Of a DNA stretch of 58,413 bases, positions 1 through 58,413 are shown in pieces. Origin of the DNA: Synechococcales cyanobacterium S06 (lineage in GTDB: Bacteria; Cyanobacteriota; Cyanobacteriia; Cyanobacteriales; JAABRE01); NCBI GenBank assembly GCA_011391125.1, contig JAABRE010000026.1:1-58413 (forward strand), read 5' to 3'. Every line of letters begins with the position of its first letter. Position 1 is the stretch's first letter. The translations under genes and the position numbers were made by a program. The notes below the pieces were generated by a model, which was not told the origin of the DNA, did no database searches, and saw only the letters and a program-made list of their open reading frames with translations.

Positions 1-1
1 T

Positions 2-109
2 TCGGGAATAACCCCGTATTCGGCATATCAATTATTAGATTTTGCCTTAGAAACAGCTATACCGAGAGAAATATTTGAGGAGTTTGAAAATGAATTTAAT
101 AATGGCTAA
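2..109 (+). CDS. C-terminal end of an unknown protein, cut by the window edge
   Basis: An open frame enters from the left edge and stops at 107-109. Its 35 visible residues are acidic at the end (EEFENEFNNG) and look like real coding sequence. It overlaps the start of the integrase gene, which suggests translational coupling in one operon, as for small accessory genes of integrating elements. Too little is visible to name the family. Confidence 0.45.
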   Translation, partial: SGITPYSAYQLLDFALETAIPREIFEEFENEFNNG

Positions 110-1160
110 TAACAAACTGCATAAAGTTAAAATAAGACAGAAGGGAGAAAAACTATATTTAAGAGCCTCTCTACCCGATAAAAATAACCAATCTCAAGTA
201 TATCAGCAATATGACATCAAAACAGGTTTGCCACCAACTTCTGAGGGGATAAAAATTGCTTATGCCAGAGCCCAAAAATTAGAATCAGATTTATTTTTAG
301 GTGTGTTTAATTGGTCTGATTGGGGAGTAAAATCTGAATTAGAAACTCAAATTAAAGAATTAACAATAGAGGAGGCGATCGCCGGATTTGAAAACAATTA
401 TTGGGAAACAAGACCAAAAACTGTAACCAAAGAGTCAACATTAAAAAATGATTATTTAAGTTTATTTTTGAGATTACCTCAAAATGAAATATTAACCGAG
501 AAAATCTTAAAAGATTTTTTGGTAAGCTTTACTCCAAACACTCGGCAAAGAGAAAAAGCTTATATTAGTTTAAAAGCTTTAGGAAAATGGGCAAACTTAG
601 AATTAAAAGATTGGTCAAAATTAAAAACAAATTATGAAGCGGATTCTGATCGCTATATTCCCTCAGACAAGGAGATTATTGAAACTAGAGAAAAGATTAA
701 AAATCCAGCATGGCAATGGATTTATGGAATGATGGCTGCTTACGGATTAAGAAATCACGAAGTGTTTCACCTTGATTTATCAGAAATGCCGATTATTAAA
801 GTTCTGCCAACAACTAAAACCAAAGAAAGATTAGTTTTCCCTTTACCTGATAATTGGATGGAGGAGTGGGATTTAAAAAATGCAATTATTCCTGAGATTA
901 AATTAGATCGAGCCAATCGAGATATAGGAGGAGTCGTCAGTAAAGCTTTCAAACGAGAAAATATTGGTTTTGTTCCATATTCCTTAAGGGATGCTTATGC
1001 GATTCGAGGAGCGGTTCTGGGCATTGACTCAGCAATTATGGCTAAATGGATGGGACACAGTTTAACGGTTCATCAAAAAGATTATCAGAAATATATTGAT
1101 AAGGAAACACATCAAAGAATCTGGGAAAATGTCACTAGGGAAAATTTAGGGAAAAACTAA
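90..1160 (+). CDS. Tyrosine recombinase / phage-type integrase
   Basis: Site-specific tyrosine recombinase, 356 residues from the ATG at 90. That start is chosen because GAGGAG lies at 77-82, seven bases upstream; an in-frame TTG at 75 would overlap this ribosome site. The C-terminal half carries the catalytic pattern: Arg in YGLRNHEVFHLD, Lys in TKTKERLVF, a YSLR version of the H-x-x-R box (Tyr in place of His), GHS, and the nucleophilic Tyr in KDYQKYI. The N-terminal part is a probable SAM-like core-binding domain. The stop lies 18 bases from the 3' end of the oppositely oriented tRNA-Thr gene, the classic position for an integrase that uses a tRNA 3' end as its attachment site. The family is clear; the att boundaries are inferred. 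Confidence 0.85.
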   Translation: MNLIMANNKLHKVKIRQKGEKLYLRASLPDKNNQSQVYQQYDIKTGLPPTSEGIKIAYARAQKLESDLFLGVFNWSDWGVKSELETQIKELTIEEAIAGFENNYWETRPKTVTKESTLKNDYLSLFLRLPQNEILTEKILKDFLVSFTPNTRQREKAYISLKALGKWANLELKDWSKLKTNYEADSDRYIPSDKEIIETREKIKNPAWQWIYGMMAAYGLRNHEVFHLDLSEMPIIKVLPTTKTKERLVFPLPDNWMEEWDLKNAIIPEIKLDRANRDIGGVVSKAFKRENIGFVPYSLRDAYAIRGAVLGIDSAIMAKWMGHSLTVHQKDYQKYIDKETHQRIWENVTRENLGKN

Positions 1161-1178
1161 TTTAATTTTCAGAACCTA

Positions 1179-1250
1179 AGCTGGTGACAGGATTTGAACC
1201 TGCGACCGGCTGATTACAAATCAGCTGCTCTACCACTGAGCTACACCAGC
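1179..1250 (-). tRNA. tRNA-Thr (anticodon UGU)
   Basis: The reverse complement folds as a cloverleaf. The acceptor stem is GCTGGTG/CACCAGC. The D arm contains AGCTCAGTGGTAGAGC. The anticodon stem GCTGA/TCAGC closes a TTTGTAA loop whose anticodon TGT is at 1216-1218 on the complement. The T arm contains GGTTCAAATCC. CCA is not encoded. The 3' end faces the integrase gene. Confidence 0.97.
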
Positions 1251-1343
1251 AAAATTAGAGATTAACAGGTCTCTGTTAAATCACCTTAACCATCATAGCA
1301 GATTTTTTGAATTTGAAAAGGGGGAATTCGAATTTTTTTTTGC

Positions 1344-1988
1344 TTAAAACATATTACTTTCCATCGCCCAACGAGCCAACTCCGTGCGATTATGGAGATT
1401 AGTTTTATTTAGCATATTAGAAACGTGGCTTTCAATGGTACGTTGACTAACCTTGAGTTTTTTTGCTATTTCTCGATTCGCCAAACCTTGGGCAACTAAG
1501 CTAACAACTTTAATTTCAGTGGGTGTCAATTCTATATTTCTAGGGACTATAATTTGTTTATCGAGGTCAGGACTTTTGCTACTATGCTGTAGGAGACGAT
1601 TAGTTTGTTTTAAAGATGATTCTACTTGAGCTACCAATTCCTCTGGTTCAAAGGGTTTAATCATATAAACGTCACCTCCCACATTTAACCCTTTAATGCG
1701 GTCTTTACTTTGGCTTTTTGCAGAGAGAAAAATAACTGGGACCCATTCGGTGCGGTAATCTTGTCTAATTTTTTCAACAAAGGAATAACCATCCATTTCT
1801 GGCATCATAATATCACAGATAATTAAATCAGGTATTTTTTGCTCTAAAGCTTCTAAAGCTTTACGTCCGTTGTCGGCGGTTACGACTTCATAACCTCGAA
1901 ATTCAAGATAATCCTTAACTAGCATAATTAAATTAGGATCATCATCAATAAGTAATAATTGTATATTTTCACTGTTATTATCTTTCAT
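1344..1988 (-). CDS. rre1: NarL-family response regulator, Rre1/Ycf29 type
   Basis: Two-component response regulator of 214 residues. The N-terminal receiver domain (about 10-125) has the acidic pair in LLIDDDP, the phosphoacceptor Asp in LIICDIMMPEMDG and the conserved Lys in MIKPFEP. The C-terminal LuxR/NarL helix-turn-helix (about 150-210) contains LTPTEIKVVSLVAQG and SQRTIESHVSNML. The domain order and the sequence around both motifs match cyanobacterial Rre1, the homologue of plastid Ycf29, which acts with Hik2/Hik34-type kinases in stress gene control. No cognate kinase is adjacent. It lies 19 bases after the ferredoxin-like gene and may be co-transcribed with it. The Rre1 assignment is from remembered family similarity. 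Confidence 0.85.
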   Translation of the reverse strand: MKDNNSENIQLLLIDDDPNLIMLVKDYLEFRGYEVVTADNGRKALEALEQKIPDLIICDIMMPEMDGYSFVEKIRQDYRTEWVPVIFLSAKSQSKDRIKGLNVGGDVYMIKPFEPEELVAQVESSLKQTNRLLQHSSKSPDLDKQIIVPRNIELTPTEIKVVSLVAQGLANREIAKKLKVSQRTIESHVSNMLNKTNLHNRTELARWAMESNMF

Positions 1989-2007
1989 TTTTTATAACTC
2001 TTTTATC

Positions 2008-2433
2008 TTAATTAATTGAGGGTAAAATATGGGTATGAAAAGCGTATTCTTCGACTATTTGATTACCGAGCAAATGTTCTTGAATAATGCGCTCGATCGC
2101 CTCTGGGGTAGCATTACGATACCAAACACCATCGGGATAAACTAAGAGAATAGGACCTTGAGTACAGACTCGTAAACAATTAGCTTTAGTTCTAAAAATA
2201 CAAGTAGGATGGGTTTCAGTAGGCTGATCTAAATTTAACTCTTTTAGGCGTTTTTTCAAATAATTCCAAGACTCTAAACTGCTTTCTTTACTACAACATT
2301 TAGGCAAACTTTGATCTGCACAAATAAAGAGATGTCTGGTAATTGTACCGAGACCTAATTTTTCAACTTCCTCAGTGAGACGTTTTTGCTGAAGAGTTGG
2401 TTTAGTATTTTTACTTTGATTCTCTTGACTCAT
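2008..2433 (-). CDS. (2Fe-2S) thioredoxin-like ferredoxin domain protein
   Basis: Protein of 141 residues. The C-terminal two thirds form a thioredoxin-like 2Fe-2S ferredoxin domain. Cys residues sit in HLFICADQSLPKCC and in the second cluster motif ANCLRVCTQGP, followed by the typical VYPDGVWYRNATPEAIERI. The N-terminal 25 residues are polar and probably disordered. Such proteins are common in cyanobacteria and resemble the NuoE/HoxE-type cluster domain; the electron-transfer partner is unknown. It starts about 110 bases downstream of the 3' end of the cobN C-terminal piece and reads the same way. Confidence 0.8.
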   Translation of the reverse strand: MSQENQSKNTKPTLQQKRLTEEVEKLGLGTITRHLFICADQSLPKCCSKESSLESWNYLKKRLKELNLDQPTETHPTCIFRTKANCLRVCTQGPILLVYPDGVWYRNATPEAIERIIQEHLLGNQIVEEYAFHTHILPSIN

Positions 2434-2542
2434 CTAATTTATCAGTTACTTTTCTCCGAGAATATACTTAAATAATTTACTCTATTTTAGCCATAATTAG
2501 AAATCAGATTTTTGGGAAAAAGGGGATTTCTGGATTTCTTAA

Positions 2543-5500
2543 CTAAATTTTACCCTCAATGACGGCCTCTGATTCATGGATCAGATTTCTTAACTTATCC
2601 CTAGTTTCGGGAGTTAAATCAGTCCATAAACCTCTCTGATTGGCTTCTAGTAACCTTTCGGACATATCTCGGAGTGCCCAAGGATTTTTTTGCTGAATAA
2701 ATCGCTGTACCTTTTCATCAAATAAGTAGGCCTCTGCTACTCCTTGATACATATAATCAGAGACACAATTGGCGGTCGCATCGTAGGCGAATAAATAATC
2801 GACAGTGGCTGCCATTTCAAATGCCCCTTTGTATCCGTGTCTCATCACTCCTTCTATCCATTTGGGGTTAACGACTCGGGAGCGATAAACTTTGGCGATT
2901 TCTTCCTGCAAAAGTTTAACTTTGGGATTGGCGGGAATGGAGTTATCGCCAAAGTAGGTTTGGGGATTTTGGCCGGTAATGGCTCGCACCGCAACGGTTA
3001 AACCGCCCTGAAATTGGTAATAGTCATCAGAGTCTAATAAATCATGTTCCCGATTATCTTGGTTTTGCAGGACGATTTGCAGGTCTTGTAAGCGGTTTTT
3101 AAAGGATTCTGGGGCGGAAATACCCTCTTTTTTGCCATTATAGGCATAACTGCTCCAGTTTATGTAGGCGCGCGCCAAATCTTGGTCACAGGTCCAGTTT
3201 TGCGCTTCAATTAAACCTTGTAATCCCGCTCCGTAAGCGCCAGGTTTTGAACCAAAAATCCTATATTGCGCTCGCTCCTGAGCTTGTTGCAAGTCTAATC
3301 CTTGTTGTTGCCAAAATGCGGTTTCTGTTTGGACTTGATTCGCAAGGGGATTATCTTCCGGGGATTCGTCTAATTGGGAAACAGAGGCGATCGCCGAATG
3401 GACGAAATCAATCAAATTAGGGAAACCATCGCGAAAAAAGCCAGAAATCCTCAAAGTAACATCAACCCTTGGTCTTCCCAGCACCGACAAAGGCAAGATT
3501 TCAAAGTCAATTACCCGTCGGGAACTGCCATCCCAAACCGGTTGAACTCCTAACAAAGCTAAAACTTGAGCAATATCATCCCCTCCGGTCCTCATGGTGG
3601 AAGTTCCCCAGACAGAAATCGCCAAATTGCGGGGATACTCGCCGTTTTCTTGGGTATATCTCTCGATTACGACTTCGGCCGCTGTTCTACCCACCAACCA
3701 AGCTGTTTCCGTGGGTATGGCTCGAATATCAACAGAGTAAAAATTGCGTCCCGTGGGTAGAACATCTGGCCTACCTCGACTGGGAGCTCCTGATGGTCCA
3801 GAGGGGACATATTTTCCGTCTAATCCTGTTAGTAAATTGGTTATTTCTTGGGTAGTTTGCTTTAATTTTGGGATTAATATTTTGCTAATCCAATTAATTT
3901 CTATTTCCAGATCAGGATGGTTAATAATTTTATCCTCCCTTAGTCCCTCCTTTAATAAGGGGGCGGAGGAATCAAGAATTTCCTCGACGATTTCGGCCGC
4001 TTTTTCTTCTAATATTTCGATCGCATCTCCGATATTTCTACACTGAGAAAAATCGGTTACTCCTAACCTCTTTTCTCCCTCACCCCAACCCTCTCCCACA
4101 GGGTGAGGGAGTTGGAAAGGGGAAGTTTTTTCTGCTATTAATGGGTTAAAATCTAAGCCATAAAATGAGGCAATTGCGGTGGTTAAACCGACTCGATTTC
4201 GGTCAGGTTGACGAGCAATTGCTACGATTAAATCCCGTAATTGTCTATCTTGGGGTAATTGTCCAAATATGTGTAGGCCGTCTCTTATTTGTGCTTCTTT
4301 AATCTCGCATAAATAGCCATCAGCAACTGTTAAAAAATCCCGCAGATTTTCCTTAGTAATGGTGTCTATTCCTAAATCTTGATTTAACTGGGATTTTTGG
4401 ATTATATTGAGGAGGCGATCGCCAATTAATTTTAACCTAGTGGGGTCTAAACTTTGTGCTTCGTAATATTCATCAATCAAGCCTTCAATTGCCTGTAAAT
4501 TACCATATAATTCGGCTCTAGTCAATGGTGGAGTTAAATGGTCAATAATAGTAGCTTGCGATCGCCTTTTTGCTTGACTACCTTCTCCGGGATCATTAAC
4601 AATAAAGGGATAAAAATTAGGGAAAGGTCCAAGGGCAATTTCGGAGTAACAATGAGCAGATAAAGCGATACTTTTACCTGGTAACCATTCCATGTTTCCG
4701 TGTTTACCAAGGTGAAGAAAAGCATGGGTTTTAAAGTTATTTTTTAACCAGTAATAATAGGCTAAATAATTAGGAGTTGGTTCTAAATCGGGAGCATGAT
4801 AATTTAAACTGGGATCGAGTTCATATCCCCGTGGTGGTTGGATTCCGACGAATATATTCCCAAATTGAATACCGGAAATGGGGAATTTTTCAGGTAAAGG
4901 ATATTTGCCCCATCTATTGTCAATTTCTGTCTGTATTTTTTGAGGTAATTGCTGATAGTAATTTTCGTATTCTTGTAAAGATAAATAATGAGTTAAAATC
5001 GAATTATTTTGAAATTCTAAATCATTGGTAATCCCCGAGGTTAAAAGAGTAATTAATTCATCACCATTTGCGGGGATATTTTCCACAAAATAACCGTCAT
5101 TTTTTAGGGCATTTAATATGTTGATACAACTAGCAGGAGTATCTAAACCGACACCATTGGCTAACCGAGCATTTTTGTTAGGATAATTAGCTAAAATTAG
5201 GGCGATTTTGCGCTCATTTTTCGGGCAGTTTTTTAAGCTTAAATAATTAGCAGCTAAATCAGCAACAAAATTAATTCGATCCTGATTTGGTTGGTAAATA
5301 GTGACATCAGTTTGGAGGAAATTATCCCACTTTTCCACCGATTTAAAAGAAACTGCACGAGTAATAATTCTACCGTCAACTTCCGGTAAAGCAACATTCA
5401 TAGCTACATCTCGAGGAGTTAATCCCTGAGAACTTGATTGCCATTGTTCTTCTGTACTACCACTAAAAATTACTTGTAAAATAGGAAGATTAAGCTGTTG

Positions 5501-5752
5501 CCAAAAACTGGTTACTAAATCATCGCCAAGATTAGCTAAAGAAAAACTGGTAGTATTAAGAATAAGTTGAGAATTTGCTAACAAAGAGAATAATTCAAGT
5601 TGGATTTCTGTATCCTTTAAAGAAGAGACAAAAATGGGTAAAGGAGATAAATCACGCTTAATTAAAGCGTGACAAAGTGCATCAATTGGTTTAGTATTGC
5701 CGGCTAGATAATGAGCGCGGTAAAATAAAATAGCGACTTGATTTTTACCCAT
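2543..5752 (-). CDS. cobN: Cobaltochelatase CobN, C-terminal piece of a split gene
   Basis: Large subunit of the ATP-dependent cobalt chelatase (or a CobN-like chelatase) of corrin synthesis, here 1069 residues and lacking its normal N-terminal ~190 residues. It opens with VAILFYRAHYLAGNT, which is internal in intact CobN, and contains FLHLGKHGNMEWLPG and SVWGTSTMRTGGDD, family signatures around the active-site groove. The missing part is at 6226-6789 on the same strand; together the pieces total 1256 residues, the usual full length. An ArsR-family gene lies between them, ending 11 bases before this start. No good ribosome site precedes the ATG, so translation may depend on the upstream gene. 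Two interspersed repeats are read in frame near residues 550 and 600. Identity is sure; whether the split enzyme works is unknown. Confidence 0.9.
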   Translation of the reverse strand: MGKNQVAILFYRAHYLAGNTKPIDALCHALIKRDLSPLPIFVSSLKDTEIQLELFSLLANSQLILNTTSFSLANLGDDLVTSFWQQLNLPILQVIFSGSTEEQWQSSSQGLTPRDVAMNVALPEVDGRIITRAVSFKSVEKWDNFLQTDVTIYQPNQDRINFVADLAANYLSLKNCPKNERKIALILANYPNKNARLANGVGLDTPASCINILNALKNDGYFVENIPANGDELITLLTSGITNDLEFQNNSILTHYLSLQEYENYYQQLPQKIQTEIDNRWGKYPLPEKFPISGIQFGNIFVGIQPPRGYELDPSLNYHAPDLEPTPNYLAYYYWLKNNFKTHAFLHLGKHGNMEWLPGKSIALSAHCYSEIALGPFPNFYPFIVNDPGEGSQAKRRSQATIIDHLTPPLTRAELYGNLQAIEGLIDEYYEAQSLDPTRLKLIGDRLLNIIQKSQLNQDLGIDTITKENLRDFLTVADGYLCEIKEAQIRDGLHIFGQLPQDRQLRDLIVAIARQPDRNRVGLTTAIASFYGLDFNPLIAEKTSPFQLPHPVGEGWGEGEKRLGVTDFSQCRNIGDAIEILEEKAAEIVEEILDSSAPLLKEGLREDKIINHPDLEIEINWISKILIPKLKQTTQEITNLLTGLDGKYVPSGPSGAPSRGRPDVLPTGRNFYSVDIRAIPTETAWLVGRTAAEVVIERYTQENGEYPRNLAISVWGTSTMRTGGDDIAQVLALLGVQPVWDGSSRRVIDFEILPLSVLGRPRVDVTLRISGFFRDGFPNLIDFVHSAIASVSQLDESPEDNPLANQVQTETAFWQQQGLDLQQAQERAQYRIFGSKPGAYGAGLQGLIEAQNWTCDQDLARAYINWSSYAYNGKKEGISAPESFKNRLQDLQIVLQNQDNREHDLLDSDDYYQFQGGLTVAVRAITGQNPQTYFGDNSIPANPKVKLLQEEIAKVYRSRVVNPKWIEGVMRHGYKGAFEMAATVDYLFAYDATANCVSDYMYQGVAEAYLFDEKVQRFIQQKNPWALRDMSERLLEANQRGLWTDLTPETRDKLRNLIHESEAVIEGKI
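3940..3966. repeat. Interspersed CCCTCCTT..AAGGGGG repeat inside cobN
   Basis: A short inverted repeat read in frame on the minus strand as APLLKEGL within CobN. The same kind of repeat is normally intergenic in cyanobacteria. It lies in a loop between conserved blocks, so it probably adds a surface linker. Confidence 0.5.
4075..4111. repeat. CTCCCTCACCC hairpin repeat inside cobN
   Basis: A perfect 11-bp stem (CTCCCTCACCC at 4075-4085, GGGTGAGGGAG at 4101-4111) with a 15-base loop. It is translated in frame as LPHPVGEGWGEGEKR in CobN. Relatives of this repeat occur between genes at 17592-17632, 21625-21666, 21970-22003, 22045-22093 and 42950-42995, so this copy has invaded a coding sequence. 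Confidence 0.7.
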
Positions 5753-5763
5753 TTTTGTGAAAA

Positions 5764-6159
5764 TTAAAAGTAGTTTTGTAATGATTGGAGACTTTTAAAT
5801 TGTTCTTCTTGTTGCTGTAAATTAGTAGCTAAAGAATTACAAACTAAGTCACAAATTGTGAAAATTAAAGGATTAGAAATAGTATAATAAACCTGAACTC
5901 CTTGTTGGGTTCTTTCCACAATTCCCGATTGAGAAAGCATTTTTAAATGTTTAGAAACATTTGCTTGACCTAAACCTGTAATTTCAATAATTTCTGAGAC
6001 ATTTTTAGTTCCCGATTTAAGAGAACATAAAATCTGTAAACGACTGGTTTCAGAAAGTACCTTAAAAAATTCAGCAATCATACCTAATACAGCTGGGGGA
6101 AATTGAGAGAGATTGCAATCAGATAAATTCGTTATTGTTTCAGGAGATTTCACTAACAT
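5764..6159 (-). CDS. ArsR-family transcriptional regulator between the cobN pieces
   Basis: Winged-helix ArsR/SmtB-type repressor of 131 residues. The core (about 20-100) contains LSETSRLQILCSLKSG, the recognition-helix region GQANVSKHLKMLSQSG and the wing QGVQVYYTI. It lacks the ELCVCDL metal box and the His/Asp-rich alpha-5 site of zinc and cobalt sensors. It has Cys45 in alpha-2 and Cys103/Cys107 (ICDLVC) in alpha-5, a layout like the thiol-based sensors BigR/SqrR. It lies 66 bases after the N-terminal cobN piece and 11 bases before the C-terminal piece, on the same strand. It may regulate the split cobN unit, but the ligand is unknown. Confidence 0.85.
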   Translation of the reverse strand: MLVKSPETITNLSDCNLSQFPPAVLGMIAEFFKVLSETSRLQILCSLKSGTKNVSEIIEITGLGQANVSKHLKMLSQSGIVERTQQGVQVYYTISNPLIFTICDLVCNSLATNLQQQEEQFKSLQSLQNYF

Positions 6160-6225
6160 TTGTCAATTAATAAACAATTTTTCAGTTATATTAGCATCTT
6201 TTCATTAATTATTACTTATTAATTG

Positions 6226-6789
6226 TTAAGGATTAACGTTATAGTAATAAATTCCCACACGAGGAACAGGTTGAGGCAATTTTATTTTATAGTTAGTATT
6301 TAAACAAAAATTAGTTACAAATTGTAGCGAATTGGCCAAATTTTCTGCTCCAGCCTCATTAAAATAACGCCAAACTTGATTAACAGCAGCAAGTGGCACC
6401 GTCGAATGAGAAATTAAATCTGGGTCAGGGCGATCATCTCCGGGTAAAATAAACAAAAATGCCCCGGTTTCGGCGACAGTTTCCCTGACAACCTCCAAAC
6501 CATAACTCCAGTAGGATATGCCTCCAAGTAGCCTTAAAATGATGATTTTAGCGTGATTTAACACGTTTTCAGCATAGGTGTCAATGCTTAACTGCTGTTG
6601 TAATTGTAATAAATTTACAACGCAAAAATCGGGAAAGTCGGGGGGTAAAGAGGATAAAGTGGCTGCTAAAGTTTGGATGTCAGTATCTGCAGAGGTAAGT
6701 ATGACAAGGGTTGCAGGGTTTTGTTCCACAAAAATAACGCCTTCGGTATCTGGAGTCCAGCCTCCAGGAGTTGCAGCAATTCGGTGCAT
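6226..6789 (-). CDS. cobN: Cobaltochelatase CobN, N-terminal piece of a split gene
   Basis: 187 residues matching the N-terminal domain of cyanobacterial CobN: it opens MHRIAATPGGW and contains EGVIFVEQ, ILRLLGG(I)SYWSYGLE and LPGDDRPDPDL. The match runs to PQPVPRVGIYYY, just where the linker to FYRAHYLAGNT should follow; then comes NVNP and a stop. The remainder of the enzyme is at 2543-5752, after the ArsR gene. Because the break falls in a linker between domains, the two polypeptides could assemble. The terminal codons (GGAATT..ACTATAA) faintly resemble the right end of the local MITE, which may be chance. It diverges from cikA, with 94 bases between the starts. Confidence 0.85.
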   Translation of the reverse strand: MHRIAATPGGWTPDTEGVIFVEQNPATLVILTSADTDIQTLAATLSSLPPDFPDFCVVNLLQLQQQLSIDTYAENVLNHAKIIILRLLGGISYWSYGLEVVRETVAETGAFLFILPGDDRPDPDLISHSTVPLAAVNQVWRYFNEAGAENLANSLQFVTNFCLNTNYKIKLPQPVPRVGIYYYNVNP

Positions 6790-6883
6790 AATAATTGAGA
6801 AAAGATTACGTTTTTGAGTTTATCAGGAAAAATAGGTCATGCTATGATTAACAAGCTTTCAATGTTGGCTAAAATATTCAATA

Positions 6884-9160
6884 ATGTTGACTTATCACTC
6901 TTCCATTTTAAATCGAACCCTCTCTAGGGCTATTTTTGATCAACTCTGTTTTTTGTGGCAAAAAATGGCCGATTTGGCTGGTGAAACAGCTTTATTAATT
7001 ACAGAAGAAACCATTGAAGAAAATCAGATTCACGGACTATATTTGAGTAATAATTTTACAGATGAAAGATTTTGTCTGTTAATTTCTGGGCAAATTCAAG
7101 CTCTTTTATTTGCTAAAAAAATTCCAGATCAGGAAAATTATCAAGTAAATTTAACTTTTAAAAATGAAATTATTAAAGATTTTTTAATTGAATTAATTAA
7201 ACCTTTAGAAAAATATCCTTATTTGCGAGATTTACTTGTTTCAATCCGCGAAATAAATGTTAATTTTGAGCCGCAAATTTATGAGCAGTTTACCATGAAT
7301 TTATTGGAAATTCTGGTACAAAATAATATTGCTCCGGAATCTGAACTAAATGGCTACCCCTGTTTTTTTGACTATCAACCTCTGGATGTGATGTTACATA
7401 ATAGTCTTGAACAAGAGCGCATTCTTAAGCAAATGACGCTACAAATTAGTCAAAATCAAGACCTATTAATTATCATTCAAATGACAATTGAAGAAGTGAG
7501 AAGTTTGTTAAAATTAGATCGCTTAGTTATTTATCAGTTAAATGTCAAATTAACGAATGAAACTGGTCAAACTGAATCCATAGATTTAGTCACTTATGAA
7601 ACAAAAAGTTCAGAAAATATTAATTCGATTCTTCATAGTCGAGATGAAACTTGTTTTTCAAATAAGGCTGATTCTCGTTTAAAATATTGTCAAGGTTTTA
7701 GTTTAATTATTGATGATATAGCTAATTCTAATCTCGAACCTTGTTTAAAATTATTAATGAAAAGATTAGAAGTAAAAGCTAAATTAGTTACACCCATTAT
7801 TGTTCAAGATAAATTGTGGGGTTTTATTATTGCTCATCAGTGTCATAATATTAGAAATTGGCAACCAAATGAAATTAAATTTATCAATCATATTGCCCAA
7901 TATTTGGCCATCGCAATTTATCAATCCGAATCTTCTTATCAATTACAACAACAGCAAAAAATCTTAGAACAACAAATAGAAAGAAGGGCCACCGAATTAC
8001 GGGACGCACTTTTAGCGGCAGAAATAGCCAATCAATCAAAAACTGAATTTATCGGTAATATGAGTCACGAATTAAGAACACCTTTAACCTGTGTAATTGG
8101 TTTATCTAGTACACTATTAAGGTGGTCATTTAGTGAAAAAAATAATTTACTTCCCATCGAAAAACAACGTCAATACTTACAAAATATTCAGGATAGTGGT
8201 CAAAAATTATTAGGTTTAATTAATGATATCTTAGATTTTTCGCAAGTGGAAGCGGGTAAATCAATTTTAGATATTAAAGAGTTTTCTTTAAAAAATCTTT
8301 GTTTTTTTCTGATTAAAATTCTTAAAGAAGAGGCCGAAGTTAATCAAATTAAATTAAAACTGGAATTAATTCTCGAAGAAAATCAAGATTTATTTTGTGG
8401 AGATACGGAAAGAATTAAACAAATTTTACTCAATTTACTCAGTAATGCGATTAAATTTACTCCAGCAAATGGTAGGGTAATTTTACGAGTTTGGCGGGAA
8501 AATAATCGCGTACTTTTTCAAATAGAAGACACGGGAATTGGTATTTCTCAAAATAAAATACCCCTCCTATTTGAAAAGTTCCAACAATTAGAATCCTCCC
8601 GACAAAAAATCTACGGAGGAGCAGGTTTAGGTTTAGCTTTAACTAAACAATTAATTGAATTACATCAAGGTACCATTGAGGTAGATTCAACCCTTGATCA
8701 AGGTTCGATTTTTACCGTTTCTTTACCGAATTTATCTAATTATTTATCCAAAAATAAACATAAATCTGATTATCAAGAATTACCCCCAGGACAAACTATT
8801 GTTGTCATCACTCAGAATGATGAAATAGCCACGCTGATTTGTGAAATGTTTACCGTTGCTAAATATCAAATAGTTTGGTTAATTGATAACTCTATTCCTT
8901 TTAAACAAATCAAAATAATTAACCCTTGTTTAATTATTATTGATCCTAATTTTACCGACATTAATCAGGCTGATTTTCTTCAAGAATTAACTCTTTTACA
9001 AACTATAAAAAATTTTAAAATTCTCATTTTAACCGACCAATTAACTTCAGAAATTTGGACTATTTATAGTGATGCTGGAGTCGATGATTATTTAAGTTTG
9101 CCCTTAGAACCTCAAACTTTATTACAAAAAGTTAACTCTTTGTTAATCAGTAATAACTAA
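6884..9160 (+). CDS. cikA: Circadian input histidine kinase CikA
   Basis: Hybrid-type kinase of 758 residues with the CikA architecture and length: an N-terminal domain (1-185), a phytochrome-like GAF domain (190-345), a histidine kinase core with His395 in NMSHELRTPL, the N box LLNLLSNAIKFTP and G boxes DTGIGI and GAGLGL, then a degenerate receiver (about 645-755). In that receiver the first acidic pair is changed (ITQNDE) and the conserved Lys is lost (LSLPLEP), as in pseudo-receivers that bind the fold-switched KaiB. Cys287 sits at the bilin-attachment position of the GAF domain (LEPCLKLL), but the usual next His is Leu. CikA resets the clock and dephosphorylates RpaA in well-studied species. 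The kai cluster lies 30 kb away. Confidence 0.87.
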   Translation: MLTYHSSILNRTLSRAIFDQLCFLWQKMADLAGETALLITEETIEENQIHGLYLSNNFTDERFCLLISGQIQALLFAKKIPDQENYQVNLTFKNEIIKDFLIELIKPLEKYPYLRDLLVSIREINVNFEPQIYEQFTMNLLEILVQNNIAPESELNGYPCFFDYQPLDVMLHNSLEQERILKQMTLQISQNQDLLIIIQMTIEEVRSLLKLDRLVIYQLNVKLTNETGQTESIDLVTYETKSSENINSILHSRDETCFSNKADSRLKYCQGFSLIIDDIANSNLEPCLKLLMKRLEVKAKLVTPIIVQDKLWGFIIAHQCHNIRNWQPNEIKFINHIAQYLAIAIYQSESSYQLQQQQKILEQQIERRATELRDALLAAEIANQSKTEFIGNMSHELRTPLTCVIGLSSTLLRWSFSEKNNLLPIEKQRQYLQNIQDSGQKLLGLINDILDFSQVEAGKSILDIKEFSLKNLCFFLIKILKEEAEVNQIKLKLELILEENQDLFCGDTERIKQILLNLLSNAIKFTPANGRVILRVWRENNRVLFQIEDTGIGISQNKIPLLFEKFQQLESSRQKIYGGAGLGLALTKQLIELHQGTIEVDSTLDQGSIFTVSLPNLSNYLSKNKHKSDYQELPPGQTIVVITQNDEIATLICEMFTVAKYQIVWLIDNSIPFKQIKIINPCLIIIDPNFTDINQADFLQELTLLQTIKNFKILILTDQLTSEIWTIYSDAGVDDYLSLPLEPQTLLQKVNSLLISNN

Positions 9161-9182
9161 TAATTACTCTCCCCTACCATTT

Positions 9183-9254
9183 GTAGGGTGGGTTAGCAGC
9201 GAGATTAATTTTGAGCAAAAACTAATAACTTTTGAATCGCAGCGTAACCCACCA
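9183..9254. repeat. GGTGGGTTA/TAACCCACC hairpin repeat
   Basis: Inverted 9-mers GGTGGGTTA (9187-9195) and TAACCCACC (9245-9253) flank a 49-base centre, between the convergent 3' ends of cikA and the polyphosphate gene. The same arms recur at 31140, 39592, 51450 and 54849. It may act as a two-way terminator or be a small mobile repeat. Confidence 0.7.
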
Positions 9255-9320
9255 TCCAGGGCGATCAAATTAGGCATTTTACACTCCCAATTCGGGCGAA
9301 TTTTAATTATTAATTATTAA

Positions 9321-10805
9321 CTACTTCAGAGCATATTTAATCGCATTAATTACGGTTTCAATAATAAAAACCCTAGCGTAATATTTATCATTGGCCGGTA
9401 CAATTGTCCAAGGTGCATTTGGGGTGCTTGTACGGGCAATTGTTTGATTGACAGCCACATCATATAAAGGCCATTGTTCCCGATTGCGCCAATCTTCATC
9501 GGTCAATTTATACTGTTTAAAATGGTCTTCTTTGCGTTTTTCAAAACGGTTTAATTGTTCTTCGGGACTAATATGTAACCAAAATTTAAGCAAAACATAG
9601 CCCCCCGTATGTAATTGCGCCTCAAATTCATTTATTTCTTTATAGGCCCTTCGCCATTCAATTTCCGTACAGAAACCCTCAATTCTTTCCACTAACACCC
9701 TACCATACCAACTGCGATCGAAAATACCAATGGTCCCTTTACCAGGTAAATGTCGCAAAAAACGCCATAAATAATGATATTGGTGCTCTTCTTGGGTAGG
9801 AGCGGCAAAAGCATTCACTTTATAGCTTCTCGGGTCTAAAACATCGGTTAAACGCTTAATTGCTCCGCCTTTCCCCGCTGCATCCCAACCTTCAAATAAA
9901 ATCAAGACCGGCAATTCCGCTTTATGAATACTTAATTGCAAGTTCCGCAATTCAATTTGAGCATCTCGTAATCTGGTTTTATATTCATCGTCAGTTAACT
10001 GGGAACTTAAGTCAACTTTGGCGAGAAAATTTGGCTCGGTGGGTAACAATTTGACCTGATGATTGATGCTGCAAAAAGCTGGCAAAGTGGAGTTTTGTCG
10101 ATCTAAAGCCTCTTTCATGGTACTGACTAATTGAGAAAGTACCTTGATCCTAGTCCAATATTTGCAATTCCCTTCCACTAAAGTCCAAGGAGCCGCACCC
10201 GTGCTAGTATAAATCAACATTTCCTCGGCCAAAGCGGAATATTCTTGATAATTTTTCGCTTGTTGCCAATCTTCTGGACGTACTCGCCAAGCTTCCAATT
10301 CATCATTAGCGGACTTTTTGAGGCGATTTTTCAGCTCTTTTTTGCTCAAATGAATCCAAAATTTAGCAATGACCATGCCATCATCTTCTAATTGACGCTC
10401 AAAAGCGTTAATTTCTCGCATAATGATTGGTACGTCTGCGGGTTCTACTCGGCCAAATAATCGATCTTCTAAAACACGGGTGTACCAACTGTGGTAGAAA
10501 AAACCGATACTACCTTTGGGAGGAAGTTTGTGCCAAAAACGCCAGAGAAATGGGTATTTTTGCTCATGTTCCGAGGGTGCAAAAATGGGATGAACGGAAA
10601 AACCACGAGGGTCCATGTAATTAATAATTTTCTTGACCAATGCACCTTTGCCCGCTGCGGCCCAACCTTCTAAAACCACAGCTACAGGTAATTTATTTTC
10701 CCAACAAGCATTTTGCAGCTCCCGCAATTCACGCATTAAGTCTTCAATTTGGGAGTTATAAGTGTCTTTATCTAAAGATAAGTTTAAATCAAGGGTATCA
10801 AGCAT
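9321..10805 (-). CDS. pap: Polyphosphate:AMP phosphotransferase (tandem PPK2 domains)
   Basis: 494 residues made of two polyphosphate kinase-2 domains in tandem, the length and plan of PAP, which transfers phosphate from polyphosphate to AMP. Each half has a Walker A loop (GWAAAGKGALVKK near 48-60 and GWDAAGKGGAIKR near 290-302), a following DPRGF/DPRSY motif, and a lid-type GRV segment (RLFGRVEPAD; SWYGRVLVERIEG). Both P-loops look complete, although in characterised tandem enzymes only one half is usually active. The start is the ATG at 10803-10805 (MLDTLDLNLSL). Directly upstream lies a long heptamer tract that would form the 5' leader. Confidence 0.85.
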   Translation of the reverse strand: MLDTLDLNLSLDKDTYNSQIEDLMRELRELQNACWENKLPVAVVLEGWAAAGKGALVKKIINYMDPRGFSVHPIFAPSEHEQKYPFLWRFWHKLPPKGSIGFFYHSWYTRVLEDRLFGRVEPADVPIIMREINAFERQLEDDGMVIAKFWIHLSKKELKNRLKKSANDELEAWRVRPEDWQQAKNYQEYSALAEEMLIYTSTGAAPWTLVEGNCKYWTRIKVLSQLVSTMKEALDRQNSTLPAFCSINHQVKLLPTEPNFLAKVDLSSQLTDDEYKTRLRDAQIELRNLQLSIHKAELPVLILFEGWDAAGKGGAIKRLTDVLDPRSYKVNAFAAPTQEEHQYHYLWRFLRHLPGKGTIGIFDRSWYGRVLVERIEGFCTEIEWRRAYKEINEFEAQLHTGGYVLLKFWLHISPEEQLNRFEKRKEDHFKQYKLTDEDWRNREQWPLYDVAVNQTIARTSTPNAPWTIVPANDKYYARVFIIETVINAIKYALK

Positions 10806-10811
10806 AAGTTA

Positions 10812-11022
10812 AGAAATCAGGTAATAGGTAAGAGGTAATAGGTAATAGGTAAGAGGGAATAGGTAATAGGTAAGAGGTAATAGGTAAGAGGTAATAGGTA
10901 ATAGGTAATAGGTAATAGAGAAGAGGTAATAGGTAATAGGTAATAGGTAAGAGGTAATAGGTAATAGAGAAGAGGTAATAGGTAATAGGCAATAGGCAAT
11001 AGGCAATAGGGAAGAGGGAAGA
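10812..11022. repeat. Heptamer/octamer tandem tract (GGTAATA/GGTAAGA)
   Basis: About 210 bases of GGTAATA, GGTAAGA and GAGGTAATA units, drifting to GGCAATA and GGGAAGA at the right end. On the minus strand it is the leader of the polyphosphate gene, and all three frames stay open, giving false proteins rich in YLLPIT. Copy-number slippage is likely in such a tract. Confidence 0.9.
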
Positions 11023-11100
11023 GGTGAATAAATTGACCAGAAAAATGCTGTAAGGACTCCCTCCCTTCAGTTATCAGTGAACAGTGAACAGATAATTAAT

Positions 11101-11146
11101 AACTGATAACTGATAACTGATAACTGATAACTGATAACTGATAACA
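11101..11146. repeat. (TGATAAC)n heptamer tract
   Basis: Six tandem TGATAAC units after a degenerate TTATCAGT/GAACAGT stretch (11078-11094). The same heptamer occurs at 16198, 39073, 45470 and, briefly, in the secF 3' end. It is typical of short tandemly repeated repetitive sequences in cyanobacteria. Confidence 0.9.
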
Positions 11147-11161
11147 GAACTCAAAAGTCAA

Positions 11162-11668
11162 TTAAAATTTCATTCCTAAGCCACCTTGAACCGAAACCGC
11201 TGTACCTCCACCGTCACGGTAAGCATCAAAGGCGATAATGGCATTAGTAAAAATGGCCAACTGACTATGGGGAAGCATGAAATCCACTCCAGGTTGAATG
11301 GCAAAGCTAGTGCGATCGCCTACTGGGGAGGGGGTATCACCGGCGGCAAAAGCGGCTCCAACGCCAATATAAGCGTCAGTTTGCCAACTTAAAGGGAGGT
11401 CATAGGAGACAGTAGGCACTACTGCGACTCCATCGCTAATTAAAGCCTGAGTGCGCAAAGAGATGGGTAATTCTAGTAACTTGTAACGTACTGCAACCAC
11501 GCCGCCAAAACCATCACCTTGACCGCTATTGTTGGAGGAAAGTCCATAAGTGGGACCGATGCCAATATAACTACCATAGGCTGCTTGTGCGAAAACAGGG
11601 GTAGAAATCGTGTTAATGGCCACGGCAAGAGGGGCAATAATAGTTAAAACAGAAGGTAATTTAAACAT
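11162..11668 (-). CDS. Secreted, probable outer-membrane beta-barrel protein
   Basis: 168 residues with a Sec signal peptide (hydrophobic LTIIAPLAVAINTI, cleavage near VFAQA, about residue 28). The mature part alternates short polar and hydrophobic stretches rich in Gly, with beta-type segments such as GGVVAVRYKLL and TDAYIGVGAAFA. It ends in Phe (GGLGMKF), the terminal residue favoured by outer-membrane barrels. It may be an eight-strand barrel. I cannot name a specific function. It precedes the heptamer tract and is followed on the same strand by nothing closer than the polyphosphate gene. Confidence 0.65.
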   Translation of the reverse strand: MFKLPSVLTIIAPLAVAINTISTPVFAQAAYGSYIGIGPTYGLSSNNSGQGDGFGGVVAVRYKLLELPISLRTQALISDGVAVVPTVSYDLPLSWQTDAYIGVGAAFAAGDTPSPVGDRTSFAIQPGVDFMLPHSQLAIFTNAIIAFDAYRDGGGTAVSVQGGLGMKF

Positions 11669-11703
11669 TTTCTCACACCTAAATATAATTTATCCCCATA
11701 ATA

Positions 11704-12693
11704 CTAATTAAAAGTGCCATCGGGCATAATTGCACCGGATAAATCAGCACCCATGAGGTTTGCGGTGCTAATATCAGCACTGGTTAAATTGGCATTTTTA
11801 AGAATGGCATTGGTTAAATTAGCTCTAGCGAAATAAGCTTCAATTAAAAGAGCATCATTGAGATCTGCACCTTTCAAATTGGCGCGACTCATATCGGACC
11901 GATTGAGGCGACAACTGGCTAAAATAGCACCGCTTAAATCGGCTTTGGCAAACTTTGTATCGGGCATAATCGCACCTTTGAAATTAACACCAGCTAATTT
12001 AGCGTCAACAAAGATGGCTCGATCTAATTTAGCATTGCTAATATCCGCACCACTGAGATTGGCCCCGGTAAAATTAACCTCAAGCAATAAAGCTCCTTGT
12101 AAATTAACATTGCTGAGATCCGCACCTCTTAAATCAGCACCTTTAAGACTAACTTCCTTGAGATTAGCACCACTAAGATTAACCCGCGCGAGATTAGCTC
12201 CGGCCAAATTAGCACCTCTCAAGTCAGTTTTAGCTAAAATTGCTCCCTGCAAGTTAGCGGAATAGACTCTTTTTTCTTCGCGCAGATTCGCTCCCCATAA
12301 ACTTGCTCCGGTGAGATTAGCGCCGCTTAAATCAGCACCCCTTAAATCGGCGGTTGTGAGGTTAGCATCAACCAAGTTGGCTAAAGTCAGATCTGTGCCT
12401 CGCAAATCAGCACCTTGTAAGACAGCACCATGGAGATCAGAATTATGTAAGTTTGCTCCTTGTAAATCAGCTTGATTAAGATTAGCTCCTCCCAATCTAG
12501 CGGTTACAAGATTGGCTCTTTTGAGGTGCGCACGGCTTAAAAAAGCAAACATAAAAATTGAGCCTCGTAGATCTGCTTCATTTAAAGAAATACCAATTAA
12601 ATCAGCACTGGTAAGATTAACACCATTAAGACTGGCTCGATCAAAATTAGTTTCACCCTGGTCATATTTAGCTAACAATTCTGTTATATTCAT
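11704..12693 (-). CDS. Pentapeptide-repeat protein, cytosolic
   Basis: 329 residues built almost entirely of A(D/N)LXX pentapeptide repeats from about residue 20 to the end (ADLRGADLSGANL and similar), which predicts a right-handed quadrilateral beta-helix of about 15 coils. One insertion (REEKRVYS, near 145) interrupts the regular array. There is no signal peptide or transmembrane segment. It starts 18 bases after the three-module protein gene and is probably co-transcribed with it and the small membrane protein at 13917-14294. Pentapeptide proteins are protein- or DNA-mimicking scaffolds; the specific target is unknown. Confidence 0.85.
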   Translation of the reverse strand: MNITELLAKYDQGETNFDRASLNGVNLTSADLIGISLNEADLRGSIFMFAFLSRAHLKRANLVTARLGGANLNQADLQGANLHNSDLHGAVLQGADLRGTDLTLANLVDANLTTADLRGADLSGANLTGASLWGANLREEKRVYSANLQGAILAKTDLRGANLAGANLARVNLSGANLKEVSLKGADLRGADLSNVNLQGALLLEVNFTGANLSGADISNAKLDRAIFVDAKLAGVNFKGAIMPDTKFAKADLSGAILASCRLNRSDMSRANLKGADLNDALLIEAYFARANLTNAILKNANLTSADISTANLMGADLSGAIMPDGTFN

Positions 12694-12711
12694 CGTAATT
12701 TAACCTAAAAT

Positions 12712-13860
12712 TTAAAAGGATTTTAAAGCTTGAATTATGGCACCGGCCGATTGTAAATATTCCTCAGTATCATTTAAAAGGGTAGCAGCTTGGGATATTT
12801 TTTCTTCGAGTAGATCAAGATTTTTATATTTTTGATAAGCTTCATACATTAAATCATCTAAAATACAAGTATTTAGTGTTGACCAATCTTTTCCGCTATT
12901 ATCAAATTTATGATAAACCACTGAAAAAAGCAAAATTTTTGCCCGTAAAGGATTGGCATATTTCATTAATTCTTGTCTAATGGAGAAAACATCATAGTTT
13001 TTATCTAGTTCGGTCATTAATGACTGTACGGGGATTTCCGGGTTTTCTACAATATAGGTTTTAAAGGAATCTGGTCTTCTTTTCTGTTTGGCTGGTTTAA
13101 CATTCTGCACTGCTCCTGAATCGATGTCAAAATCAGAACTAATAACTGTTCCTTTGTTATTTAAGTCCGATGAAGGTTGATATTTTTGTGCGTTGGTGAT
13201 GGCTTTGGCAGCGTTTTTTTGTGAACCATATAATATTTCTATTTCGTTAATAATAGTTTTTGCTACGACTGCATAAACATCTTTACGATTAAGAGTATTG
13301 ACGACACCAAATATTCCATTTTCTAAGTCTTCTAGGTTTTGATATTTACTTCTAATGTCTTTTACTAATTCTCCAAAATTAAAGGAATCTAAAATTAGGG
13401 GATCATTAACCCATTTTTGTCGGCAAATATACACGACTATTTTTTTTATTCTAGCCCCATTGCGATCGTTTTCTAATCTCTCGACTACCTGTTCTAAGAG
13501 ATTAGAATATGTAGTTTTACTCTGCATTACAGGGGGAACAAGAAAACCCGTAACTTCTTCGGAGGGTTGTTGATAACAGGGAGAAATAATGTTAATCAAA
13601 AAGTTAGATACGGAGGTATATAAATCTTTTCTATTTAACAGAGAAACTACTTGAAAGATGGAATATCTTAGTTGTTGTCGATTAGTATGTAGTTCAATTA
13701 TTTCTTCTAATAAATATTTTAAGGCAAAAGTATCTAAGACACTATTATCATTTTCCCAATATTTTTTACAGACACAAAAAATTAATTTTTTTGCCCTTGC
13801 TGACTGTTCATTTTGTTCTAATTGTTGAGTTATTTTATTTAATAAAACAGTGTCCACCAT
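12712..13860 (-). CDS. Unrecognised protein with three copies of an ~87-residue helical module
   Basis: 382 residues; I do not recognise the family. Three internal copies can be aligned, at about 6-92, 121-207 and 293-378. Each has the pattern: charged helix, A-R-x-K-K/I-hydrophobic run, W/F-x-N-D/S, L-D-x-F/C, a helix ending near Y-x-N-L, L..I..VV..LN(R)(K)D, then Y..V...I. Copies 1 and 2 share LNRKDLY/LNRKDVY, and copy 3 has LNDTEEY. A low-complexity linker (215-265) separates copy 2 from copy 3. All modules look alpha-helical and there is no signal peptide. It sits between the pentapeptide gene (18-base gap) and a small membrane protein gene (56-base gap), suggesting a joint function, perhaps as adaptor or scaffold. 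Confidence 0.75.
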   Translation of the reverse strand: MVDTVLLNKITQQLEQNEQSARAKKLIFCVCKKYWENDNSVLDTFALKYLLEEIIELHTNRQQLRYSIFQVVSLLNRKDLYTSVSNFLINIISPCYQQPSEEVTGFLVPPVMQSKTTYSNLLEQVVERLENDRNGARIKKIVVYICRQKWVNDPLILDSFNFGELVKDIRSKYQNLEDLENGIFGVVNTLNRKDVYAVVAKTIINEIEILYGSQKNAAKAITNAQKYQPSSDLNNKGTVISSDFDIDSGAVQNVKPAKQKRRPDSFKTYIVENPEIPVQSLMTELDKNYDVFSIRQELMKYANPLRAKILLFSVVYHKFDNSGKDWSTLNTCILDDLMYEAYQKYKNLDLLEEKISQAATLLNDTEEYLQSAGAIIQALKSF

Positions 13861-13916
13861 ATTTTTATATTTAAGTTAATGATAATTTGATAATCAGAAA
13901 TTAGGGAAAAAACCGT

Positions 13917-14294
13917 TTATTTACTATCCATTCGTCCTAGTTCAAAAACACCGCTACCGATACAAGTTACCATGGCTAAACTTAAAGACCAACCATCACC
14001 TAAACTAATGGAAATCAGCCAGTTACAGCCAAATCCGATGATTAAAAACGGCATGATACTAAAAAGGGAAGCATAAAATGTGTTTTGAGCTTCTCTGGCC
14101 AAACGAGTTTTTTCAAATTCTTCTTGGCTAAGATAAAGGGAACGTTCAGCAAAATTAAACCATCGTTCTAACTGCTCTATCAAAAAACAGCGCAGTTTAG
14201 ATAAAGCTAGATACCCGGCCAATGACCAAAGACAACTACTGGCAATTAAGACTTTATTTAATTCTATGGTAAAGGGTAGTATTTCAATATTCAT
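13917..14294 (-). CDS. Small membrane protein, first gene of the three-module operon
   Basis: 125 residues with one hydrophobic segment near 12-30, a polar amphipathic region (31-72, with QLERWFNFAERSLYLSQEEFEKTR), and two more hydrophobic segments near 73-95 and 97-117. No known domain is recognised. It is the promoter-proximal gene of the group, so its product could anchor the three-module and pentapeptide proteins to a membrane; that is inference from gene order only. Confidence 0.65.
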   Translation of the reverse strand: MNIEILPFTIELNKVLIASSCLWSLAGYLALSKLRCFLIEQLERWFNFAERSLYLSQEEFEKTRLAREAQNTFYASLFSIMPFLIIGFGCNWLISISLGDGWSLSLAMVTCIGSGVFELGRMDSK

Positions 14295-14358
14295 CGTTAA
14301 GATTTACTAAATAAAGTTTGCTGAATAAATTGCTCTCAAAAACAGTAAAAGTAGAAAA

Positions 14359-14427
14359 TTACTTTTTACTTTTTACTTTTTATTGCCCAGGAATTACTTT
14401 TTACTTCTTACTTTTTACTTTTTACTT
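14359..14427. repeat. (TTTTTAC)n heptamer tract
   Basis: Repeats of TTTTTAC and CTTCTTAC between the S8 peptidase stop and the small membrane protein gene. The tract reaches the peptidase stop codon. A related CTTACTT tract lies at 47412-47460. Confidence 0.8.
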
Positions 14428-16008
14428 CTGATTAAATGTCCACCAAGCTAAAGCATAAGGTTGGCTTTTTTCGTTCTTTTGTTGGCGATAATGAACAGTA
14501 ATTTTATAATTACCAGTTTTTGGAATGGGACAAAAAATATGTTCGCTGCTGTCTTCCTCACTAATGGAACTACAAACGCTATCTTTAATATTATTACTAT
14601 TCGCTGGCATTAAATATAAATCTAAATTGTTCAAGCCATGATTGGTAAAAGTTTCGCCGATATCGTAGGTTTTATTTTTATTACTGTCATTAAGTTCAAC
14701 TAACCTGTTCCAGCTTAAAGTCAGGGAAACAAAACTTCCCTCTGGTAAAACTGCCTTCAGGGGATAATCCATCGTCTCTTCAGCTTGAATCTGATGATAA
14801 TCCCAACCTAAAGGCGGAACTAATTGATTCGGTTTCCACTCACCAGCGCTAAACTGTTCATAAGCGCGAAAAACATTCAGTTGGCCGACTCCGGTTTGTA
14901 TATCAAAGGGAATTTGCGGATTTTTATACGCGTCATTCGCCAACCAATTACGATTTTGCTTATCTAAAATTGTGCGAGTCATTCCCAACAAAAAGCCATC
15001 TCCCTTATCTTGCATTTTTTCGGCGGAGTTGAGTAAAACTGCTTTCATTACTTCCTGACGACGGGAATCAAGACTCCAGTTTGCCTTTTTTTCCCTTATT
15101 TGGCGATCGCCAAATTCCTGTAATAAAGCGACGGAAGCAGTAACATGGGGAGCTGCGAAACTTGTGCCACTAACTTCACTAATTTTGCCGTCTAAATTAT
15201 AAAGGGAAATCTTGTGTCCAGGAGCGAGCAGACTAATACTGCGTCGTTGACCCACATTTATTTCTTTACTAATTAAACGACGACCAATTCCTTGGGGTAA
15301 AGCACTCAAATTCGCAAAATCCAACTTGACGAACTCACCCTCGCGTTGAGCGGTGTAAGCGGTGGTAATACCGTTATACTGATCAGTCGGGATGGGAATA
15401 CCGCCTTTTCCTTGATTCCCCGCCACTACATAGACAACATTATCAACTCTGCCTGACCAATCAATACATTGGGTTAATAAAGCATTACCGTCCAAAATGG
15501 CGGGATCTCGTTTGTCTCTTTGCAATGATTCACCAAAACTAAAATTGATCGCTCTGACATCGCCACCATTTTGGGAGGCAAGATGAACACTAGCTAAACA
15601 TTCCTCCGCTTGTCCTCCTTTTTGTAAAGTCCCCACTGCTGAAGAAAAAAGCCTAGCTCCGGGAGCGACACCGGGTAATCTTTTATCTTTGCTCACCATG
15701 ACCATCGCCACCATATTAGCGTGATTATCAACATTTTCATTGGGAATGGCGACTTCATTGATTTTAAACAGACTATTAATTTGAAACGGGGGATTCCATT
15801 TGACGGCCTTGTCAAATCCAAATTTGCCAGGGCGACCAATTTCCACTTGACCAATGGCGATTTTACGACCGATTAAATTATAGGGTTCTTGGTGTAATTT
15901 AATCGCATTAATTCCCTTTGTACCAATGGAAGTTTCCAAGGCCATTACAGGTGAAAAAGGGAGGGAAATTGCTGCACCACAAATTATTAATAAATGTTTA
16001 CTTTTCAT
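14422..16008 (-). CDS. S8-family (subtilisin-like) serine peptidase, secreted
   Basis: 528 residues with a signal peptide (LLIICGAAISLPFSPVMA). The subtilase fold is shown by the catalytic His in NVDNHANMVAMVM, the oxyanion Asn in YVVAGNQGKGG and the nucleophile Ser in GTSFAAPH. At the position of the catalytic Asp (usually in a DTG motif) the sequence reads IAIGQVEIGRPG, so Asp appears replaced by Glu. After the catalytic domain (about 40-370) comes a C-terminal beta-type domain (395-525) with LTLSWNRL and a possible pre-peptidase-like fold. Substrate unknown. It stands alone, with heptamer tracts on both sides. Confidence 0.85.
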   Translation of the reverse strand: MKSKHLLIICGAAISLPFSPVMALETSIGTKGINAIKLHQEPYNLIGRKIAIGQVEIGRPGKFGFDKAVKWNPPFQINSLFKINEVAIPNENVDNHANMVAMVMVSKDKRLPGVAPGARLFSSAVGTLQKGGQAEECLASVHLASQNGGDVRAINFSFGESLQRDKRDPAILDGNALLTQCIDWSGRVDNVVYVVAGNQGKGGIPIPTDQYNGITTAYTAQREGEFVKLDFANLSALPQGIGRRLISKEINVGQRRSISLLAPGHKISLYNLDGKISEVSGTSFAAPHVTASVALLQEFGDRQIREKKANWSLDSRRQEVMKAVLLNSAEKMQDKGDGFLLGMTRTILDKQNRNWLANDAYKNPQIPFDIQTGVGQLNVFRAYEQFSAGEWKPNQLVPPLGWDYHQIQAEETMDYPLKAVLPEGSFVSLTLSWNRLVELNDSNKNKTYDIGETFTNHGLNNLDLYLMPANSNNIKDSVCSSISEEDSSEHIFCPIPKTGNYKITVHYRQQKNEKSQPYALAWWTFNQK

Positions 16009-16197
16009 TGTTTATTTATCTGTTTTTTTTACTCAAATAGCTATTTTTAAGGTGGTTCAAGAAGTAAAAAGTAAGAAGTTTGACCTCTGATTTAAAAGGA
16101 TGTACCCCCCTACCTCTACACGATTCCAGAAGTAATAAAAATATTCCTTATTTCTAGCTACAGCCCTTTAGGTGTAAAGGTGGCCGTTAACTCCTAC

Positions 16198-16242
16198 AGT
16201 TAACTGATAACTGATAACTGATAACTGTTAACTGATAACTGA
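16198..16242. repeat. (AACTGAT)n heptamer tract
   Basis: Six near-perfect AACTGAT units between the S8 peptidase and dihydroorotase-like genes. The 244-base gap (16009-16252) also holds a degenerate AGTAAAAAGTAAGAAG stretch; I see no gene there. Confidence 0.85.
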
Positions 16243-16252
16243 AATGACGATC

Positions 16253-17506
16253 TTATAATCTGATTATTTTTCCTTTTATTTCTGATCCTAATAAATGGGT
16301 ATTATAGCAAAGAGAATTTAGGTTTTTAGGTGTTACTTTCTGGCTTTCATTAGGATTAAATAGAACTAAATCTGGGCTATTTCCTACTGCAATTGATGGC
16401 ATTTCTTGTAATAAAATCTGAGCCGGATTTTGGCTTAATACTTGCCATAATTTTAAGGGAGAAATTAACCCTTTTTCAACCAAGTTTTCCCATAATAATG
16501 ATAGCGCAAATTCTAAACCGATCGCCCCCGCCGGCGCTTCCCCAAAGCTGACTGTTTTTTCTTCGTAAGTGAAGCCTTGGTGATCAATGGCGATCGCCTC
16601 GATTACTCCTTCTTTGATTCCCTGAATCAAGGCCTGTTGATCTTCGGGGTTGCCCAATGGTGGTTCTAACCTCAAATTCGGGTCATAATTGGCGATCGCC
16701 CCAGTATTGGCGATTAAGTGCAGCCATGTGGTGGAAGCGCTAACTGGTAGGCCTTTTGCCTTTGCTTCGGCGATTAGTTCTACACCTCGTGCCGTGGAAA
16801 TGCGCATCAAATGGACAGGTGTACCAATAGCGGCGACTAATTCAAGGATGGTGGCGATCGCCGTTGTTTCCGTCAGCGCTGGATTGCCGGGGAGTCCAAA
16901 GGCGATCGAGTTGATTCCTTCGCGCATAACTCCACTACCGCGCAATTTCCTATTATTAGGAAATAAAGCAACGGGTTTATTAAAAGGTTTAAGATACTCT
17001 AAAATTCGACGTAATAAAGCTAAATTTTCCAGGGATTTACTATCAGAAAACCCGACAATTCCTGAGTGAGCTAATTCCGCCAATTCTGTCATTTTTTCCC
17101 CTTCTAAATTGACAGTTAAAGCGCCCCAAATATTGACCCTTATTTTCCTTGACAAATTGGCAATTTTATGCTGTAAAAAAGTTATGGCGGCGGCCTGATC
17201 AAGGGTGGGATTAGTATCAGGTAAAATGTTAATTTGGCTGAAACCTCCTGCTTGTGCAGCAGTTAATAAACTATCTAAAGTTTCCCTTTCTTCAAAACCC
17301 GGCTCACCGGAATGACTATATAAATCGATCAAACCTGGTCCTAATATTAAACCTTCCCCATCAATAATATTGGTCTCAGTTTCGTTAACTTCGATGTTAT
17401 TTTCGATCGCCTTAATTAGCTGATTTTCTAACAAAATATCAGTAATTTGATCGGTATGATTAACAGGGTCTAATAATCTAACTTTTTTTATTAATAATTT
17501 GCTCAT
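16253..17506 (-). CDS. Dihydroorotase-like protein, metal site degenerate
   Basis: 417 residues from the ATG at 17504-17506; an upstream in-frame extension to 17614 translates a repeat and is rejected. The amidohydrolase fold is clear: LGPGLIDLY...EPGFEERET, DTNPTLD, RISTARGVELIAEAKAKGLPVSAS, and FGEAPAGAIGLEFALSL. Nearly every metal ligand of active dihydroorotase is changed: H-x-H is Y-S-H, HVST is RIST, PHHL is TWLHL, and DHAPH is DHQGF. The usual Arg after H-x-H (LREPG) is Gly. It is therefore probably the non-catalytic paralogue type (PyrC-prime-like), which in other bacteria partners aspartate carbamoyltransferase. An active enzyme should exist elsewhere. A similar sequence occurs in other cyanobacteria, from memory. 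Confidence 0.8.
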   Translation of the reverse strand: MSKLLIKKVRLLDPVNHTDQITDILLENQLIKAIENNIEVNETETNIIDGEGLILGPGLIDLYSHSGEPGFEERETLDSLLTAAQAGGFSQINILPDTNPTLDQAAAITFLQHKIANLSRKIRVNIWGALTVNLEGEKMTELAELAHSGIVGFSDSKSLENLALLRRILEYLKPFNKPVALFPNNRKLRGSGVMREGINSIAFGLPGNPALTETTAIATILELVAAIGTPVHLMRISTARGVELIAEAKAKGLPVSASTTWLHLIANTGAIANYDPNLRLEPPLGNPEDQQALIQGIKEGVIEAIAIDHQGFTYEEKTVSFGEAPAGAIGLEFALSLLWENLVEKGLISPLKLWQVLSQNPAQILLQEMPSIAVGNSPDLVLFNPNESQKVTPKNLNSLCYNTHLLGSEIKGKIIRL

Positions 17507-17591
17507 AAATTGACCTTTAATAAATTTTGATCCCCCCCTAACCCACCTTAAAAAGCAGGACTGTTTCCAAGTCGGGCTCATAATTTGAAGA

Positions 17592-17632
17592 CCCTCACCC
17601 CCCACCCCCCTCATCCCAAAGGGAGAGGGGGA
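17592..17632. repeat. CCCTC..GAGGG interspersed hairpin repeat
   Basis: C-rich run followed by CCCAAAGGGAGAGGGGG, which can pair back on it. It lies just upstream of the dihydroorotase-like start, in a 301-base gap (17507-17807) with no other gene. Same family as the copy inside cobN. Confidence 0.7.
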
Positions 17633-17807
17633 GCTTATTTCCTACTATTTTAAACTGTTTTTTTACTATTATCAAAAAGGTATTTAAACTAATATTAGGC
17701 AAGGGTTTCAAAAATAGAAAAATTTACTTTGAAACAGTTTCCCTGCCTAAAAAAGGGAGAATAGAATTTTAAATAGTGGGGGGAAACCGCTCCTCTACTA
17801 ATTATAA

Positions 17808-18644
17808 TTAACCTTTAACACCACTACTAATATTAGTAGGAATAATATATCTTTGCACAAACAGGAACAAAATTAACACGGGAATAATGGAAATGACGGA
17901 ACCAGCCGCAATGATACGCCAATCAAGGGAAAAAGTGCCGGCTAAAGTAGCAACTCCTAAAGGTAAAGTGTAATATTCGGGTTTATCTAACACAATTAAA
18001 GGCCATAAAAAGTCACTCCAGGAGGCAATAAAAGTAAAAATTGCCAATGTAACCAAGGCAGGTTTAACCGCGGGAATCATCACATTGTACCAGATTCCCA
18101 ACTCAGAACAACCATCCATTCTGGCTGCTTCTTCTAACTCTTTGGGTACACCTTGAAAGGCTTGACGTAATAAAAATATCCCGAAAGCAGAGGCGATATT
18201 GGGTAAAATTACCCCTAAATAATTATTCTTTAAACCGAATTGAATGATCAGAATATATAGGGGAATCATTACTATTTGAAAAGGGATCATGATGGTGGAA
18301 ATTATCAGAGCAAAAATGAGCTTTTTCCCTTTAAAATCTAATCTTGCAAGGGGATAAGCGGCTAAAGAACAAAACAGCAAATTTAAAACGACACTTAAGA
18401 CAGCAACAAAGGTACTATTCCCTAAATAAGTAGCAAAAGGATAGGTTTCCCAGACGGTTTTAAAGTTATTTAAAGTGGGTTGTTTAGGTAATAATTGGGG
18501 AGGAAAACTAAACACATTTTCGGTGGGGGATTTTAGGGAGGTGCTAATTAACCAAAGCAAGGGAAATAACATTAAGATGGCGATAATTATTAAGATTACA
18601 TAAGTGCCGATTATTTGCCAGTTTATTTGCTGTTTATTTTGCAT
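17808..18644 (-). CDS. Carbohydrate ABC transporter permease, MalG type
   Basis: 278 residues with six predicted membrane segments and the EAA loop EEAARMDGCSELGIWYNVMIP near 190-210 that docks on the ATPase. The opening LMLFPLLWLISTSLK and closing VQRYIIPTNISSGVKG are typical of MalG/UgpE-type inner-membrane permeases for sugars or polyols. No binding protein, partner permease or ATPase is adjacent, so it is an orphan component. Its start overlaps the end of the HNH nuclease gene by 11 bases. The substrate cannot be read from the sequence; GgtD-like is one possibility. Confidence 0.85.
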   Translation of the reverse strand: MQNKQQINWQIIGTYVILIIIAILMLFPLLWLISTSLKSPTENVFSFPPQLLPKQPTLNNFKTVWETYPFATYLGNSTFVAVLSVVLNLLFCSLAAYPLARLDFKGKKLIFALIISTIMIPFQIVMIPLYILIIQFGLKNNYLGVILPNIASAFGIFLLRQAFQGVPKELEEAARMDGCSELGIWYNVMIPAVKPALVTLAIFTFIASWSDFLWPLIVLDKPEYYTLPLGVATLAGTFSLDWRIIAAGSVISIIPVLILFLFVQRYIIPTNISSGVKG

Positions 18645-19035
18645 ATATTTTTTTCCTTTCTGTTAGTCTATCTTCATTATTTAACTTTAATAAAACCACC
18701 GTAGTTCTTCCTTCTGGAGTTAAGCCGACAATGGTGAAGTTTTCCAAAACAAAATGTTTTGACCATGGTTGTTTTCTGGGATGAAATAAAAAACTAAATT
18801 CCCCCGTAAGTGGATCATAAGAACCTAAATCTGTTCCTTTATAGCGATTACAACGCCAACAAGTGTAAGCTAAATTATTTTCTTCTGTTTTCCCTCCATG
18901 TTTTTCGGCAATAATATGATCAATTTCAAAAGGAAAAAATGATAAATTATCAGACATTAAACAATATTCACATCTATTTTTAGCCCTTTCTGGAACTAAA
19001 CGACGTAAATAAGTATTAATATAAGTTTTACTCAT
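18634..19035 (-). CDS. HNH endonuclease
   Basis: 133 residues from the ATG at 19033-19035, chosen because AAGGAG lies just upstream; a frame extending to 19050 runs past this site. The HNH core reads IDHIIAEKHGGKTEENN followed by NLAYTCWRCNRYKG. The CxxC pairs CEYC and CWRC form the structural zinc site. It overlaps the preceding small gene by 8 bases and the following permease gene by 11, a compact unit. The small gene plus HNH pair recurs in many cyanobacteria, as far as I recall; whether it is a toxin-antitoxin or repair unit is unknown. Confidence 0.85.
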   Translation of the reverse strand: MSKTYINTYLRRLVPERAKNRCEYCLMSDNLSFFPFEIDHIIAEKHGGKTEENNLAYTCWRCNRYKGTDLGSYDPLTGEFSFLFHPRKQPWSKHFVLENFTIVGLTPEGRTTVVLLKLNNEDRLTERKKIYAK

Positions 19036-19381
19036 CTGCTCCTTTCTCACTCTTGAAAAGAGTACCTGCTTTTAACATAATAATTAAATGTTCAATACGT
19101 TCATATTCTGCTAATTCTTCGGCCTCATTTAAGGTTAAATTCCCCATTTTACTATGATTTAATAATGTTTGTAAACGTTCAATCATTTCTGTAGTGGGAC
19201 GAAATTCCCTAATTTCTTCTGGAGTTGGTCCATTGGCTAAAAAATTTACTATGTATTGATATATTTTTGCTGGTAAAGGAGGTTGTTCTAAACTAAGGGC
19301 TAAAAATTCCGGCAGGCGATCGCCTATTCCTAACAGTTTTTCCCCTAATTCATCGGGTATTTCTAACGTAATTTTGGTCAT
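19028..19381 (-). CDS. Small conserved cyanobacterial protein paired with the HNH nuclease
   Basis: 117 residues opening with TKITLEIPDELGEKL, which resembles the first strand and helix of ribbon-helix-helix-type antitoxins. It continues with LPEFLALSLEQPP and PTPEEIREFRPTTEMIERLQTLL, then an acidic helix (NEAEELAEYERIEHLI). It has no catalytic motif. It is translationally coupled to the HNH nuclease gene (8-base overlap). An antitoxin or regulator role is inferred from the N-terminal motif and position only. Confidence 0.7.
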   Translation of the reverse strand: MTKITLEIPDELGEKLLGIGDRLPEFLALSLEQPPLPAKIYQYIVNFLANGPTPEEIREFRPTTEMIERLQTLLNHSKMGNLTLNEAEELAEYERIEHLIIMLKAGTLFKSEKGADE

Positions 19382-19630
19382 GTTTAATAAGTTTAAGATA
19401 ATTAGATTAGTATGGCATTACTAGGTAAATTGTAACAGATTTAAGATAATCCATTTAGATTGTCAGGTGCGTCACCATGGACAGAATAATTGCTTAAAAC
19501 CAAAACTTATCTATATGACGCAGCAAACCAACTTTACAAAATCTTTATAATTTTTCTGGCAATTTACTTTATAATTAAAATAATTAAAATTATAATGAAT
19601 CAAAAAAAATATTTACTTTGGGAAAAAAAT

Positions 19631-20521
19631 ATGATAAATACTTCTAAAATAAAACTGCTCGCTTTGGCAGTTGGTACAACCCTCAGCACTTTCTCGGTTA
19701 TGTCTGCTCCAGCTTTGGCCGCAGTCGCAACAATTGGATCGGGAAACTGTAATGGTGCTAGTATAGGGTCCTATTTATTAAATCAAGGTATTCAAGAAGA
19801 TACTTTTAAAACAAATTGCAGTACAACGGATATAGGAATTGTTCAAGGTAGAACGGGTGGCGCTTCAACTTATGAGATTGGGATTGGTCTTAATGGTGCT
19901 CAAGCTGGACTTACGGATCAGTTAGATTTACCAAGTGGATGGGTAGATGAAACAACTTATTATTGGAAACTTGTATGGGATACAAACGATCCCGTTCCCT
20001 TTCCTGAGGATAGCTTAGGTGGAGGTACAGCACAATTTTATCTTTATAGTGATACTGGTTATTCTACTCAAATTGGTAGTGTTCTTGATTATTCCTTTAT
20101 CGGTAATCTTGATACCTTTAACGCACTTGGTTTAGTTGTGAGAGCAGATGATCTTACTGGGTATGGAACTGGGACAACCATGAATCTTACCCTTAATGAA
20201 GTTAAGACTAATCTCGGTATTCTTGAAGATTTGGACACTAACGCTCTATCAATTACAGCTACTTCAGGAACAACACGATATGATAAACAATTTTTGACAA
20301 TTAACCCTAGTGGTGGAAATACCGAATTTACTGAATTACGGGGTACTGTTAAGGTTGATTATGTCAATAATTCTTTTAATCCATTAACTCCTAGTTTACA
20401 ATCTGCTGGAATTGGTTTTGAAATTAAATTATTTGATCCTCCGGTTACAACACCCGAACCAGGTGTAATGTTAGGTTTATTGGGTGTAGGAATGTTTGGT
20501 TCAAGATTGAAAAAACGATAA
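19631..20521 (+). CDS. PEP-CTERM sorting-domain protein
   Basis: 296 residues from the ATG at 19631, which begins a clear signal peptide (KIKLLALAVGTTLSTFSVMSAPALA). The longer frame from 19490 is very AT-rich and is rejected. The mature part is rich in Thr, Gly and Asp, probably beta-sandwich. It ends in TTPEPGVMLGLLGVGMFGSRLKKR-type sequence: Pro-Glu-Pro, a hydrophobic helix and basic residues, the signal for exosortase processing. Two Cys near the N terminus (GNCNG, TNCST) may pair. No exosortase gene lies nearby. Function unknown; probably surface or extracellular matrix. Confidence 0.85.
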   Translation: MINTSKIKLLALAVGTTLSTFSVMSAPALAAVATIGSGNCNGASIGSYLLNQGIQEDTFKTNCSTTDIGIVQGRTGGASTYEIGIGLNGAQAGLTDQLDLPSGWVDETTYYWKLVWDTNDPVPFPEDSLGGGTAQFYLYSDTGYSTQIGSVLDYSFIGNLDTFNALGLVVRADDLTGYGTGTTMNLTLNEVKTNLGILEDLDTNALSITATSGTTRYDKQFLTINPSGGNTEFTELRGTVKVDYVNNSFNPLTPSLQSAGIGFEIKLFDPPVTTPEPGVMLGLLGVGMFGSRLKKR

Positions 20522-20531
20522 AAAATAGATA

Positions 20532-20694
20532 GTAGGGTGTGTTAGCGACAGCGTAACGCACCAACTCTTAAATAGGGTGGTGCGTTACATTAGCATTAAC
20601 GCACCCTACTTGCTTGGTGCGTTACATTATGATTAACGCACCCTACTTGCTTGGTGCGTTACATTAGCATTAACGCACCCTACTTGCGTTATAT
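20532..20694. repeat. Triplicated GGTGCGTTA/TAACGCACC hairpin cluster
   Basis: A GGTGTGTTAGCG...CGTAACGCACC hairpin followed by three tandem units of TGGTGCGTTACATTA(G/T)(C/G)ATTAACGCACCCTACTTGC. Each unit is itself an inverted repeat. It lies between the converging PEP-CTERM and AEC transporter genes. A related single copy is at 25606-25671. Confidence 0.85.
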
Positions 20695-20721
20695 TGTCAT
20701 TAAGACATCTTCCTACTTTAA

Positions 20722-21615
20722 TTATAATATTTCAATTAACCAACTTGAAAATATGAGGGCGATGGGTAAAGATAAGGAGATTAAGTTAGCTAAAAATGCC
20801 GTGTCTAGGTTATTTTCTTCGGTGAAAACTAGGGTGATTAAACTTGGTGGTAAAGATGAACCAACTAAGACGGCGGTTTTTTCGATTCCTGATAATCCAA
20901 AGATATTACTAATAATTAATCCTAGCATTAAACCGATCGCCGTTTTCAAGAAAATTGTCAAGGAAGCTAATTTTAGATCCCGCAAATTTAGGTTAAATTC
21001 TAAACTTAACATGAGAAATAATAACAAGAGAAAACTGTTACTTATCATGGTTAAAAAATTAAGAATAATAGGGGAATTAAAACCGATTATATTTAAGAAA
21101 ATACCAATTAAGACGGCATAAATTACCGGATTTTTTAAGATTTGTTGCAAAAATATTGGCAAATTAACTTTATTTTCAAGATTAAAAGTAGTTGCTAAAA
21201 ATGGTATGAAAATAAAGAGAGTGATTACTTGACTTAAGTCGAATAAAATCATTCGCGATAAACCGAAATCGCCGAAGGTTAAAAACATCAAGGGAAAGGC
21301 GATCGCCCCACCTTCCCAAGTAGGAAAAGCGGTAATAAAAGCACCCCTTTTTTGAGTTTCTAACTGCAATAAATGGGCGAATAAATAAGCGAAAATAAAC
21401 AAAAAAAACAGGACAAACCAAGCAGATAGTGGCAAAAAGATTAACTCAAAAGTAAATTTTACCGTCATTAAAGACTTAATAATTAAAGCAGGAATTATTA
21501 ACTTTGATAACAATTGACCGAATAATTTACCGTCTTTTTTCGAGATAATTCCCTGTTTTTTAAGGAAGATTCCACAGCAAAAAAGTAGCAATAAAGGAAT
21601 AATTTTTTCTAACAT
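20722..21615 (-). CDS. AEC-family (auxin efflux carrier-like) transporter
   Basis: 297 residues with about ten hydrophobic segments. The protein opens LEKIIPLLLLFCCGIFLKKQG and carries the AEC signature near LFGQLLSKLIIPALIIKSL, plus a second-half repeat beginning near FLQQILKNPVIYAVLIGI. Family members move organic acids or other small anions across the inner membrane; the substrate here is unknown. It is a single gene, with repeat-rich DNA on both sides. Confidence 0.85.
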   Translation of the reverse strand: MLEKIIPLLLLFCCGIFLKKQGIISKKDGKLFGQLLSKLIIPALIIKSLMTVKFTFELIFLPLSAWFVLFFLFIFAYLFAHLLQLETQKRGAFITAFPTWEGGAIAFPLMFLTFGDFGLSRMILFDLSQVITLFIFIPFLATTFNLENKVNLPIFLQQILKNPVIYAVLIGIFLNIIGFNSPIILNFLTMISNSFLLLLFLMLSLEFNLNLRDLKLASLTIFLKTAIGLMLGLIISNIFGLSGIEKTAVLVGSSLPPSLITLVFTEENNLDTAFLANLISLSLPIALIFSSWLIEIL

Positions 21616-21624
21616 TTATGAATC

Positions 21625-21666
21625 CCTCACGCCCCTTCCCCCCTCATCCCAAAGGGAGAGGGGGAA
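21625..21666. repeat. CCCTC..GAGGG interspersed hairpin repeat
   Basis: C-rich run plus CCCAAAGGGAGAGGGGG, the same family as at 17592. The whole gap 21616-22094 holds only repeats: this one, a CCACCTCGAAAT..ATTTCGAGGTGG hairpin (21719-21743), MITE copy A, and two further C-rich hairpins at 21970-22003 and 22045-22093. Confidence 0.7.
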
Positions 21667-21778
21667 AAAAGAGGCAAAATTGCGTTTTTTAGTCCCTTTA
21701 GGAGACTTAGGCTATTAGCCACCTCGAAATTTATTTCGAGGTGGGTTAACGGTGCGAAACCATTATCCGCTTTGGACT

Positions 21779-21906
21779 TATAGTGATTCCAATTAAGATT
21801 AAAACAGTTGAAAAATAGGTTCGTAGTTGCGCTTTAGCGCTTCTTAGGACTAAAGTCCAACAACAAACTAAAAACTTTTGTTTAATTTTTATTTGGAATT
21901 ACTATA
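21779..21906 (+). mobile_element. MITE copy A (128 bp, TA-flanked)
   Basis: Non-coding element with terminal inverted repeats TATAGTGATTCC and GGAATTACTATA. Its interior holds the palindromes GCGCTTTAGCGC and GGACTAAAGTCC. It is identical over its full length to copy B (34879-35006). Outside the ends the flanks GCTTTGGACT and AGTCCAAAGC are themselves inverted, so it seems to have inserted in an older palindrome. The TA-ended design fits IS630/Tc1-type transposases; none is in the window. Confidence 0.85.
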
Positions 21907-22044
21907 AGTCCAAAGCTAATAGGTAAAGTCAACTAAAGTGACTAAGAATTACTGTAATTCGAGAATGAAAACACCCTCATCCCAAAGGGAGAGGGGGAAA
22001 AAAGAGGCAAAATATCAACTAAAAAGGCGATTATTTTTTCTAAC

Positions 22045-22093
22045 ATTTATTTATGACTCCCACTCCCCGTGGGAGAGGGTTGGGGTGAGGGAA
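22045..22093. repeat. CCCTC..GAGGG interspersed hairpin repeat
   Basis: CCCACTCCCCGTGGGAGAGGGTTGGGG-type inverted repeat ending just at the stop of the lumenal pentapeptide gene. A shorter relative is at 21970-22003. Confidence 0.65.
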
Positions 22094-22094
22094 A

Positions 22095-22577
22095 TTAATA
22101 ACACATCAAAGTGTCTCTGGTGTCGCGGCCAGTTGTGGGATTAGTCCCCGTGGCACGTTCGCAGAGTTTATCGGCAATATCTTGACGCAAAATTACATCG
22201 GTAAAATCCGCACCATCAATGACAGAACCATCAAACATGACTTGAGTAGCAAAAGCACCTTCTAAAACCGCATCTTTTAAATTAGCACGGGTGAGGCGGG
22301 AAGCATCAAGGGTAGCATTTTTCAAATTCGCTCCCTCAAAATTCGCACCGGATAAACTAGAAGAAAAAAAGTGCACACCTTCCAAATTAGCATGACTAAA
22401 ATTAGCTTTGCGCAGATTAGCATGATCAAAACTAGCATCCCGCAAATCTTGACCAGAAAAATCCTCACCAATTAAAGTACGATTGTTGTAATCAGTAGCC
22501 CAAACTGGCGTAATGACAAGGGTTAGAGACATTACAGCTACCAGCAAACACACTAAGATATAATTTATTAATTTCAT
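22095..22577 (-). CDS. Secreted (thylakoid-lumen type) pentapeptide-repeat protein
   Basis: 160 residues with a signal peptide (LVCLLVAVMSLTLVITPVWA) and about 14 pentapeptide repeats (LRKANFSHANLEGV, LKNATLDASRL). It ends in a tail with two Cys in DKLCERATG and DTLMCY, which can form a disulfide. This plan matches the lumenal pentapeptide proteins of cyanobacteria and chloroplasts (TL17/TL20 type). The lumen location is an inference from those homologues. No functional partner is adjacent. Confidence 0.8.
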   Translation of the reverse strand: MKLINYILVCLLVAVMSLTLVITPVWATDYNNRTLIGEDFSGQDLRDASFDHANLRKANFSHANLEGVHFFSSSLSGANFEGANLKNATLDASRLTRANLKDAVLEGAFATQVMFDGSVIDGADFTDVILRQDIADKLCERATGTNPTTGRDTRDTLMCY

Positions 22578-22830
22578 TTTCTTTAATCAAAATTAATTAT
22601 CAATATTTAATAATAATATTACTGTAGTGCGTGATATTTTAAATCTAATCTGTTTCTGATTAATTTTTCTATCTAACGCCGCACTTTATATCTGTCTTAA
22701 ATTCTGCTCCGAAAAACGCGACGAGTAGCTGCATCGTGATGTTTCCTTCCTGTTTCAGACAAGTTAATTTTAATACCTTAAGATGGTGCGTCACACAAAC
22801 AAAATTAGGGCTAAAGCCCAACAACGAACC
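22578..22830. other. Gap with a MITE fragment
   Basis: 253 bases with no gene. At 22806-22832 the sequence GGGCTAAAGCCCAACAACGAACC is a diverged piece of the MITE interior that reaches the stop codon of the PBP gene. The rest shows nothing recognisable. Confidence 0.5.
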
Positions 22831-25056
22831 TTAATTGTCACTGGTGACTTGTTTCATGTATTTTCCCCATAAAGCAGCGGCTTGACCAGAACTTCCAGAA
22901 GTCGGCGAATTATCATCATTTCCTAACCATATTCCTGTGACTAAATTTTGATTGGGAATATAACCAATAAACCATAAATCCACATAAAGATTAGTAGTTC
23001 CAGTCTTACCTGCTTCCCCTAAACCAAGGGATGCAGCTTTACCTGTACCCGATGTTACCACACCTTGTAATAAAGAAGTCATGGTGTTAGCAACAAATTC
23101 AGAAATGGCTTTTTTGCTACTATTTTTATCTTCAGCAAATTTATAAATGATGCGGCAAGTTTCTCGTTTTTTATAATCAGTACAATCGCCACCATCACGG
23201 ATTATATTAATACCATGGGGGCGATTCCAGATACCACGATTTGCGAAAGTAGCATAAGCTCCTGTCATTTCTAAAACAGTCGTTTCACTCTGTCCTAAAA
23301 TCAAGCCTGGTACAGGATTTAACGGAGATTTAACGCCTAATTTTTCTGCCATTTCCACTACTTTATTTAAGCCCACATCCTTAGCAATACGCAAGCTTGG
23401 CGAATTTTCTGATTGCGCCAAAGCTTGAAACATATTAATATCACCGCCGCTTCTTTCACAAGGTTTATACTGTTGGTTTTTCCAAAGTAAACCAGCACAA
23501 GTATATAATTTATAGGGTGAAATACCACTTTCTAAAGCTGCGGAATATGCAAAAACTTTAAAAGTTGAACCAGGCTGCCTTTTAGCTTGGGTAGCGCGAT
23601 TAAATTGACTTTTATTGTAGTCAACTCCGCCAGTCATAGCCAAAATTCCGCCATTTTTACTATTGAGGGTGACAACTGCTCCTTGGGAAAAACGGTAACT
23701 ATTGCCGTAATTGTTAACCGTATCTTTCAGAGCAGTTTCTGACTTTTTTTGGGTATCAAGATTAATGGTACTTTCCACGATAAAATTACCTTCCTTTGCC
23801 AAATCTTCACCCAATATTTGCTTTAATTCCTGATAGATATAACTATAAAAATAGGGCGCATTAATATTAGCAAAACTATCCCGAGCTTCATTACTAATAG
23901 AAATGCGAGATCTACGCGCGCGATTACCTTCTTCTTCGGTAATCATTCCTAACTGCACCATCCGCATAATAACGCGATTTCTCAACTGTAAAGCCGTGTT
24001 ATAATCTTGCACCGGATTGTAGGCATTGGGAGCGGGTAAAATAGCGACTAAAGTAGCAGATTCGGCGATGTCTAAATTAGCGGCCGACTTATTAAAATAA
24101 AACTGAGCTGCATCTTCAAAACCGTTACTTCCTACCCCTAAATAAACGCGATTCAAATATGTTTTGATGATTTCATCTTTACTATAAACAGCCTCCAATT
24201 TTAAAGCAACAATCATTTCTCTAATTTTTCTACCTGCGGTATTTTCCCGACCAACTTCCGTAAATAAACTGCGGGCCAATTGCTGAGTAATCGTACTTGC
24301 ACCTTGCCTATTTTCCTGAGTTAAATTGATCACAATTGCGCGTAAAATACCGAGAGGATCAACGCCAAAATGCCAATAAAAACGACTATCTTCAGAAGCA
24401 ATTAAAGCATCAGGTAAATAGGGAGAAAAATCCTTTAAATTTTTCAATTCTCGATGGGGGCGATTTTGCTGTTTTCTCAGGGGAACTTTCCCAGTTTGAT
24501 CATAAATTACCGTCGGTCCAATGAGCCCCGAAGGTAACGGATAAACAGGAACTTTCGCCCATTCTATCCCCAATAAAATAACAATCAAACCAAAAATTCC
24601 ACCACCACCAAAGAGACAAAAACGTATCAAATAAACCCACCAAGGAGGGGGATTATCATATCTAATTTCCACCGCATTTTTTAACTCCGGCGGACCTAAA
24701 GTGATTTTATCACCATGACGTAAAGAAAGAGATTTTATTTTGCATTTATTCTGATAAATACCATTAGTAGAATCCTTATCCTTAACAACAAAATGACGGG
24801 GATTTATCGGGTCCTTTTCTAATAACAAATGTACCTGACTAACCACCTCATTTCTAACCACAATATCAGAATTTCTGGAACTTCTACCTAATAAATAGCG
24901 ATCGCCAATCAACTTAAACGGCTTGCTTTCGCCCTCAATATACAATTGAGCGGTTTTTGCCCCTGGTTTCAAAACCACAGTTCCCACCCGTTGAATATTT
25001 TGAACGGCCTGTGTTACCATTTGAGAAAATTGAGTTTTAGGAGGTTGATCAGACAT
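22831..25056 (-). CDS. Class A penicillin-binding protein (PBP1) with N-terminal FHA domain
   Basis: Bifunctional peptidoglycan synthase of 741 residues. An FHA domain (about 60-130: YLLGRSSRNSDIVV, VSQVHLLLEKD, DSTNGIY) precedes a membrane anchor (143-165, FCLLFGGGGIFGLIVIL-like). Then come the GT51 transglycosylase (EDSRFYWHFGVDPLG; ASTITQQLARSLF) and the transpeptidase domain with the S-x-x-K box in RQPGSTFKVFAY, SEN-type box in AQSENSPS and KTG box in GEAGKTGTT. The FHA domain is on the cytoplasmic side and should read Thr phosphorylation, linking wall synthesis to Ser/Thr kinases. The FHA-PBP fusion is seen in cyanobacteria, from memory. Confidence 0.9.
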   Translation of the reverse strand: MSDQPPKTQFSQMVTQAVQNIQRVGTVVLKPGAKTAQLYIEGESKPFKLIGDRYLLGRSSRNSDIVVRNEVVSQVHLLLEKDPINPRHFVVKDKDSTNGIYQNKCKIKSLSLRHGDKITLGPPELKNAVEIRYDNPPPWWVYLIRFCLFGGGGIFGLIVILLGIEWAKVPVYPLPSGLIGPTVIYDQTGKVPLRKQQNRPHRELKNLKDFSPYLPDALIASEDSRFYWHFGVDPLGILRAIVINLTQENRQGASTITQQLARSLFTEVGRENTAGRKIREMIVALKLEAVYSKDEIIKTYLNRVYLGVGSNGFEDAAQFYFNKSAANLDIAESATLVAILPAPNAYNPVQDYNTALQLRNRVIMRMVQLGMITEEEGNRARRSRISISNEARDSFANINAPYFYSYIYQELKQILGEDLAKEGNFIVESTINLDTQKKSETALKDTVNNYGNSYRFSQGAVVTLNSKNGGILAMTGGVDYNKSQFNRATQAKRQPGSTFKVFAYSAALESGISPYKLYTCAGLLWKNQQYKPCERSGGDINMFQALAQSENSPSLRIAKDVGLNKVVEMAEKLGVKSPLNPVPGLILGQSETTVLEMTGAYATFANRGIWNRPHGINIIRDGGDCTDYKKRETCRIIYKFAEDKNSSKKAISEFVANTMTSLLQGVVTSGTGKAASLGLGEAGKTGTTNLYVDLWFIGYIPNQNLVTGIWLGNDDNSPTSGSSGQAAALWGKYMKQVTSDN

Positions 25057-25286
25057 AAAAAAATAGTAACTTGTTATTAATAATTAATGATAAAAAAAAG
25101 CCATAACCTAATTATAACAACCGATAACCCCCTTTGCGCCTTTGCGCCTTTGCGTGAGACAAAAACCCAAGATTATTAGATAGGGAAGCAAACTATTATT
25201 CAGAAGGAAATAACTGATTTGTTGCTATAATTTTAGGTAGCGTTAGGAGCGCTACCAATTAACAAATCTAATCAGATATTAACACA

Positions 25287-25589
25287 ATGACTAACAATAA
25301 TAGTAATGAATCACGTTTAGATCGTATTGAGAGAATTTTAGAGTCGGAAAATTACAGAATTCTCTCAATTGAAAGGACTGTTCAAGCAATGTTAGAACAA
25401 AGGGTAACAGATAAACTCGAACATGAGGAGAGATTAGCAAAATATGATGGGATTATCAGCAGATTAACTGATGTTCAAGAAGGGATGGCAAAAATGTTAG
25501 AGAAAATTGATGAAACCCAACCTACAATCTTAAGAAGACTCATGGCCATTGAGAATAAAATTGATTGTTTGATTGAGAAAAATCAATAA
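25287..25589 (+). CDS. Small coiled-coil protein
   Basis: 100 residues, highly charged, with heptad-like spacing throughout (RLDRIERILESENYRILSIERTVQAML; LEHEERLAKYDGIISRLTDVQEG; LMAIENKIDCLIEKN). There is no signal peptide or known domain. It is likely a homo-oligomeric coiled coil. It resembles small cyanobacterial coiled-coil proteins that often lie next to transposon remnants; function unknown. It is followed by a hairpin repeat. Confidence 0.6.
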   Translation: MTNNNSNESRLDRIERILESENYRILSIERTVQAMLEQRVTDKLEHEERLAKYDGIISRLTDVQEGMAKMLEKIDETQPTILRRLMAIENKIDCLIEKNQ

Positions 25590-25605
25590 TTTTTGATTAG
25601 ATATT

Positions 25606-25671
25606 GTAGGGTGCGTCATTGGCGAAAGTGTTAGATAATAAACATTATCTAACAATCACCACGCACCCTAC
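25606..25671. repeat. GTAGGGTGCGT hairpin, likely two-way terminator
   Basis: Outer arms GTAGGGTGCGT (25606-25616) and ACGCACCCTAC (25661-25671) are perfect, with an inner perfect stem GTTAGATAAT/ATTATCTAAC (25630-25653). It sits between two converging genes. Confidence 0.75.
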
Positions 25672-25704
25672 TTATACATAAGTGATTTAAAGACGTAACA
25701 ATTG

Positions 25705-26667
25705 TTAAGACATTTCTAACATTTTTAACATCGGTTTTAAGGCGGCTAAACGGATATTTTCTGGTAAAATAATCTCAGGTGTTTTATTTTTCATGGCCAA
25801 ATAAAGCTTTTCTAAGGTGTTTAATCTCATGTGGGGACATTCATTACAAGCGCAATTTTTGTTCATTCCAGGAGCTGGAATGAAGATTTTATCTGGTGTT
25901 TCTTTTTCCATTTGATGAATGATACCGGGTTCGGTGGCAACAATGAATTTATTACTATTACTAATTTGGCTATATTTTAGTAAGGCTGTGGTAGAACCTA
26001 TATAAGCTGCGTGTTTTAATAAATGGGGTTCACATTCAGGATGGGCAATAATTTCAGCGTCTGGATTTTCTAATTTTAATCTAATTATTTCCTTTTCTGA
26101 AAATGTTTCGTGAACTATACAACTTCCATTCCAGAGTAACATTTCTCGGCCTGTTTGCTCCATAACATAACGCCCTAAATTGCGATCTGGTGCGAAAATT
26201 ATGGGTTTATCTTTGGGAATTTGGCTAACAATTTTAACTGCATTTGAACTGGTACAAATTATGTCACTTAAGGCTTTAATTTCTGCGGTACAGTTAATAT
26301 ATGATATTACTAAATGATCGGGATTCGCTGCTTTAAATTGGGCAAATTTATCAGGAGGACAACTGTCGGCCAAGGAGCAACCAGCGTTTAAATCTGGTAA
26401 TAAAACCAATTTATTTGGGTTTAAGATTTTGGCGGTTTCTGCCATGAAATGTACGCCAGCAAAGACAATTACGTCAGCGTTGGTGGCTGCTGCTTGTTGA
26501 GAAAGACCGAGGGAATCACCGATATAGTCTGCTATGTCTTGAATGTCGTTGTCTTGATAATAATGTGCTAAAATTACGGCGTTTAATTCCTTTTTTAAGT
26601 CGTTTATCCCTGAAAATAGGTCTTCGGGAATAGGATTTGACGGTTTAGCTAGTGTAGTTGTAAACAT
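25705..26667 (-). CDS. nadA: Quinolinate synthase A
   Basis: 320 residues. NadA condenses iminoaspartate with dihydroxyacetone phosphate to quinolinate in NAD synthesis, using a 4Fe-4S cluster. The triplicated fold is marked by [106 protein letters not shown] and [10 protein letters not shown]. The cluster Cys residues are those in [15 protein letters not shown] and the final CNECPHM region. Length and motifs are complete. It is a single gene. Confidence 0.95.
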
Positions 26668-26807
26668 ATTAGTTAGGGTTCCTGAATTTAGTATTTTATT
26701 TTACCTTATCGGTTTGTTTACTTTTTGTTAACTTTATTATAGTATATTTTACTATAAGTGGAGAAAATAAATTTTTGAGGTTAGTAATAAGTAATTATTT
26801 CACTGTA

Positions 26808-27611
26808 TTATTTTCTTATTTTACCATGGAGAGAATGACCGTTAAAATTATTAGGAAAAAAAGGGTTTTCAGAGAGATTTATTTCCTGTAAATACAGTGC
26901 TAAAGTTTCGTTAACTGGTCCTATATATTTGATTTCTCCTTTGTCTAACCAGATTAAACGTTGACAGGAATTTTTCACCATTTCTAATTCATGGGAAACA
27001 AATAAAACGGTAGTTTGATCATCCCAAAGTTGTTCCATTCTTTGTTTACATTTGCGTTTAAAACGTTCGTCACCGACGGATAACACTTCATCTAAAATTA
27101 AAATATCTGGTTGAATATCTGTGGCGATCGCAAACCCCAATCTAGCAATCATACCAGAAGAAAGGCCTTTAACAGGAATATTAGCTTCATTTTGGAGGTC
27201 AGCAAAATGTAAAATGGAGTCCGATCTTTCTTTCATTGACTGACGTGAAAACCCTAACATTACTCCATAGAGAATAATATTATCAAAGACAGATAATTGG
27301 TCATCAAAACCAGCTTCTAGTTCAATAACGGGGGCAATTTTTCCTTTAACTCGAACGTGGCCCGAAGTTGGTTGTAAGATTCCAGAAATAACTTTTAAAA
27401 GGGTGGATTTACCTGAACCATTAGCTCCAATAATACCAATTTTTTCGCCTTTTTCGATGACTAAATTAATCCGATTAAGGACTAATCTTTTCACAGGATG
27501 ACGATATTTTCCTTTAAGAAAAGAAAAGATGGTTTTCTTAAAATCATAGGAAAATTCTTCTTGAGTTCGACGGGAAAGGGAAACGTTGTCAAGTCTAATA
27601 ATTTCGTTCAT
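26808..27611 (-). CDS. Polysaccharide ABC exporter ATPase, Wzt/KpsT type
   Basis: 267 residues. ATPase motifs are GANGSGKSTLLKVISG (Walker A), KGLSSGMIARLGFAIAT (signature), ILILDEVLSVGDERFK (Walker B) and LFVSHELEMV (switch His). The PVIELEAGFDDQLSVFDNIILYG region is typical of the Wzt/TagH/KpsT group that exports O-antigen, capsule or teichoic acid. The C-terminal carbohydrate-binding domain of long Wzt proteins is absent, so the export is probably not cap-recognition dependent. It directly follows its permease gene with no gap. Confidence 0.87.
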   Translation of the reverse strand: MNEIIRLDNVSLSRRTQEEFSYDFKKTIFSFLKGKYRHPVKRLVLNRINLVIEKGEKIGIIGANGSGKSTLLKVISGILQPTSGHVRVKGKIAPVIELEAGFDDQLSVFDNIILYGVMLGFSRQSMKERSDSILHFADLQNEANIPVKGLSSGMIARLGFAIATDIQPDILILDEVLSVGDERFKRKCKQRMEQLWDDQTTVLFVSHELEMVKNSCQRLIWLDKGEIKYIGPVNETLALYLQEINLSENPFFPNNFNGHSLHGKIRK

Positions 27612-28406
27612 TTACAGTAGGTCCATAAATTGATACTGCAAAGATTTAAAACAATACCAACCAAAGGTTAAAACAATTATACCTGCTAGGAGACCATGGG
27701 CAATTAAAAAAAGATCAGGGAAGTTTCCCGACAGAGAAATTTGGCGGATACTTTCGATAATAGGTAAGATCGGATTTAATAAAAGTATGGGTTTAATAGT
27801 ATCAGGAACGATCGCACTGGGGTAAAAAATAGGTGAACTTAAGCCAATAATAAAGACCAATAACTCATAGAAATAACCGACATCTCGGAAAAAAATGTAA
27901 AGAGAACTAGCCAAAAAACTGACTCCCATACTAACTAAAATTAAAGCTAAAATTGGGCAAAAAAGAGCTAAAATATTAAGGAAACTGTGGGAGGTAATTA
28001 AAGTGACAATTATTAACAAAGGTAAAGCAGTAACACTAAATTGAAACAAATTAGCAAAGACAACTGCAACGGGAAAAATACCCATGGGTAAAGGAATTTT
28101 ATTTAATAGTTCTCCATTGTTAACTAAACTAGGTAAAGCTTGATTGGTAGTAGAAGAAAAGAAATTCATTACCACTAAACCAGTAAAAGCTGCCAAAATA
28201 TAATTAATAAGTGAAGAATCATAATAACTAGCAAAAGCTGCACCAAAAATAGCCGTATAAAGACCAGTCATCATTAAAGGATTTAATAATGACCAATAAA
28301 CTCCTAAAATCGAACCACGATAACGGACTTTGAGATTCCGATCAACGAGAACTTGTAATAATTCAGAATATCGGTAAACCAGAGGAGAAACAAGGGAAAA
28401 AATCAT
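27612..28406 (-). CDS. Polysaccharide ABC exporter permease, Wzm/TagG type
   Basis: 264 residues with six predicted membrane segments. The opening YSELLQVLVDRNLKVRYRGSILGVYWSLLNPLMM is the hallmark of ABC-2 polysaccharide export permeases. It pairs with the ATPase that starts immediately after its stop codon. Together they should flip a lipid-linked glycan across the inner membrane. The glycosyltransferase at 31293 may contribute to the same pathway but is not adjacent. Confidence 0.87.
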   Translation of the reverse strand: MIFSLVSPLVYRYSELLQVLVDRNLKVRYRGSILGVYWSLLNPLMMTGLYTAIFGAAFASYYDSSLINYILAAFTGLVVMNFFSSTTNQALPSLVNNGELLNKIPLPMGIFPVAVVFANLFQFSVTALPLLIIVTLITSHSFLNILALFCPILALILVSMGVSFLASSLYIFFRDVGYFYELLVFIIGLSSPIFYPSAIVPDTIKPILLLNPILPIIESIRQISLSGNFPDLFLIAHGLLAGIIVLTFGWYCFKSLQYQFMDLL

Positions 28407-28590
28407 GGCCTAAACTTAACTAATTAAGCAATTATTAAAATTAACAAATATGAGCATTAATTTACTAAACAGCGAAAAAATCATCTGTGTTCTTTTCTGG
28501 TAAAAAAACTCAAACCAAGAAAGTTCTAAATATAGTACCAGATTCAGTTAAACTAGGGGATGATTGATTGAATTATAGATAGTTGTTTCA

Positions 28591-28782
28591 ATGAACATCG
28601 GACAAAAAGTTAAAGTATATCGTTTAAGAGACCGAGTATCTACAGAGATAGTTGGTACATTGGGCAAAGTTGGAGTTGTAAAAGACTTCAAGATGACGGA
28701 CGGAAGCGGTGTCGGCGTAGTTGTCGAATTTGAAAACAAGGTTAAAACTTGGTTTTTTGACGACGAGTTAAAAACAGTCTAA
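28591..28782 (+). CDS. DUF2862 small protein
   Basis: 63 residues with the compact SH3-like pattern of the cyanobacterial DUF2862 family: NIGQKVKVYRLRDRVS, GTLGKVGVVKDFKMTDGSG and VVVEFENKVKTWFFDDEL. The family has no established function. It reads divergently from the Wzm gene. Confidence 0.8.
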   Translation: MNIGQKVKVYRLRDRVSTEIVGTLGKVGVVKDFKMTDGSGVGVVVEFENKVKTWFFDDELKTV

Positions 28783-28783
28783 T

Positions 28784-28940
28784 CAGTTAACCGAAATCCG
28801 ATTTTTCCCTTCTTTTTGCCTTTTTTAGGTCAATTAAGTGCCAAAATCAGATTTCTCTCAGTTAACACAGAACAGAAATCCGATTTTTTGACTTTGTTTC
28901 CTTTTTTAGGTCAATTAAGCTCAAAAATCGGATTTCTCTG
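28784..28940. repeat. Tandem duplication of an ~75-base imperfect palindrome
   Basis: Two consecutive units begin CAGTTAAC, include GAAATCCGATTTTT and CTTTTTTAGGTCAATTAAG, and end TC(A/G)GATTTCTCT. Each can fold by pairing the AATCCGATTTTT and AAAATC(A/G)GATT arms. The same core recurs as a perfect palindrome at 30111-30143. Confidence 0.75.
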
Positions 28941-29003
28941 ATCTTCTTAGTCAATAAAGGTTATCTTACTTAAAAAATCCCTTTTCTTCATTGAGTAATT
29001 ATT

Positions 29004-30101
29004 ATGTCTTTTATTCTGACTTTTTTAGGCAAAGGTGGTACAGGAAAAACAACAGTGGCGATCGCCGCAGCTAAACAATTGGCTGGACTTGGCGATCGGG
29101 TTTTGTTGGTTAGTTCAGACCCCAGTCCAGTTTTTAGTAGTATCTTGGGGGTAGAAACAACCATCGAGCCCCAACAAATTGGCGCAAATTTAACCGTAGT
29201 GCAGTTAAAAGCAACGGCTTTATTAGAAAAAAGTTGGGAAGATGTGAAGGAATTGGAAGCCAAATATCTCAGATCTCCCACCTTAAAAAACGTTTACGGT
29301 CAGGAATTGGGCATTTTACCCGGAATGGACCATGCTTTGGCTTTAAATGCCTTACGGGAGTACGATCAGAGTGGGAAATATGACGCTATTGTTTATGACG
29401 GCGACGGTGATTTAGCTACCTTGAGAATGTTAGGAACTCCTGACATTTTAAGCTGGTATATCCGTCGTTTTCGCCAAATATTCGCGGATTCTGACATCGG
29501 AAAAGCAATTTCGCCCTTTATCCAACCAGTTACCAGCGCTATTTTAAATGTGTCATGGACTGCTGACAATTTCGCCCAAGAGCCAACCAATGAGGCCAAC
29601 GAAATGTTATCCGAAGGCAAAAAAGCGGTTTCTGATCCCAGTCGGGTGGCCGCCTATTTAGTCACTACCGATAATGAACAGGCGATCGCCACCGCCAAAT
29701 ATTTATGGGGAGGAGCGCAACAAATTGGCTTAACCGTGGGCGGAATCATCCTTAATCAGGGCAAAGTGACTGAAAAAATCACCGAAGAATTTAGCCATTT
29801 ATCCGTCACCGCTCTCCCTGAACAAAAAGACGACGATTGGCAACCTTTAAGGGATAGTTTGCCGAATTTCAAACAGGCTGCATCCGCACCCAAACCCATC
29901 ACCATTGACACCTCTAAGCGTCAGGTTAAGGTTTTCTTGCCGGGTTTTGACAAAAAACAGGTAAAGTTAACCCAATACGGACCAGAACTAACCATCGAAG
30001 CTGGGGATCAAAGACGCAACATATTCTTGCCTGCTCCCTTGACAGGTCAATCCGTCAAAGGAGCAAAATTCCAAGACGGATATTTGATAATTTCTTTATA
30101 G
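29004..30101 (+). CDS. ArsA/Get3-like ATPase with C-terminal crystallin-like domain
   Basis: 365 residues. The deviant Walker A is FLGKGGTGKTTVAIAAA, switch I region VSSDPSP, and Walker B region AIVYDGDGD, where Get3/ArsA usually have DTAPTG. The P-loop domain runs to about residue 285. The last ~65 residues (RQVKVFLPGFDKKQVKLTQYG to YLIISL) form an Hsp20/alpha-crystallin-like beta-sandwich. The fusion is found in photosynthetic organisms (Get3-like, chloroplast relatives). Roles in membrane-protein or thylakoid targeting are proposed for this family but not shown here. It lies 74 bases upstream of chlG, same strand. Confidence 0.85.
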   Translation: MSFILTFLGKGGTGKTTVAIAAAKQLAGLGDRVLLVSSDPSPVFSSILGVETTIEPQQIGANLTVVQLKATALLEKSWEDVKELEAKYLRSPTLKNVYGQELGILPGMDHALALNALREYDQSGKYDAIVYDGDGDLATLRMLGTPDILSWYIRRFRQIFADSDIGKAISPFIQPVTSAILNVSWTADNFAQEPTNEANEMLSEGKKAVSDPSRVAAYLVTTDNEQAIATAKYLWGGAQQIGLTVGGIILNQGKVTEKITEEFSHLSVTALPEQKDDDWQPLRDSLPNFKQAASAPKPITIDTSKRQVKVFLPGFDKKQVKLTQYGPELTIEAGDQRRNIFLPAPLTGQSVKGAKFQDGYLIISL

Positions 30102-30110
30102 CTGAATCCC

Positions 30111-30143
30111 AGAAATCCGATTTTTTCAAAAAATCGGATTTCT
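30111..30143. terminator. Perfect 16-bp palindrome between the ArsA-like gene and chlG
   Basis: AGAAATCCGATTTTTT and AAAAAATCGGATTTCT pair perfectly around one central base. It could attenuate read-through into chlG, but there is no clean T run after the stem, so terminator function is uncertain. Confidence 0.5.
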
Positions 30144-30175
30144 TAACAATTAATAATAAAAAAAGAGGAGAAAAA

Positions 30176-31132
30176 ATGACAGAAAATAACGCGAAAACAA
30201 GGCAACTTTTAGGAATGAAAGGAGCATCTTCGGGGGAAACAAATATCTGGAAAATCAGATTACAGTTAATGAAACCGATTACTTGGATACCTTTAATTTG
30301 GGGGGTAGTTTGTGGAGCAGCTTCCAGTGGTGGTTATGTTTGGGGGGTAGAAGACTTTTTAAAAGCAGCCACTTGTATGTTACTTTCTGGTCCTTTGATG
30401 ACTGGTTATACCCAAACATTGAACGATTTTTATGACAAAGAAATAGACGCAATTAATGAACCTTATCGACCAATTCCATCGGGTGCAATTTCTATTTCCC
30501 AAGTGGTGACACAAATTTTTGTTTTATTATTTGCTGGTTTAGGTTTAAGTTATCTTTTGGATGTTTGGTCAGGACATGATTTTCCCTTCATGACAGTTTT
30601 AACCCTAGGTGGTGCATTTATTGCCTATATTTATTCTGCACCTCCGTTAAAATTAAAACAAAATGGTTGGTTAGGAAATTATGCTTTAGGATCTAGTTAT
30701 ATTGCGTTACCTTGGTGGGCAGGTCATGCTTTATTTGGTGAATTAAACACTACGATTATGATATTAACATTAATCTATAGTATGGCTGGTTTAGGTATTG
30801 CTGTAGTTAACGATTTTAAAAGTGTTGAAGGTGATACACAATTAGGTTTAAAATCCTTACCTGTAATGTTTGGAGTTACTACGGCTGCTTGGATTTGCGT
30901 TTTAATGATTGATATATTTCAATTCGGAATTGCCGGTTATTTGATTAGTATTCATCAGAATCTTTATGCTGCAATTTTGATACTTTTAGTAATTCCTCAA
31001 ATTACATTTCAAGATATGTATTTCTTGAGAGATCCACTTAAAAATGATGTCAAATATCAAGCAAGTGCGCAACCTTTTCTCGTCTTAGGAATGTTAGTCG
31101 CAGGATTAGCTTTAGGCCATAGTATCCTATAA
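30176..31132 (+). CDS. chlG: Chlorophyll a synthase
   Basis: 318 residues of the UbiA prenyltransferase superfamily. ChlG esterifies chlorophyllide a with phytyl or geranylgeranyl diphosphate in the thylakoid membrane. The first Asp-rich motif is NDFYDKEIDAINEP and the second is VNDFKSVEGD; both bind the prenyl diphosphate through magnesium. The opening RQLLGMKGAS and KPITWIPLIWGVVCG are characteristic, and about nine membrane segments follow. An AGGAG site precedes the ATG at 30176. Confidence 0.95.
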   Translation: MTENNAKTRQLLGMKGASSGETNIWKIRLQLMKPITWIPLIWGVVCGAASSGGYVWGVEDFLKAATCMLLSGPLMTGYTQTLNDFYDKEIDAINEPYRPIPSGAISISQVVTQIFVLLFAGLGLSYLLDVWSGHDFPFMTVLTLGGAFIAYIYSAPPLKLKQNGWLGNYALGSSYIALPWWAGHALFGELNTTIMILTLIYSMAGLGIAVVNDFKSVEGDTQLGLKSLPVMFGVTTAAWICVLMIDIFQFGIAGYLISIHQNLYAAILILLVIPQITFQDMYFLRDPLKNDVKYQASAQPFLVLGMLVAGLALGHSIL

Positions 31133-31139
31133 TTAGTAG

Positions 31140-31167
31140 GGTGGGTTACGCTGACGCTAACCCACCA
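31140..31167. repeat. GGTGGGTTA/TAACCCACC hairpin after chlG
   Basis: A tight version with only 10 bases between the arms, eight bases past the chlG stop. Probably a terminator. The rest of the 160-base gap to the glycosyltransferase shows nothing. Confidence 0.7.
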
Positions 31168-31292
31168 CAAATCAATTTTGACGGGTTACTTTCACTAATC
31201 TATACTACTAATCAAATATTATTCAACGTGAAAAATTATTAAATTATCACTATAAAAAATAATTTAGGTTCACTTATAGAAATAAAAAATAG

Positions 31293-32474
31293 CTAATCTT
31301 CTTGCTTTTTAACCTCATTATACACCGTAATCATACTTTGGGCGATCGCCTTCCAAGAATATTTTTCCTTCGCTAATTTTACGCCATTTTCTCCCTTTTG
31401 TTTCCTAATATTTGCGTCACCTAAAGCCAATTTTAACTGCAAAGTTAAGTCAGAAATATTACAATTTGACACCCAACCTGCATCATAATTCTTAATATCT
31501 TCCCAGATATAAACCTGATTAGAAATTACCACCGGAGTTTGATAAATTAAAGCTTCAGCAACAGCAATGCCGAAGTTTTCATAATAGGAAGGTAACACAA
31601 ATAAATCAGCATCTTGTAATAAACCTACCTTCATTTCTCCACCAATAAAACCAGTAATTGTAGTCACATTATTTAACTTACTTTTCCGAATTTGCTCCTT
31701 AATTTTCGTCTCAAAATTAACATCTTGGGGATTATTTCCCGCCAACACAAAATGAAAATCTAACCCCTCAGTTAACAAATTTTCCAAAGCAGGAATTAAC
31801 AAATCTAAACCTTTTTTCGGTTCAATTCTGGACATAAATAAAATTAAAGGAACACCTTGGGGAATACTTAAATTATCACGAGTGCTATTTAAAACCGGTA
31901 AATTCTCCGCTATATTTACCCCCAAAGGTATCACCAAATCCTGAGTTTCTACGCCAAACTTATGGGAAATTTTCGCCTCTTGTTCACTGGTAAAATGTAT
32001 TTTGGCAGCACCTTGTAAATTCGGCTTTTCTAACAGATTGCCATAAATTTGTTTTAACAGCCGCTTTTTTTGCAAATCTAGGGGGTCTAAAGTGCCTAAA
32101 GGTCTCAGGAGATATGGCAGCCCTTTTAAACGGCAAATTGAGGCAGCTAGAGTGGTTACAGGGGAAAATAAAGCATGGATATGAGCGACATCATAATTAG
32201 CACAATTCCTATTTAACCAGAGCAATAAATCGAGGGAAAATTTATAACGACGAAAGGGAGAACAAGGGAAATAAATAATAGTATAACCATCTTGTTTTAG
32301 CGGTATTTGCAAGGGAACATCTAACGGTTTTTGACCGGTATCTCCATTGGAATTAGTCGTAATAATCGTAACATTTTCACCATTTTCCGCCAAGGTTTTT
32401 GATAATCCTAAAATCATTTGACTAGGACCGCCATAAACTAGAGAAATCGAGGGAATTATTTGTAAAATCTTCAT
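31293..32474 (-). CDS. Glycosyltransferase family 4 (GT-B)
   Basis: 393 residues. The N-terminal Rossmann half begins ILQIIPSISLVYGGPSQMILGL, with the nucleotide-free acceptor-site Gly-rich loop GGPSQ. The C-terminal half shows FMSRIEPKKGLDLLIPAL and the E-x7-E motif in LPSYYENFGIAVAEALIYQTPVV. These are retaining transferases that add sugars to polysaccharides or lipids. Sequences of this type are often in hormogonium or exopolysaccharide clusters; here it stands alone, so the sugar is unknown. Confidence 0.87.
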   Translation of the reverse strand: MKILQIIPSISLVYGGPSQMILGLSKTLAENGENVTIITTNSNGDTGQKPLDVPLQIPLKQDGYTIIYFPCSPFRRYKFSLDLLLWLNRNCANYDVAHIHALFSPVTTLAASICRLKGLPYLLRPLGTLDPLDLQKKRLLKQIYGNLLEKPNLQGAAKIHFTSEQEAKISHKFGVETQDLVIPLGVNIAENLPVLNSTRDNLSIPQGVPLILFMSRIEPKKGLDLLIPALENLLTEGLDFHFVLAGNNPQDVNFETKIKEQIRKSKLNNVTTITGFIGGEMKVGLLQDADLFVLPSYYENFGIAVAEALIYQTPVVISNQVYIWEDIKNYDAGWVSNCNISDLTLQLKLALGDANIRKQKGENGVKLAKEKYSWKAIAQSMITVYNEVKKQED

Positions 32475-32556
32475 AAAATTACTTATTATTGATCGAGACT
32501 GATCCGGAAAAATTTGCTATAATCATTGTCAAAATGTAGCAATTAATCTGAAAACT

Positions 32557-33186
32557 ATGTTAACTCAAAATCGTGCCGATCGAGTAGTTTTATACGGTCT
32601 TAGTTGGCAACAATTTGAAGGACTACTCATGGACTTGGGCGACCATCGCTCCGCTAAAATAGCTTATGATCACGGAACAGTAGAAATTATGACACCTTTA
32701 CCCGAACACGAATACTTCAAAGAAAACATTGGCGATGCTATCAAAGATATGGCGGAAGTTTTAGAGGCCGATTATGAAAGTTTAGGTTCAACAACTTGGC
32801 GAAAACAGGCAAAAATGGCCGGAATTGAACCGGATAACTGTTTTTATTTCCAAAATGAACCGAAAATTCGGGGTAAATTACAGTATGATTTAAACCAAGA
32901 TCCACCTCCAGATTTAGCTTTAGAAATTGACATGACCAGTAAGTCACTGAGTCGGTTTCCTATTTACGCGCGTTTAGGAGTACCAGAATTATGGTGTTAT
33001 GAAGAAGGAGACTTACACATTTATTTATTACAGGAAAATGAGGAATATCAAGAAGTAGAAAATAGTAATATTTTTCCGACTATTCCTGTTAAAGAAATCC
33101 CGAAAATTATCAATAAATATCGTTTTCAAGGTCGCAGAATGATCAGAAAACAAATTCGAGAATGGGTCAAATCAATTATCAATTAA
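32557..33186 (+). CDS. Uma2-family nuclease-fold protein (DUF820)
   Basis: 209 residues with the PD-(D/E)xK pattern of the Uma2 family: VEIMTPLPEHEYFKENIGD near the N terminus, then PPDLALEIDMTSKSL (the catalytic Asp, Glu and following Ser/Thr-Lys region) and YARLGVPELWCYEEGDLHIY. The family is greatly expanded in cyanobacteria. Its biological role is not established; it may be of transposon origin. Confidence 0.85.
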   Translation: MLTQNRADRVVLYGLSWQQFEGLLMDLGDHRSAKIAYDHGTVEIMTPLPEHEYFKENIGDAIKDMAEVLEADYESLGSTTWRKQAKMAGIEPDNCFYFQNEPKIRGKLQYDLNQDPPPDLALEIDMTSKSLSRFPIYARLGVPELWCYEEGDLHIYLLQENEEYQEVENSNIFPTIPVKEIPKIINKYRFQGRRMIRKQIREWVKSIIN

Positions 33187-33203
33187 TTTAACCCTCCTAA
33201 AAA

Positions 33204-34742
33204 TTAGAAGGTGAAAGTCGTTCTAATTGTACCGATTACAATGTCATTATTATCACTATTATGATCCGGTGAAGTTAACCAAATTACCCCCGGAGTAATG
33301 GCAATATTATCGTTAAGTTGATACTGATAAAAGGCCTCAAAATGTAAGGATGTATCTTTATCTTTTGCCACATTAATGTTACTAGAATCCGTTACTTTTG
33401 GCTGCATACCAACAATTAAACCTGCTAAACTTCCCTCTTTTCCTAAGTCTTTTAGGCCTAATGTAGCAGCCCAATTCCAAGTATTCACACTTCCTTTGTC
33501 ACCGTCAAGAATTTGGCTATTTGTATAACCTCCCCAACCACCAACGACAAATTGATCAGTTAATTGCCAAGATAATTCCACACCGTAGGAATTGCTGGTG
33601 GTACTAGCTAGACTATCAAAATTGCTATTTGTGCTACCTACTCCCGTATCTTGGGAATTGTAACCAAAAATGTAGGTTAAACCCAAGTTAAAGCGATCGC
33701 TCGGTTTAAACAACAACTGACCTAATGCGTTGTAAGCACCATCAAATAAACCGGCACCGTTGGCGGGATTAGCTGCATCCTTGGCAATATAACCAGCACC
33801 AAATTCAAATTTGTTACCTAATTGGGTAATAATACCCAAACCAGCGCCATCAACGGGATAATAAATGGGGTTACGAGTACCAAATGCAGATAATGCACCA
33901 CTTCCACCATCTCCATCTAATAAATTGACGGTACTAGCAAGGTCATCGGCAGCTCCACCGTTGGCAGCAACGACAATCTTGGTATTTTTACCCAAAGGAA
34001 AGCGATAGGTCAATACTTCTAACCCCACGTTGTTGTCATCAGGTTGGGAAAATGCTAAATTTGTGGACGGAAAACCAGTAAATTCTCCATAATCAGGAAA
34101 ATTACCCGCTGTAAGTCGAGTGAATAATTCATCTTCACCCGTAAAGCTAGTGGTAAAGTCTAATCGGGTACGATGTCCTAAAACAGGGTTTTTATCCACG
34201 TCTCCACTAACCAAACTTGCTAATCCCATCACTACTTCTCCACCTAATTTGGTCGTAGTGGAAAATTGCTGTTTCTCAACCTGACCAATTCTCTGCTCAA
34301 GGTTGTCGACTCTAACACCAAGGGCCGCTAATTCCCCTTTAAATTCCTCGGTTAACTTCTGTACTTGAGTTAAACTTTCTTGATCAACCCCTCCCCGATC
34401 GCCTCCTGTACCGATCAATCTTTCAATTTGCTGCATACAACTATTTAAACCAGCGGCAAATTCGTAGCGGGTCAAGGGTTGGTTTCCTCTGAAAGTGCGA
34501 TCGGGATAACCAGAAATACAACCGTAACGCTCCACCAAATTGCGTAAGGCTTCAAAAGCCCAATCGCCGGGGGAAACATCCCTTAACTGTGAAACACTGG
34601 TAACTTGAGACTGGGTTTCGGTTTCACCTTCCTGACTGTATTGATTTATTTGCTCTAATAGTGTTTCTTGAGCTAATACACTACTGTTGACACCCATTAC
34701 CGACGCGAAAACTAAACAAGGCCATAATTTAATTGATTTCAT
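33204..34742 (-). CDS. SLH-domain OprB-type iron uptake porin
   Basis: 512 residues. A signal peptide (LWPCLVFASVMGVNSSVLAQ) is followed by an SLH domain (about 50-110, LRDVSPGDWAFEALRNLV and YPDRTFRGNQPLTRYEFAA) that anchors the protein to the wall. Then come a coiled coil (120-155) and a 16-strand-type barrel (160-512) ending in IRTTFTF with terminal Phe. The family is the main cyanobacterial outer-membrane porin; members such as Slr1908/Slr0042 pass inorganic iron. A Fur-box-like site lies 20 bases upstream, so iron regulation is likely. Confidence 0.9.
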   Translation of the reverse strand: MKSIKLWPCLVFASVMGVNSSVLAQETLLEQINQYSQEGETETQSQVTSVSQLRDVSPGDWAFEALRNLVERYGCISGYPDRTFRGNQPLTRYEFAAGLNSCMQQIERLIGTGGDRGGVDQESLTQVQKLTEEFKGELAALGVRVDNLEQRIGQVEKQQFSTTTKLGGEVVMGLASLVSGDVDKNPVLGHRTRLDFTTSFTGEDELFTRLTAGNFPDYGEFTGFPSTNLAFSQPDDNNVGLEVLTYRFPLGKNTKIVVAANGGAADDLASTVNLLDGDGGSGALSAFGTRNPIYYPVDGAGLGIITQLGNKFEFGAGYIAKDAANPANGAGLFDGAYNALGQLLFKPSDRFNLGLTYIFGYNSQDTGVGSTNSNFDSLASTTSNSYGVELSWQLTDQFVVGGWGGYTNSQILDGDKGSVNTWNWAATLGLKDLGKEGSLAGLIVGMQPKVTDSSNINVAKDKDTSLHFEAFYQYQLNDNIAITPGVIWLTSPDHNSDNNDIVIGTIRTTFTF

Positions 34743-34761
34743 TTCTTCACACCAAAATTTT

Positions 34762-34780
34762 GAGAATGGTTATCATTATA
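34762..34780 (-). promoter_or_regulatory. Fur-box-like operator upstream of the porin
   Basis: GAGAATGGTTATCATTATA matches 15 of 19 positions of the Fur consensus GATAATGATAATCATTATC. It lies 20 bases upstream of the porin start codon, where bound Fur would block transcription. Confidence 0.6.
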
Positions 34781-34785
34781 TCAGA

Positions 34786-35098
34786 TTAGCTCGACAATTG
34801 AGTGACTAATTCGGCGATCGTGACACCAATTTTAGGGGAAACTTTACCCTCAATGGTTTTATACAACATTTCTGCATATATAGTGATTCCAATTAAGATT
34901 AAAACAGTTGAAAAATAGGTTCGTAGTTGCGCTTTAGCGCTTCTTAGGACTAAAGTCCAACAACAAACTAAAAACTTTTGTTTAATTTTTATTTGGAATT
35001 ACTATAAAATAAAACCCTAAAATAGTTAAATATTCGGTGTCTCGATCAAGTCCTTCTGATTGAATGAACATTTGATGATTTTCATGGGCTAATTCCGG
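34786..35098 (-). pseudogene. C-terminal gene remnant split by MITE copy B
   Basis: Reading right to left, 35098-35007 gives PELAHENHQMFIQ..DTEYLTILGFYF, and after the MITE the same protein-like text resumes as AEMLYKTIEGKVSPKIGVTIAELV and stops at 34786-34788. The join across the MITE is smooth, so the element inserted in a coding region. The family is not recognised and no intact start is visible. Confidence 0.45.
34879..35006 (+). mobile_element. MITE copy B (128 bp), identical to copy A
   Basis: Same terminal repeats, length and sequence as the copy at 21779-21906, in the same orientation. Full identity at 13 kb distance implies recent movement or gene conversion. It interrupts a gene remnant. 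Confidence 0.88.
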
Positions 35099-35175
35099 CT
35101 AATGGTACAATTACTTTTTTGAACATATCGCTAATATTTATCAATAAATTTTGGTCATTTATTAGCCTACACTTA

Positions 35176-35361
35176 TTAATAATCTTTAGTAATAAATTGA
35201 TAACTTAATTCGCCATTACTTGAAATAAACCTCTGCAGCCAGGCGATCGCTTCTTGGTAAATTGCCTTAGAATTACCGTTACTGAGGTCATATCCCCCAT
35301 AATTAACAGGATTTCATCAGCCAGCTTTAGTAAAATTTGCCGACGAGTGAACTGTTCACCC
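35176..35361 (-). pseudogene. Decayed coding fragment, frameshifted
   Basis: The minus strand reads GEQFTRRQILLKLADEILL, then after a frame change GNSKAIYQEAIAWLQRFI..GELSYQFITKDY and a stop at 35176-35178. Both parts look like genuine protein; the family is not recognised. The rest of the 773-base gap (34743-35515) has no intact gene. Confidence 0.4.
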
Positions 35362-35515
35362 CTAATTTATTGCTAATATATTTTAATTACTTTAACGATT
35401 AAAATACAAAATGACTTGCTATTTATTAGGAATCTTTATTAATATTTGTAATATTTCTTTGTCTCTAAGTGAAATTGGCCGATAAAATAGGATCAATGTC
35501 TATTTCGCATAAATT

Positions 35516-35980
35516 ATGGAAGGCCGTATCGAAGTTAAAACCAAACTCAATGAAGTGTTGAAAATTGAGCTCACAGCTATTAACCAATTTTTTCTTCATG
35601 CTAGAATGGCTAAAAATTGGGGATTGGAACAGTTAAATCAATCTGAGTATCGTTACTCAATTAAAGCGATGAAACAAGCTGATCAGGTGATCGAACGAGT
35701 CTTGTTTCTGGAAGGTTTGCCGAATCTGCAAAATCTGGGTAAACTTTTTATTGGCGAAAATGTACCAGAAATTTTGCAAAATGATTTAACTATTTGTACC
35801 GAAATTCGTCAAAATATGACTGATGCAATCAATCTTTGTGAAAGTGTTCAAGATTATGTTAGTCGGGAGTTACTTGAAGAACTTTTGGAACAAACTGAAG
35901 CACAAATAGATTGGCTAGAATCTCAGCAATGGTTAATGGCCAATTCTGGTCTGGAAAATTATCTACAATCAATGATTTAA
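35516..35980 (+). CDS. bfrB: Bacterioferritin subunit, heme-ligand type (BfrB-like)
   Basis: 154 residues of the ferritin four-helix bundle. The heme-ligand Met is kept (KAMKQAD), but ferroxidase ligands are lost: Glu51 and His54 are Ala and Gln in that same segment, and Glu127 and His130 are Thr and Gln in [10 protein letters not shown]. Glu18 (KIELTAINQ) and the helix-D region remain. This subunit should bind heme at a dimer interface but not oxidise iron by itself. It is 13 bases upstream of the complementary gene. In Synechocystis the two types are both needed for iron storage; naming follows that scheme. Confidence 0.85.
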
Positions 35981-35993
35981 GGGAAGACAAATA

Positions 35994-36461
35994 ATGAAAG
36001 GTCAAGACAAGGTTGTACAACAGTTACAAAAATTACTGCGGGGTGAATTAGCTGCTAGGGATCAATATTTTACCCATTCTCGGATGTATGCAGATTGGGG
36101 TTTAACTAAGTTATTTGAACGGATTGACCATGAAATGCAGGATGAAACAACTCATGCTGCTAAATTGATCGAACGAATCTTGTTTTTGGAAGCAACGCCA
36201 GATTTATCCCAACAAGATGGTTTAAATATTGGCAAAACTGTACCGGAAATGCTCCAAAATGACCTTGATTATGAGTATCAAGTAATAGCAAATCTCAAGG
36301 AGGCGATCGCCATTTGTGAACAAGAACAAGATTATCAATCGAGGGAAATTCTCAAACTAATTTTAGCGGAAACTGAAGACGATCACACCTATTGGTTAGA
36401 GAAACAATTAGGATTAATCGACAAAATTGGCTTGCAAAATTACCTGCAATCTCAAATATAA
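35994..36461 (+). CDS. bfrA: Bacterioferritin subunit, ferroxidase type (BfrA-like)
   Basis: 155 residues. Ferroxidase ligands are present: Glu18 (RGELAARDQ), Glu51 and His54 in [17 protein letters not shown], and Glu127 with His130 in [11 protein letters not shown]. The heme-binding Met52 is Thr. It is thus the mirror image of the preceding subunit, and a mixed 24-mer would combine iron oxidation with heme. It follows the first gene by 13 bases with a GGGAAGA leader; a hairpin terminator follows. Confidence 0.87.
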
Positions 36462-36476
36462 AAGTTAACCCGGTAA

Positions 36477-36536
36477 GGTGGGCAAATTTAATCAGATTTA
36501 GCTTAAAAGCTAAGAGTAAACGTAAATTTGCCCACC
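36477..36536. terminator. Two-way hairpin terminator between bfrA and bfd
   Basis: Perfect 14-bp arms GGTGGGCAAATTTA and TAAATTTGCCCACC enclose a 32-base centre with its own GCTTAAAAGC stem. It lies between two converging genes. Confidence 0.7.
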
Positions 36537-36560
36537 CTACAAAGTAACTTATTAAGCATA

Positions 36561-36761
36561 TTATTGACAACTAAAATTACGACAAGTATCTGAATTAACA
36601 TTAATTGCTTCCTGTAAAATTTGGTTAGCATAATCTTGACAACAACCACATTGATTACCAACCTGCATAGATTCTCTCAGCATTTTCATTGAACAAATCC
36701 CCTGTTTAGGCGCTTCTTGAATATCTTTATCGGTAATACCATGACAGATACAGACGTACAT
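36561..36761 (-). CDS. bfd: Bacterioferritin-associated ferredoxin
   Basis: 66 residues with the BFD-like 2Fe-2S domain: YVCICHGITDKDI at the start and NQCGCCQDYA further on, giving the C-x-C ... C-x-x-C arrangement. In other bacteria Bfd reduces the heme of bacterioferritin to release stored iron. It converges on the bfr pair, and a Fur-box-like site lies upstream, fitting induction under iron shortage. Confidence 0.9.
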   Translation of the reverse strand: MYVCICHGITDKDIQEAPKQGICSMKMLRESMQVGNQCGCCQDYANQILQEAINVNSDTCRNFSCQ

Positions 36762-36819
36762 CGGTTTATTCCCCTTATTTTTAGATATTTGTAAACTAAT
36801 TGATCAATATTAATTGCAA

Positions 36820-36838
36820 CTTATTCTCATTATGAATA
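36820..36838 (-). promoter_or_regulatory. Fur-box-like operator upstream of bfd
   Basis: CTTATTCTCATTATGAATA on the plus strand reads TATTCATAATGAGAATAAG on the minus strand, matching the AATGAGAAT core of Fur sites. It is 59 bases upstream of the bfd start. Confidence 0.5.
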
Positions 36839-36973
36839 AAAAAAATTTTCTTGTCAAGTATTATTTTAAAAAAGTTACTAATTAGTTTTTTAACTCAAAA
36901 TAGGCTAAAAGATGCACTTTGTGAAAAGATACTGGCCTATCAACAACAACATAAAACAATTGCGAATCGCAAT

Positions 36974-37101
36974 TATAGTAATTCCCAATAAAAATTAAAC
37001 AAAAGTTTTTAGTTTGTTGTTGGACTTTAGTCCTAAGAAGCGCTAAAGCGCAACTACGAACCTATTTTTTAACTGTTCTAATCTTAATTGAAATTACTAT
37101 A
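36974..37101 (-). mobile_element. MITE copy C (128 bp), inverted
   Basis: TATAGTAATTCC..GAAATTACTATA ends and the same internal palindromes as copies A and B, in the opposite orientation, with a few substitutions. It ends six bases past the original stop of the broken HicA-like gene. Confidence 0.85.
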
Positions 37102-37106
37102 GTTAT

Positions 37107-37472
37107 TTATTCATAAAAATAAGGCCATAATTCTGAAGGAGAAATATATTTAGTTGTCTGTCTAAAAATTGCCCGACAAGTACCAGTATCTAATTGTTTA
37201 TGATTAGGAATAGTTAAACTTTCTTTTCCTGTAAGTAGGTAGTCATAAATAAAAGCTCAATGAATAAAGGTTCGTAGTTGCGCTTTAGCGCTCCTAGACT
37301 TAATTACGAAGTCAAAAGATACTTTTGCATTTTTACGTTTAATTGTAACCACCGACTTAATACCATTACGTCGCAATTTAAGATGACTTCCTTTCTGACT
37401 ATAAACCTGAAAGCCAAAATTAGCTAAAATATTAAGAACTTGTATTCCCGATAATTTTTTAAGTTTAGGCAT
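37107..37472 (-). pseudogene. HicA-like (YcfA) toxin gene, interrupted
   Basis: It starts MPKLKKLSGIQVLNILANFGF..SQKGSHLKLRRN, the HicA N-terminal half with its catalytic-type GSHxK. Then about 45 foreign codons follow, including a MITE-interior fragment (GCGCTTTAGCGC at 37280-37291), and a TGA at 37257-37259. In the same frame after the stop, the true C terminus resumes: KESLTIPNHKQLDTGTCRAI..ISPSELWPYFYE, ending at 37107. The gene is thus split by an insertion and the toxin is probably dead. It overlaps the antitoxin gene by 8 bases. Confidence 0.75.
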
Positions 37473-37704
37473 ATTCGGGTTGTAATTCAAAAGTAATCAT
37501 TAAACAAGGGTTTTTAACTAATCCTAATTCCTCTAAATTTTCATCTTCTAAATGTAAGGATACGGCTTCTTGTAAATTATTAACAACTTCATCTAAAGTT
37601 GCTCCCTGAGTTACCACAGAAATGTCCCAGCATTCGGCTATATAACCACTATTTTCCCCTTTACGAATAAAGGCTTTAATATTTTGCTGTAATTGATTCA
37701 TCAT
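37465..37704 (-). CDS. HicB-like antitoxin
   Basis: 79 residues of the HicB/UPF0150 fold: FIRKGENSGYIAECWDISVVTQGATLDEVVNNLQEAV, then acidic DENLEELGL. It lies just upstream of, and overlaps, the interrupted HicA-like gene. With the toxin broken it may be a relic, or may still repress its own promoter. Confidence 0.8.
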   Translation of the reverse strand: MMNQLQQNIKAFIRKGENSGYIAECWDISVVTQGATLDEVVNNLQEAVSLHLEDENLEELGLVKNPCLMITFELQPEYA

Positions 37705-37791
37705 TGTTAATGTATCTTGAAAATATTTTTATCTTAACACAAGAAAAGAGACGTTATCTTAACGTCTCTTTTGAGGATTAAGTATTTATAC

Positions 37792-38865
37792 TTAACGAAC
37801 TGAACCTACAGGTTGAGCAGGAAGGGGTTTCATTAAGTACAAGTTCACGAATTGCCAACCGTTAGATAAGAAAACGGGTAATTTTTGCAATCCTTTGATG
37901 AATCCCGGTGCCTTTGACGCATCGATCGCCCGTAATTTTTCGTTATTGCTGACGCAAGTTTCTAGGCGATCATAAAATTCAGGTTTATTGACATCTAAAA
38001 CGATGGGGAAAACTCTTCCGGCCGTTTCATTAGTCTTCTCAATGACCAATTTATCGTATTCTCTCGCGTCTAAACCGAGAGTGGCATAAAAATCAGCACG
38101 TTGACAGTCGTTCAGATACATGGTTGCGAAAACTGACAACAAGAAAAAACGGGACCAAAGACGTGCTTTCCAGTCATTTAAAAACTGGGGTTGAGCTTGG
38201 AGAATTGCGTCGAAGAAATCACCATGACGGTTTTCGTCTTGACACCAGTTTTCAAAGAAGCAGAAAATGGGATAAATTCTGTCTTCGGGGTGCTGCTCTA
38301 AATGGCGATAAATGGTAATATAGCGCCAATAGCCGATTTTTTCCGATAAATAGGTAGCGTAGAAGATGAATTTAGGCTTAAAGAAGGTATAAGTATGATT
38401 CTTGGTCAGAAAACCTAAATCTAAAGACAGGTTAAAATCTGACAAAGCCTTGTTTAAGAAACCAGCATGACGAGCTTCATCTCTGGACATGAGGTTGAAA
38501 CATTCTGCCAATAAAGGACTGGTGTCTTTTAAGCGTCTTCCTAATTCTTTATACAATAAGAAACCAGAAAATTCTGCCGTGCAGGATCTTTCCAGAAATT
38601 CGACGAATAATCCGCGGGTTTTCTCGTCAAGATTGTCCCAAGACTGGTTAAATTTGTCGTCTCTGACAAAGTGATGACGATTGTAGTCAATTCTAAACTC
38701 CTCTAAAATCGCCCTTAATTCCTCTTCGTTAACGGAAATGTCCATTTTAGCCATTTCGTCGAAATCGGTGGTATAAAAGCGAGGGGTGAGAATTGTCTCT
38801 GCTGCTGGAGCTTTCACTCCGGGGCGTAATTCTTCAAATTCTGGTTTTGATAGGGTACTTACCAT
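37792..38865 (-). CDS. acsF: Mg-protoporphyrin IX monomethyl ester oxidative cyclase
   Basis: 357 residues, the aerobic diiron cyclase that builds the fifth ring of chlorophyll. Diiron ligands are in [28 protein letters not shown] and [12 protein letters not shown] (E-x-x-H pairs). The start [18 protein letters not shown] is highly conserved. It is oxygen-dependent and works in the membrane with a Ycf54-like partner, which is not seen here. Length and motifs are normal. Cyanobacteria often have two copies with different oxygen responses; which one this is cannot be told. Confidence 0.95.
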
Positions 38866-39368
38866 ATTTTTTAGGAAAATTGCGTTTAAAACAGGTTATT
38901 TTTGATTGTAACTATGGATTGTCCTTTAGTGTAGCAAAATTTTCCCTTTTCTTGACATTTATTTTTATTTAACAAAATTGTAAATTTTTGTTAATTTATT
39001 TATTTATGGGGACTTAAATGTGATGGGAATATTTTAAACTAAAAAATCTACACAAGAAAATCAAGGTCATTTCAGTTATCAGTTATCAGTTATCAGTTAT
39101 CAGTTATAGTAATTCCAAATAAAAATTAAACAATAAGTACCTAAGCAAAATTAATTGTGAAAAATAAAGACGGTTTGTTGTTGCGCTTTAGCGCTATCTA
39201 TAGCGCTAAAGCGCAACAACGAACCTATTTTTTACTATTCTAATCTTAATTGGAATTACTATAACAGTAGTGGTTAACGGCCGTTAACCCCTATAAACAC
39301 GACCTTTACTAAACGATGTCTTTTTATGCCCAGTCTAACAATACACAAACAATTTGGCCTTCACCGAT
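38866..39368. other. Repeat-filled gap between acsF and the PCP_red gene
   Basis: 503 bases. It holds an AT-rich acsF leader, a TTATCAG heptamer tract at 39073-39106, MITE copy D, and TAACGGCCGTTAACC (39274-39288), a short palindrome also seen near 45428. No gene is visible. Confidence 0.7.
39105..39263 (-). mobile_element. MITE copy D (159 bp variant)
   Basis: Ends TATAGTAATTCC and GGAATTACTATA match the other copies. The centre differs: it has a long near-perfect palindrome, TTGTTGCGCTTTAGCGCT and AGCGCTAAAGCGCAACAA. It seems to have inserted at the edge of the heptamer tract. Confidence 0.8.
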
Positions 39369-39554
39369 TTATTGCCCAAATTCAACCCTAGCTTGTTCGA
39401 CTATTTCCGCAGTAACGATATATTCGTCAGCAGCTCGGGCTAATTCCTCAATGCGTTGACGAGCTTGACTGCGCACAAAAAAAGGTATATTTTTAAACTT
39501 AATTTGTGCTTCTTTTGTCCATTCTAATTCCTCATTAAATTCGACATTTTCCAT
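39369..39554 (-). CDS. Stand-alone PCP_red-domain protein
   Basis: 61 residues matching the C-terminal PCP_red domain of the light-independent protochlorophyllide reductase subunit Chl[31 protein letters not shown], then [14 protein letters not shown]. As a free small protein it is found in cyanobacteria; function unproven, but the domain binds near protochlorophyllide in ChlB. It lies between acsF and kaiC on the same strand. Confidence 0.8.
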
Positions 39555-39591
39555 GACAAAAAACCTCTTTTATTTGTTAATTAAAAATCGT

Positions 39592-39657
39592 GGTGGGTTA
39601 TGGCTGTTTTTTCGTTGGCTGGTTAGGCTTAATTCACTTTTCGCAATCTAACCCACC
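39592..39657. repeat. GGTGGGTTA/TAACCCACC hairpin after kaiC
   Basis: Arms at 39592-39600 and 39649-39657, 22 bases past the kaiC stop. Probable terminator of the kai transcript. Confidence 0.7.
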
Positions 39658-39678
39658 CCCAAATTTAATTGTCAATGG

Positions 39679-41199
39679 CTAAACTCCGTTTTCAAATAAA
39701 CTACTTAAGCGATCAACTTCGGTTTGAGCAATGTACATTGGTGTACCAGAAATAATACCAGTAACGTTACGGAAAGGTTTACCAATGTGCATACCTTTAC
39801 CATCAATAGAAAACTCCTTAATATCCTTATCGTGCATTGATCCGCGCATTTTTAAAACGGTAATTCCGCGACGCATTTCACCATACATTTCCACATATCT
39901 TAGCAAAATAATTGAGTCAGTAATAGTAGAAATATGACCTTCGGTAATGGAAGAACCTCCCATTAAATTCGGGGTGGTGGAAGTAAATAAACCGCCGATT
40001 TCTTGCTGTTTAATAAACGAGGTTAAACCAATAATAAATTCCCGAAAACCTTTTAAATTTGAAACCCTTTCTAAAGCTGATAAACTGTCAACTGCGACTC
40101 GATTGGGTTTAAATTCTTCGATGGTATTTTTCATATTAATTAAATGGTTTTCTAACCCCGTCGTTTCCGGGTAACGACAAACTACTTTGAGTTGGCCTTC
40201 TTTTTCCATTTGGGCAAAGTTGACACCCCAACCGATCGCATTGCGGTACAATTGTTCGCGACTTTCTTCAAAGGCAAAAACCAAACAACGTTCCCCACTT
40301 TGGACACCACCGGCCATAAACTCTGTCACCATCAGGGTTTTACCTGTTCCTGTTGCGCCAGAAACCAAGATAACCGAATCGCGGAAAAAACCACCACCAC
40401 ACATTTTATCCAATTCATGACTACCGGAAGTGATCCGAATATCGGATGAACTTTGCTCCAATTCGATCGCCGACAGGGGAATAATGACCATTCCTTGACC
40501 AGGAATAATGGTAAAGGGATACTCCCCTTTTTGGTGGTTTGTACCGCGATATTTAAGGATTTCAATGGTCCGACGGCGTTTTTCATCACTGAGAACATTG
40601 CGCAGAATTACCACGTTATCAGCGACAAATTCTTCGACTCCGTAACGACTGATTTCTCCATATTCATCGGTCCTTTCGGCCGTCATCACCGATGTTACCC
40701 CCAAATCCCGTAGTGCCGAAGCAATGACGAATAAGTCACTACGCACTTGGGCGCTGTCGGCCAAATGACTAAAAATTGCGCCTAAAGAGTCCATGGAAAC
40801 TCGTTTTGCGTTATGTTTACGGATGGCAAACTCAATTCTCGCCAACAAGGCGCTTAAATCATATTGTCCACTGACTAAGGGTTGGATGCCGGGTTGAGGA
40901 GAAGCATCAACAAAAGTCCATTTTCTGTCTTCTTCCCATTGGCTAATGTCCCAACCAAAACCTCGCATATTCCTTCTAATTGCCTGGGGTGGTTCTTCAA
41001 AGGTGACAAAAACTCCAGCTTCGCCTTTTTTAATCCCTTCCACCAAAAATTGACAAGCAAAAACGGTTTTGGAACTTCCTGCTGTACCTGAAATCAAGGT
41101 TGCTCTACCTAAAGGAAGTCCTCCTTCGGATAAAAAATCAAACCCCGGAATACCTGTTTCTAATTTTTCAATACCATCTAGTTCTAAATTTTGTACCAT
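39679..41199 (-). CDS. kaiC: Circadian clock ATPase/kinase KaiC, KaiC3 type
   Basis: 506 residues with tandem RecA-like CI and CII domains. Walker A loops are GTAGSSKT (38-45) and GATGTGKT (281-288). Catalytic Glu pairs are in TFEEPP (68-69) and AFEESRE (311-312). The CII phosphosites are kept: Ser424-Thr425 in HISTITDS, with Thr419 next to them, so it should autophosphorylate. The C-terminal tail (TPMYIAQTEVDRLSSLFENGV) lacks the Ser/Glu-rich end of KaiC1 and resembles KaiC3 of Synechocystis, as does EKLETGIPGFDFLSEGG. It lies 324 bases downstream of kaiB, an unusually wide gap. Confidence 0.9.
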   Translation of the reverse strand: MVQNLELDGIEKLETGIPGFDFLSEGGLPLGRATLISGTAGSSKTVFACQFLVEGIKKGEAGVFVTFEEPPQAIRRNMRGFGWDISQWEEDRKWTFVDASPQPGIQPLVSGQYDLSALLARIEFAIRKHNAKRVSMDSLGAIFSHLADSAQVRSDLFVIASALRDLGVTSVMTAERTDEYGEISRYGVEEFVADNVVILRNVLSDEKRRRTIEILKYRGTNHQKGEYPFTIIPGQGMVIIPLSAIELEQSSSDIRITSGSHELDKMCGGGFFRDSVILVSGATGTGKTLMVTEFMAGGVQSGERCLVFAFEESREQLYRNAIGWGVNFAQMEKEGQLKVVCRYPETTGLENHLINMKNTIEEFKPNRVAVDSLSALERVSNLKGFREFIIGLTSFIKQQEIGGLFTSTTPNLMGGSSITEGHISTITDSIILLRYVEMYGEMRRGITVLKMRGSMHDKDIKEFSIDGKGMHIGKPFRNVTGIISGTPMYIAQTEVDRLSSLFENGV

Positions 41200-41523
41200 T
41201 ATTGATTAAGTTTAATTTTATGAATACGAATAACGTTTCCTTGATAATTAGGGTTTACTGAAAAAAGCACAAAGCCATGTATATCAATACTTTCAAGTTG
41301 GTGGGACTTGATTTAAGTGCAAGGATTTCAACAAATAATAGTAAAAAACCTTACATTTACGGGGATTAATCAAGATTTTTGCTCGTCAAAAGACCCGGTC
41401 AAACTATCAACTATCAACTATCAACTATCAACTCACCCTCACCAGCCATTTATTCAGCAAACCCTAATTAATAACTATCCACTGTTAGCTATCAATTGTC
41501 AACTGTCCATTGTTAATTGACAA
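41200..41523. other. Long kaiB-kaiC spacer with heptamer repeats
   Basis: 324 bases. It contains ATCAACT heptamers (41405-41432) and related AACTGTC/TTAATTG stretches near 41470-41520. No credible gene; a plus-strand frame at 41317-41520 is only repeat. It may hold a separate kaiC promoter, but I see no clear one. Confidence 0.6.
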
Positions 41524-41826
41524 TTAGCGATCGAAAATTTCATCTTGTGAGAATTTAGGTACTAAGTCTAACCCTAATAACACCATTTCCACATTGGACA
41601 TATCACCAATAATCCTTTGTAAAGGGGGAGGTAATTGTTTAATCAGGGTGGGAGTGACTAAAATTTTTTCATCCTCGGCCAGTTGTGGCTGCTCCAAGAC
41701 ATCAACTATTTCTACGTTATATTGGTCCTGTAACTCTTCGTGACAAATGCGAAATAAATTGGCGATCGCCCTTTGAGAACGGGGAGTATTACCAGTAATA
41801 TAGAGTCTTAATAGATATTTTCTCAT
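41524..41826 (-). CDS. kaiB: Circadian clock protein KaiB
   Basis: 100 residues with the thioredoxin-like, fold-switching KaiB pattern: LRLYITGNTPRSQRAIANL, VEIVDVLEQPQLAEDEKILVTPTLIKQLPPP and RIIGDMSNVEMVLLGLDL. The C terminus is short and lacks the long acidic tail of KaiB1. Its ATG overlaps the kaiA-like stop (ATGA). It binds KaiC CI and, in characterised clocks, captures KaiA and CikA. Confidence 0.93.
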   Translation of the reverse strand: MRKYLLRLYITGNTPRSQRAIANLFRICHEELQDQYNVEIVDVLEQPQLAEDEKILVTPTLIKQLPPPLQRIIGDMSNVEMVLLGLDLVPKFSQDEIFDR

Positions 41827-42710
41827 AAATGGTTAGATTGGCGAGGATTATGGTTCATATTCATATTACTAAGGCCGATATAATATTTACGATAGTAGGA
41901 AGTGAGATAACCCATTAATTCTAATACCATTAAACGGCCTTCGCCAACATAAGCTTGAGCTTTAGCTAGGGTAGCATTTTCATTTTTTTTCTTCAAGGCA
42001 AAAGTGTGAATATCAATAATATCACGGGGACTAGCTTTCAAAAAACCTAATTTTTCTGAGAGAGTGCGCAATTTGTCACTAATATTATGGGAAACCTTAT
42101 AGGCTCTTTCGTCTAAAGCCAAATCCAGATAATTACCGTATTCTTGGACCATTTCTAGGAAAATATCTGGTAATCCGTCTTTAATGGATTGAGAACCAAA
42201 CATTCGAGCTGTTACATTAGTTTTAACTCCATTAGCAAACTCTTCTAAACTTTGAAATTCCTGTTGTTGTTGTTCGAGCTGACTTTTTTGTAGGTTAGCA
42301 AGATAAAGTTGCTTTTCAATCCCGGAACGAATAGCATAAATTAACAGATTGCGATCTAAATTTTGTTTTTTTAAATAACCATCAGCTCCTAACTGAAAGG
42401 ATTTGACAATCAGAGTTTCATCTTCACTACCCGTTTGAATAATAACGGGAGTTTGGGGAGCATTTTCCTTCACTTTTATTAAAGAACCAAGTCCACTGCT
42501 ATCCGGTAACATCAAATCAAGGAGAATCACATCAAAATTTTGTTGATTAATTTTTTCCAAAGCTTGAGTAAGTGTCTCAATCCAAGTAACCTCAAAGGAG
42601 ATACCTTCAGCCAATGAAGATTTAGTCGAAGTTGATAATAATTTTTTAATTAAGGTCGCATTGACGGGATTATCTTCAACTAATAAGATGGTACAGAGAT
42701 CACTGATCAT
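41823..42710 (-). CDS. kaiA3: KaiA3-type protein: intact receiver domain plus KaiA-like C-terminal bundle
   Basis: 295 residues. The N-terminal receiver (about 7-125) has every phosphotransfer residue: Glu12-Asp13 (LLVEDNP), Asp65 (ILLDLMLPD), Thr93 (IIQTGSEDE) and Lys114 (GYLKK). Canonical KaiA has a pseudo-receiver without these. A coiled linker (140-160) leads to a C-terminal domain (180-278) that aligns with the KaiA KaiC-binding four-helix bundle: PRDIIDIHTFALK matches the KaiA helix around IVEIHM, and EGRLMVLELMGYLTSYYRK matches the last helix. This chimera is the KaiA3 arrangement known from Synechocystis. The gene overlaps kaiB by four bases. Phosphorylation by a kinase is inferred. 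Confidence 0.8.
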   Translation of the reverse strand: MISDLCTILLVEDNPVNATLIKKLLSTSTKSSLAEGISFEVTWIETLTQALEKINQQNFDVILLDLMLPDSSGLGSLIKVKENAPQTPVIIQTGSEDETLIVKSFQLGADGYLKKQNLDRNLLIYAIRSGIEKQLYLANLQKSQLEQQQQEFQSLEEFANGVKTNVTARMFGSQSIKDGLPDIFLEMVQEYGNYLDLALDERAYKVSHNISDKLRTLSEKLGFLKASPRDIIDIHTFALKKKNENATLAKAQAYVGEGRLMVLELMGYLTSYYRKYYIGLSNMNMNHNPRQSNHL

Positions 42711-43069
42711 TTTTCCTTTTATTTACTCTAATAATTTTTTTCCTTTTCTCACCGACATTTTGCTCGTATTTTCAATATATTAATCCTGTTTAAGATCTCA
42801 ATTTTGACTCCTCTGGTTATTAAGTATAAATTCTTAAAAATCATTTAAGCTTATCTTATCTTTGTTGTCATAGCCGTTGACAGTTTTGATAAAAATGATC
42901 AACTATCCACGATCAACTATAGCATTTTTAGTTGACATTTTCCCTCTCTTTCCCCCTCTCCCTTTGGGATGAGGGGGGAGGGGGGTGAGGGGTAGATAAC
43001 ATTTAATCAGAAAATGCGATCGTCAACTATCAACTATCAACTATCTTACTTTTATTATTTAAAAAGTCT
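42711..43069. other. Divergent kaiA3/ctaA gap with repeats
   Basis: 359 bases shared by two divergent transcripts. It includes a C-rich CCCTC..GAGGG hairpin (42950-42995) and ATCAACT heptamers (42898-42918, 43021-43045), so the kaiA3 promoter probably lies near 42720-42880. I see no gene. Confidence 0.6.
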
Positions 43070-45415
43070 ATGATTTCCCTAATTTCCCAACCAGAAGAAG
43101 TCAAAACCTCAAAACCAATTCAAACTGTCACTCTTGATGTTCAAGGGATGAAATGTGCCGGATGTGTCAAAGCAGTAGAAAGACAATTAACTAATAATAG
43201 CGGGGTTATTTCAGCTTGTGTTAATCTTATTACCCAAGTGGCCGTGGTGAAATATGACAGTGAGACTATTTTACCCCAAACTTTAGCGCAAAAGTTAACG
43301 GAAAAAGGTTTTCCCAGTCAAGCTCGTTCTGAAGTTCAAGAGGATTCGATTTTAACCCTTAAACAACGCAATCTTCAGGAAAATCAGCAGCAATTAAACC
43401 AATTATTAATCGCTATTTTTCTGTTATTGTTCTCTTTTTTAGGTCATCTTAACCATTTAGGAGGTCCTAGTTTACCTTTATTAAATAATATTTGGTTTCA
43501 CTGGAGTTTGGCCACTTTAGCTTTGCTTTTTCCCGGAAGACCGATTTTAGTTGAGGGTTTTCGTAGTCTTTGCTATGGTATGCCCAATATGAATACTTTA
43601 GTGGGAATTGGTACTTTTAGCGCCTATTTTACCAGTTGTCTCGCTTTATTTTTCCCTGATTTACATTGGGAATGTTTTTTTGATGAACCTGTGATGTTAC
43701 TCGGGTTCATTTTTTTAGGCCGCACTCTAGAATCAAGGGCCAGAAATCGTGCTAGTTCGGCTTTATTTGCTTTGTTTTCTTTACAACCAGAGGAGGCCAA
43801 TTTAGTTCCGAATCCTACCATTAATGATCCCTCGGAAATTAAAATTCCTGTCCATCAAGTTCGTGTTGGCGAATGGTTGCGGGTTTTACCCGGTGCGAAA
43901 ATTCCCGTAGATGGCGAGTTAGTAAATGGTAGCACTTCTGTTGAAGAATCCATGTTAACCGGCGAATCCCTCCCCATTTTTAAACAACCCGGTGATTTAG
44001 TTAGTGCAGGTACGATTAATTTATCTGGTGTTATTGTTATTAAAGCGACTCGAATTGGCAAAAATACTACCCTCAGTCAAATTATAGCTTCAGTGGAAGC
44101 CGCACAAACCCGTAAAGCTCCCATTCAACAGTTGGTGGATACGGTAGCTGGTTATTTCGCCTACGGAGTCATGGCGATCGCCTCCGCAACTTTCCTCTTT
44201 TGGTACTTTTGGGGAACAAAACTTTGGCCTCATGTCCTACAACACGGTATGACTCACGAACTGGGAACCATGGTTATGAATACAACCCCCCTGTTATTAA
44301 GTATCAAATTGGCCATCGCTGTATTAGTCATAGCTTGTCCCTGTGCTTTGGGGTTGGCGACTCCCACAGCAATTTTGGTCGGTACAAGTATGGGCGCTGA
44401 AAAAGGTATCTTAATTAAAGGTGGTGATCTCCTTGAACAAGTCCATCGCTTACATACCATCGTTTTCGATAAAACTGGTACTCTCACCCAAGGAAAACCC
44501 ACGATTACTGATTATTTAACTGTTAATTGTAACCAAACAGAATTGCTACAAATTGCGGTTACTTTAGAAAACTCCACTAATCATCCTTTAGCCAATGCCA
44601 TTTTAGCCACCGCAGCCAAGGAACACATCTTCCCACAAAATGCAGACGATCTCTGTACAAATGCTGGATTGGGTGTCGCAGGCAAAATACAGGGTAAAAT
44701 GGCTCTCCTAGGTAGCTATAATTATGTATTCAACCAAGGGGTGGATATGTCAAAAAATATTGTTCAACAGTCGGAAAACTTGGCAAATTCGGGCAAAACC
44801 TTGGTTTATGTTAGTCTTGACCAGCAACTTTTAGGGGTGATTGCGTTAGAAGACCAATTGCGCTCAGATGCAGTTGCGACGGTGAAATGCTTACAGGATA
44901 TGGGTTTACAGGTGGTTTTGTTAACCGGAGACCACGAAAAAACCGCTCAGGCGATCGCCCAAAAACTCAATATCACTGAAGTTTACGCCCAAGTTAAACC
45001 CCAAGGAAAAGCAGAAATTATCAGCAAGCTACAAAAAGATTCCCGTTTAATTGCGATGGTGGGAGATGGAATTAATGATGCTCCAGCCTTAGCTCAAGCA
45101 AATATCGGCATTTCGCTTCATGGCTCAACAGACGTAGCGATGGAAACTGCGGATATCGTCTTAATGAGTGGTAAATTAAAGGATGTAGTTGAGTCCTTAA
45201 AATTGAGTTTAGCAACCTTTAATAAAATTAGACAAAATTTATTTTGGGCTTTAGGTTACAATTTGATCACCATTCCCTTAGCCGCGGGAATTTTATTACC
45301 GAGCTACGGAATACTACTCAATCCGGCAGTTGCAGCCGCTTTCATGGCTTCAAGTTCGGTGATCGTAGTCACAAATTCCCTATTATTATATAATTGTTTC
45401 ACAGTTGACAACTAA
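43070..45415 (+). CDS. ctaA: Copper-transporting P1B-type ATPase CtaA
   Basis: 781 residues. The N-terminal metal-binding domain has the CxxC in GMKCAGCVKAVERQL, the CtaA form. Then come eight membrane helices, the A-domain TGES (MLTGESLPIFKQP), the CPC ion site (IACPCALGLATPTAI), the phosphorylated Asp in FDKTGTLTQGKP, the HP motif STNHPLANA, and GDGINDAPALAQA. CtaA brings copper into the cytoplasm for plastocyanin and cytochrome oxidase, together with PacS and Atx1; those are not nearby. It diverges from kaiA3. Confidence 0.92.
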   Translation: MISLISQPEEVKTSKPIQTVTLDVQGMKCAGCVKAVERQLTNNSGVISACVNLITQVAVVKYDSETILPQTLAQKLTEKGFPSQARSEVQEDSILTLKQRNLQENQQQLNQLLIAIFLLLFSFLGHLNHLGGPSLPLLNNIWFHWSLATLALLFPGRPILVEGFRSLCYGMPNMNTLVGIGTFSAYFTSCLALFFPDLHWECFFDEPVMLLGFIFLGRTLESRARNRASSALFALFSLQPEEANLVPNPTINDPSEIKIPVHQVRVGEWLRVLPGAKIPVDGELVNGSTSVEESMLTGESLPIFKQPGDLVSAGTINLSGVIVIKATRIGKNTTLSQIIASVEAAQTRKAPIQQLVDTVAGYFAYGVMAIASATFLFWYFWGTKLWPHVLQHGMTHELGTMVMNTTPLLLSIKLAIAVLVIACPCALGLATPTAILVGTSMGAEKGILIKGGDLLEQVHRLHTIVFDKTGTLTQGKPTITDYLTVNCNQTELLQIAVTLENSTNHPLANAILATAAKEHIFPQNADDLCTNAGLGVAGKIQGKMALLGSYNYVFNQGVDMSKNIVQQSENLANSGKTLVYVSLDQQLLGVIALEDQLRSDAVATVKCLQDMGLQVVLLTGDHEKTAQAIAQKLNITEVYAQVKPQGKAEIISKLQKDSRLIAMVGDGINDAPALAQANIGISLHGSTDVAMETADIVLMSGKLKDVVESLKLSLATFNKIRQNLFWALGYNLITIPLAAGILLPSYGILLNPAVAAAFMASSSVIVVTNSLLLYNCFTVDN

Positions 45416-45469
45416 TAGTAAGGGCGAACGGCCGTTCACCCGTACAATAGTTGACAGTTGATAATTTAT

Positions 45470-45522
45470 CATTAATTGATAACTGATCACTGATAACTGA
45501 TCACTGATCACTGATAACTGAA
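45470..45522. repeat. (TGATAAC/TGATCAC)n heptamer tract
   Basis: Seven units just before the ATG of the FHA gene, so there is no ordinary ribosome site; the leader is the repeat itself. A GAACGGCCGTTCACC palindrome (45425-45439) precedes it. Confidence 0.85.
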
Positions 45523-45524
45523 TC

Positions 45525-45980
45525 ATGGAGCCAAAACCCGCCGAACACTACATCATCCATTTACTGATTGTCGAAGATGACCGAGGAAGACGAGAGTTTA
45601 GCTTAAAAGACTCTCAATATACCTTGGGTCGGTCTCCCGATGCGGATATTCGTCTTCATTCTCAGTTTGTTTCGCGAATTCATGCTACTTTATTGAAGTT
45701 TGTACCGGAGACTGGTTCTGACGGTTACCGCATCATTGATGGTAGTCCCGATGGCCAACACAGTTCCAATGGTATCTTGATTAATGGGGAAAAAGTAGCC
45801 TGTCATCAGCTCAAAAATGGTGATGAAATCGTTTTTGGACCACAGGTAATCGCAATTTATCACTATCGACAACGGGATATTTTTCCGACTCTCCCCAGTG
45901 ATGATCCTTTCGATATTACCCTGATTGACCCAGCTATGACAGAATTAGAGAAAAAAATATTTCCGGTGGAAAAATCCTAA
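45525..45980 (+). CDS. FHA-domain protein
   Basis: 151 residues, mostly one forkhead-associated domain: YTLGRSPDADIRLHSQFVSRIHATL, then SSNGILINGEKV and LKNGDEIVFG. The Arg, Ser and His that contact phospho-Thr are present. A short tail follows (DPFDITLIDPAMTEL). It should bind a phospho-Thr partner of a Ser/Thr kinase. Its 3' end touches the end of the converging 45981 gene. Confidence 0.87.
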   Translation: MEPKPAEHYIIHLLIVEDDRGRREFSLKDSQYTLGRSPDADIRLHSQFVSRIHATLLKFVPETGSDGYRIIDGSPDGQHSSNGILINGEKVACHQLKNGDEIVFGPQVIAIYHYRQRDIFPTLPSDDPFDITLIDPAMTELEKKIFPVEKS

Positions 45981-46334
45981 TTAATTAGTTTCCTTGATTA
46001 AGTTATTTTCTAATTCCCATTGGTAATTTTCGGCAATAATCCGCTGCATTAAGTCAAAGATTTGATGACAATGATTATTAACTTGTAGGGGCAATTCTTC
46101 ATTTTTGACCACAAAATTGAGTCGTAATTGATTCGGTTGGTTGAGGTTATCAGGTAATACTTCGATGGTGACTAACCGAGAAAAGTGGATTTGTCCGGGG
46201 GTTTCTCTGGCCATGAAATAATCTGACGTATCATAGAGTAAATTACAATTACAATTGGTGAAAATATCCTTTAAACAGGTTTTCATTTCTTCTAAGGACA
46301 GATTGACAATATAGGAACAAGTATAACGAGCCAT
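45981..46334 (-). CDS. Conserved cyanobacterial protein of unknown function
   Basis: 117 residues, with no signal peptide or known domain. It has Cys residues in TCSYIV, KTCLKDI and NCNCNLLYDT. The pattern of strands (HFSRLVTIEVLPD, LRLNFVVKNEELPLQV) and a final helix (FDLMQRIIAENYQWELENN) suggests a small alpha-beta fold. It diverges from holB, 77 bases between starts, and converges on the FHA gene. Confidence 0.6.
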   Translation of the reverse strand: MARYTCSYIVNLSLEEMKTCLKDIFTNCNCNLLYDTSDYFMARETPGQIHFSRLVTIEVLPDNLNQPNQLRLNFVVKNEELPLQVNNHCHQIFDLMQRIIAENYQWELENNLIKETN

Positions 46335-46411
46335 ATTAAAACAGTTAATAGTTAATAGTTGATATTATTGCTTATTCTATTCTAAATTTGGTCTGGTCTC
46401 CAGATAATCTT

Positions 46412-47338
46412 ATGAGTTTATTTATTCGGGAATTAGTTGGACAAAAACAAGCGGTTGAATTACTCAATCAGGCTTTGAAAAAACAACGTATTGCGCCGGC
46501 CTATTTATTTTCCGGTCCTGAAGGTATCGGCAAATCCTTGACGGCCTCAGCTTTTAGTCAAGTTTTACTGGGTTTAAAATCTCGCACTTCTTTAATTAAT
46601 CATCCCGATTTTTTAAGGATTGAACCCAGTTATTTAGTTAATGGTAAACTGTTAACTCCCAAAGAAGCAGCGGAAAGTGGTGCTAAACGTAAAGCTCCCC
46701 CGACGATTAAAATTGAACAAATTCGCGAAATTACCCAGTTTCTTAGTCGGCCTCCTCTTAGTAGCGATCGCTCTGTGATAATTATAGAAGATGCTCATAC
46801 TATGGCCGAAAGTGCCGCCAATGCTTTGTTGAAAACCCTTGAAGAACCCGGCAGGGCTACTTTGATTTTAATTGCCCCAAGTCCAGATTCTTTGTTATCT
46901 ACTTTGGTTTCCCGTTGTCAATCCATTCCATTTTCGCGTTTATCGGAATCAGAATTGGCTGAAGTCTTGAGTTTTAAAGGTTATGAGGGTTTGGAAAATA
47001 ATCGTTTATTAATGGCGATCGCCCAAGGTAGTCCGGGTTCAGCAATAATAGCCCATCGACAATTACAAATTATTGGTAAGGAATTATTACAAAAACTCCA
47101 ACAACCGATTAACCATCCCTTGGATGTTTTTGCGATCGCCAAATTGATTACCACAGAATTAGATAACGAAACGCAACTCTGGTTAATCGACTATTTGCAA
47201 TACTTTTACTGGGAAAAACACCAGCAAAAGGAAATGATTGAGGAATTAGAAAAGGCGAAAAAACTCTTAAAAAGATTCGTCCAACCCCGTTTAGTCTGGG
47301 AATGTTGCCTTTTAAAGGAAGTAAAAAATAAAAAGTAA
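46412..47338 (+). CDS. holB: DNA polymerase III delta-prime subunit
   Basis: 308 residues from the ATG at 46412 (MSLFIRELVGQKQAV); an in-frame ATG at 46388 is less likely. AAA+ features: VGQKQAVELLNQAL, the P-loop FSGPEGIGKSLTAS, DAHTMAESAANALLKTLEEP (Walker B with the conserved SNxLLKxLEEP), and sensor region LLSTLVSRCQSIPF. The usual zinc Cys set is absent. Part of the clamp loader. A heptamer tract follows the stop. Confidence 0.85.
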   Translation: MSLFIRELVGQKQAVELLNQALKKQRIAPAYLFSGPEGIGKSLTASAFSQVLLGLKSRTSLINHPDFLRIEPSYLVNGKLLTPKEAAESGAKRKAPPTIKIEQIREITQFLSRPPLSSDRSVIIIEDAHTMAESAANALLKTLEEPGRATLILIAPSPDSLLSTLVSRCQSIPFSRLSESELAEVLSFKGYEGLENNRLLMAIAQGSPGSAIIAHRQLQIIGKELLQKLQQPINHPLDVFAIAKLITTELDNETQLWLIDYLQYFYWEKHQQKEMIEELEKAKKLLKRFVQPRLVWECCLLKEVKNKK

Positions 47339-47389
47339 AAAGTAATAAGTAGGGAGAAGATCAAGTAAAGAATACTTAAAGAAAGAAGA

Positions 47390-47460
47390 AGTAACAAAGT
47401 GCGATGCTTCGACTAATTTCTTACTTCTTACTTCTTACTTCTTACTTCTTACTTCTTATT
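47390..47460. repeat. (CTTACTT)n heptamer tract
   Basis: Six TTACTTC units abutting the infC stop, between the converging holB and infC genes. Related to the tract at 14359. Confidence 0.8.
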
Positions 47461-47983
47461 TCTTGGGTGCTAGAAGCATCATCATGTTGCGGCCTTCTTT
47501 TTTCGGAGCTTGTTGTACTTCGGCCAACTCTTCCAAATCTCTGGCCATACGTTGAAGTAGCTCCTGGGCTAAATCGGCGTGTTGGATTTCACGACCTCTA
47601 AAGGTAATGGTAGCTTTAACCTTGTCTCCTGATTTGAGGAAGCGTTCGGCGTTTTTCACCCTCACTTGATAGTCGTGTTCTTCGATCTTGTAACGCATTT
47701 TCACTTCCTTAACATCGGCCGTGTGTTGCTTTTTCCTAGCTTCTCGAGCGCGTTTTTCTTGCTCGAACTTATATTTACCGTAATCCATGATACGGCAAAC
47801 TGGTGGATCAGCGGCATCACTGACTAATACTAAATCTACTCCCCTTTCCTCAGCTACTGTCATAGCTTCACTAGGAGTGATAATACCTAACTGAGAGCCA
47901 TCCATATCGATGACACGGATGGTGGGAAAGCGGATTCGTTCGTTAATTTGAGGGAGATCACGATTGCGTCTATTATCTTTCAC
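47456..47983 (-). CDS. infC: Translation initiation factor IF-3
   Basis: 175 residues: [23 protein letters not shown], linker [24 protein letters not shown], and C-terminal [22 protein letters not shown]. The visible start is a GTG at 47981-47983, but conserved-looking codons continue upstream as ATA-AAA-ACG-CCT before it. IF-3 genes often use a rare start that IF-3 itself rejects, so the true start may be ATA or ACG. Not resolved here. Confidence 0.93.
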
Positions 47984-48109
47984 AGGCGTTTTTATTACGG
48001 TAATACTGACTTAGGTACAAAAATTACTTAAATGTTATTCTTATTATCATACTTTAATTTATGCCCAAAGACAGATTTTCATTACAATTCGTAAACAAAT
48101 TTTTATGAG

Positions 48110-49003
48110 ATGAGAGAAAAATTAGGTAATCAACGGGATTTTATTTGGCGTGGTTGGAAAATTCGTTACACCTACTTACGAGCTAGAAATGTCAGAGAAT
48201 CTCCACAATCGCCGTTAATTTTAATACACGGTTTTGGAGCTTCTCTTCCCCATTGGCATAAAAATTTAAGGGCTTTAAGTGAAAATCATACCGTATATGC
48301 CTTAGATTTACTAGGTTTTGGCGCTTCGAGCAAGGCTTTCACTAATTATCAAGCTAAATTATGGGCCGAATTAATCTTTGATTTTTGGCAAACTTTGATT
48401 AATTTTCCTGCGATTTTGGTGGGTAATTCTCTTGGTTCTTTAGTCGCTTTAACTACGGCCAATCATTATCCAGAAATGACTCAGGGTTTGGCCATGATTA
48501 ATTTACCAGATGTGACGAGCCGACAGGAACTGATTCCCCAATTTCTGCAACCGGTTGTTACTACCATTGAAAATATATTTGCGACACCAATTTTATTAAA
48601 ACCTTTGTTTTTTTTCCTTCGTCGTCCTAATATTCTCCGTAAATGGGCTAAATTCGCCTATTATGACCAAAATGCGGTGACTGATGAGTTAATACAAATT
48701 TTGGCGACTCCTCCCTTAGATGAAGGTGCCGAGAGGGCATTTTGTGCTTTAGTTCAATCCGTAAATAAGCCTAATTTTGCCGATTCGGCCTCAAAAATGT
48801 TATCTAATCTTCAGATTCGGATTTTGTTAATTTGGGGAAGCGAAGATCGAATGATTCCCGTGAGTTTAGCGTCAAGTTTAGTGAAAGCTAATCCCCGTAT
48901 TGAGTTACAAATATTAGAACAGGTTGGCCATTGCCCCCATGATGAGTCTCCTGATAGATTTAATAATCTGATAATTGATTGGCTCAAAAAGATTAATGAT
49001 TGA
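48110..49003 (+). CDS. Alpha/beta-fold hydrolase
   Basis: 297 residues. The triad is visible: Ser in LVGNSLGSLVAL, Asp in WGSEDRMIPV, His in QVGHCPHDESP. The oxyanion motif LIHGFGAS and the lid region (150-200) are typical. Substrate unknown; family members include esterases and pigment-related hydrolases. Single gene. Confidence 0.87.
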   Translation: MREKLGNQRDFIWRGWKIRYTYLRARNVRESPQSPLILIHGFGASLPHWHKNLRALSENHTVYALDLLGFGASSKAFTNYQAKLWAELIFDFWQTLINFPAILVGNSLGSLVALTTANHYPEMTQGLAMINLPDVTSRQELIPQFLQPVVTTIENIFATPILLKPLFFFLRRPNILRKWAKFAYYDQNAVTDELIQILATPPLDEGAERAFCALVQSVNKPNFADSASKMLSNLQIRILLIWGSEDRMIPVSLASSLVKANPRIELQILEQVGHCPHDESPDRFNNLIIDWLKKIND

Positions 49004-49154
49004 TGGCTGTTTTTCGACTCTAATATTTAAGATGGTGGGTTACGGTGCGAATCAAGATTGTTTTTTTCGCTGTAATTTATTTCGCACCATTCTTCCTCTA
49101 CAAATTATAAAGAAAGCTTTTGTTTTTTGATGATATTATGGAACTTTCTCTTAG

Positions 49155-50405
49155 ATGAATCCTTGTTACTCTATTAAAAAACTAATGAATAATGAACAGT
49201 TATTAATTAAGATTCCCTTTGATTTAAGTTTATTACCTCCGGATACTTTTTTAGTAGGAGGAGCGGTAAGAGATGCTATTTTAAATCGAGAAAAAAAAAC
49301 TATAGATTTAGATTTTGTTTTACCGATAAATGCGGTTAATACTGCTAGAAATATCGCTCAAAAATATCACGCTGGTTTTGTTATTTTAGACTCGGAAAGA
49401 CAAATTGCTAGGGTGGTTTTAAAAGATGCTACCCTAGATTTTGCCCAACAAGAAGGTGACAGTTTAGATACTGATTTAAGACGGCGAGATTTTACCATCA
49501 ATGCGATCGCCTATAATCCCTTTGAACAAAAAATATTTGATCCTTTAAATGGAAAAATCGACTTAGAAAATCGCAGCTTAAAAATGATCAGCGAAACTAA
49601 TCTTAAAGATGACCCTTTGAGATTATTAAGAGCATATCGTCAAGCAGCTCAATTAAATTTTAAAATCGAAAATAATACCGAAAAAACCGTGGCAAAATTA
49701 GCACCATTATTAAAAAAAGTTGCTCCTGAAAGAATTAAAACCGAATTAGATTATCTGTTAACCAGTAACAAATTAGGCAATTATTATTTAACCTTAGCTT
49801 ATCAAAATGAACTCATAAAACCTTGGTTTAAAAATAGTAGTGAACCACAATTTCACTTATTAGATAAAATAGATTTATTTACCGAAAAAATCAGTGAAAA
49901 TTATCCCGAATATAAAAATAATGACAATTGGAATTATTTGGCAAAAATTGCTTGCTTAGTTTCCCAAAATCCCGAAATTGCCGAACAGGATTTAATTGAC
50001 TTAAAATACTCCCGTTATGTCATTCGTAACGTCGTCGCCAGTTTAACTAACTTACCCAAAATAATCAATCAACAAGAAATGAGCCTTAGACAGCAGTATT
50101 TCCTGTTTTTGGACTTAAAAGACGTTTTTCCGGTTTTTGCCTTACTAGCGAGTGTTTTAGTGGGCAATCTGACCACGATCGCCTCCCTATTGCATCGCTA
50201 CTTTAATCCCGCTGATCCTGTGGCACACCCGAAACCTTTAATTACGGGAAACGATTTAATCAGGGAGTTGGATATTAAACCCTCGCCAAAAATTGGTAAA
50301 TTATTAACAGAAATTGCAATTGCTCACATTGAGGGTAAAATTAAGACAGTTTCCCAAGCTTATCTTTTAGCTAAAAATATTTTAAATAAACAAGAGAGTA
50401 ACTAA
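49155..50405 (+). CDS. cca: tRNA nucleotidyltransferase / poly(A) polymerase family (CCA-adding)
   Basis: 416 residues; an internal ATG at 49185 could also serve. Class II nucleotidyltransferase: [12 protein letters not shown], the catalytic pair [21 protein letters not shown], then [15 protein letters not shown] and [14 protein letters not shown]. The tRNA-Thr gene here lacks an encoded CCA, so such an enzyme is needed. Five bases separate it from secF, suggesting one operon. Confidence 0.88.
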
Positions 50406-50410
50406 CAAAA

Positions 50411-51346
50411 ATGAGATTTAGTGTAGTCAAACAAGAAAAAATTTGGTGGACAATTTCTGGTATTGCTATGATAGTCAGCATAGCCGCTATGATAATATCT
50501 TTTACTCAATTTAACGCACCTTTACGACCTGGTTTAGACTTTATTGGTGGGACTAAATTACAATTAGAATTGGATTGTAATTTAGCAGGTAATTGTGATA
50601 ACCCTATTACCACGAATCAAGTAACAGAAATTCTTAGCAAAGAAGGATTAGGAAATAGTAGTGTTCAAGTAATTGAAAAATATGGTCTTTCCATTAGAAC
50701 AGAAACTTTAAATGTGGAAGAAAGGACTAAATTAGAAAATAGTTTAAGCGAAAAAATTGGCAAATTTGATCCTAAACTTACCCAAATAGATACAGTGGGA
50801 CCCACCATTGGTAAAGAATTATTTAGGGCAGGAATTTTAGCTTTAATCGTCTCTTTTTTGGGAATTATTATTTATTTAACTTTCCGTTTTCAGTTTGATT
50901 ATGCTTTTTTTGCTATTGTTGCACTTTTCCACGATGCTTTAGTTACAGCGGGAGTTTTTGCCATTTTAGGTTTAGTTTTAGGTGTGGAAATTGATAGTTT
51001 ATTTTTAGTTTCGTTACTAACAATTGTTGGATTTTCTGTTAACGATACTGTGGTTATTTATGATCGAATTCGAGAGACAATTGCCCAAGAACCAGAAGCA
51101 TCAATTGATCAGATTGTCGATGATGCTGTTAACCAAACTTTAACCCGTTCAATTAACACTTCTTTAACCACCGTATTACCAGTCTTAGCAATCTTTTTAT
51201 TTGGTGGTGAAACCCTCAAATATTTCGCTTTAGCCCTAATGATTGGCTTTATTTCTGGAGCTTATTCCAGCATTTTTGTTGCTAGTACCCTTTGGGGTTG
51301 GTGGAGAAAACGACAAACAAAACAACAGTTATCAGTTATCAGTTAA
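50411..51346 (+). CDS. secF: Protein-export membrane protein SecF
   Basis: 311 residues. The N-terminal segment, periplasmic loop with [16 protein letters not shown], and five further segments include the motif [17 protein letters not shown] and [17 protein letters not shown]. SecF works with SecD, using the proton gradient to finish translocation. No secD lies next to it, unlike the usual secD-secF pair. The final codons (QLSVIS) are made of the TTATCAG heptamer, so the stop may have been moved by repeat expansion. Confidence 0.92.
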
Positions 51347-51449
51347 ACCTATTTTTGTAGTGGTAATTAAGGAATTTCTACTACAAAAATTAACTTGTCT
51401 TTCCCTACTTTTTGATGTAAAATTGATAATTGACTTTTATATTTAAGAT

Positions 51450-51516
51450 GGTGGGTTACGCAGCGAATCAAAAGCTATTTGTTTTTTATCAAAATCAATC
51501 TCGCTGCTAACCCACC
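51450..51516. repeat. GGTGGGTTA/TAACCCACC hairpin
   Basis: Arms at 51450-51458 and 51508-51516, between secF and the small membrane protein gene. Same family as at 9183. Confidence 0.7.
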
Positions 51517-51567
51517 CTACCAAGTAGGATAGGGGAAAGTCATTAATTTATTAGTAATTTTAAAAAT

Positions 51568-51921
51568 ATGGATAAAAAAGTAGAAAAATTACATAAAATA
51601 CAAATGTATGGTCGCTGGCTTTTTGTATTATTATGTTGGTTAACTTTAGCACCCATAGGACTTTGGGGATTAAGGGATGAAATATCATTAATTTTCGATC
51701 ATTTTACTTGGGTAGCTATCACTTATTCCCTATCTTATAACTTTTTATCTAGTTTAGCTCTCACTTTTCCTCTGGCCATAACTGCTGCTGTTTTAGTGCG
51801 ACAAACTAAATATAAACTAACAGGAATTTCCCCCAAAGAAAGATTACAATTAGAAAAAAAAGTTGAGAAAATTCAGGAACAAGGTCCCAGTCATCCCCTC
51901 TGGAAATTGCTTTTTAAATAA
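51568..51921 (+). CDS. Small membrane protein
   Basis: 117 residues with two or three hydrophobic segments (WLFVLLCWLTLAPIGLWGL; ITYSLSYNFLSSLALTFPLAI) and a charged C-terminal helix (KERLQLEKKVEKIQEQ). It is a conserved-looking cyanobacterial type; function unknown. It converges with the next small gene, with two bases between stops. Confidence 0.65.
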   Translation: MDKKVEKLHKIQMYGRWLFVLLCWLTLAPIGLWGLRDEISLIFDHFTWVAITYSLSYNFLSSLALTFPLAITAAVLVRQTKYKLTGISPKERLQLEKKVEKIQEQGPSHPLWKLLFK

Positions 51922-51923
51922 TC

Positions 51924-52130
51924 TTAACGGCGATATTTTTCCACAGAAAATTTAACCCAATTTAAACCGGAAATCGTAGCAGGAATTAGGAAAAATAATG
52001 TTCCAGATATTAAAGAATGTTCCCTTACCCACAAACTATTAACCATAACTAAGATACCAAGACCGCAATATATTAATCCGACAATGGGGAGACCAATTAC
52101 TAATAACATGAATTGTGTATCTTTATCCAT
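51924..52130 (-). CDS. Small two-helix membrane protein
   Basis: 68 residues with hydrophobic segments FMLLVIGLPIVGLIYCGLGILVM and LISGTLFFLIPATISGL and a basic end (VEKYRR). Family not recognised. It converges with the 51568 gene. Confidence 0.6.
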   Translation of the reverse strand: MDKDTQFMLLVIGLPIVGLIYCGLGILVMVNSLWVREHSLISGTLFFLIPATISGLNWVKFSVEKYRR

Positions 52131-52251
52131 AATTTTCCTTATTTAATAAATCTGTTATAGTTTAGCAAATTCTGGGTGATATTGGGCAATTCCTGTAATA
52201 TTTCTTATTACTTTGTTATCATTTATTTAATGTTTATAATTATTAATTGTC

Positions 52252-53514
52252 ATGAAATACTCCCACAAAAGTATAACATTCCCTCGCTATTTTCTCCCTT
52301 TGATTAATTTAATTTTTTTCTCTTTAATTGGTTGTAGTCAAATTCCTAAAACTGAGAATCAGCCTACTTCTCAACCACCAGAAAAAAAATCCATTAATGT
52401 CGATGTCGCTACCGCCAATTTGAACCCTCCTGCCACGATTACTGAATACATTGGTACTACAAAACCAATTCAAGAAGTTTCTCTTCGCTCTCAAGTTGAA
52501 GGAAAACTTCTTGCTCTGACGGTTGACGTGGGCGATCGCCTTTTTTCTGGTCAACTAATTGCCACCATTGATGATAGCTTCCAAATTGCAGCGGTCAATA
52601 AGGCCAAAGCTGATTTATTAGCCCTCGAATCCGAATTGGCCCAAGCTGAAAGCGAAGTCAACAATGCACGGACTGAAGTAGAGAAAATGAGAGTAGAATT
52701 GCGTCAGGCCGAGAATGACGCAGCTAGGTTTAATAAATTGCTTCAGGATGGCGCAATTTCTCAAAAAGAAGCCGAAAATTATCAAACTAGCGCCAAAATT
52801 GCTGCAAAAAATCTGAAATCTGCTCAAGAACAAATTACCATTGAACAAAAAGTAGTGTCCACTTTTTTAGCTCGAATTGGCTCACAAAAAGCGGTAATTG
52901 CCCAAGAACAACAGGAATTAGGCTATTATCGTTTGTTTTCACCGATTAATGGTGTAGTTTTAGCGAAAATGACGGAAATCGGCAATTTAATTACCCCTTC
53001 CACGGAAATTGTCAAAATAGGAGATTTCCGTCAAGTAAAAGTGATTGTCCCCGTATCTGAGTTGGAATTAGCCAATCTCAACATAGGACAATTAGTAAAT
53101 GTTAAGTTTGATGCTTTTTCGACTCAATCTTTTACTGGTAAACTAACAACAATTTCCCCCCTAATTGAGACTAATAATCGTAAAGTTAATTTGGAAATAA
53201 TCCTGGATAATCCTGATAGTAAAATTGGTAGTGGTTTGTTGGCTAGAGTTAAATTTAATCCCGAAAAACAGCAAAAAATCATTATTCCAGAATCAGCCTT
53301 AAATCAAAATCAAGATACTAATTATATTTTTATTATCAAAAATAAACAAGAAAATAAAGCTACCGTAGAAAAACAAGTAGTAGAAATAGGAAATATTGTT
53401 AATGGTAAAGTTGAAATTATTTCTGGAATTAAACCAAATGATAATTTTGTAATTAATAGTAGTCAACCTTTGCAAAATGGCGATCAAGTAAGTTTGAGCG
53501 TTTTATCTGAATAA
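52252..53514 (+). CDS. RND-type efflux periplasmic adaptor, lipoprotein
   Basis: 420 residues. A lipobox LIGC near residue 28 follows a hydrophobic signal, so it should be lipid-anchored. Adaptor features: LRSQVEGKLLALTVDVGDRLFSG (biotinyl-lipoyl half), a long coiled coil (DLLALESELAQAESEVNNARTEVE, about 115-210), second half IRLFSPINGVVLAKMTEIGNL-like, and a beta-barrel (VKVIVPVSELELANL). No RND pump or TolC gene is adjacent within the window. Confidence 0.88.
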   Translation: MKYSHKSITFPRYFLPLINLIFFSLIGCSQIPKTENQPTSQPPEKKSINVDVATANLNPPATITEYIGTTKPIQEVSLRSQVEGKLLALTVDVGDRLFSGQLIATIDDSFQIAAVNKAKADLLALESELAQAESEVNNARTEVEKMRVELRQAENDAARFNKLLQDGAISQKEAENYQTSAKIAAKNLKSAQEQITIEQKVVSTFLARIGSQKAVIAQEQQELGYYRLFSPINGVVLAKMTEIGNLITPSTEIVKIGDFRQVKVIVPVSELELANLNIGQLVNVKFDAFSTQSFTGKLTTISPLIETNNRKVNLEIILDNPDSKIGSGLLARVKFNPEKQQKIIIPESALNQNQDTNYIFIIKNKQENKATVEKQVVEIGNIVNGKVEIISGIKPNDNFVINSSQPLQNGDQVSLSVLSE

Positions 53515-53521
53515 AAGTAGA

Positions 53522-53549
53522 GAAATCTGATTTCTTGACGAAATCAGAT
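53522..53549. terminator. Hairpin after the adaptor gene
   Basis: AAATCTGATTTC and GAAATCAGAT pair around TTGAC, eight bases past the stop. No long T run follows, so it may be a weak terminator. Same core as the palindrome at 30111. Confidence 0.5.
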
Positions 53550-53735
53550 GAACAATTATTGAGAATATATATCAAATATACTCTTAGCTATAATCATAAA
53601 TTTAATCATTACTCTTGACAAAATTAAGCTTTTAAGTTATAGCGCTTAAACCATGTAATCCTTATCAAATCAAGGTTTTATCTAACTTCAGCAAAAAAAA
53701 ATTTAAAAATAATTAATAATTTATCGCAATAAAGC

Positions 53736-53741
53736 TATAAT
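53736..53741 (+). promoter_or_regulatory. Possible -10 box for futA
   Basis: A TATAAT hexamer 49 bases before the futA ATG, in AT-rich DNA. No good -35 box is seen, and no strong Fur site. An AGGAGAC ribosome site lies at 53776-53782. Confidence 0.35.
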
Positions 53742-53789
53742 AGATTTTTCTGATATAGCAAATAGTTAGCAAAAAGAGGAGACAAATTA

Positions 53790-54833
53790 ATGACCATATC
53801 CAGACGTTTATTTTTAGGTGGAGCAACTGCTGCAACCATCATTGCCGCCAGTAAAATCAACGAAACAGTCTTTGCACAAAAAAAGCAAATTAATATTTAT
53901 TCATCCCGTCACTACAACACAGACAGCGAATTGTACAACACTTTTAGCCGTATCACAGGAATTAAAGTCAACTTAGTCGAAGGAAAAGACGATGAATTAA
54001 TCGAGAGAATCAAAACTGAAGGGAAAAATAGTCCCGCAGACATATTAATCACCGTGGATGCGGGACGTTTATGGCGAGCAGATCAAGCTGGTATTTTAAG
54101 CCCCGTTAATTCCAAGATTTTGCAACAACAAATTCCCTCAAATTTGCGTCATCCTAAAGGACATTGGTTTGGTTTTAGTAAAAGAGCAAGGGTAATTATT
54201 TTTAATAAGAATAAAGTAAGTAAAAGCCAGCTTTCTACTTATGAAGATTTAGCGAATCCAAAATGGAAAGGAAAGATAATTACAAGGTCTTCAAGTAATA
54301 TTTATAATCAGTCATTAGTCGCAGCTTTAATCTCAATTTTGGGGGAGAAAAAAGCCGAACAATGGTGTAAAAGTTTAGTCGCAAATTTTGCTCGGCCTCC
54401 CCAAGGTGGTGATACTGACCAGATCAAAGCTGTTGCAGCAGGTATCGCAGATCTAGCTCTTGTTAATACTTATTATGTGGCGCGATTAGGGCAATCTGAC
54501 AAGAAAGAAGAGCGAGACATTTTCAGCAAAATAGGGGTATTTTTCCCGAATCAAAATGCTAGGGGAACTCATGTTAATATTTGTGGTGGTGGTGTCATTA
54601 AAACCAGTAAAAATAGGACTGAAGCAGTTAAATTTTTAGAATATCTTGCTGGTTCTACTGCTCAAAGCTTTTTTGCCCAAGGTAATAATGAATATCCGGT
54701 AGTTGCCAATATCAAATATGATCCCATTGTGGCCAGTTTTGGTAATTTTAAAAGTGATACTATCAATGTCTCAGTTTATGGTCAAAATAACAGTAAATCT
54801 GTCCAAATTATGGACAGAGCTGGCTGGAAATAG
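53790..54833 (+). CDS. futA: Iron(III) ABC-transporter substrate-binding protein FutA
   Basis: 347 residues. A twin-arginine-type signal (SRRLFLGGATAATIIAA) leads to a class II ferric-binding protein. Iron ligands fit: His in IYSSRHYNTDSELY and Tyr residues in VNTYYVARLGQ and near FGFSKRARV. It resembles FutA2/IdiA, which bind iron in the periplasm or near photosystem II. FutB and FutC are not nearby. GGGVIKTS and NEYPVVANI are typical. Confidence 0.9.
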   Translation: MTISRRLFLGGATAATIIAASKINETVFAQKKQINIYSSRHYNTDSELYNTFSRITGIKVNLVEGKDDELIERIKTEGKNSPADILITVDAGRLWRADQAGILSPVNSKILQQQIPSNLRHPKGHWFGFSKRARVIIFNKNKVSKSQLSTYEDLANPKWKGKIITRSSSNIYNQSLVAALISILGEKKAEQWCKSLVANFARPPQGGDTDQIKAVAAGIADLALVNTYYVARLGQSDKKEERDIFSKIGVFFPNQNARGTHVNICGGGVIKTSKNRTEAVKFLEYLAGSTAQSFFAQGNNEYPVVANIKYDPIVASFGNFKSDTINVSVYGQNNSKSVQIMDRAGWK

Positions 54834-54848
54834 TTAATAATTGATAAT

Positions 54849-55090
54849 TTGTAGGGTGGGTTAGGCTGCCTAAATTTTAGTAGAATAAACCCCGATATTC
54901 AAAACAGCCGTAACCCACCAATCTTAACGAACAAATCACAGCTAATTTAGGTAATAATTATTGAGCAATTAAAACTTGTAGGGTGGGTTAGGCTGCCTAA
55001 ATTTTAGTAGCATAAACCTAGATAATCAAAACAGCCGTAACCCACCAATCTTAACGAACAAATCGCAATTAATTTAGGCAATAATTATTA
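54849..55090. repeat. Tandem duplication of a 127-base GGTGGGTTA hairpin unit
   Basis: Two units begin at 54849 and 54976: TTGTAGGGTGGGTTAGGCTGC, then GCCGTAACCCACCAATC and a TTTAGG(T/C)AATAATTATT tail. They differ at only a few positions. The second unit runs into the lipoprotein gene 3' end. Confidence 0.85.
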
Positions 55091-55500
55091 ATTTTATTGC
55101 CCAACTCTTGTTCTAATTGGGAGGCTTTTTTCACTTTTTCTTGAGCAATTAAAGCTTGATTTAACGCCTTATTTTGCCTAGCTTTAATAATCTCACGGGT
55201 AGATTCAGCATAATCGGAATACATTTCTACAAAACCTTTTTTATACTCTTTTAATTGGCTATCAAATATTACTAACTTATCCATTTCTTGGGCTGATTCT
55301 TCCATTTTATCTGCTGCTTGTAACCAGGGTTGGTAATTTTTTTCGGACTGATTATTGGTTAGGGTTTTTGTTTCCGTGGCCACTTGATTGACAAACGAAA
55401 TCATTTTTTGACATTGGGATATTTTCGCATCTGCACAACTAGAAATACCCAAATTTATTAGTACAAAAATCACCGAATAAAATACTTTAAATTGTTTCAT
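55069..55500 (-). CDS. Small helical lipoprotein
   Basis: 143 residues from the ATG at 55498-55500 (an ATG at 55504-55506 is also possible); the longer frame to 55575 is rejected. Signal VFYSVIFVLINLGISSC carries the lipobox Cys. The mature part is helical and polar, with heptad-like segments (NKALNQALIAQEKVKKASQLEQELG) and a terminal NNYCLN Cys that could pair with SQCQKM. Function unknown. Confidence 0.65.
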   Translation of the reverse strand: MKQFKVFYSVIFVLINLGISSCADAKISQCQKMISFVNQVATETKTLTNNQSEKNYQPWLQAADKMEESAQEMDKLVIFDSQLKEYKKGFVEMYSDYAESTREIIKARQNKALNQALIAQEKVKKASQLEQELGNKINNYCLN

Positions 55501-55575
55501 TTTCATCAATTTACTCTGAAATAAATAAGACTCTCCCGAATTTTTGGTGTAAAATATGGCGTTGCACCTATGCAA

Positions 55576-55842
55576 GATGATTTGATATTTATTTTCAATG
55601 TAGGGGTAGGGCTTGTCCCTACCCTATCAGCGTTTCGGGGGCAACCACAAGGGATTGCCCCTACAATTTCATCTCAGAGTCATGCAACGCCTAAAATATA
55701 TCTATAATTGGATACCATTTTTAAGATGGTGGGTTATGCTGCGAATCAAAAGTTATTAGTTTTTCATCTAAATCAATCTCGCTGCTAACCCTCCCTACAA
55801 AGTATAAGTATTTTTGATCACCGTAGGAAAGAGTCAGAATTG
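55576..55842. other. Gap with two repeat hairpins
   Basis: 267 bases. It has a GTTGCACCTATGCA..ATGCAACGCC outer pair around TAGGGGCAATCCC-type arms (55601-55662), and a GGTGGGTTA..TAACCCTCC hairpin at 55727-55797. No gene is seen. Confidence 0.6.
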
Positions 55843-56832
55843 TTAATTGTGTCTTTGTTGATGCCACTGCCAAGCATGGGCGATAATCGTTTCAATATCT
55901 GCATATTGGGGTTGCCAATTTAAGATTTGACGTGCTTTTTCGCTACTTCCTATCAAGATGGGAGCATCTCCTTCTCGTCTTTCGGTTTCGATAACTTTAA
56001 TTTCTCTACCTGTAATTTTTCGGGCAGTTTCGATTACTTCTTTAACGGAAAAACCGTTGCCATTTCCTAAGTTAAAGATGTTACTTTCTCCGCCATTTAA
56101 TAAGTATTTTAAGCCTAAAATATGGGCATCAGCTAAATCATTTACATGAATATAATCCCGAATTGCTGTACCATCTTCGGTGGGATAATCTGTACCAAAA
56201 ATATAGAGACATTCTCGTTTCTTTAATGCTGTTAATAAGGCCAGGGGAATTAAGTGAGTTTCTGGGTTATGATCTTCTCCTAATAATGCTTCAGGATTAG
56301 CACCAGAAGCATTAAAATAACGGAAAGCTACCGATTTTAAATCATAAGCTACCTCAAAATCTGCTAATATTTGTTCGATCATATATTTACTAGCAGCGTA
56401 AGGACTTAAGGGGTTTTTAGGATGTTTTTCAGTCATGGGAATTTCCTGGGGCATTCCGTAAATTGCACAAGTAGAAGAAAAGACGAATTTTTTAACATTT
56501 GCGGCAATCATTGCTTCTAATAATGTTAAAGTTCCCGTCACATTATTTTGGTAATATTTAGCAGGTTCTTTTACAGATTCCCCCACCGCAATAAAGGCCG
56601 CAAAGTGCATGACTGCACTAATATTATGGGTACTAAATAGTTTATCTAATAGGGGGCGATCGCCCGTATTTCCTACTATTAATTCTACCTGTAAAACTTC
56701 TTTAACTAATTCGGGATGACCGTAGGATAAATTATCTAAAATAACCACATTATATCCCGCTTTTTTTAGGGCTAAAACAGCATGAGAACCAATATAACCT
56801 GCTCCACCTGTTACTAAAATAGTTTCTGTCAC
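55843..56832 (-). CDS. galE: UDP-glucose 4-epimerase
   Basis: 329 residues of the extended SDR family. NAD loop VTGGAGYIGSHAVLAL, catalytic Ser/Thr in VFSSTCAIYG, and YAASKYMIEQIL (Y-x3-K). AIRDYIHVNDLADAHI and NLGNGNGFSVKEVI are GalE-type. It interconverts UDP-glucose and UDP-galactose for glycan and galactolipid synthesis. Single gene. Confidence 0.93.
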   Translation of the reverse strand: MTETILVTGGAGYIGSHAVLALKKAGYNVVILDNLSYGHPELVKEVLQVELIVGNTGDRPLLDKLFSTHNISAVMHFAAFIAVGESVKEPAKYYQNNVTGTLTLLEAMIAANVKKFVFSSTCAIYGMPQEIPMTEKHPKNPLSPYAASKYMIEQILADFEVAYDLKSVAFRYFNASGANPEALLGEDHNPETHLIPLALLTALKKRECLYIFGTDYPTEDGTAIRDYIHVNDLADAHILGLKYLLNGGESNIFNLGNGNGFSVKEVIETARKITGREIKVIETERREGDAPILIGSSEKARQILNWQPQYADIETIIAHAWQWHQQRHN

Positions 56833-57190
56833 AATTATTCCTCTTCAAAAATTAAATTTTTCTTGATCAAAATCAGAATGTCCTCTCCACAAAAATAGCT
56901 AAACTTGACAAAGTTTAGGTAAAACAAGGAATGAATAGCCGATAATATTGGCAATTTTGACATCTTACTCAGGTAAATTCACTCTTGATTCTTTTTTCCC
57001 AAAGAGAATATTCACTTTTTGGTACAAAATATCTAGCAGATCGGAAAACCACATAACCGATAAGTTCAAACTTAAACCAACCAGAGCATCCAATGCAAGC
57101 TTTTGACCCGAAAAAAAGGTTTTCAGACTTTTCCCTAAATGACCTAACATTACTAGCAGTAATAACTAAATTAAACAAAAAGGGTGAAAA
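56833..57190. other. Divergent galE/aqpZ gap
   Basis: 358 bases. Two short minus-strand frames (56965-57150 and 56969-57178) overlap each other, have no ribosome site, and are not credible genes. No repeat or clear promoter is seen. Confidence 0.5.
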
Positions 57191-57949
57191 ATGAAAAAAT
57201 ACCTTGCTGAATTTTTTGGGACTTTCTGGTTAGTTCTAGGAGGTTGTGGTAGTGCGGTGCTTGCTGCCAACTTTGGCGGCGAAGGAAACCCCCTCGGATT
57301 GGGATTTTTAGGGGTTAGTTTTGCTTTTGGACTCACTGTATTGACTATGGCCTATGCTGTTGGGCATATTTCCGGCGGTCATTTTAATCCTGCCGTTTCC
57401 TTTGGTTTATTTGCCGGAAAACGCTTTAGTGGGTCGGATTTACTTCCCTATATCGTAGCTCAAGTTATAGGCGCGATCGTTGCGGGAGCAGTAATTTTTG
57501 TAATTGCCAGTGGTAATGGTGCGCTAGATTTAACAGGTTCAAATCCCTTAGCTACTAATGGTTACGGAGCGCATTCGCCAGGGGGTTATAATTTGTTATC
57601 GGCTTTTATTACCGAAATCGTCATGACTTTTATGTTTTTGGTGATTATTATGGGAGCCACGGATCGTTTTGCCCCTGGAGGTTTTGCCCCTATTGCGATC
57701 GGTTTAGGATTGACCTTAATTCATTTTATCAGCATCCCGGTGACTAATACCTCCGTTAATCCAGCACGTAGCACAGGAGTTGCTTTATTTTCCGGTAATA
57801 TAGAAATTATCGCTCAATTGTGGTTATTTTGGGTAGCACCGATTATTGGTGCAGTCATTGGAGGCTGGTTTTATGCCAATATCTTAGAAGCAGCAAAAGT
57901 AACGGAAACACCAAATAATGCTGATTCTGCTCAGATAATGGAAGATTAG
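57191..57949 (+). CDS. aqpZ: Aquaporin Z
   Basis: 252 residues of the MIP family, six membrane helices and both NPA loops: [12 protein letters not shown] and [10 protein letters not shown]. The opening [24 protein letters not shown] is typical. AqpZ passes water; in cyanobacteria it takes part in osmotic and light-dependent volume changes. Selectivity-filter residues fit a water channel. The AAGGGTGAAAA leader serves the ATG at 57191. Confidence 0.93.
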
Positions 57950-58021
57950 TCGCAAAAATCCTAATTTTAAAAATTTTATCAATTTTAACTCAATGTCGTC
58001 AGAATTCCCCTTCTTCGGATA

Positions 58022-58044
58022 AGTCAACCTGCTAACGGTTGACT
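58022..58044. mobile_element. IS200/IS605 left-end hairpin
   Basis: AGTCAACC and GGTTGACT form a perfect 8-bp stem with a 7-base loop, upstream of the tnpB-like gene. IS200/IS605 elements have subterminal hairpins instead of inverted ends. The insertion point should lie a little to the left. Confidence 0.6.
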
Positions 58045-58059
58045 CAATACAAGGAGGGG

Positions 58060-58146
58060 ATGAATGACGACCAAAATAGAAGTTTTCAGAGAATGAATAT
58101 ACACAAAATGAAAAAATACGTGTTAGACTTGTTTACGGTATACTAA
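58060..58146 (+). CDS. Short ORF (28 aa) ahead of tnpB
   Basis: MNDDQNRSFQRMNIHKMKKY..., stop at 58144-58146. AAGGAGGGG lies directly before the ATG, a strong ribosome site but only a few bases away. The stop is 15 bases before the tnpB ATG. It could be a leader peptide controlling tnpB, or chance. Confidence 0.35.
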   Translation: MNDDQNRSFQRMNIHKMKKYVLDLFTVY

Positions 58147-58161
58147 GTTTGTCATAAAGTC

Positions 58162-58413
58162 ATGCACAGAGCGATAAAAGTAAGAATCTACCCAAATAAC
58201 GAGCAGTCTCATCAATTAAATAGAATGATGGGATGTGCTCGTTTCTGGTGGAATTATGCGCTCAACCTGTGCAATGAAACTTACAAATCAACAGGAAAAG
58301 GAGTTAGTCAGATTGCTCTTAACAAGGAATTACCCAAGCTAAAAAAAGCGGAAGAAACCGCATGGTTAGTAGAATGTCATTCTCAAGTTTTGCAATCAGC
58401 TACTTTAAATCTA
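58162..58413 (+). CDS. tnpB: TnpB-type RNA-guided nuclease of an IS200/IS605 element, N-terminal part
   Basis: 84 residues visible, open to the window edge. MHRAIKVRIYPNNEQSHQLNRMMGC, then ARFWWNYALNL is the standard TnpB opening (wedge-domain strand plus helix). The catalytic RuvC part and guide-RNA end lie beyond the window. No tnpA is seen upstream, so it may be a tnpB-only element. Confidence 0.85.
   Translation, partial: MHRAIKVRIYPNNEQSHQLNRMMGCARFWWNYALNLCNETYKSTGKGVSQIALNKELPKLKKAEETAWLVECHSQVLQSATLNL

Follow-up and report, generated by a model that had tools for sequence, protein, structure and literature searches.

An arsR gene lies between the head and body portions of a split cobN in a cyanobacterium

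The large subunit of the aerobic cobaltochelatase, CobN (TIGR02257; PDB 9uk9 and 7c6o), is matched here by a full domain set in the same order, with a body portion that scores above the family cut-off. The locus differs from the described enzyme in that the single polypeptide of TIGR02257 is replaced by two genes, the linker is lost and an arsR gene stands between the two ORFs. A partial parallel is a laboratory construct of the paralogue ChlH of Thermosynechococcus, in which the head was separated at a narrow linker; that report (PMC4255732) describes the head-less protein as folding and binding porphyrin with extremely impaired activity. There the head was removed, whereas here the head gene is kept. 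The head is also described as mobile in HmuS (PMC12583661). ChlI and ChlD have been proposed to stand in for CobS and CobT, which cyanobacteria reportedly do not have (PMC9227772). Synechocystis is reported to be without CobG, F, K, S and T (PMC7133116), and cyanobacteria of this kind may make no use of the aerobic route, which leaves the physiological part played by CobN uncertain. CbiC/CobH-type genes and MetH are present. A limited literature search, a weak test of absence in sources seen in part, found nothing on fission or splitting of cobN.

The window, the whole 58,413-nucleotide stretch of Synechococcales cyanobacterium S06 DNA analyzed, contains the following features.

2543 to 5752, minus strand: cobN-C, the neck plus body (domains II-VI) of CobN, 1069 aa, TIGR02257 positions 193-1226
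5628 to 5642, minus strand: 3' arm of a 15-nt stem, inside the body coding region (repeat search and fold)
5744 to 5758, minus strand: 5' arm of this perfect 15-nt stem, holding the body ATG (5752-5750) (repeat search and fold)
5755 to 5768, minus strand: 14-nt direct repeat at the arsR/body junction, identical to 5856-5869 within arsR; a possible rearrangement scar
5764 to 6159, minus strand: ArsR/SmtB-family regulator, 131 aa, with Cys15, Cys45, Cys103 and Cys107 (profile matches)
6160 to 6225, minus strand: 66-bp spacer between head and arsR; candidate internal promoter holding TGCTAATATA (6187-6196)
6226 to 6789, minus strand: cobN-N, the head domain (domain I) of CobN, 187 aa, TIGR02257 positions 1-180 and residues 1-156 of 9uk9 CobN
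6884 to 9160, plus strand: divergent GAF/HisKA/receiver hybrid histidine kinase outside the split; many relatives have such a kinase upstream of cobN

Reading of the ORFs showed an ATG and a stop codon in each of the three minus-strand genes. The head ends at a stop codon of its own, the body begins in a different frame with a separate start codon, and the gaps are 66 bp (head to arsR) and 11 bp (arsR to body). In profile searches the body aligned with positions 193-1226 of the 1226 of TIGR02257 (cobalto_cobN) at 1487.8 bits, alone exceeding the curated cut-off of 822 bits, and the head with positions 1-180 at 151.7 bits. By eye, an H-x-G-x-H-G stretch was found in the body. The middle gene matched NF033788 (HTH_metalloreg; 78.7 bits, cut-off 55) and PF01022 (48.7 bits, cut-off 22). 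The preliminary description of this DNA, which had reported a cobN divided by a same-strand ArsR gene, is borne out by the complete ORFs and the profile matches, as is its statement that the pieces add up to the usual length: 187 + 1069 = 1256 aa, compared with 1221-1442 aa in the first set of intact relatives read.

The cut falls in the head-body interdomain linker of CobN, as had also been proposed. The profile positions between 180, where the head ends, and 193, where the body begins, are absent from the split protein. In intact relatives the linker is often repetitive and ranges from 8 to 169 aa (median 18; 74 named loci joined in frame). It is predicted to be disordered, residues 185-227 of an AlphaFold model of an intact relative having pLDDT below 50 with ordered flanks on both sides.

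Alignment to intact CobN likewise upheld the claim that neither piece lacks a conserved block at the junction. Of the 380 columns with 97% identity or more across 83 intact proteins, which represent 77 distinct sequences, the split protein retains 373 (head 36/37, body 337/343). The resulting score of 98.2% is among the lower values seen for intact proteins (median 99.5%; 7 of the 83 intact proteins score lower). No stop or frameshift was found inside either piece, and judged from its sequence the split cobN does not look like a decaying gene; a 2.8 Mb genome (G181), which carries an in-frame stop in the head region of its cobN, gives a decay-like contrast. A second intact cobN, which the preliminary description had named as grounds for rejecting its reading, was not found in the genome (completeness 99.98%), since the two further PF02514 proteins present (1338 and 1217 aa) were read as ChlH and ChlH2.

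A search of related genomes, as had been proposed, revealed the same linker cut in five further genomes of two other genera, g7 (3 of 5 genomes) and g37 (2 of 2), probably Synechocystis and Geminocystis respectively, the names being inferred. As in the window, both pieces are intact. Unlike in the window, they are widely separated: in G035, G040, G063 and G289 a single contig carries both with 0.6-1.9 Mb in between, in G077 they fall on separate contigs, and no ArsR-like gene was seen beside them in the 10-17 kb stretches read. Thus the regulator is unnecessary for the split to persist, and among the split genomes compared it lies between head and body in this genome only. A further difference is that in g7 an ethylene-receptor-like kinase and a response regulator follow the body. 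In the literature on Synechocystis sp. PCC 6803, slr1211, which is annotated as cobN and is probably the body piece, is located close to etr1/slr1212. The pieces of both genera are under purifying selection: dN/dS by NG86 was 0.13-0.21 (head) and 0.09-0.10 (body) in g7 and 0.07 and 0.17 in g37, and by YN00 0.13-0.37 and 0.12-0.15 in g7 and 0.07 and 0.15 in g37. On a quick tree the split/joined label changed 3 times, and the starred branches force 3 changes. No member of the window's own family was among the genomes searched, the best named head standing at 71%.

Genomes in which the break coincided with a contig end by coordinates (G172, G195, G218, G230 and G328; sequence read for G172 and G195) or with runs of N in the linker (G310, the same as L198, and G372) were left out of the split count. 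G029 was rejected as a split, as it resembles a frameshift in the first strand of the body and the genome is 61% complete. In G241 (the same as L151 and L115) the reading frames of head and body differ and overlap, separating within the linker, and the contig has runs of N farther along; either a sequencing error or a fourth split could account for this, and L151 and L115 were not counted as joined in frame.

Beyond the preliminary description, we observed a predicted stem of 15 nt, perfectly paired, that takes in the body start codon 11 nt past the arsR stop. Among 1000 local shuffles, 1 contained an inverted repeat of this length and proximity, and 7 a direct repeat that equalled the 14-nt one in these respects. 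The predicted fold had a stability z of -7.0 and, in a second computation, -5.9, the latter being the most extreme value among the window's 42 gene starts (next, -2.5). A paired start codon is by itself unremarkable (median pairing 0.51 over the 42 window genes; 0.41-0.95 in the other split genomes), and stability alone stands out: no comparably stable stem was found at the same place in the 5 other split genomes or in 84 joined relatives. From the predicted stem, the body may be translated by ribosomes finishing arsR. On the other hand, the stem may merely be a rearrangement scar, as the direct 14-nt and inverted 15-nt repeats fill the junction. Rfam gave one match, far below the gathering score (E 0.75) and elsewhere in the stretch, and none at the junction. 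An ArsR-CobN body fusion made by ribosomal frameshift was also considered, the body frame being open for 14 codons before its ATG (1083 aa compared with 1069), and rejected: by eye no slippery site into the body frame was present at the end of arsR, though a strong stem follows. A mobile element that brought arsR was rejected as well, since only short repeats (the 14-nt direct, the 15-nt inverted and weaker ones) occur in 5600-6420 and no transposase-like ORF lies between head and body.

In the spacer between head and arsR, TGCTAATATA is one mismatch from TGGTAATATA, an element that precedes roughly half of the arsR orthologues read and was picked as a motif after inspection of the sequences; 1.25% of 2000 spacer shuffles matched equally well. 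The arsR gene may therefore have brought its own putative promoter element. A general sigma-70 scan listed no promoter in this spacer, the combined sigma-70 and terminator scan performed no better than chance, and the fold of the spacer was unremarkable (z -0.5).

By eye, the ArsR protein lacks an ELCVCD-type metal motif and was rejected as a classical metal sensor; a different metal site could possibly be built from its conserved cysteines. Cys45, Cys103 and Cys107 were conserved in 30 of 30 ArsR sequences read, which suggests a redox or sulfur sensor, the most likely effector being a thiol-reactive or sulfur signal. Cys45 aligns with a cysteine of PDB entry 6o8k, which we take to be SqrR; in persulfide sensors of the SqrR type, two conserved cysteines make up the sensing bridge. 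The protein resembles SqrR (6o8k), the sulfite-sensing repressor BigR (3pqj) and the peroxide sensor RexT (PMC8960804) in having an ArsR fold with no ELCVCD motif, and resembles cysteine-based ArsR sensors in carrying further cysteines (103 and 107) near the C-terminal helix. It differs from BigR in scoring below the cut-off of the equivalog NF040642 (44.1 bits; cut-off 155) and from RexT in missing the vicinal Cys-Cys pair: the window has Cys45-Ser46, and a cysteine stands at 46 in 12 of the 30 sequences.

Since the gene does not resemble a decaying one and the same linker is cut in two other genera under purifying selection, CobN probably works as two polypeptides. We therefore lean, with somewhat more than even confidence, to a natural fission of cobN at the head-body linker, with the head (domain I) and the neck plus body (domains II-VI) assembling in trans. 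An arsR gene would have lodged exactly in the linker together with a promoter element of its own; the head would be expressed from the old cobN promoter and the body together with arsR. The 15-bp stem 11 nt past the arsR stop would bury the body start, and ribosomes ending arsR would open it; an ArsR-sensed signal may then shift the amount of body relative to head. The coupling of cobN to a sensor, raised in the preliminary description, is plausible as a hypothesis. A stricter version, which we hold to be rather unlikely, has the stem-locked start opened only by ribosomes terminating on arsR, tying the body and the active chelatase to synthesis of a thiol/sulfur sensor, the start codon perhaps having come from an inverted template switch at insertion.

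A two-piece functional CobN in which arsR is a bystander is a lesser but serious possibility: a neutral insertion whose own promoter also transcribes the body, with no regulation by ArsR and the stem as a scar. It agrees with a linker that tolerates up to 169 extra residues, with the g7 and g37 pieces that have no ArsR-like gene beside them in the stretches read, with a junction in which neighbouring sequence recurs in one direct and one inverted copy, and with arsR orthologues that sit in many unrelated gene contexts. However, selection should remove a stable stem that buries a start unless something opens it, and a common strand with a gap of 11 nt would suit an expressed unit. Inactivation of cobN by the insertion, the pieces being young pseudogenes, had been offered as an alternative and is now disfavoured; we consider it improbable. 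The split itself, the slightly lowered conservation, the locked body start and a possibly dispensable aerobic pathway would suit it, but the lack of internal stops and frameshifts, the 373 of 380 columns retained and purifying selection on the equivalent split in two other genera argue otherwise. A misplacement of arsR into an intact cobN during assembly or binning is most improbable. The genome is a draft of 168 contigs, but contamination is listed as 0.01%, head and body have their own stop and start in different frames, and neither piece covers the linker positions of the family profile. A single 58 kb contig holds the entire locus, the next match of the ArsR protein in the same genome is 46% identical among the matches listed, and the head is still next to a divergent histidine kinase of the kind that lies upstream of cobN in relatives; no sign of a chimera was found in contig position, arsR similarity or this neighbour.

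Together with the preferred reading, the three separate lineages suggest that the head of a class I chelatase can be supplied in trans. Split cobN genes are natural material on the role of the mobile head in CobN and ChlH, and in a genus that is open to genetic work a split gene would make the head question addressable in vivo. The arsR case is a testable example of the way a regulator may be wired to an enzyme through insertion into a tolerant linker, for which the start-codon lock gives a clear prediction. Among neighbouring genes, the ferredoxin-like gene at 2008-2433 had a relative in only 1 of 80 named cobN loci, which does not make it a conserved partner; a relative of the divergent histidine kinase lay divergently upstream of cobN in 32 of the 80.

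Open reading frames and profile matches agree with the preliminary description of a cobN divided by an ArsR-family gene:

6226-6789, reverse strand, cobN head, 187 aa, matching TIGR02257 positions 1-180
5764-6159, reverse strand, arsR, an ArsR/SmtB-family regulator by profile search, 131 aa
2543-5752, reverse strand, cobN body, 1069 aa, matching TIGR02257 positions 193-1226

About 12 profile positions, corresponding to the linker, are unmatched between head and body. Downstream of the body gene, on the same strand, lies a gene for a ferredoxin-like 2Fe-2S protein (2008-2433; NCBIfam matches below cut-off), a relative of which was found near cobN in only one of 80 named cobN loci, the best 80 of the matches in one scan. 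A second intact cobN was looked for in the 4.81 Mb assembly (168 contigs, listed completeness 99.98%) and none was found. The two further PF02514 proteins of the genome (G000) are read as ChlH and ChlH2, leaving the CobN of the window as the only one found:

Contig C6, PF02514 protein of 1338 aa
G000:C158:12193-15297, second ChlH-type PF02514 protein of 1217 aa, probably ChlH2

Two ChlH isoforms are described for some cyanobacteria in the available part of PMC10156173.

Head and body were aligned with 83 full-length proteins (77 distinct) taken from 107 loci, the remainder of which had no complete clean ORF. Among the 380 columns at least 97% identical, the window retains 373 (98.2%), 36/37 in the head and 337/343 in the body. 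Intact proteins left out one at a time retained 95.9-100% (median 99.5%), and 7 of the 83 scored lower than the window, which is within the range, in its lower part. These counts argue against decay, and hence against the alternative of an inactivated cobN; the two pieces do not look decayed. The two-piece CobN is real and probably functional. In the available part of PMC4255732, ChlH lacking its head folds and binds porphyrin, yet is extremely impaired, and by analogy we expect the free CobN head to be necessary for function. Since the genome carries two CbiC/CobH-type genes and MetH, a cobamide is probably made and used. The accessible text of PMC9227772 proposes ChlI and ChlD as CobN partner subunits in cyanobacteria, and that of a Synechocystis review (PMC7133116) doubts the aerobic route; CobN as the cobalt-inserting enzyme of cyanobacteria is putative.

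Of the 29 loci from the first search for relatives, two were split-gene bodies; where the pattern found both ends of the linker (PRVGIY to VAILFYRAH) this stretch was short or filled with repeats. Head and body were joined in frame in 74 of the 80 named loci, with estimated linkers of 8-169 residues (median 18); four others were cut by a contig end, in L198 the gene was split and its linker held a run of N, and in L151 the two pieces were in different overlapping frames. In the latter (G241; L115 1789-2511 and 857-2029) the frames part in the linker, from either a sequencing error or a further split. In G001 (L121 1750-5825) cobN is broken elsewhere, into overlapping ORFs of 604 and 768 aa beside tandem repeats. 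The intact relative L027 was modelled over residues 1-531 with AlphaFold (19 sequences, mean pLDDT 71, pTM 0.66): the head is ordered to about residue 182, the linker (185-227) has pLDDT below 50 and the start of the neck is ordered from about residue 231; the first 8 residues and four shorter stretches past the neck start also fall below 50. Among PDB entries the model matched CobN of M. tuberculosis best, with Z 19.7 and an rmsd of 7.7 over 355, followed by ChlH and HmuS (Z 12.0-12.8, rmsd 5.9-17.0). HmuS with a disordered head gave Z 10.6, level with unrelated folds, which reached Z 10.5 at most. According to the available part of PMC12583661, CobN has its head turned by 50 degrees relative to HmuS, and ChlH by at least 100; in heme-free HmuS the head is disordered.

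The firmest new result is the recurrence of the split, which a search of related genomes revealed in genera g37 (probably Geminocystis; G040 and G063) and g7 (probably Synechocystis; G035, G077 and G289). The order-wide search of 388 genomes found the head in 362, the rows looked at being among the best-scoring matches listed. In the family of g37 the head was present in 12 of 15 genomes, as a free 185-aa gene in the two g37 genomes and running on in the other 10 (nine in frames of 1235-1381 aa, G223 in a 584-aa frame reaching the contig end). In the family of g7 it was present in 48 of 50: as a free gene of 184-191 aa in the three split genomes, joined in two further g7 genomes (G006 and G058), and inside a frame no shorter than 581 aa in another 42. 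The last of the 48, G181, a genome of 2.8 Mb, has an in-frame TGA in the head region (G181:C1:1934666-1935076), and its cobN looks to be decaying. Each of the five split genomes has one body ORF of 1083-1112 aa, 0.6-1.9 Mb from the head on one contig in G035, G040, G063 and G289 and on a separate contig in G077. In g7 a divergent kinase neighbour stays with the head, and the body is followed by genes for an ethylene-receptor-like kinase, with PF25487 shown in two of the three genomes, and for a response regulator:

L110 3566-10200, g7 free body, kinase and response regulator
L254 6966-13500, the same arrangement
L256 6688-13406, the same arrangement

Since the literature places slr1211 near etr1 (slr1212) in PCC 6803, CobN may by analogy be split in that model strain as well. 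A pair of DUF433/DUF5615 genes lies immediately upstream of the body in G035.

The dN/dS values (NG86) for three g7 pairs were 0.21, 0.14 and 0.13 for the head and 0.10, 0.09 and 0.09 for the body, and those for g37 were 0.07 and 0.17; with YN00 they were 0.37, 0.17 and 0.13, 0.15, 0.12 and 0.13, and 0.07 and 0.15, respectively. Three changes of state are needed on a quick LG+G4 tree with SH-aLRT support only, and the starred branches force three. Its 77 rows, 71 joined and 6 split, are a selection that takes every third of the named loci and has some genomes twice. The tree alone is blind to gain versus loss; three fissions would be simpler than one fission and re-fusion of distant genes.

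The ATG at 5752, the first possible body start past the preceding stop, lies within ACAAAAATGGGTAAA (5758-5744), whose exact complement occurs 101 nt downstream (5642-5628). The predicted fold of 5615-5800 has -39.8 kcal/mol (z -7.0), and the body start region was the most extreme of 42 window ORFs taken as genes (z -5.9, next -2.5). The pairing probability of the start codon is 1.00; with a median of 0.51 over the 42 ORFs, a paired start is common in itself. The opening of a stem by ribosomes terminating on the gene just upstream is a known principle, and in one of two readings the stem here may be a lock over the body start that ribosomes ending arsR, 11 nt upstream, would open. This possible coupling of the body to a regulator is the most interesting point and the least secure. 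A stem of comparable stability is missing from the other five split genomes, whose 8 candidate starts gave z values from -2.0 to 1.7 and start-codon pairing of 0.41-0.95, and from the same place in 84 joined relatives (lowest z -3.1). The other of the two readings takes the stem as a scar of template switching. An inverted repeat as long and close arose in 1 of 1000 local shuffles, and 7 of 1000 contained a direct repeat comparable to the 14-nt one next to it; the 3' arm codes for a segment conserved in relatives, so the newer of the two arms is probably the 5' one. Both kinds have other examples elsewhere in the window, where these repeats were also noted:

10819-10952, direct repeats in tandem, based on AGGTAATAGGTAAG
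37039-37292 and 39103-39265, on either side of gene 37792-38865, inverted repeats of which several carry GCGCTAAAGCGCAAC-type sequence

Matches to arsR at E 1e-8 or better, more distant paralogues included, occurred in 171 of 195 genomes of the order, and the best 29 loci were 56-70% identical to the window ArsR. No orthologue was found near cobN in the 80 named loci (flanks up to 6 kb) or in 118 further locus rows (mostly 1.5 kb, some from the same genome). In an alignment of the window ArsR with the best 29 loci, Cys45, Cys103 and Cys107 were present in 30/30 and Cys15 in 24/30. Structural matches include 6o8k (ArsR family), which we take to be SqrR, and 3pqj ('biofilm growth-associated repressor'), presumably BigR, together with the metal sensors SmtB, CzrA, NmtR and CmtR-like entries. 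The window ArsR differs from BigR in scoring below its cut-off and from RexT in lacking its Cys pair. Genomic contexts vary among the 29 loci; neighbours, mostly read by eye, were sulfide/persulfide-like in 8, from only four genera and five of them from one (g9). Pfam assigned ten chosen neighbours to metallo-beta-lactamase (2), Pyr_redox_2 (2), rhodanese (1) and TauE (1), four having no clear sulfur link. A thiol or sulfur sensor is the likelier guess for the window ArsR.

With up to one mismatch, TGGTAATATA, a motif picked after inspection of the sequences, occurs within 120 bp upstream of 14 of the 29 arsR orthologues (expected 0.36). In the window, TGCTAATATA stands 37 bp ahead of the arsR start, and 1.25% of shuffles match as well. 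A sequence one mismatch from TGCTAATATAAC of the spacer between head and arsR occurs twice elsewhere in the window, on the reverse strand:

20584-20595, copy of TGCTAATGTAAC
20658-20669, copy of TGCTAATGTAAC
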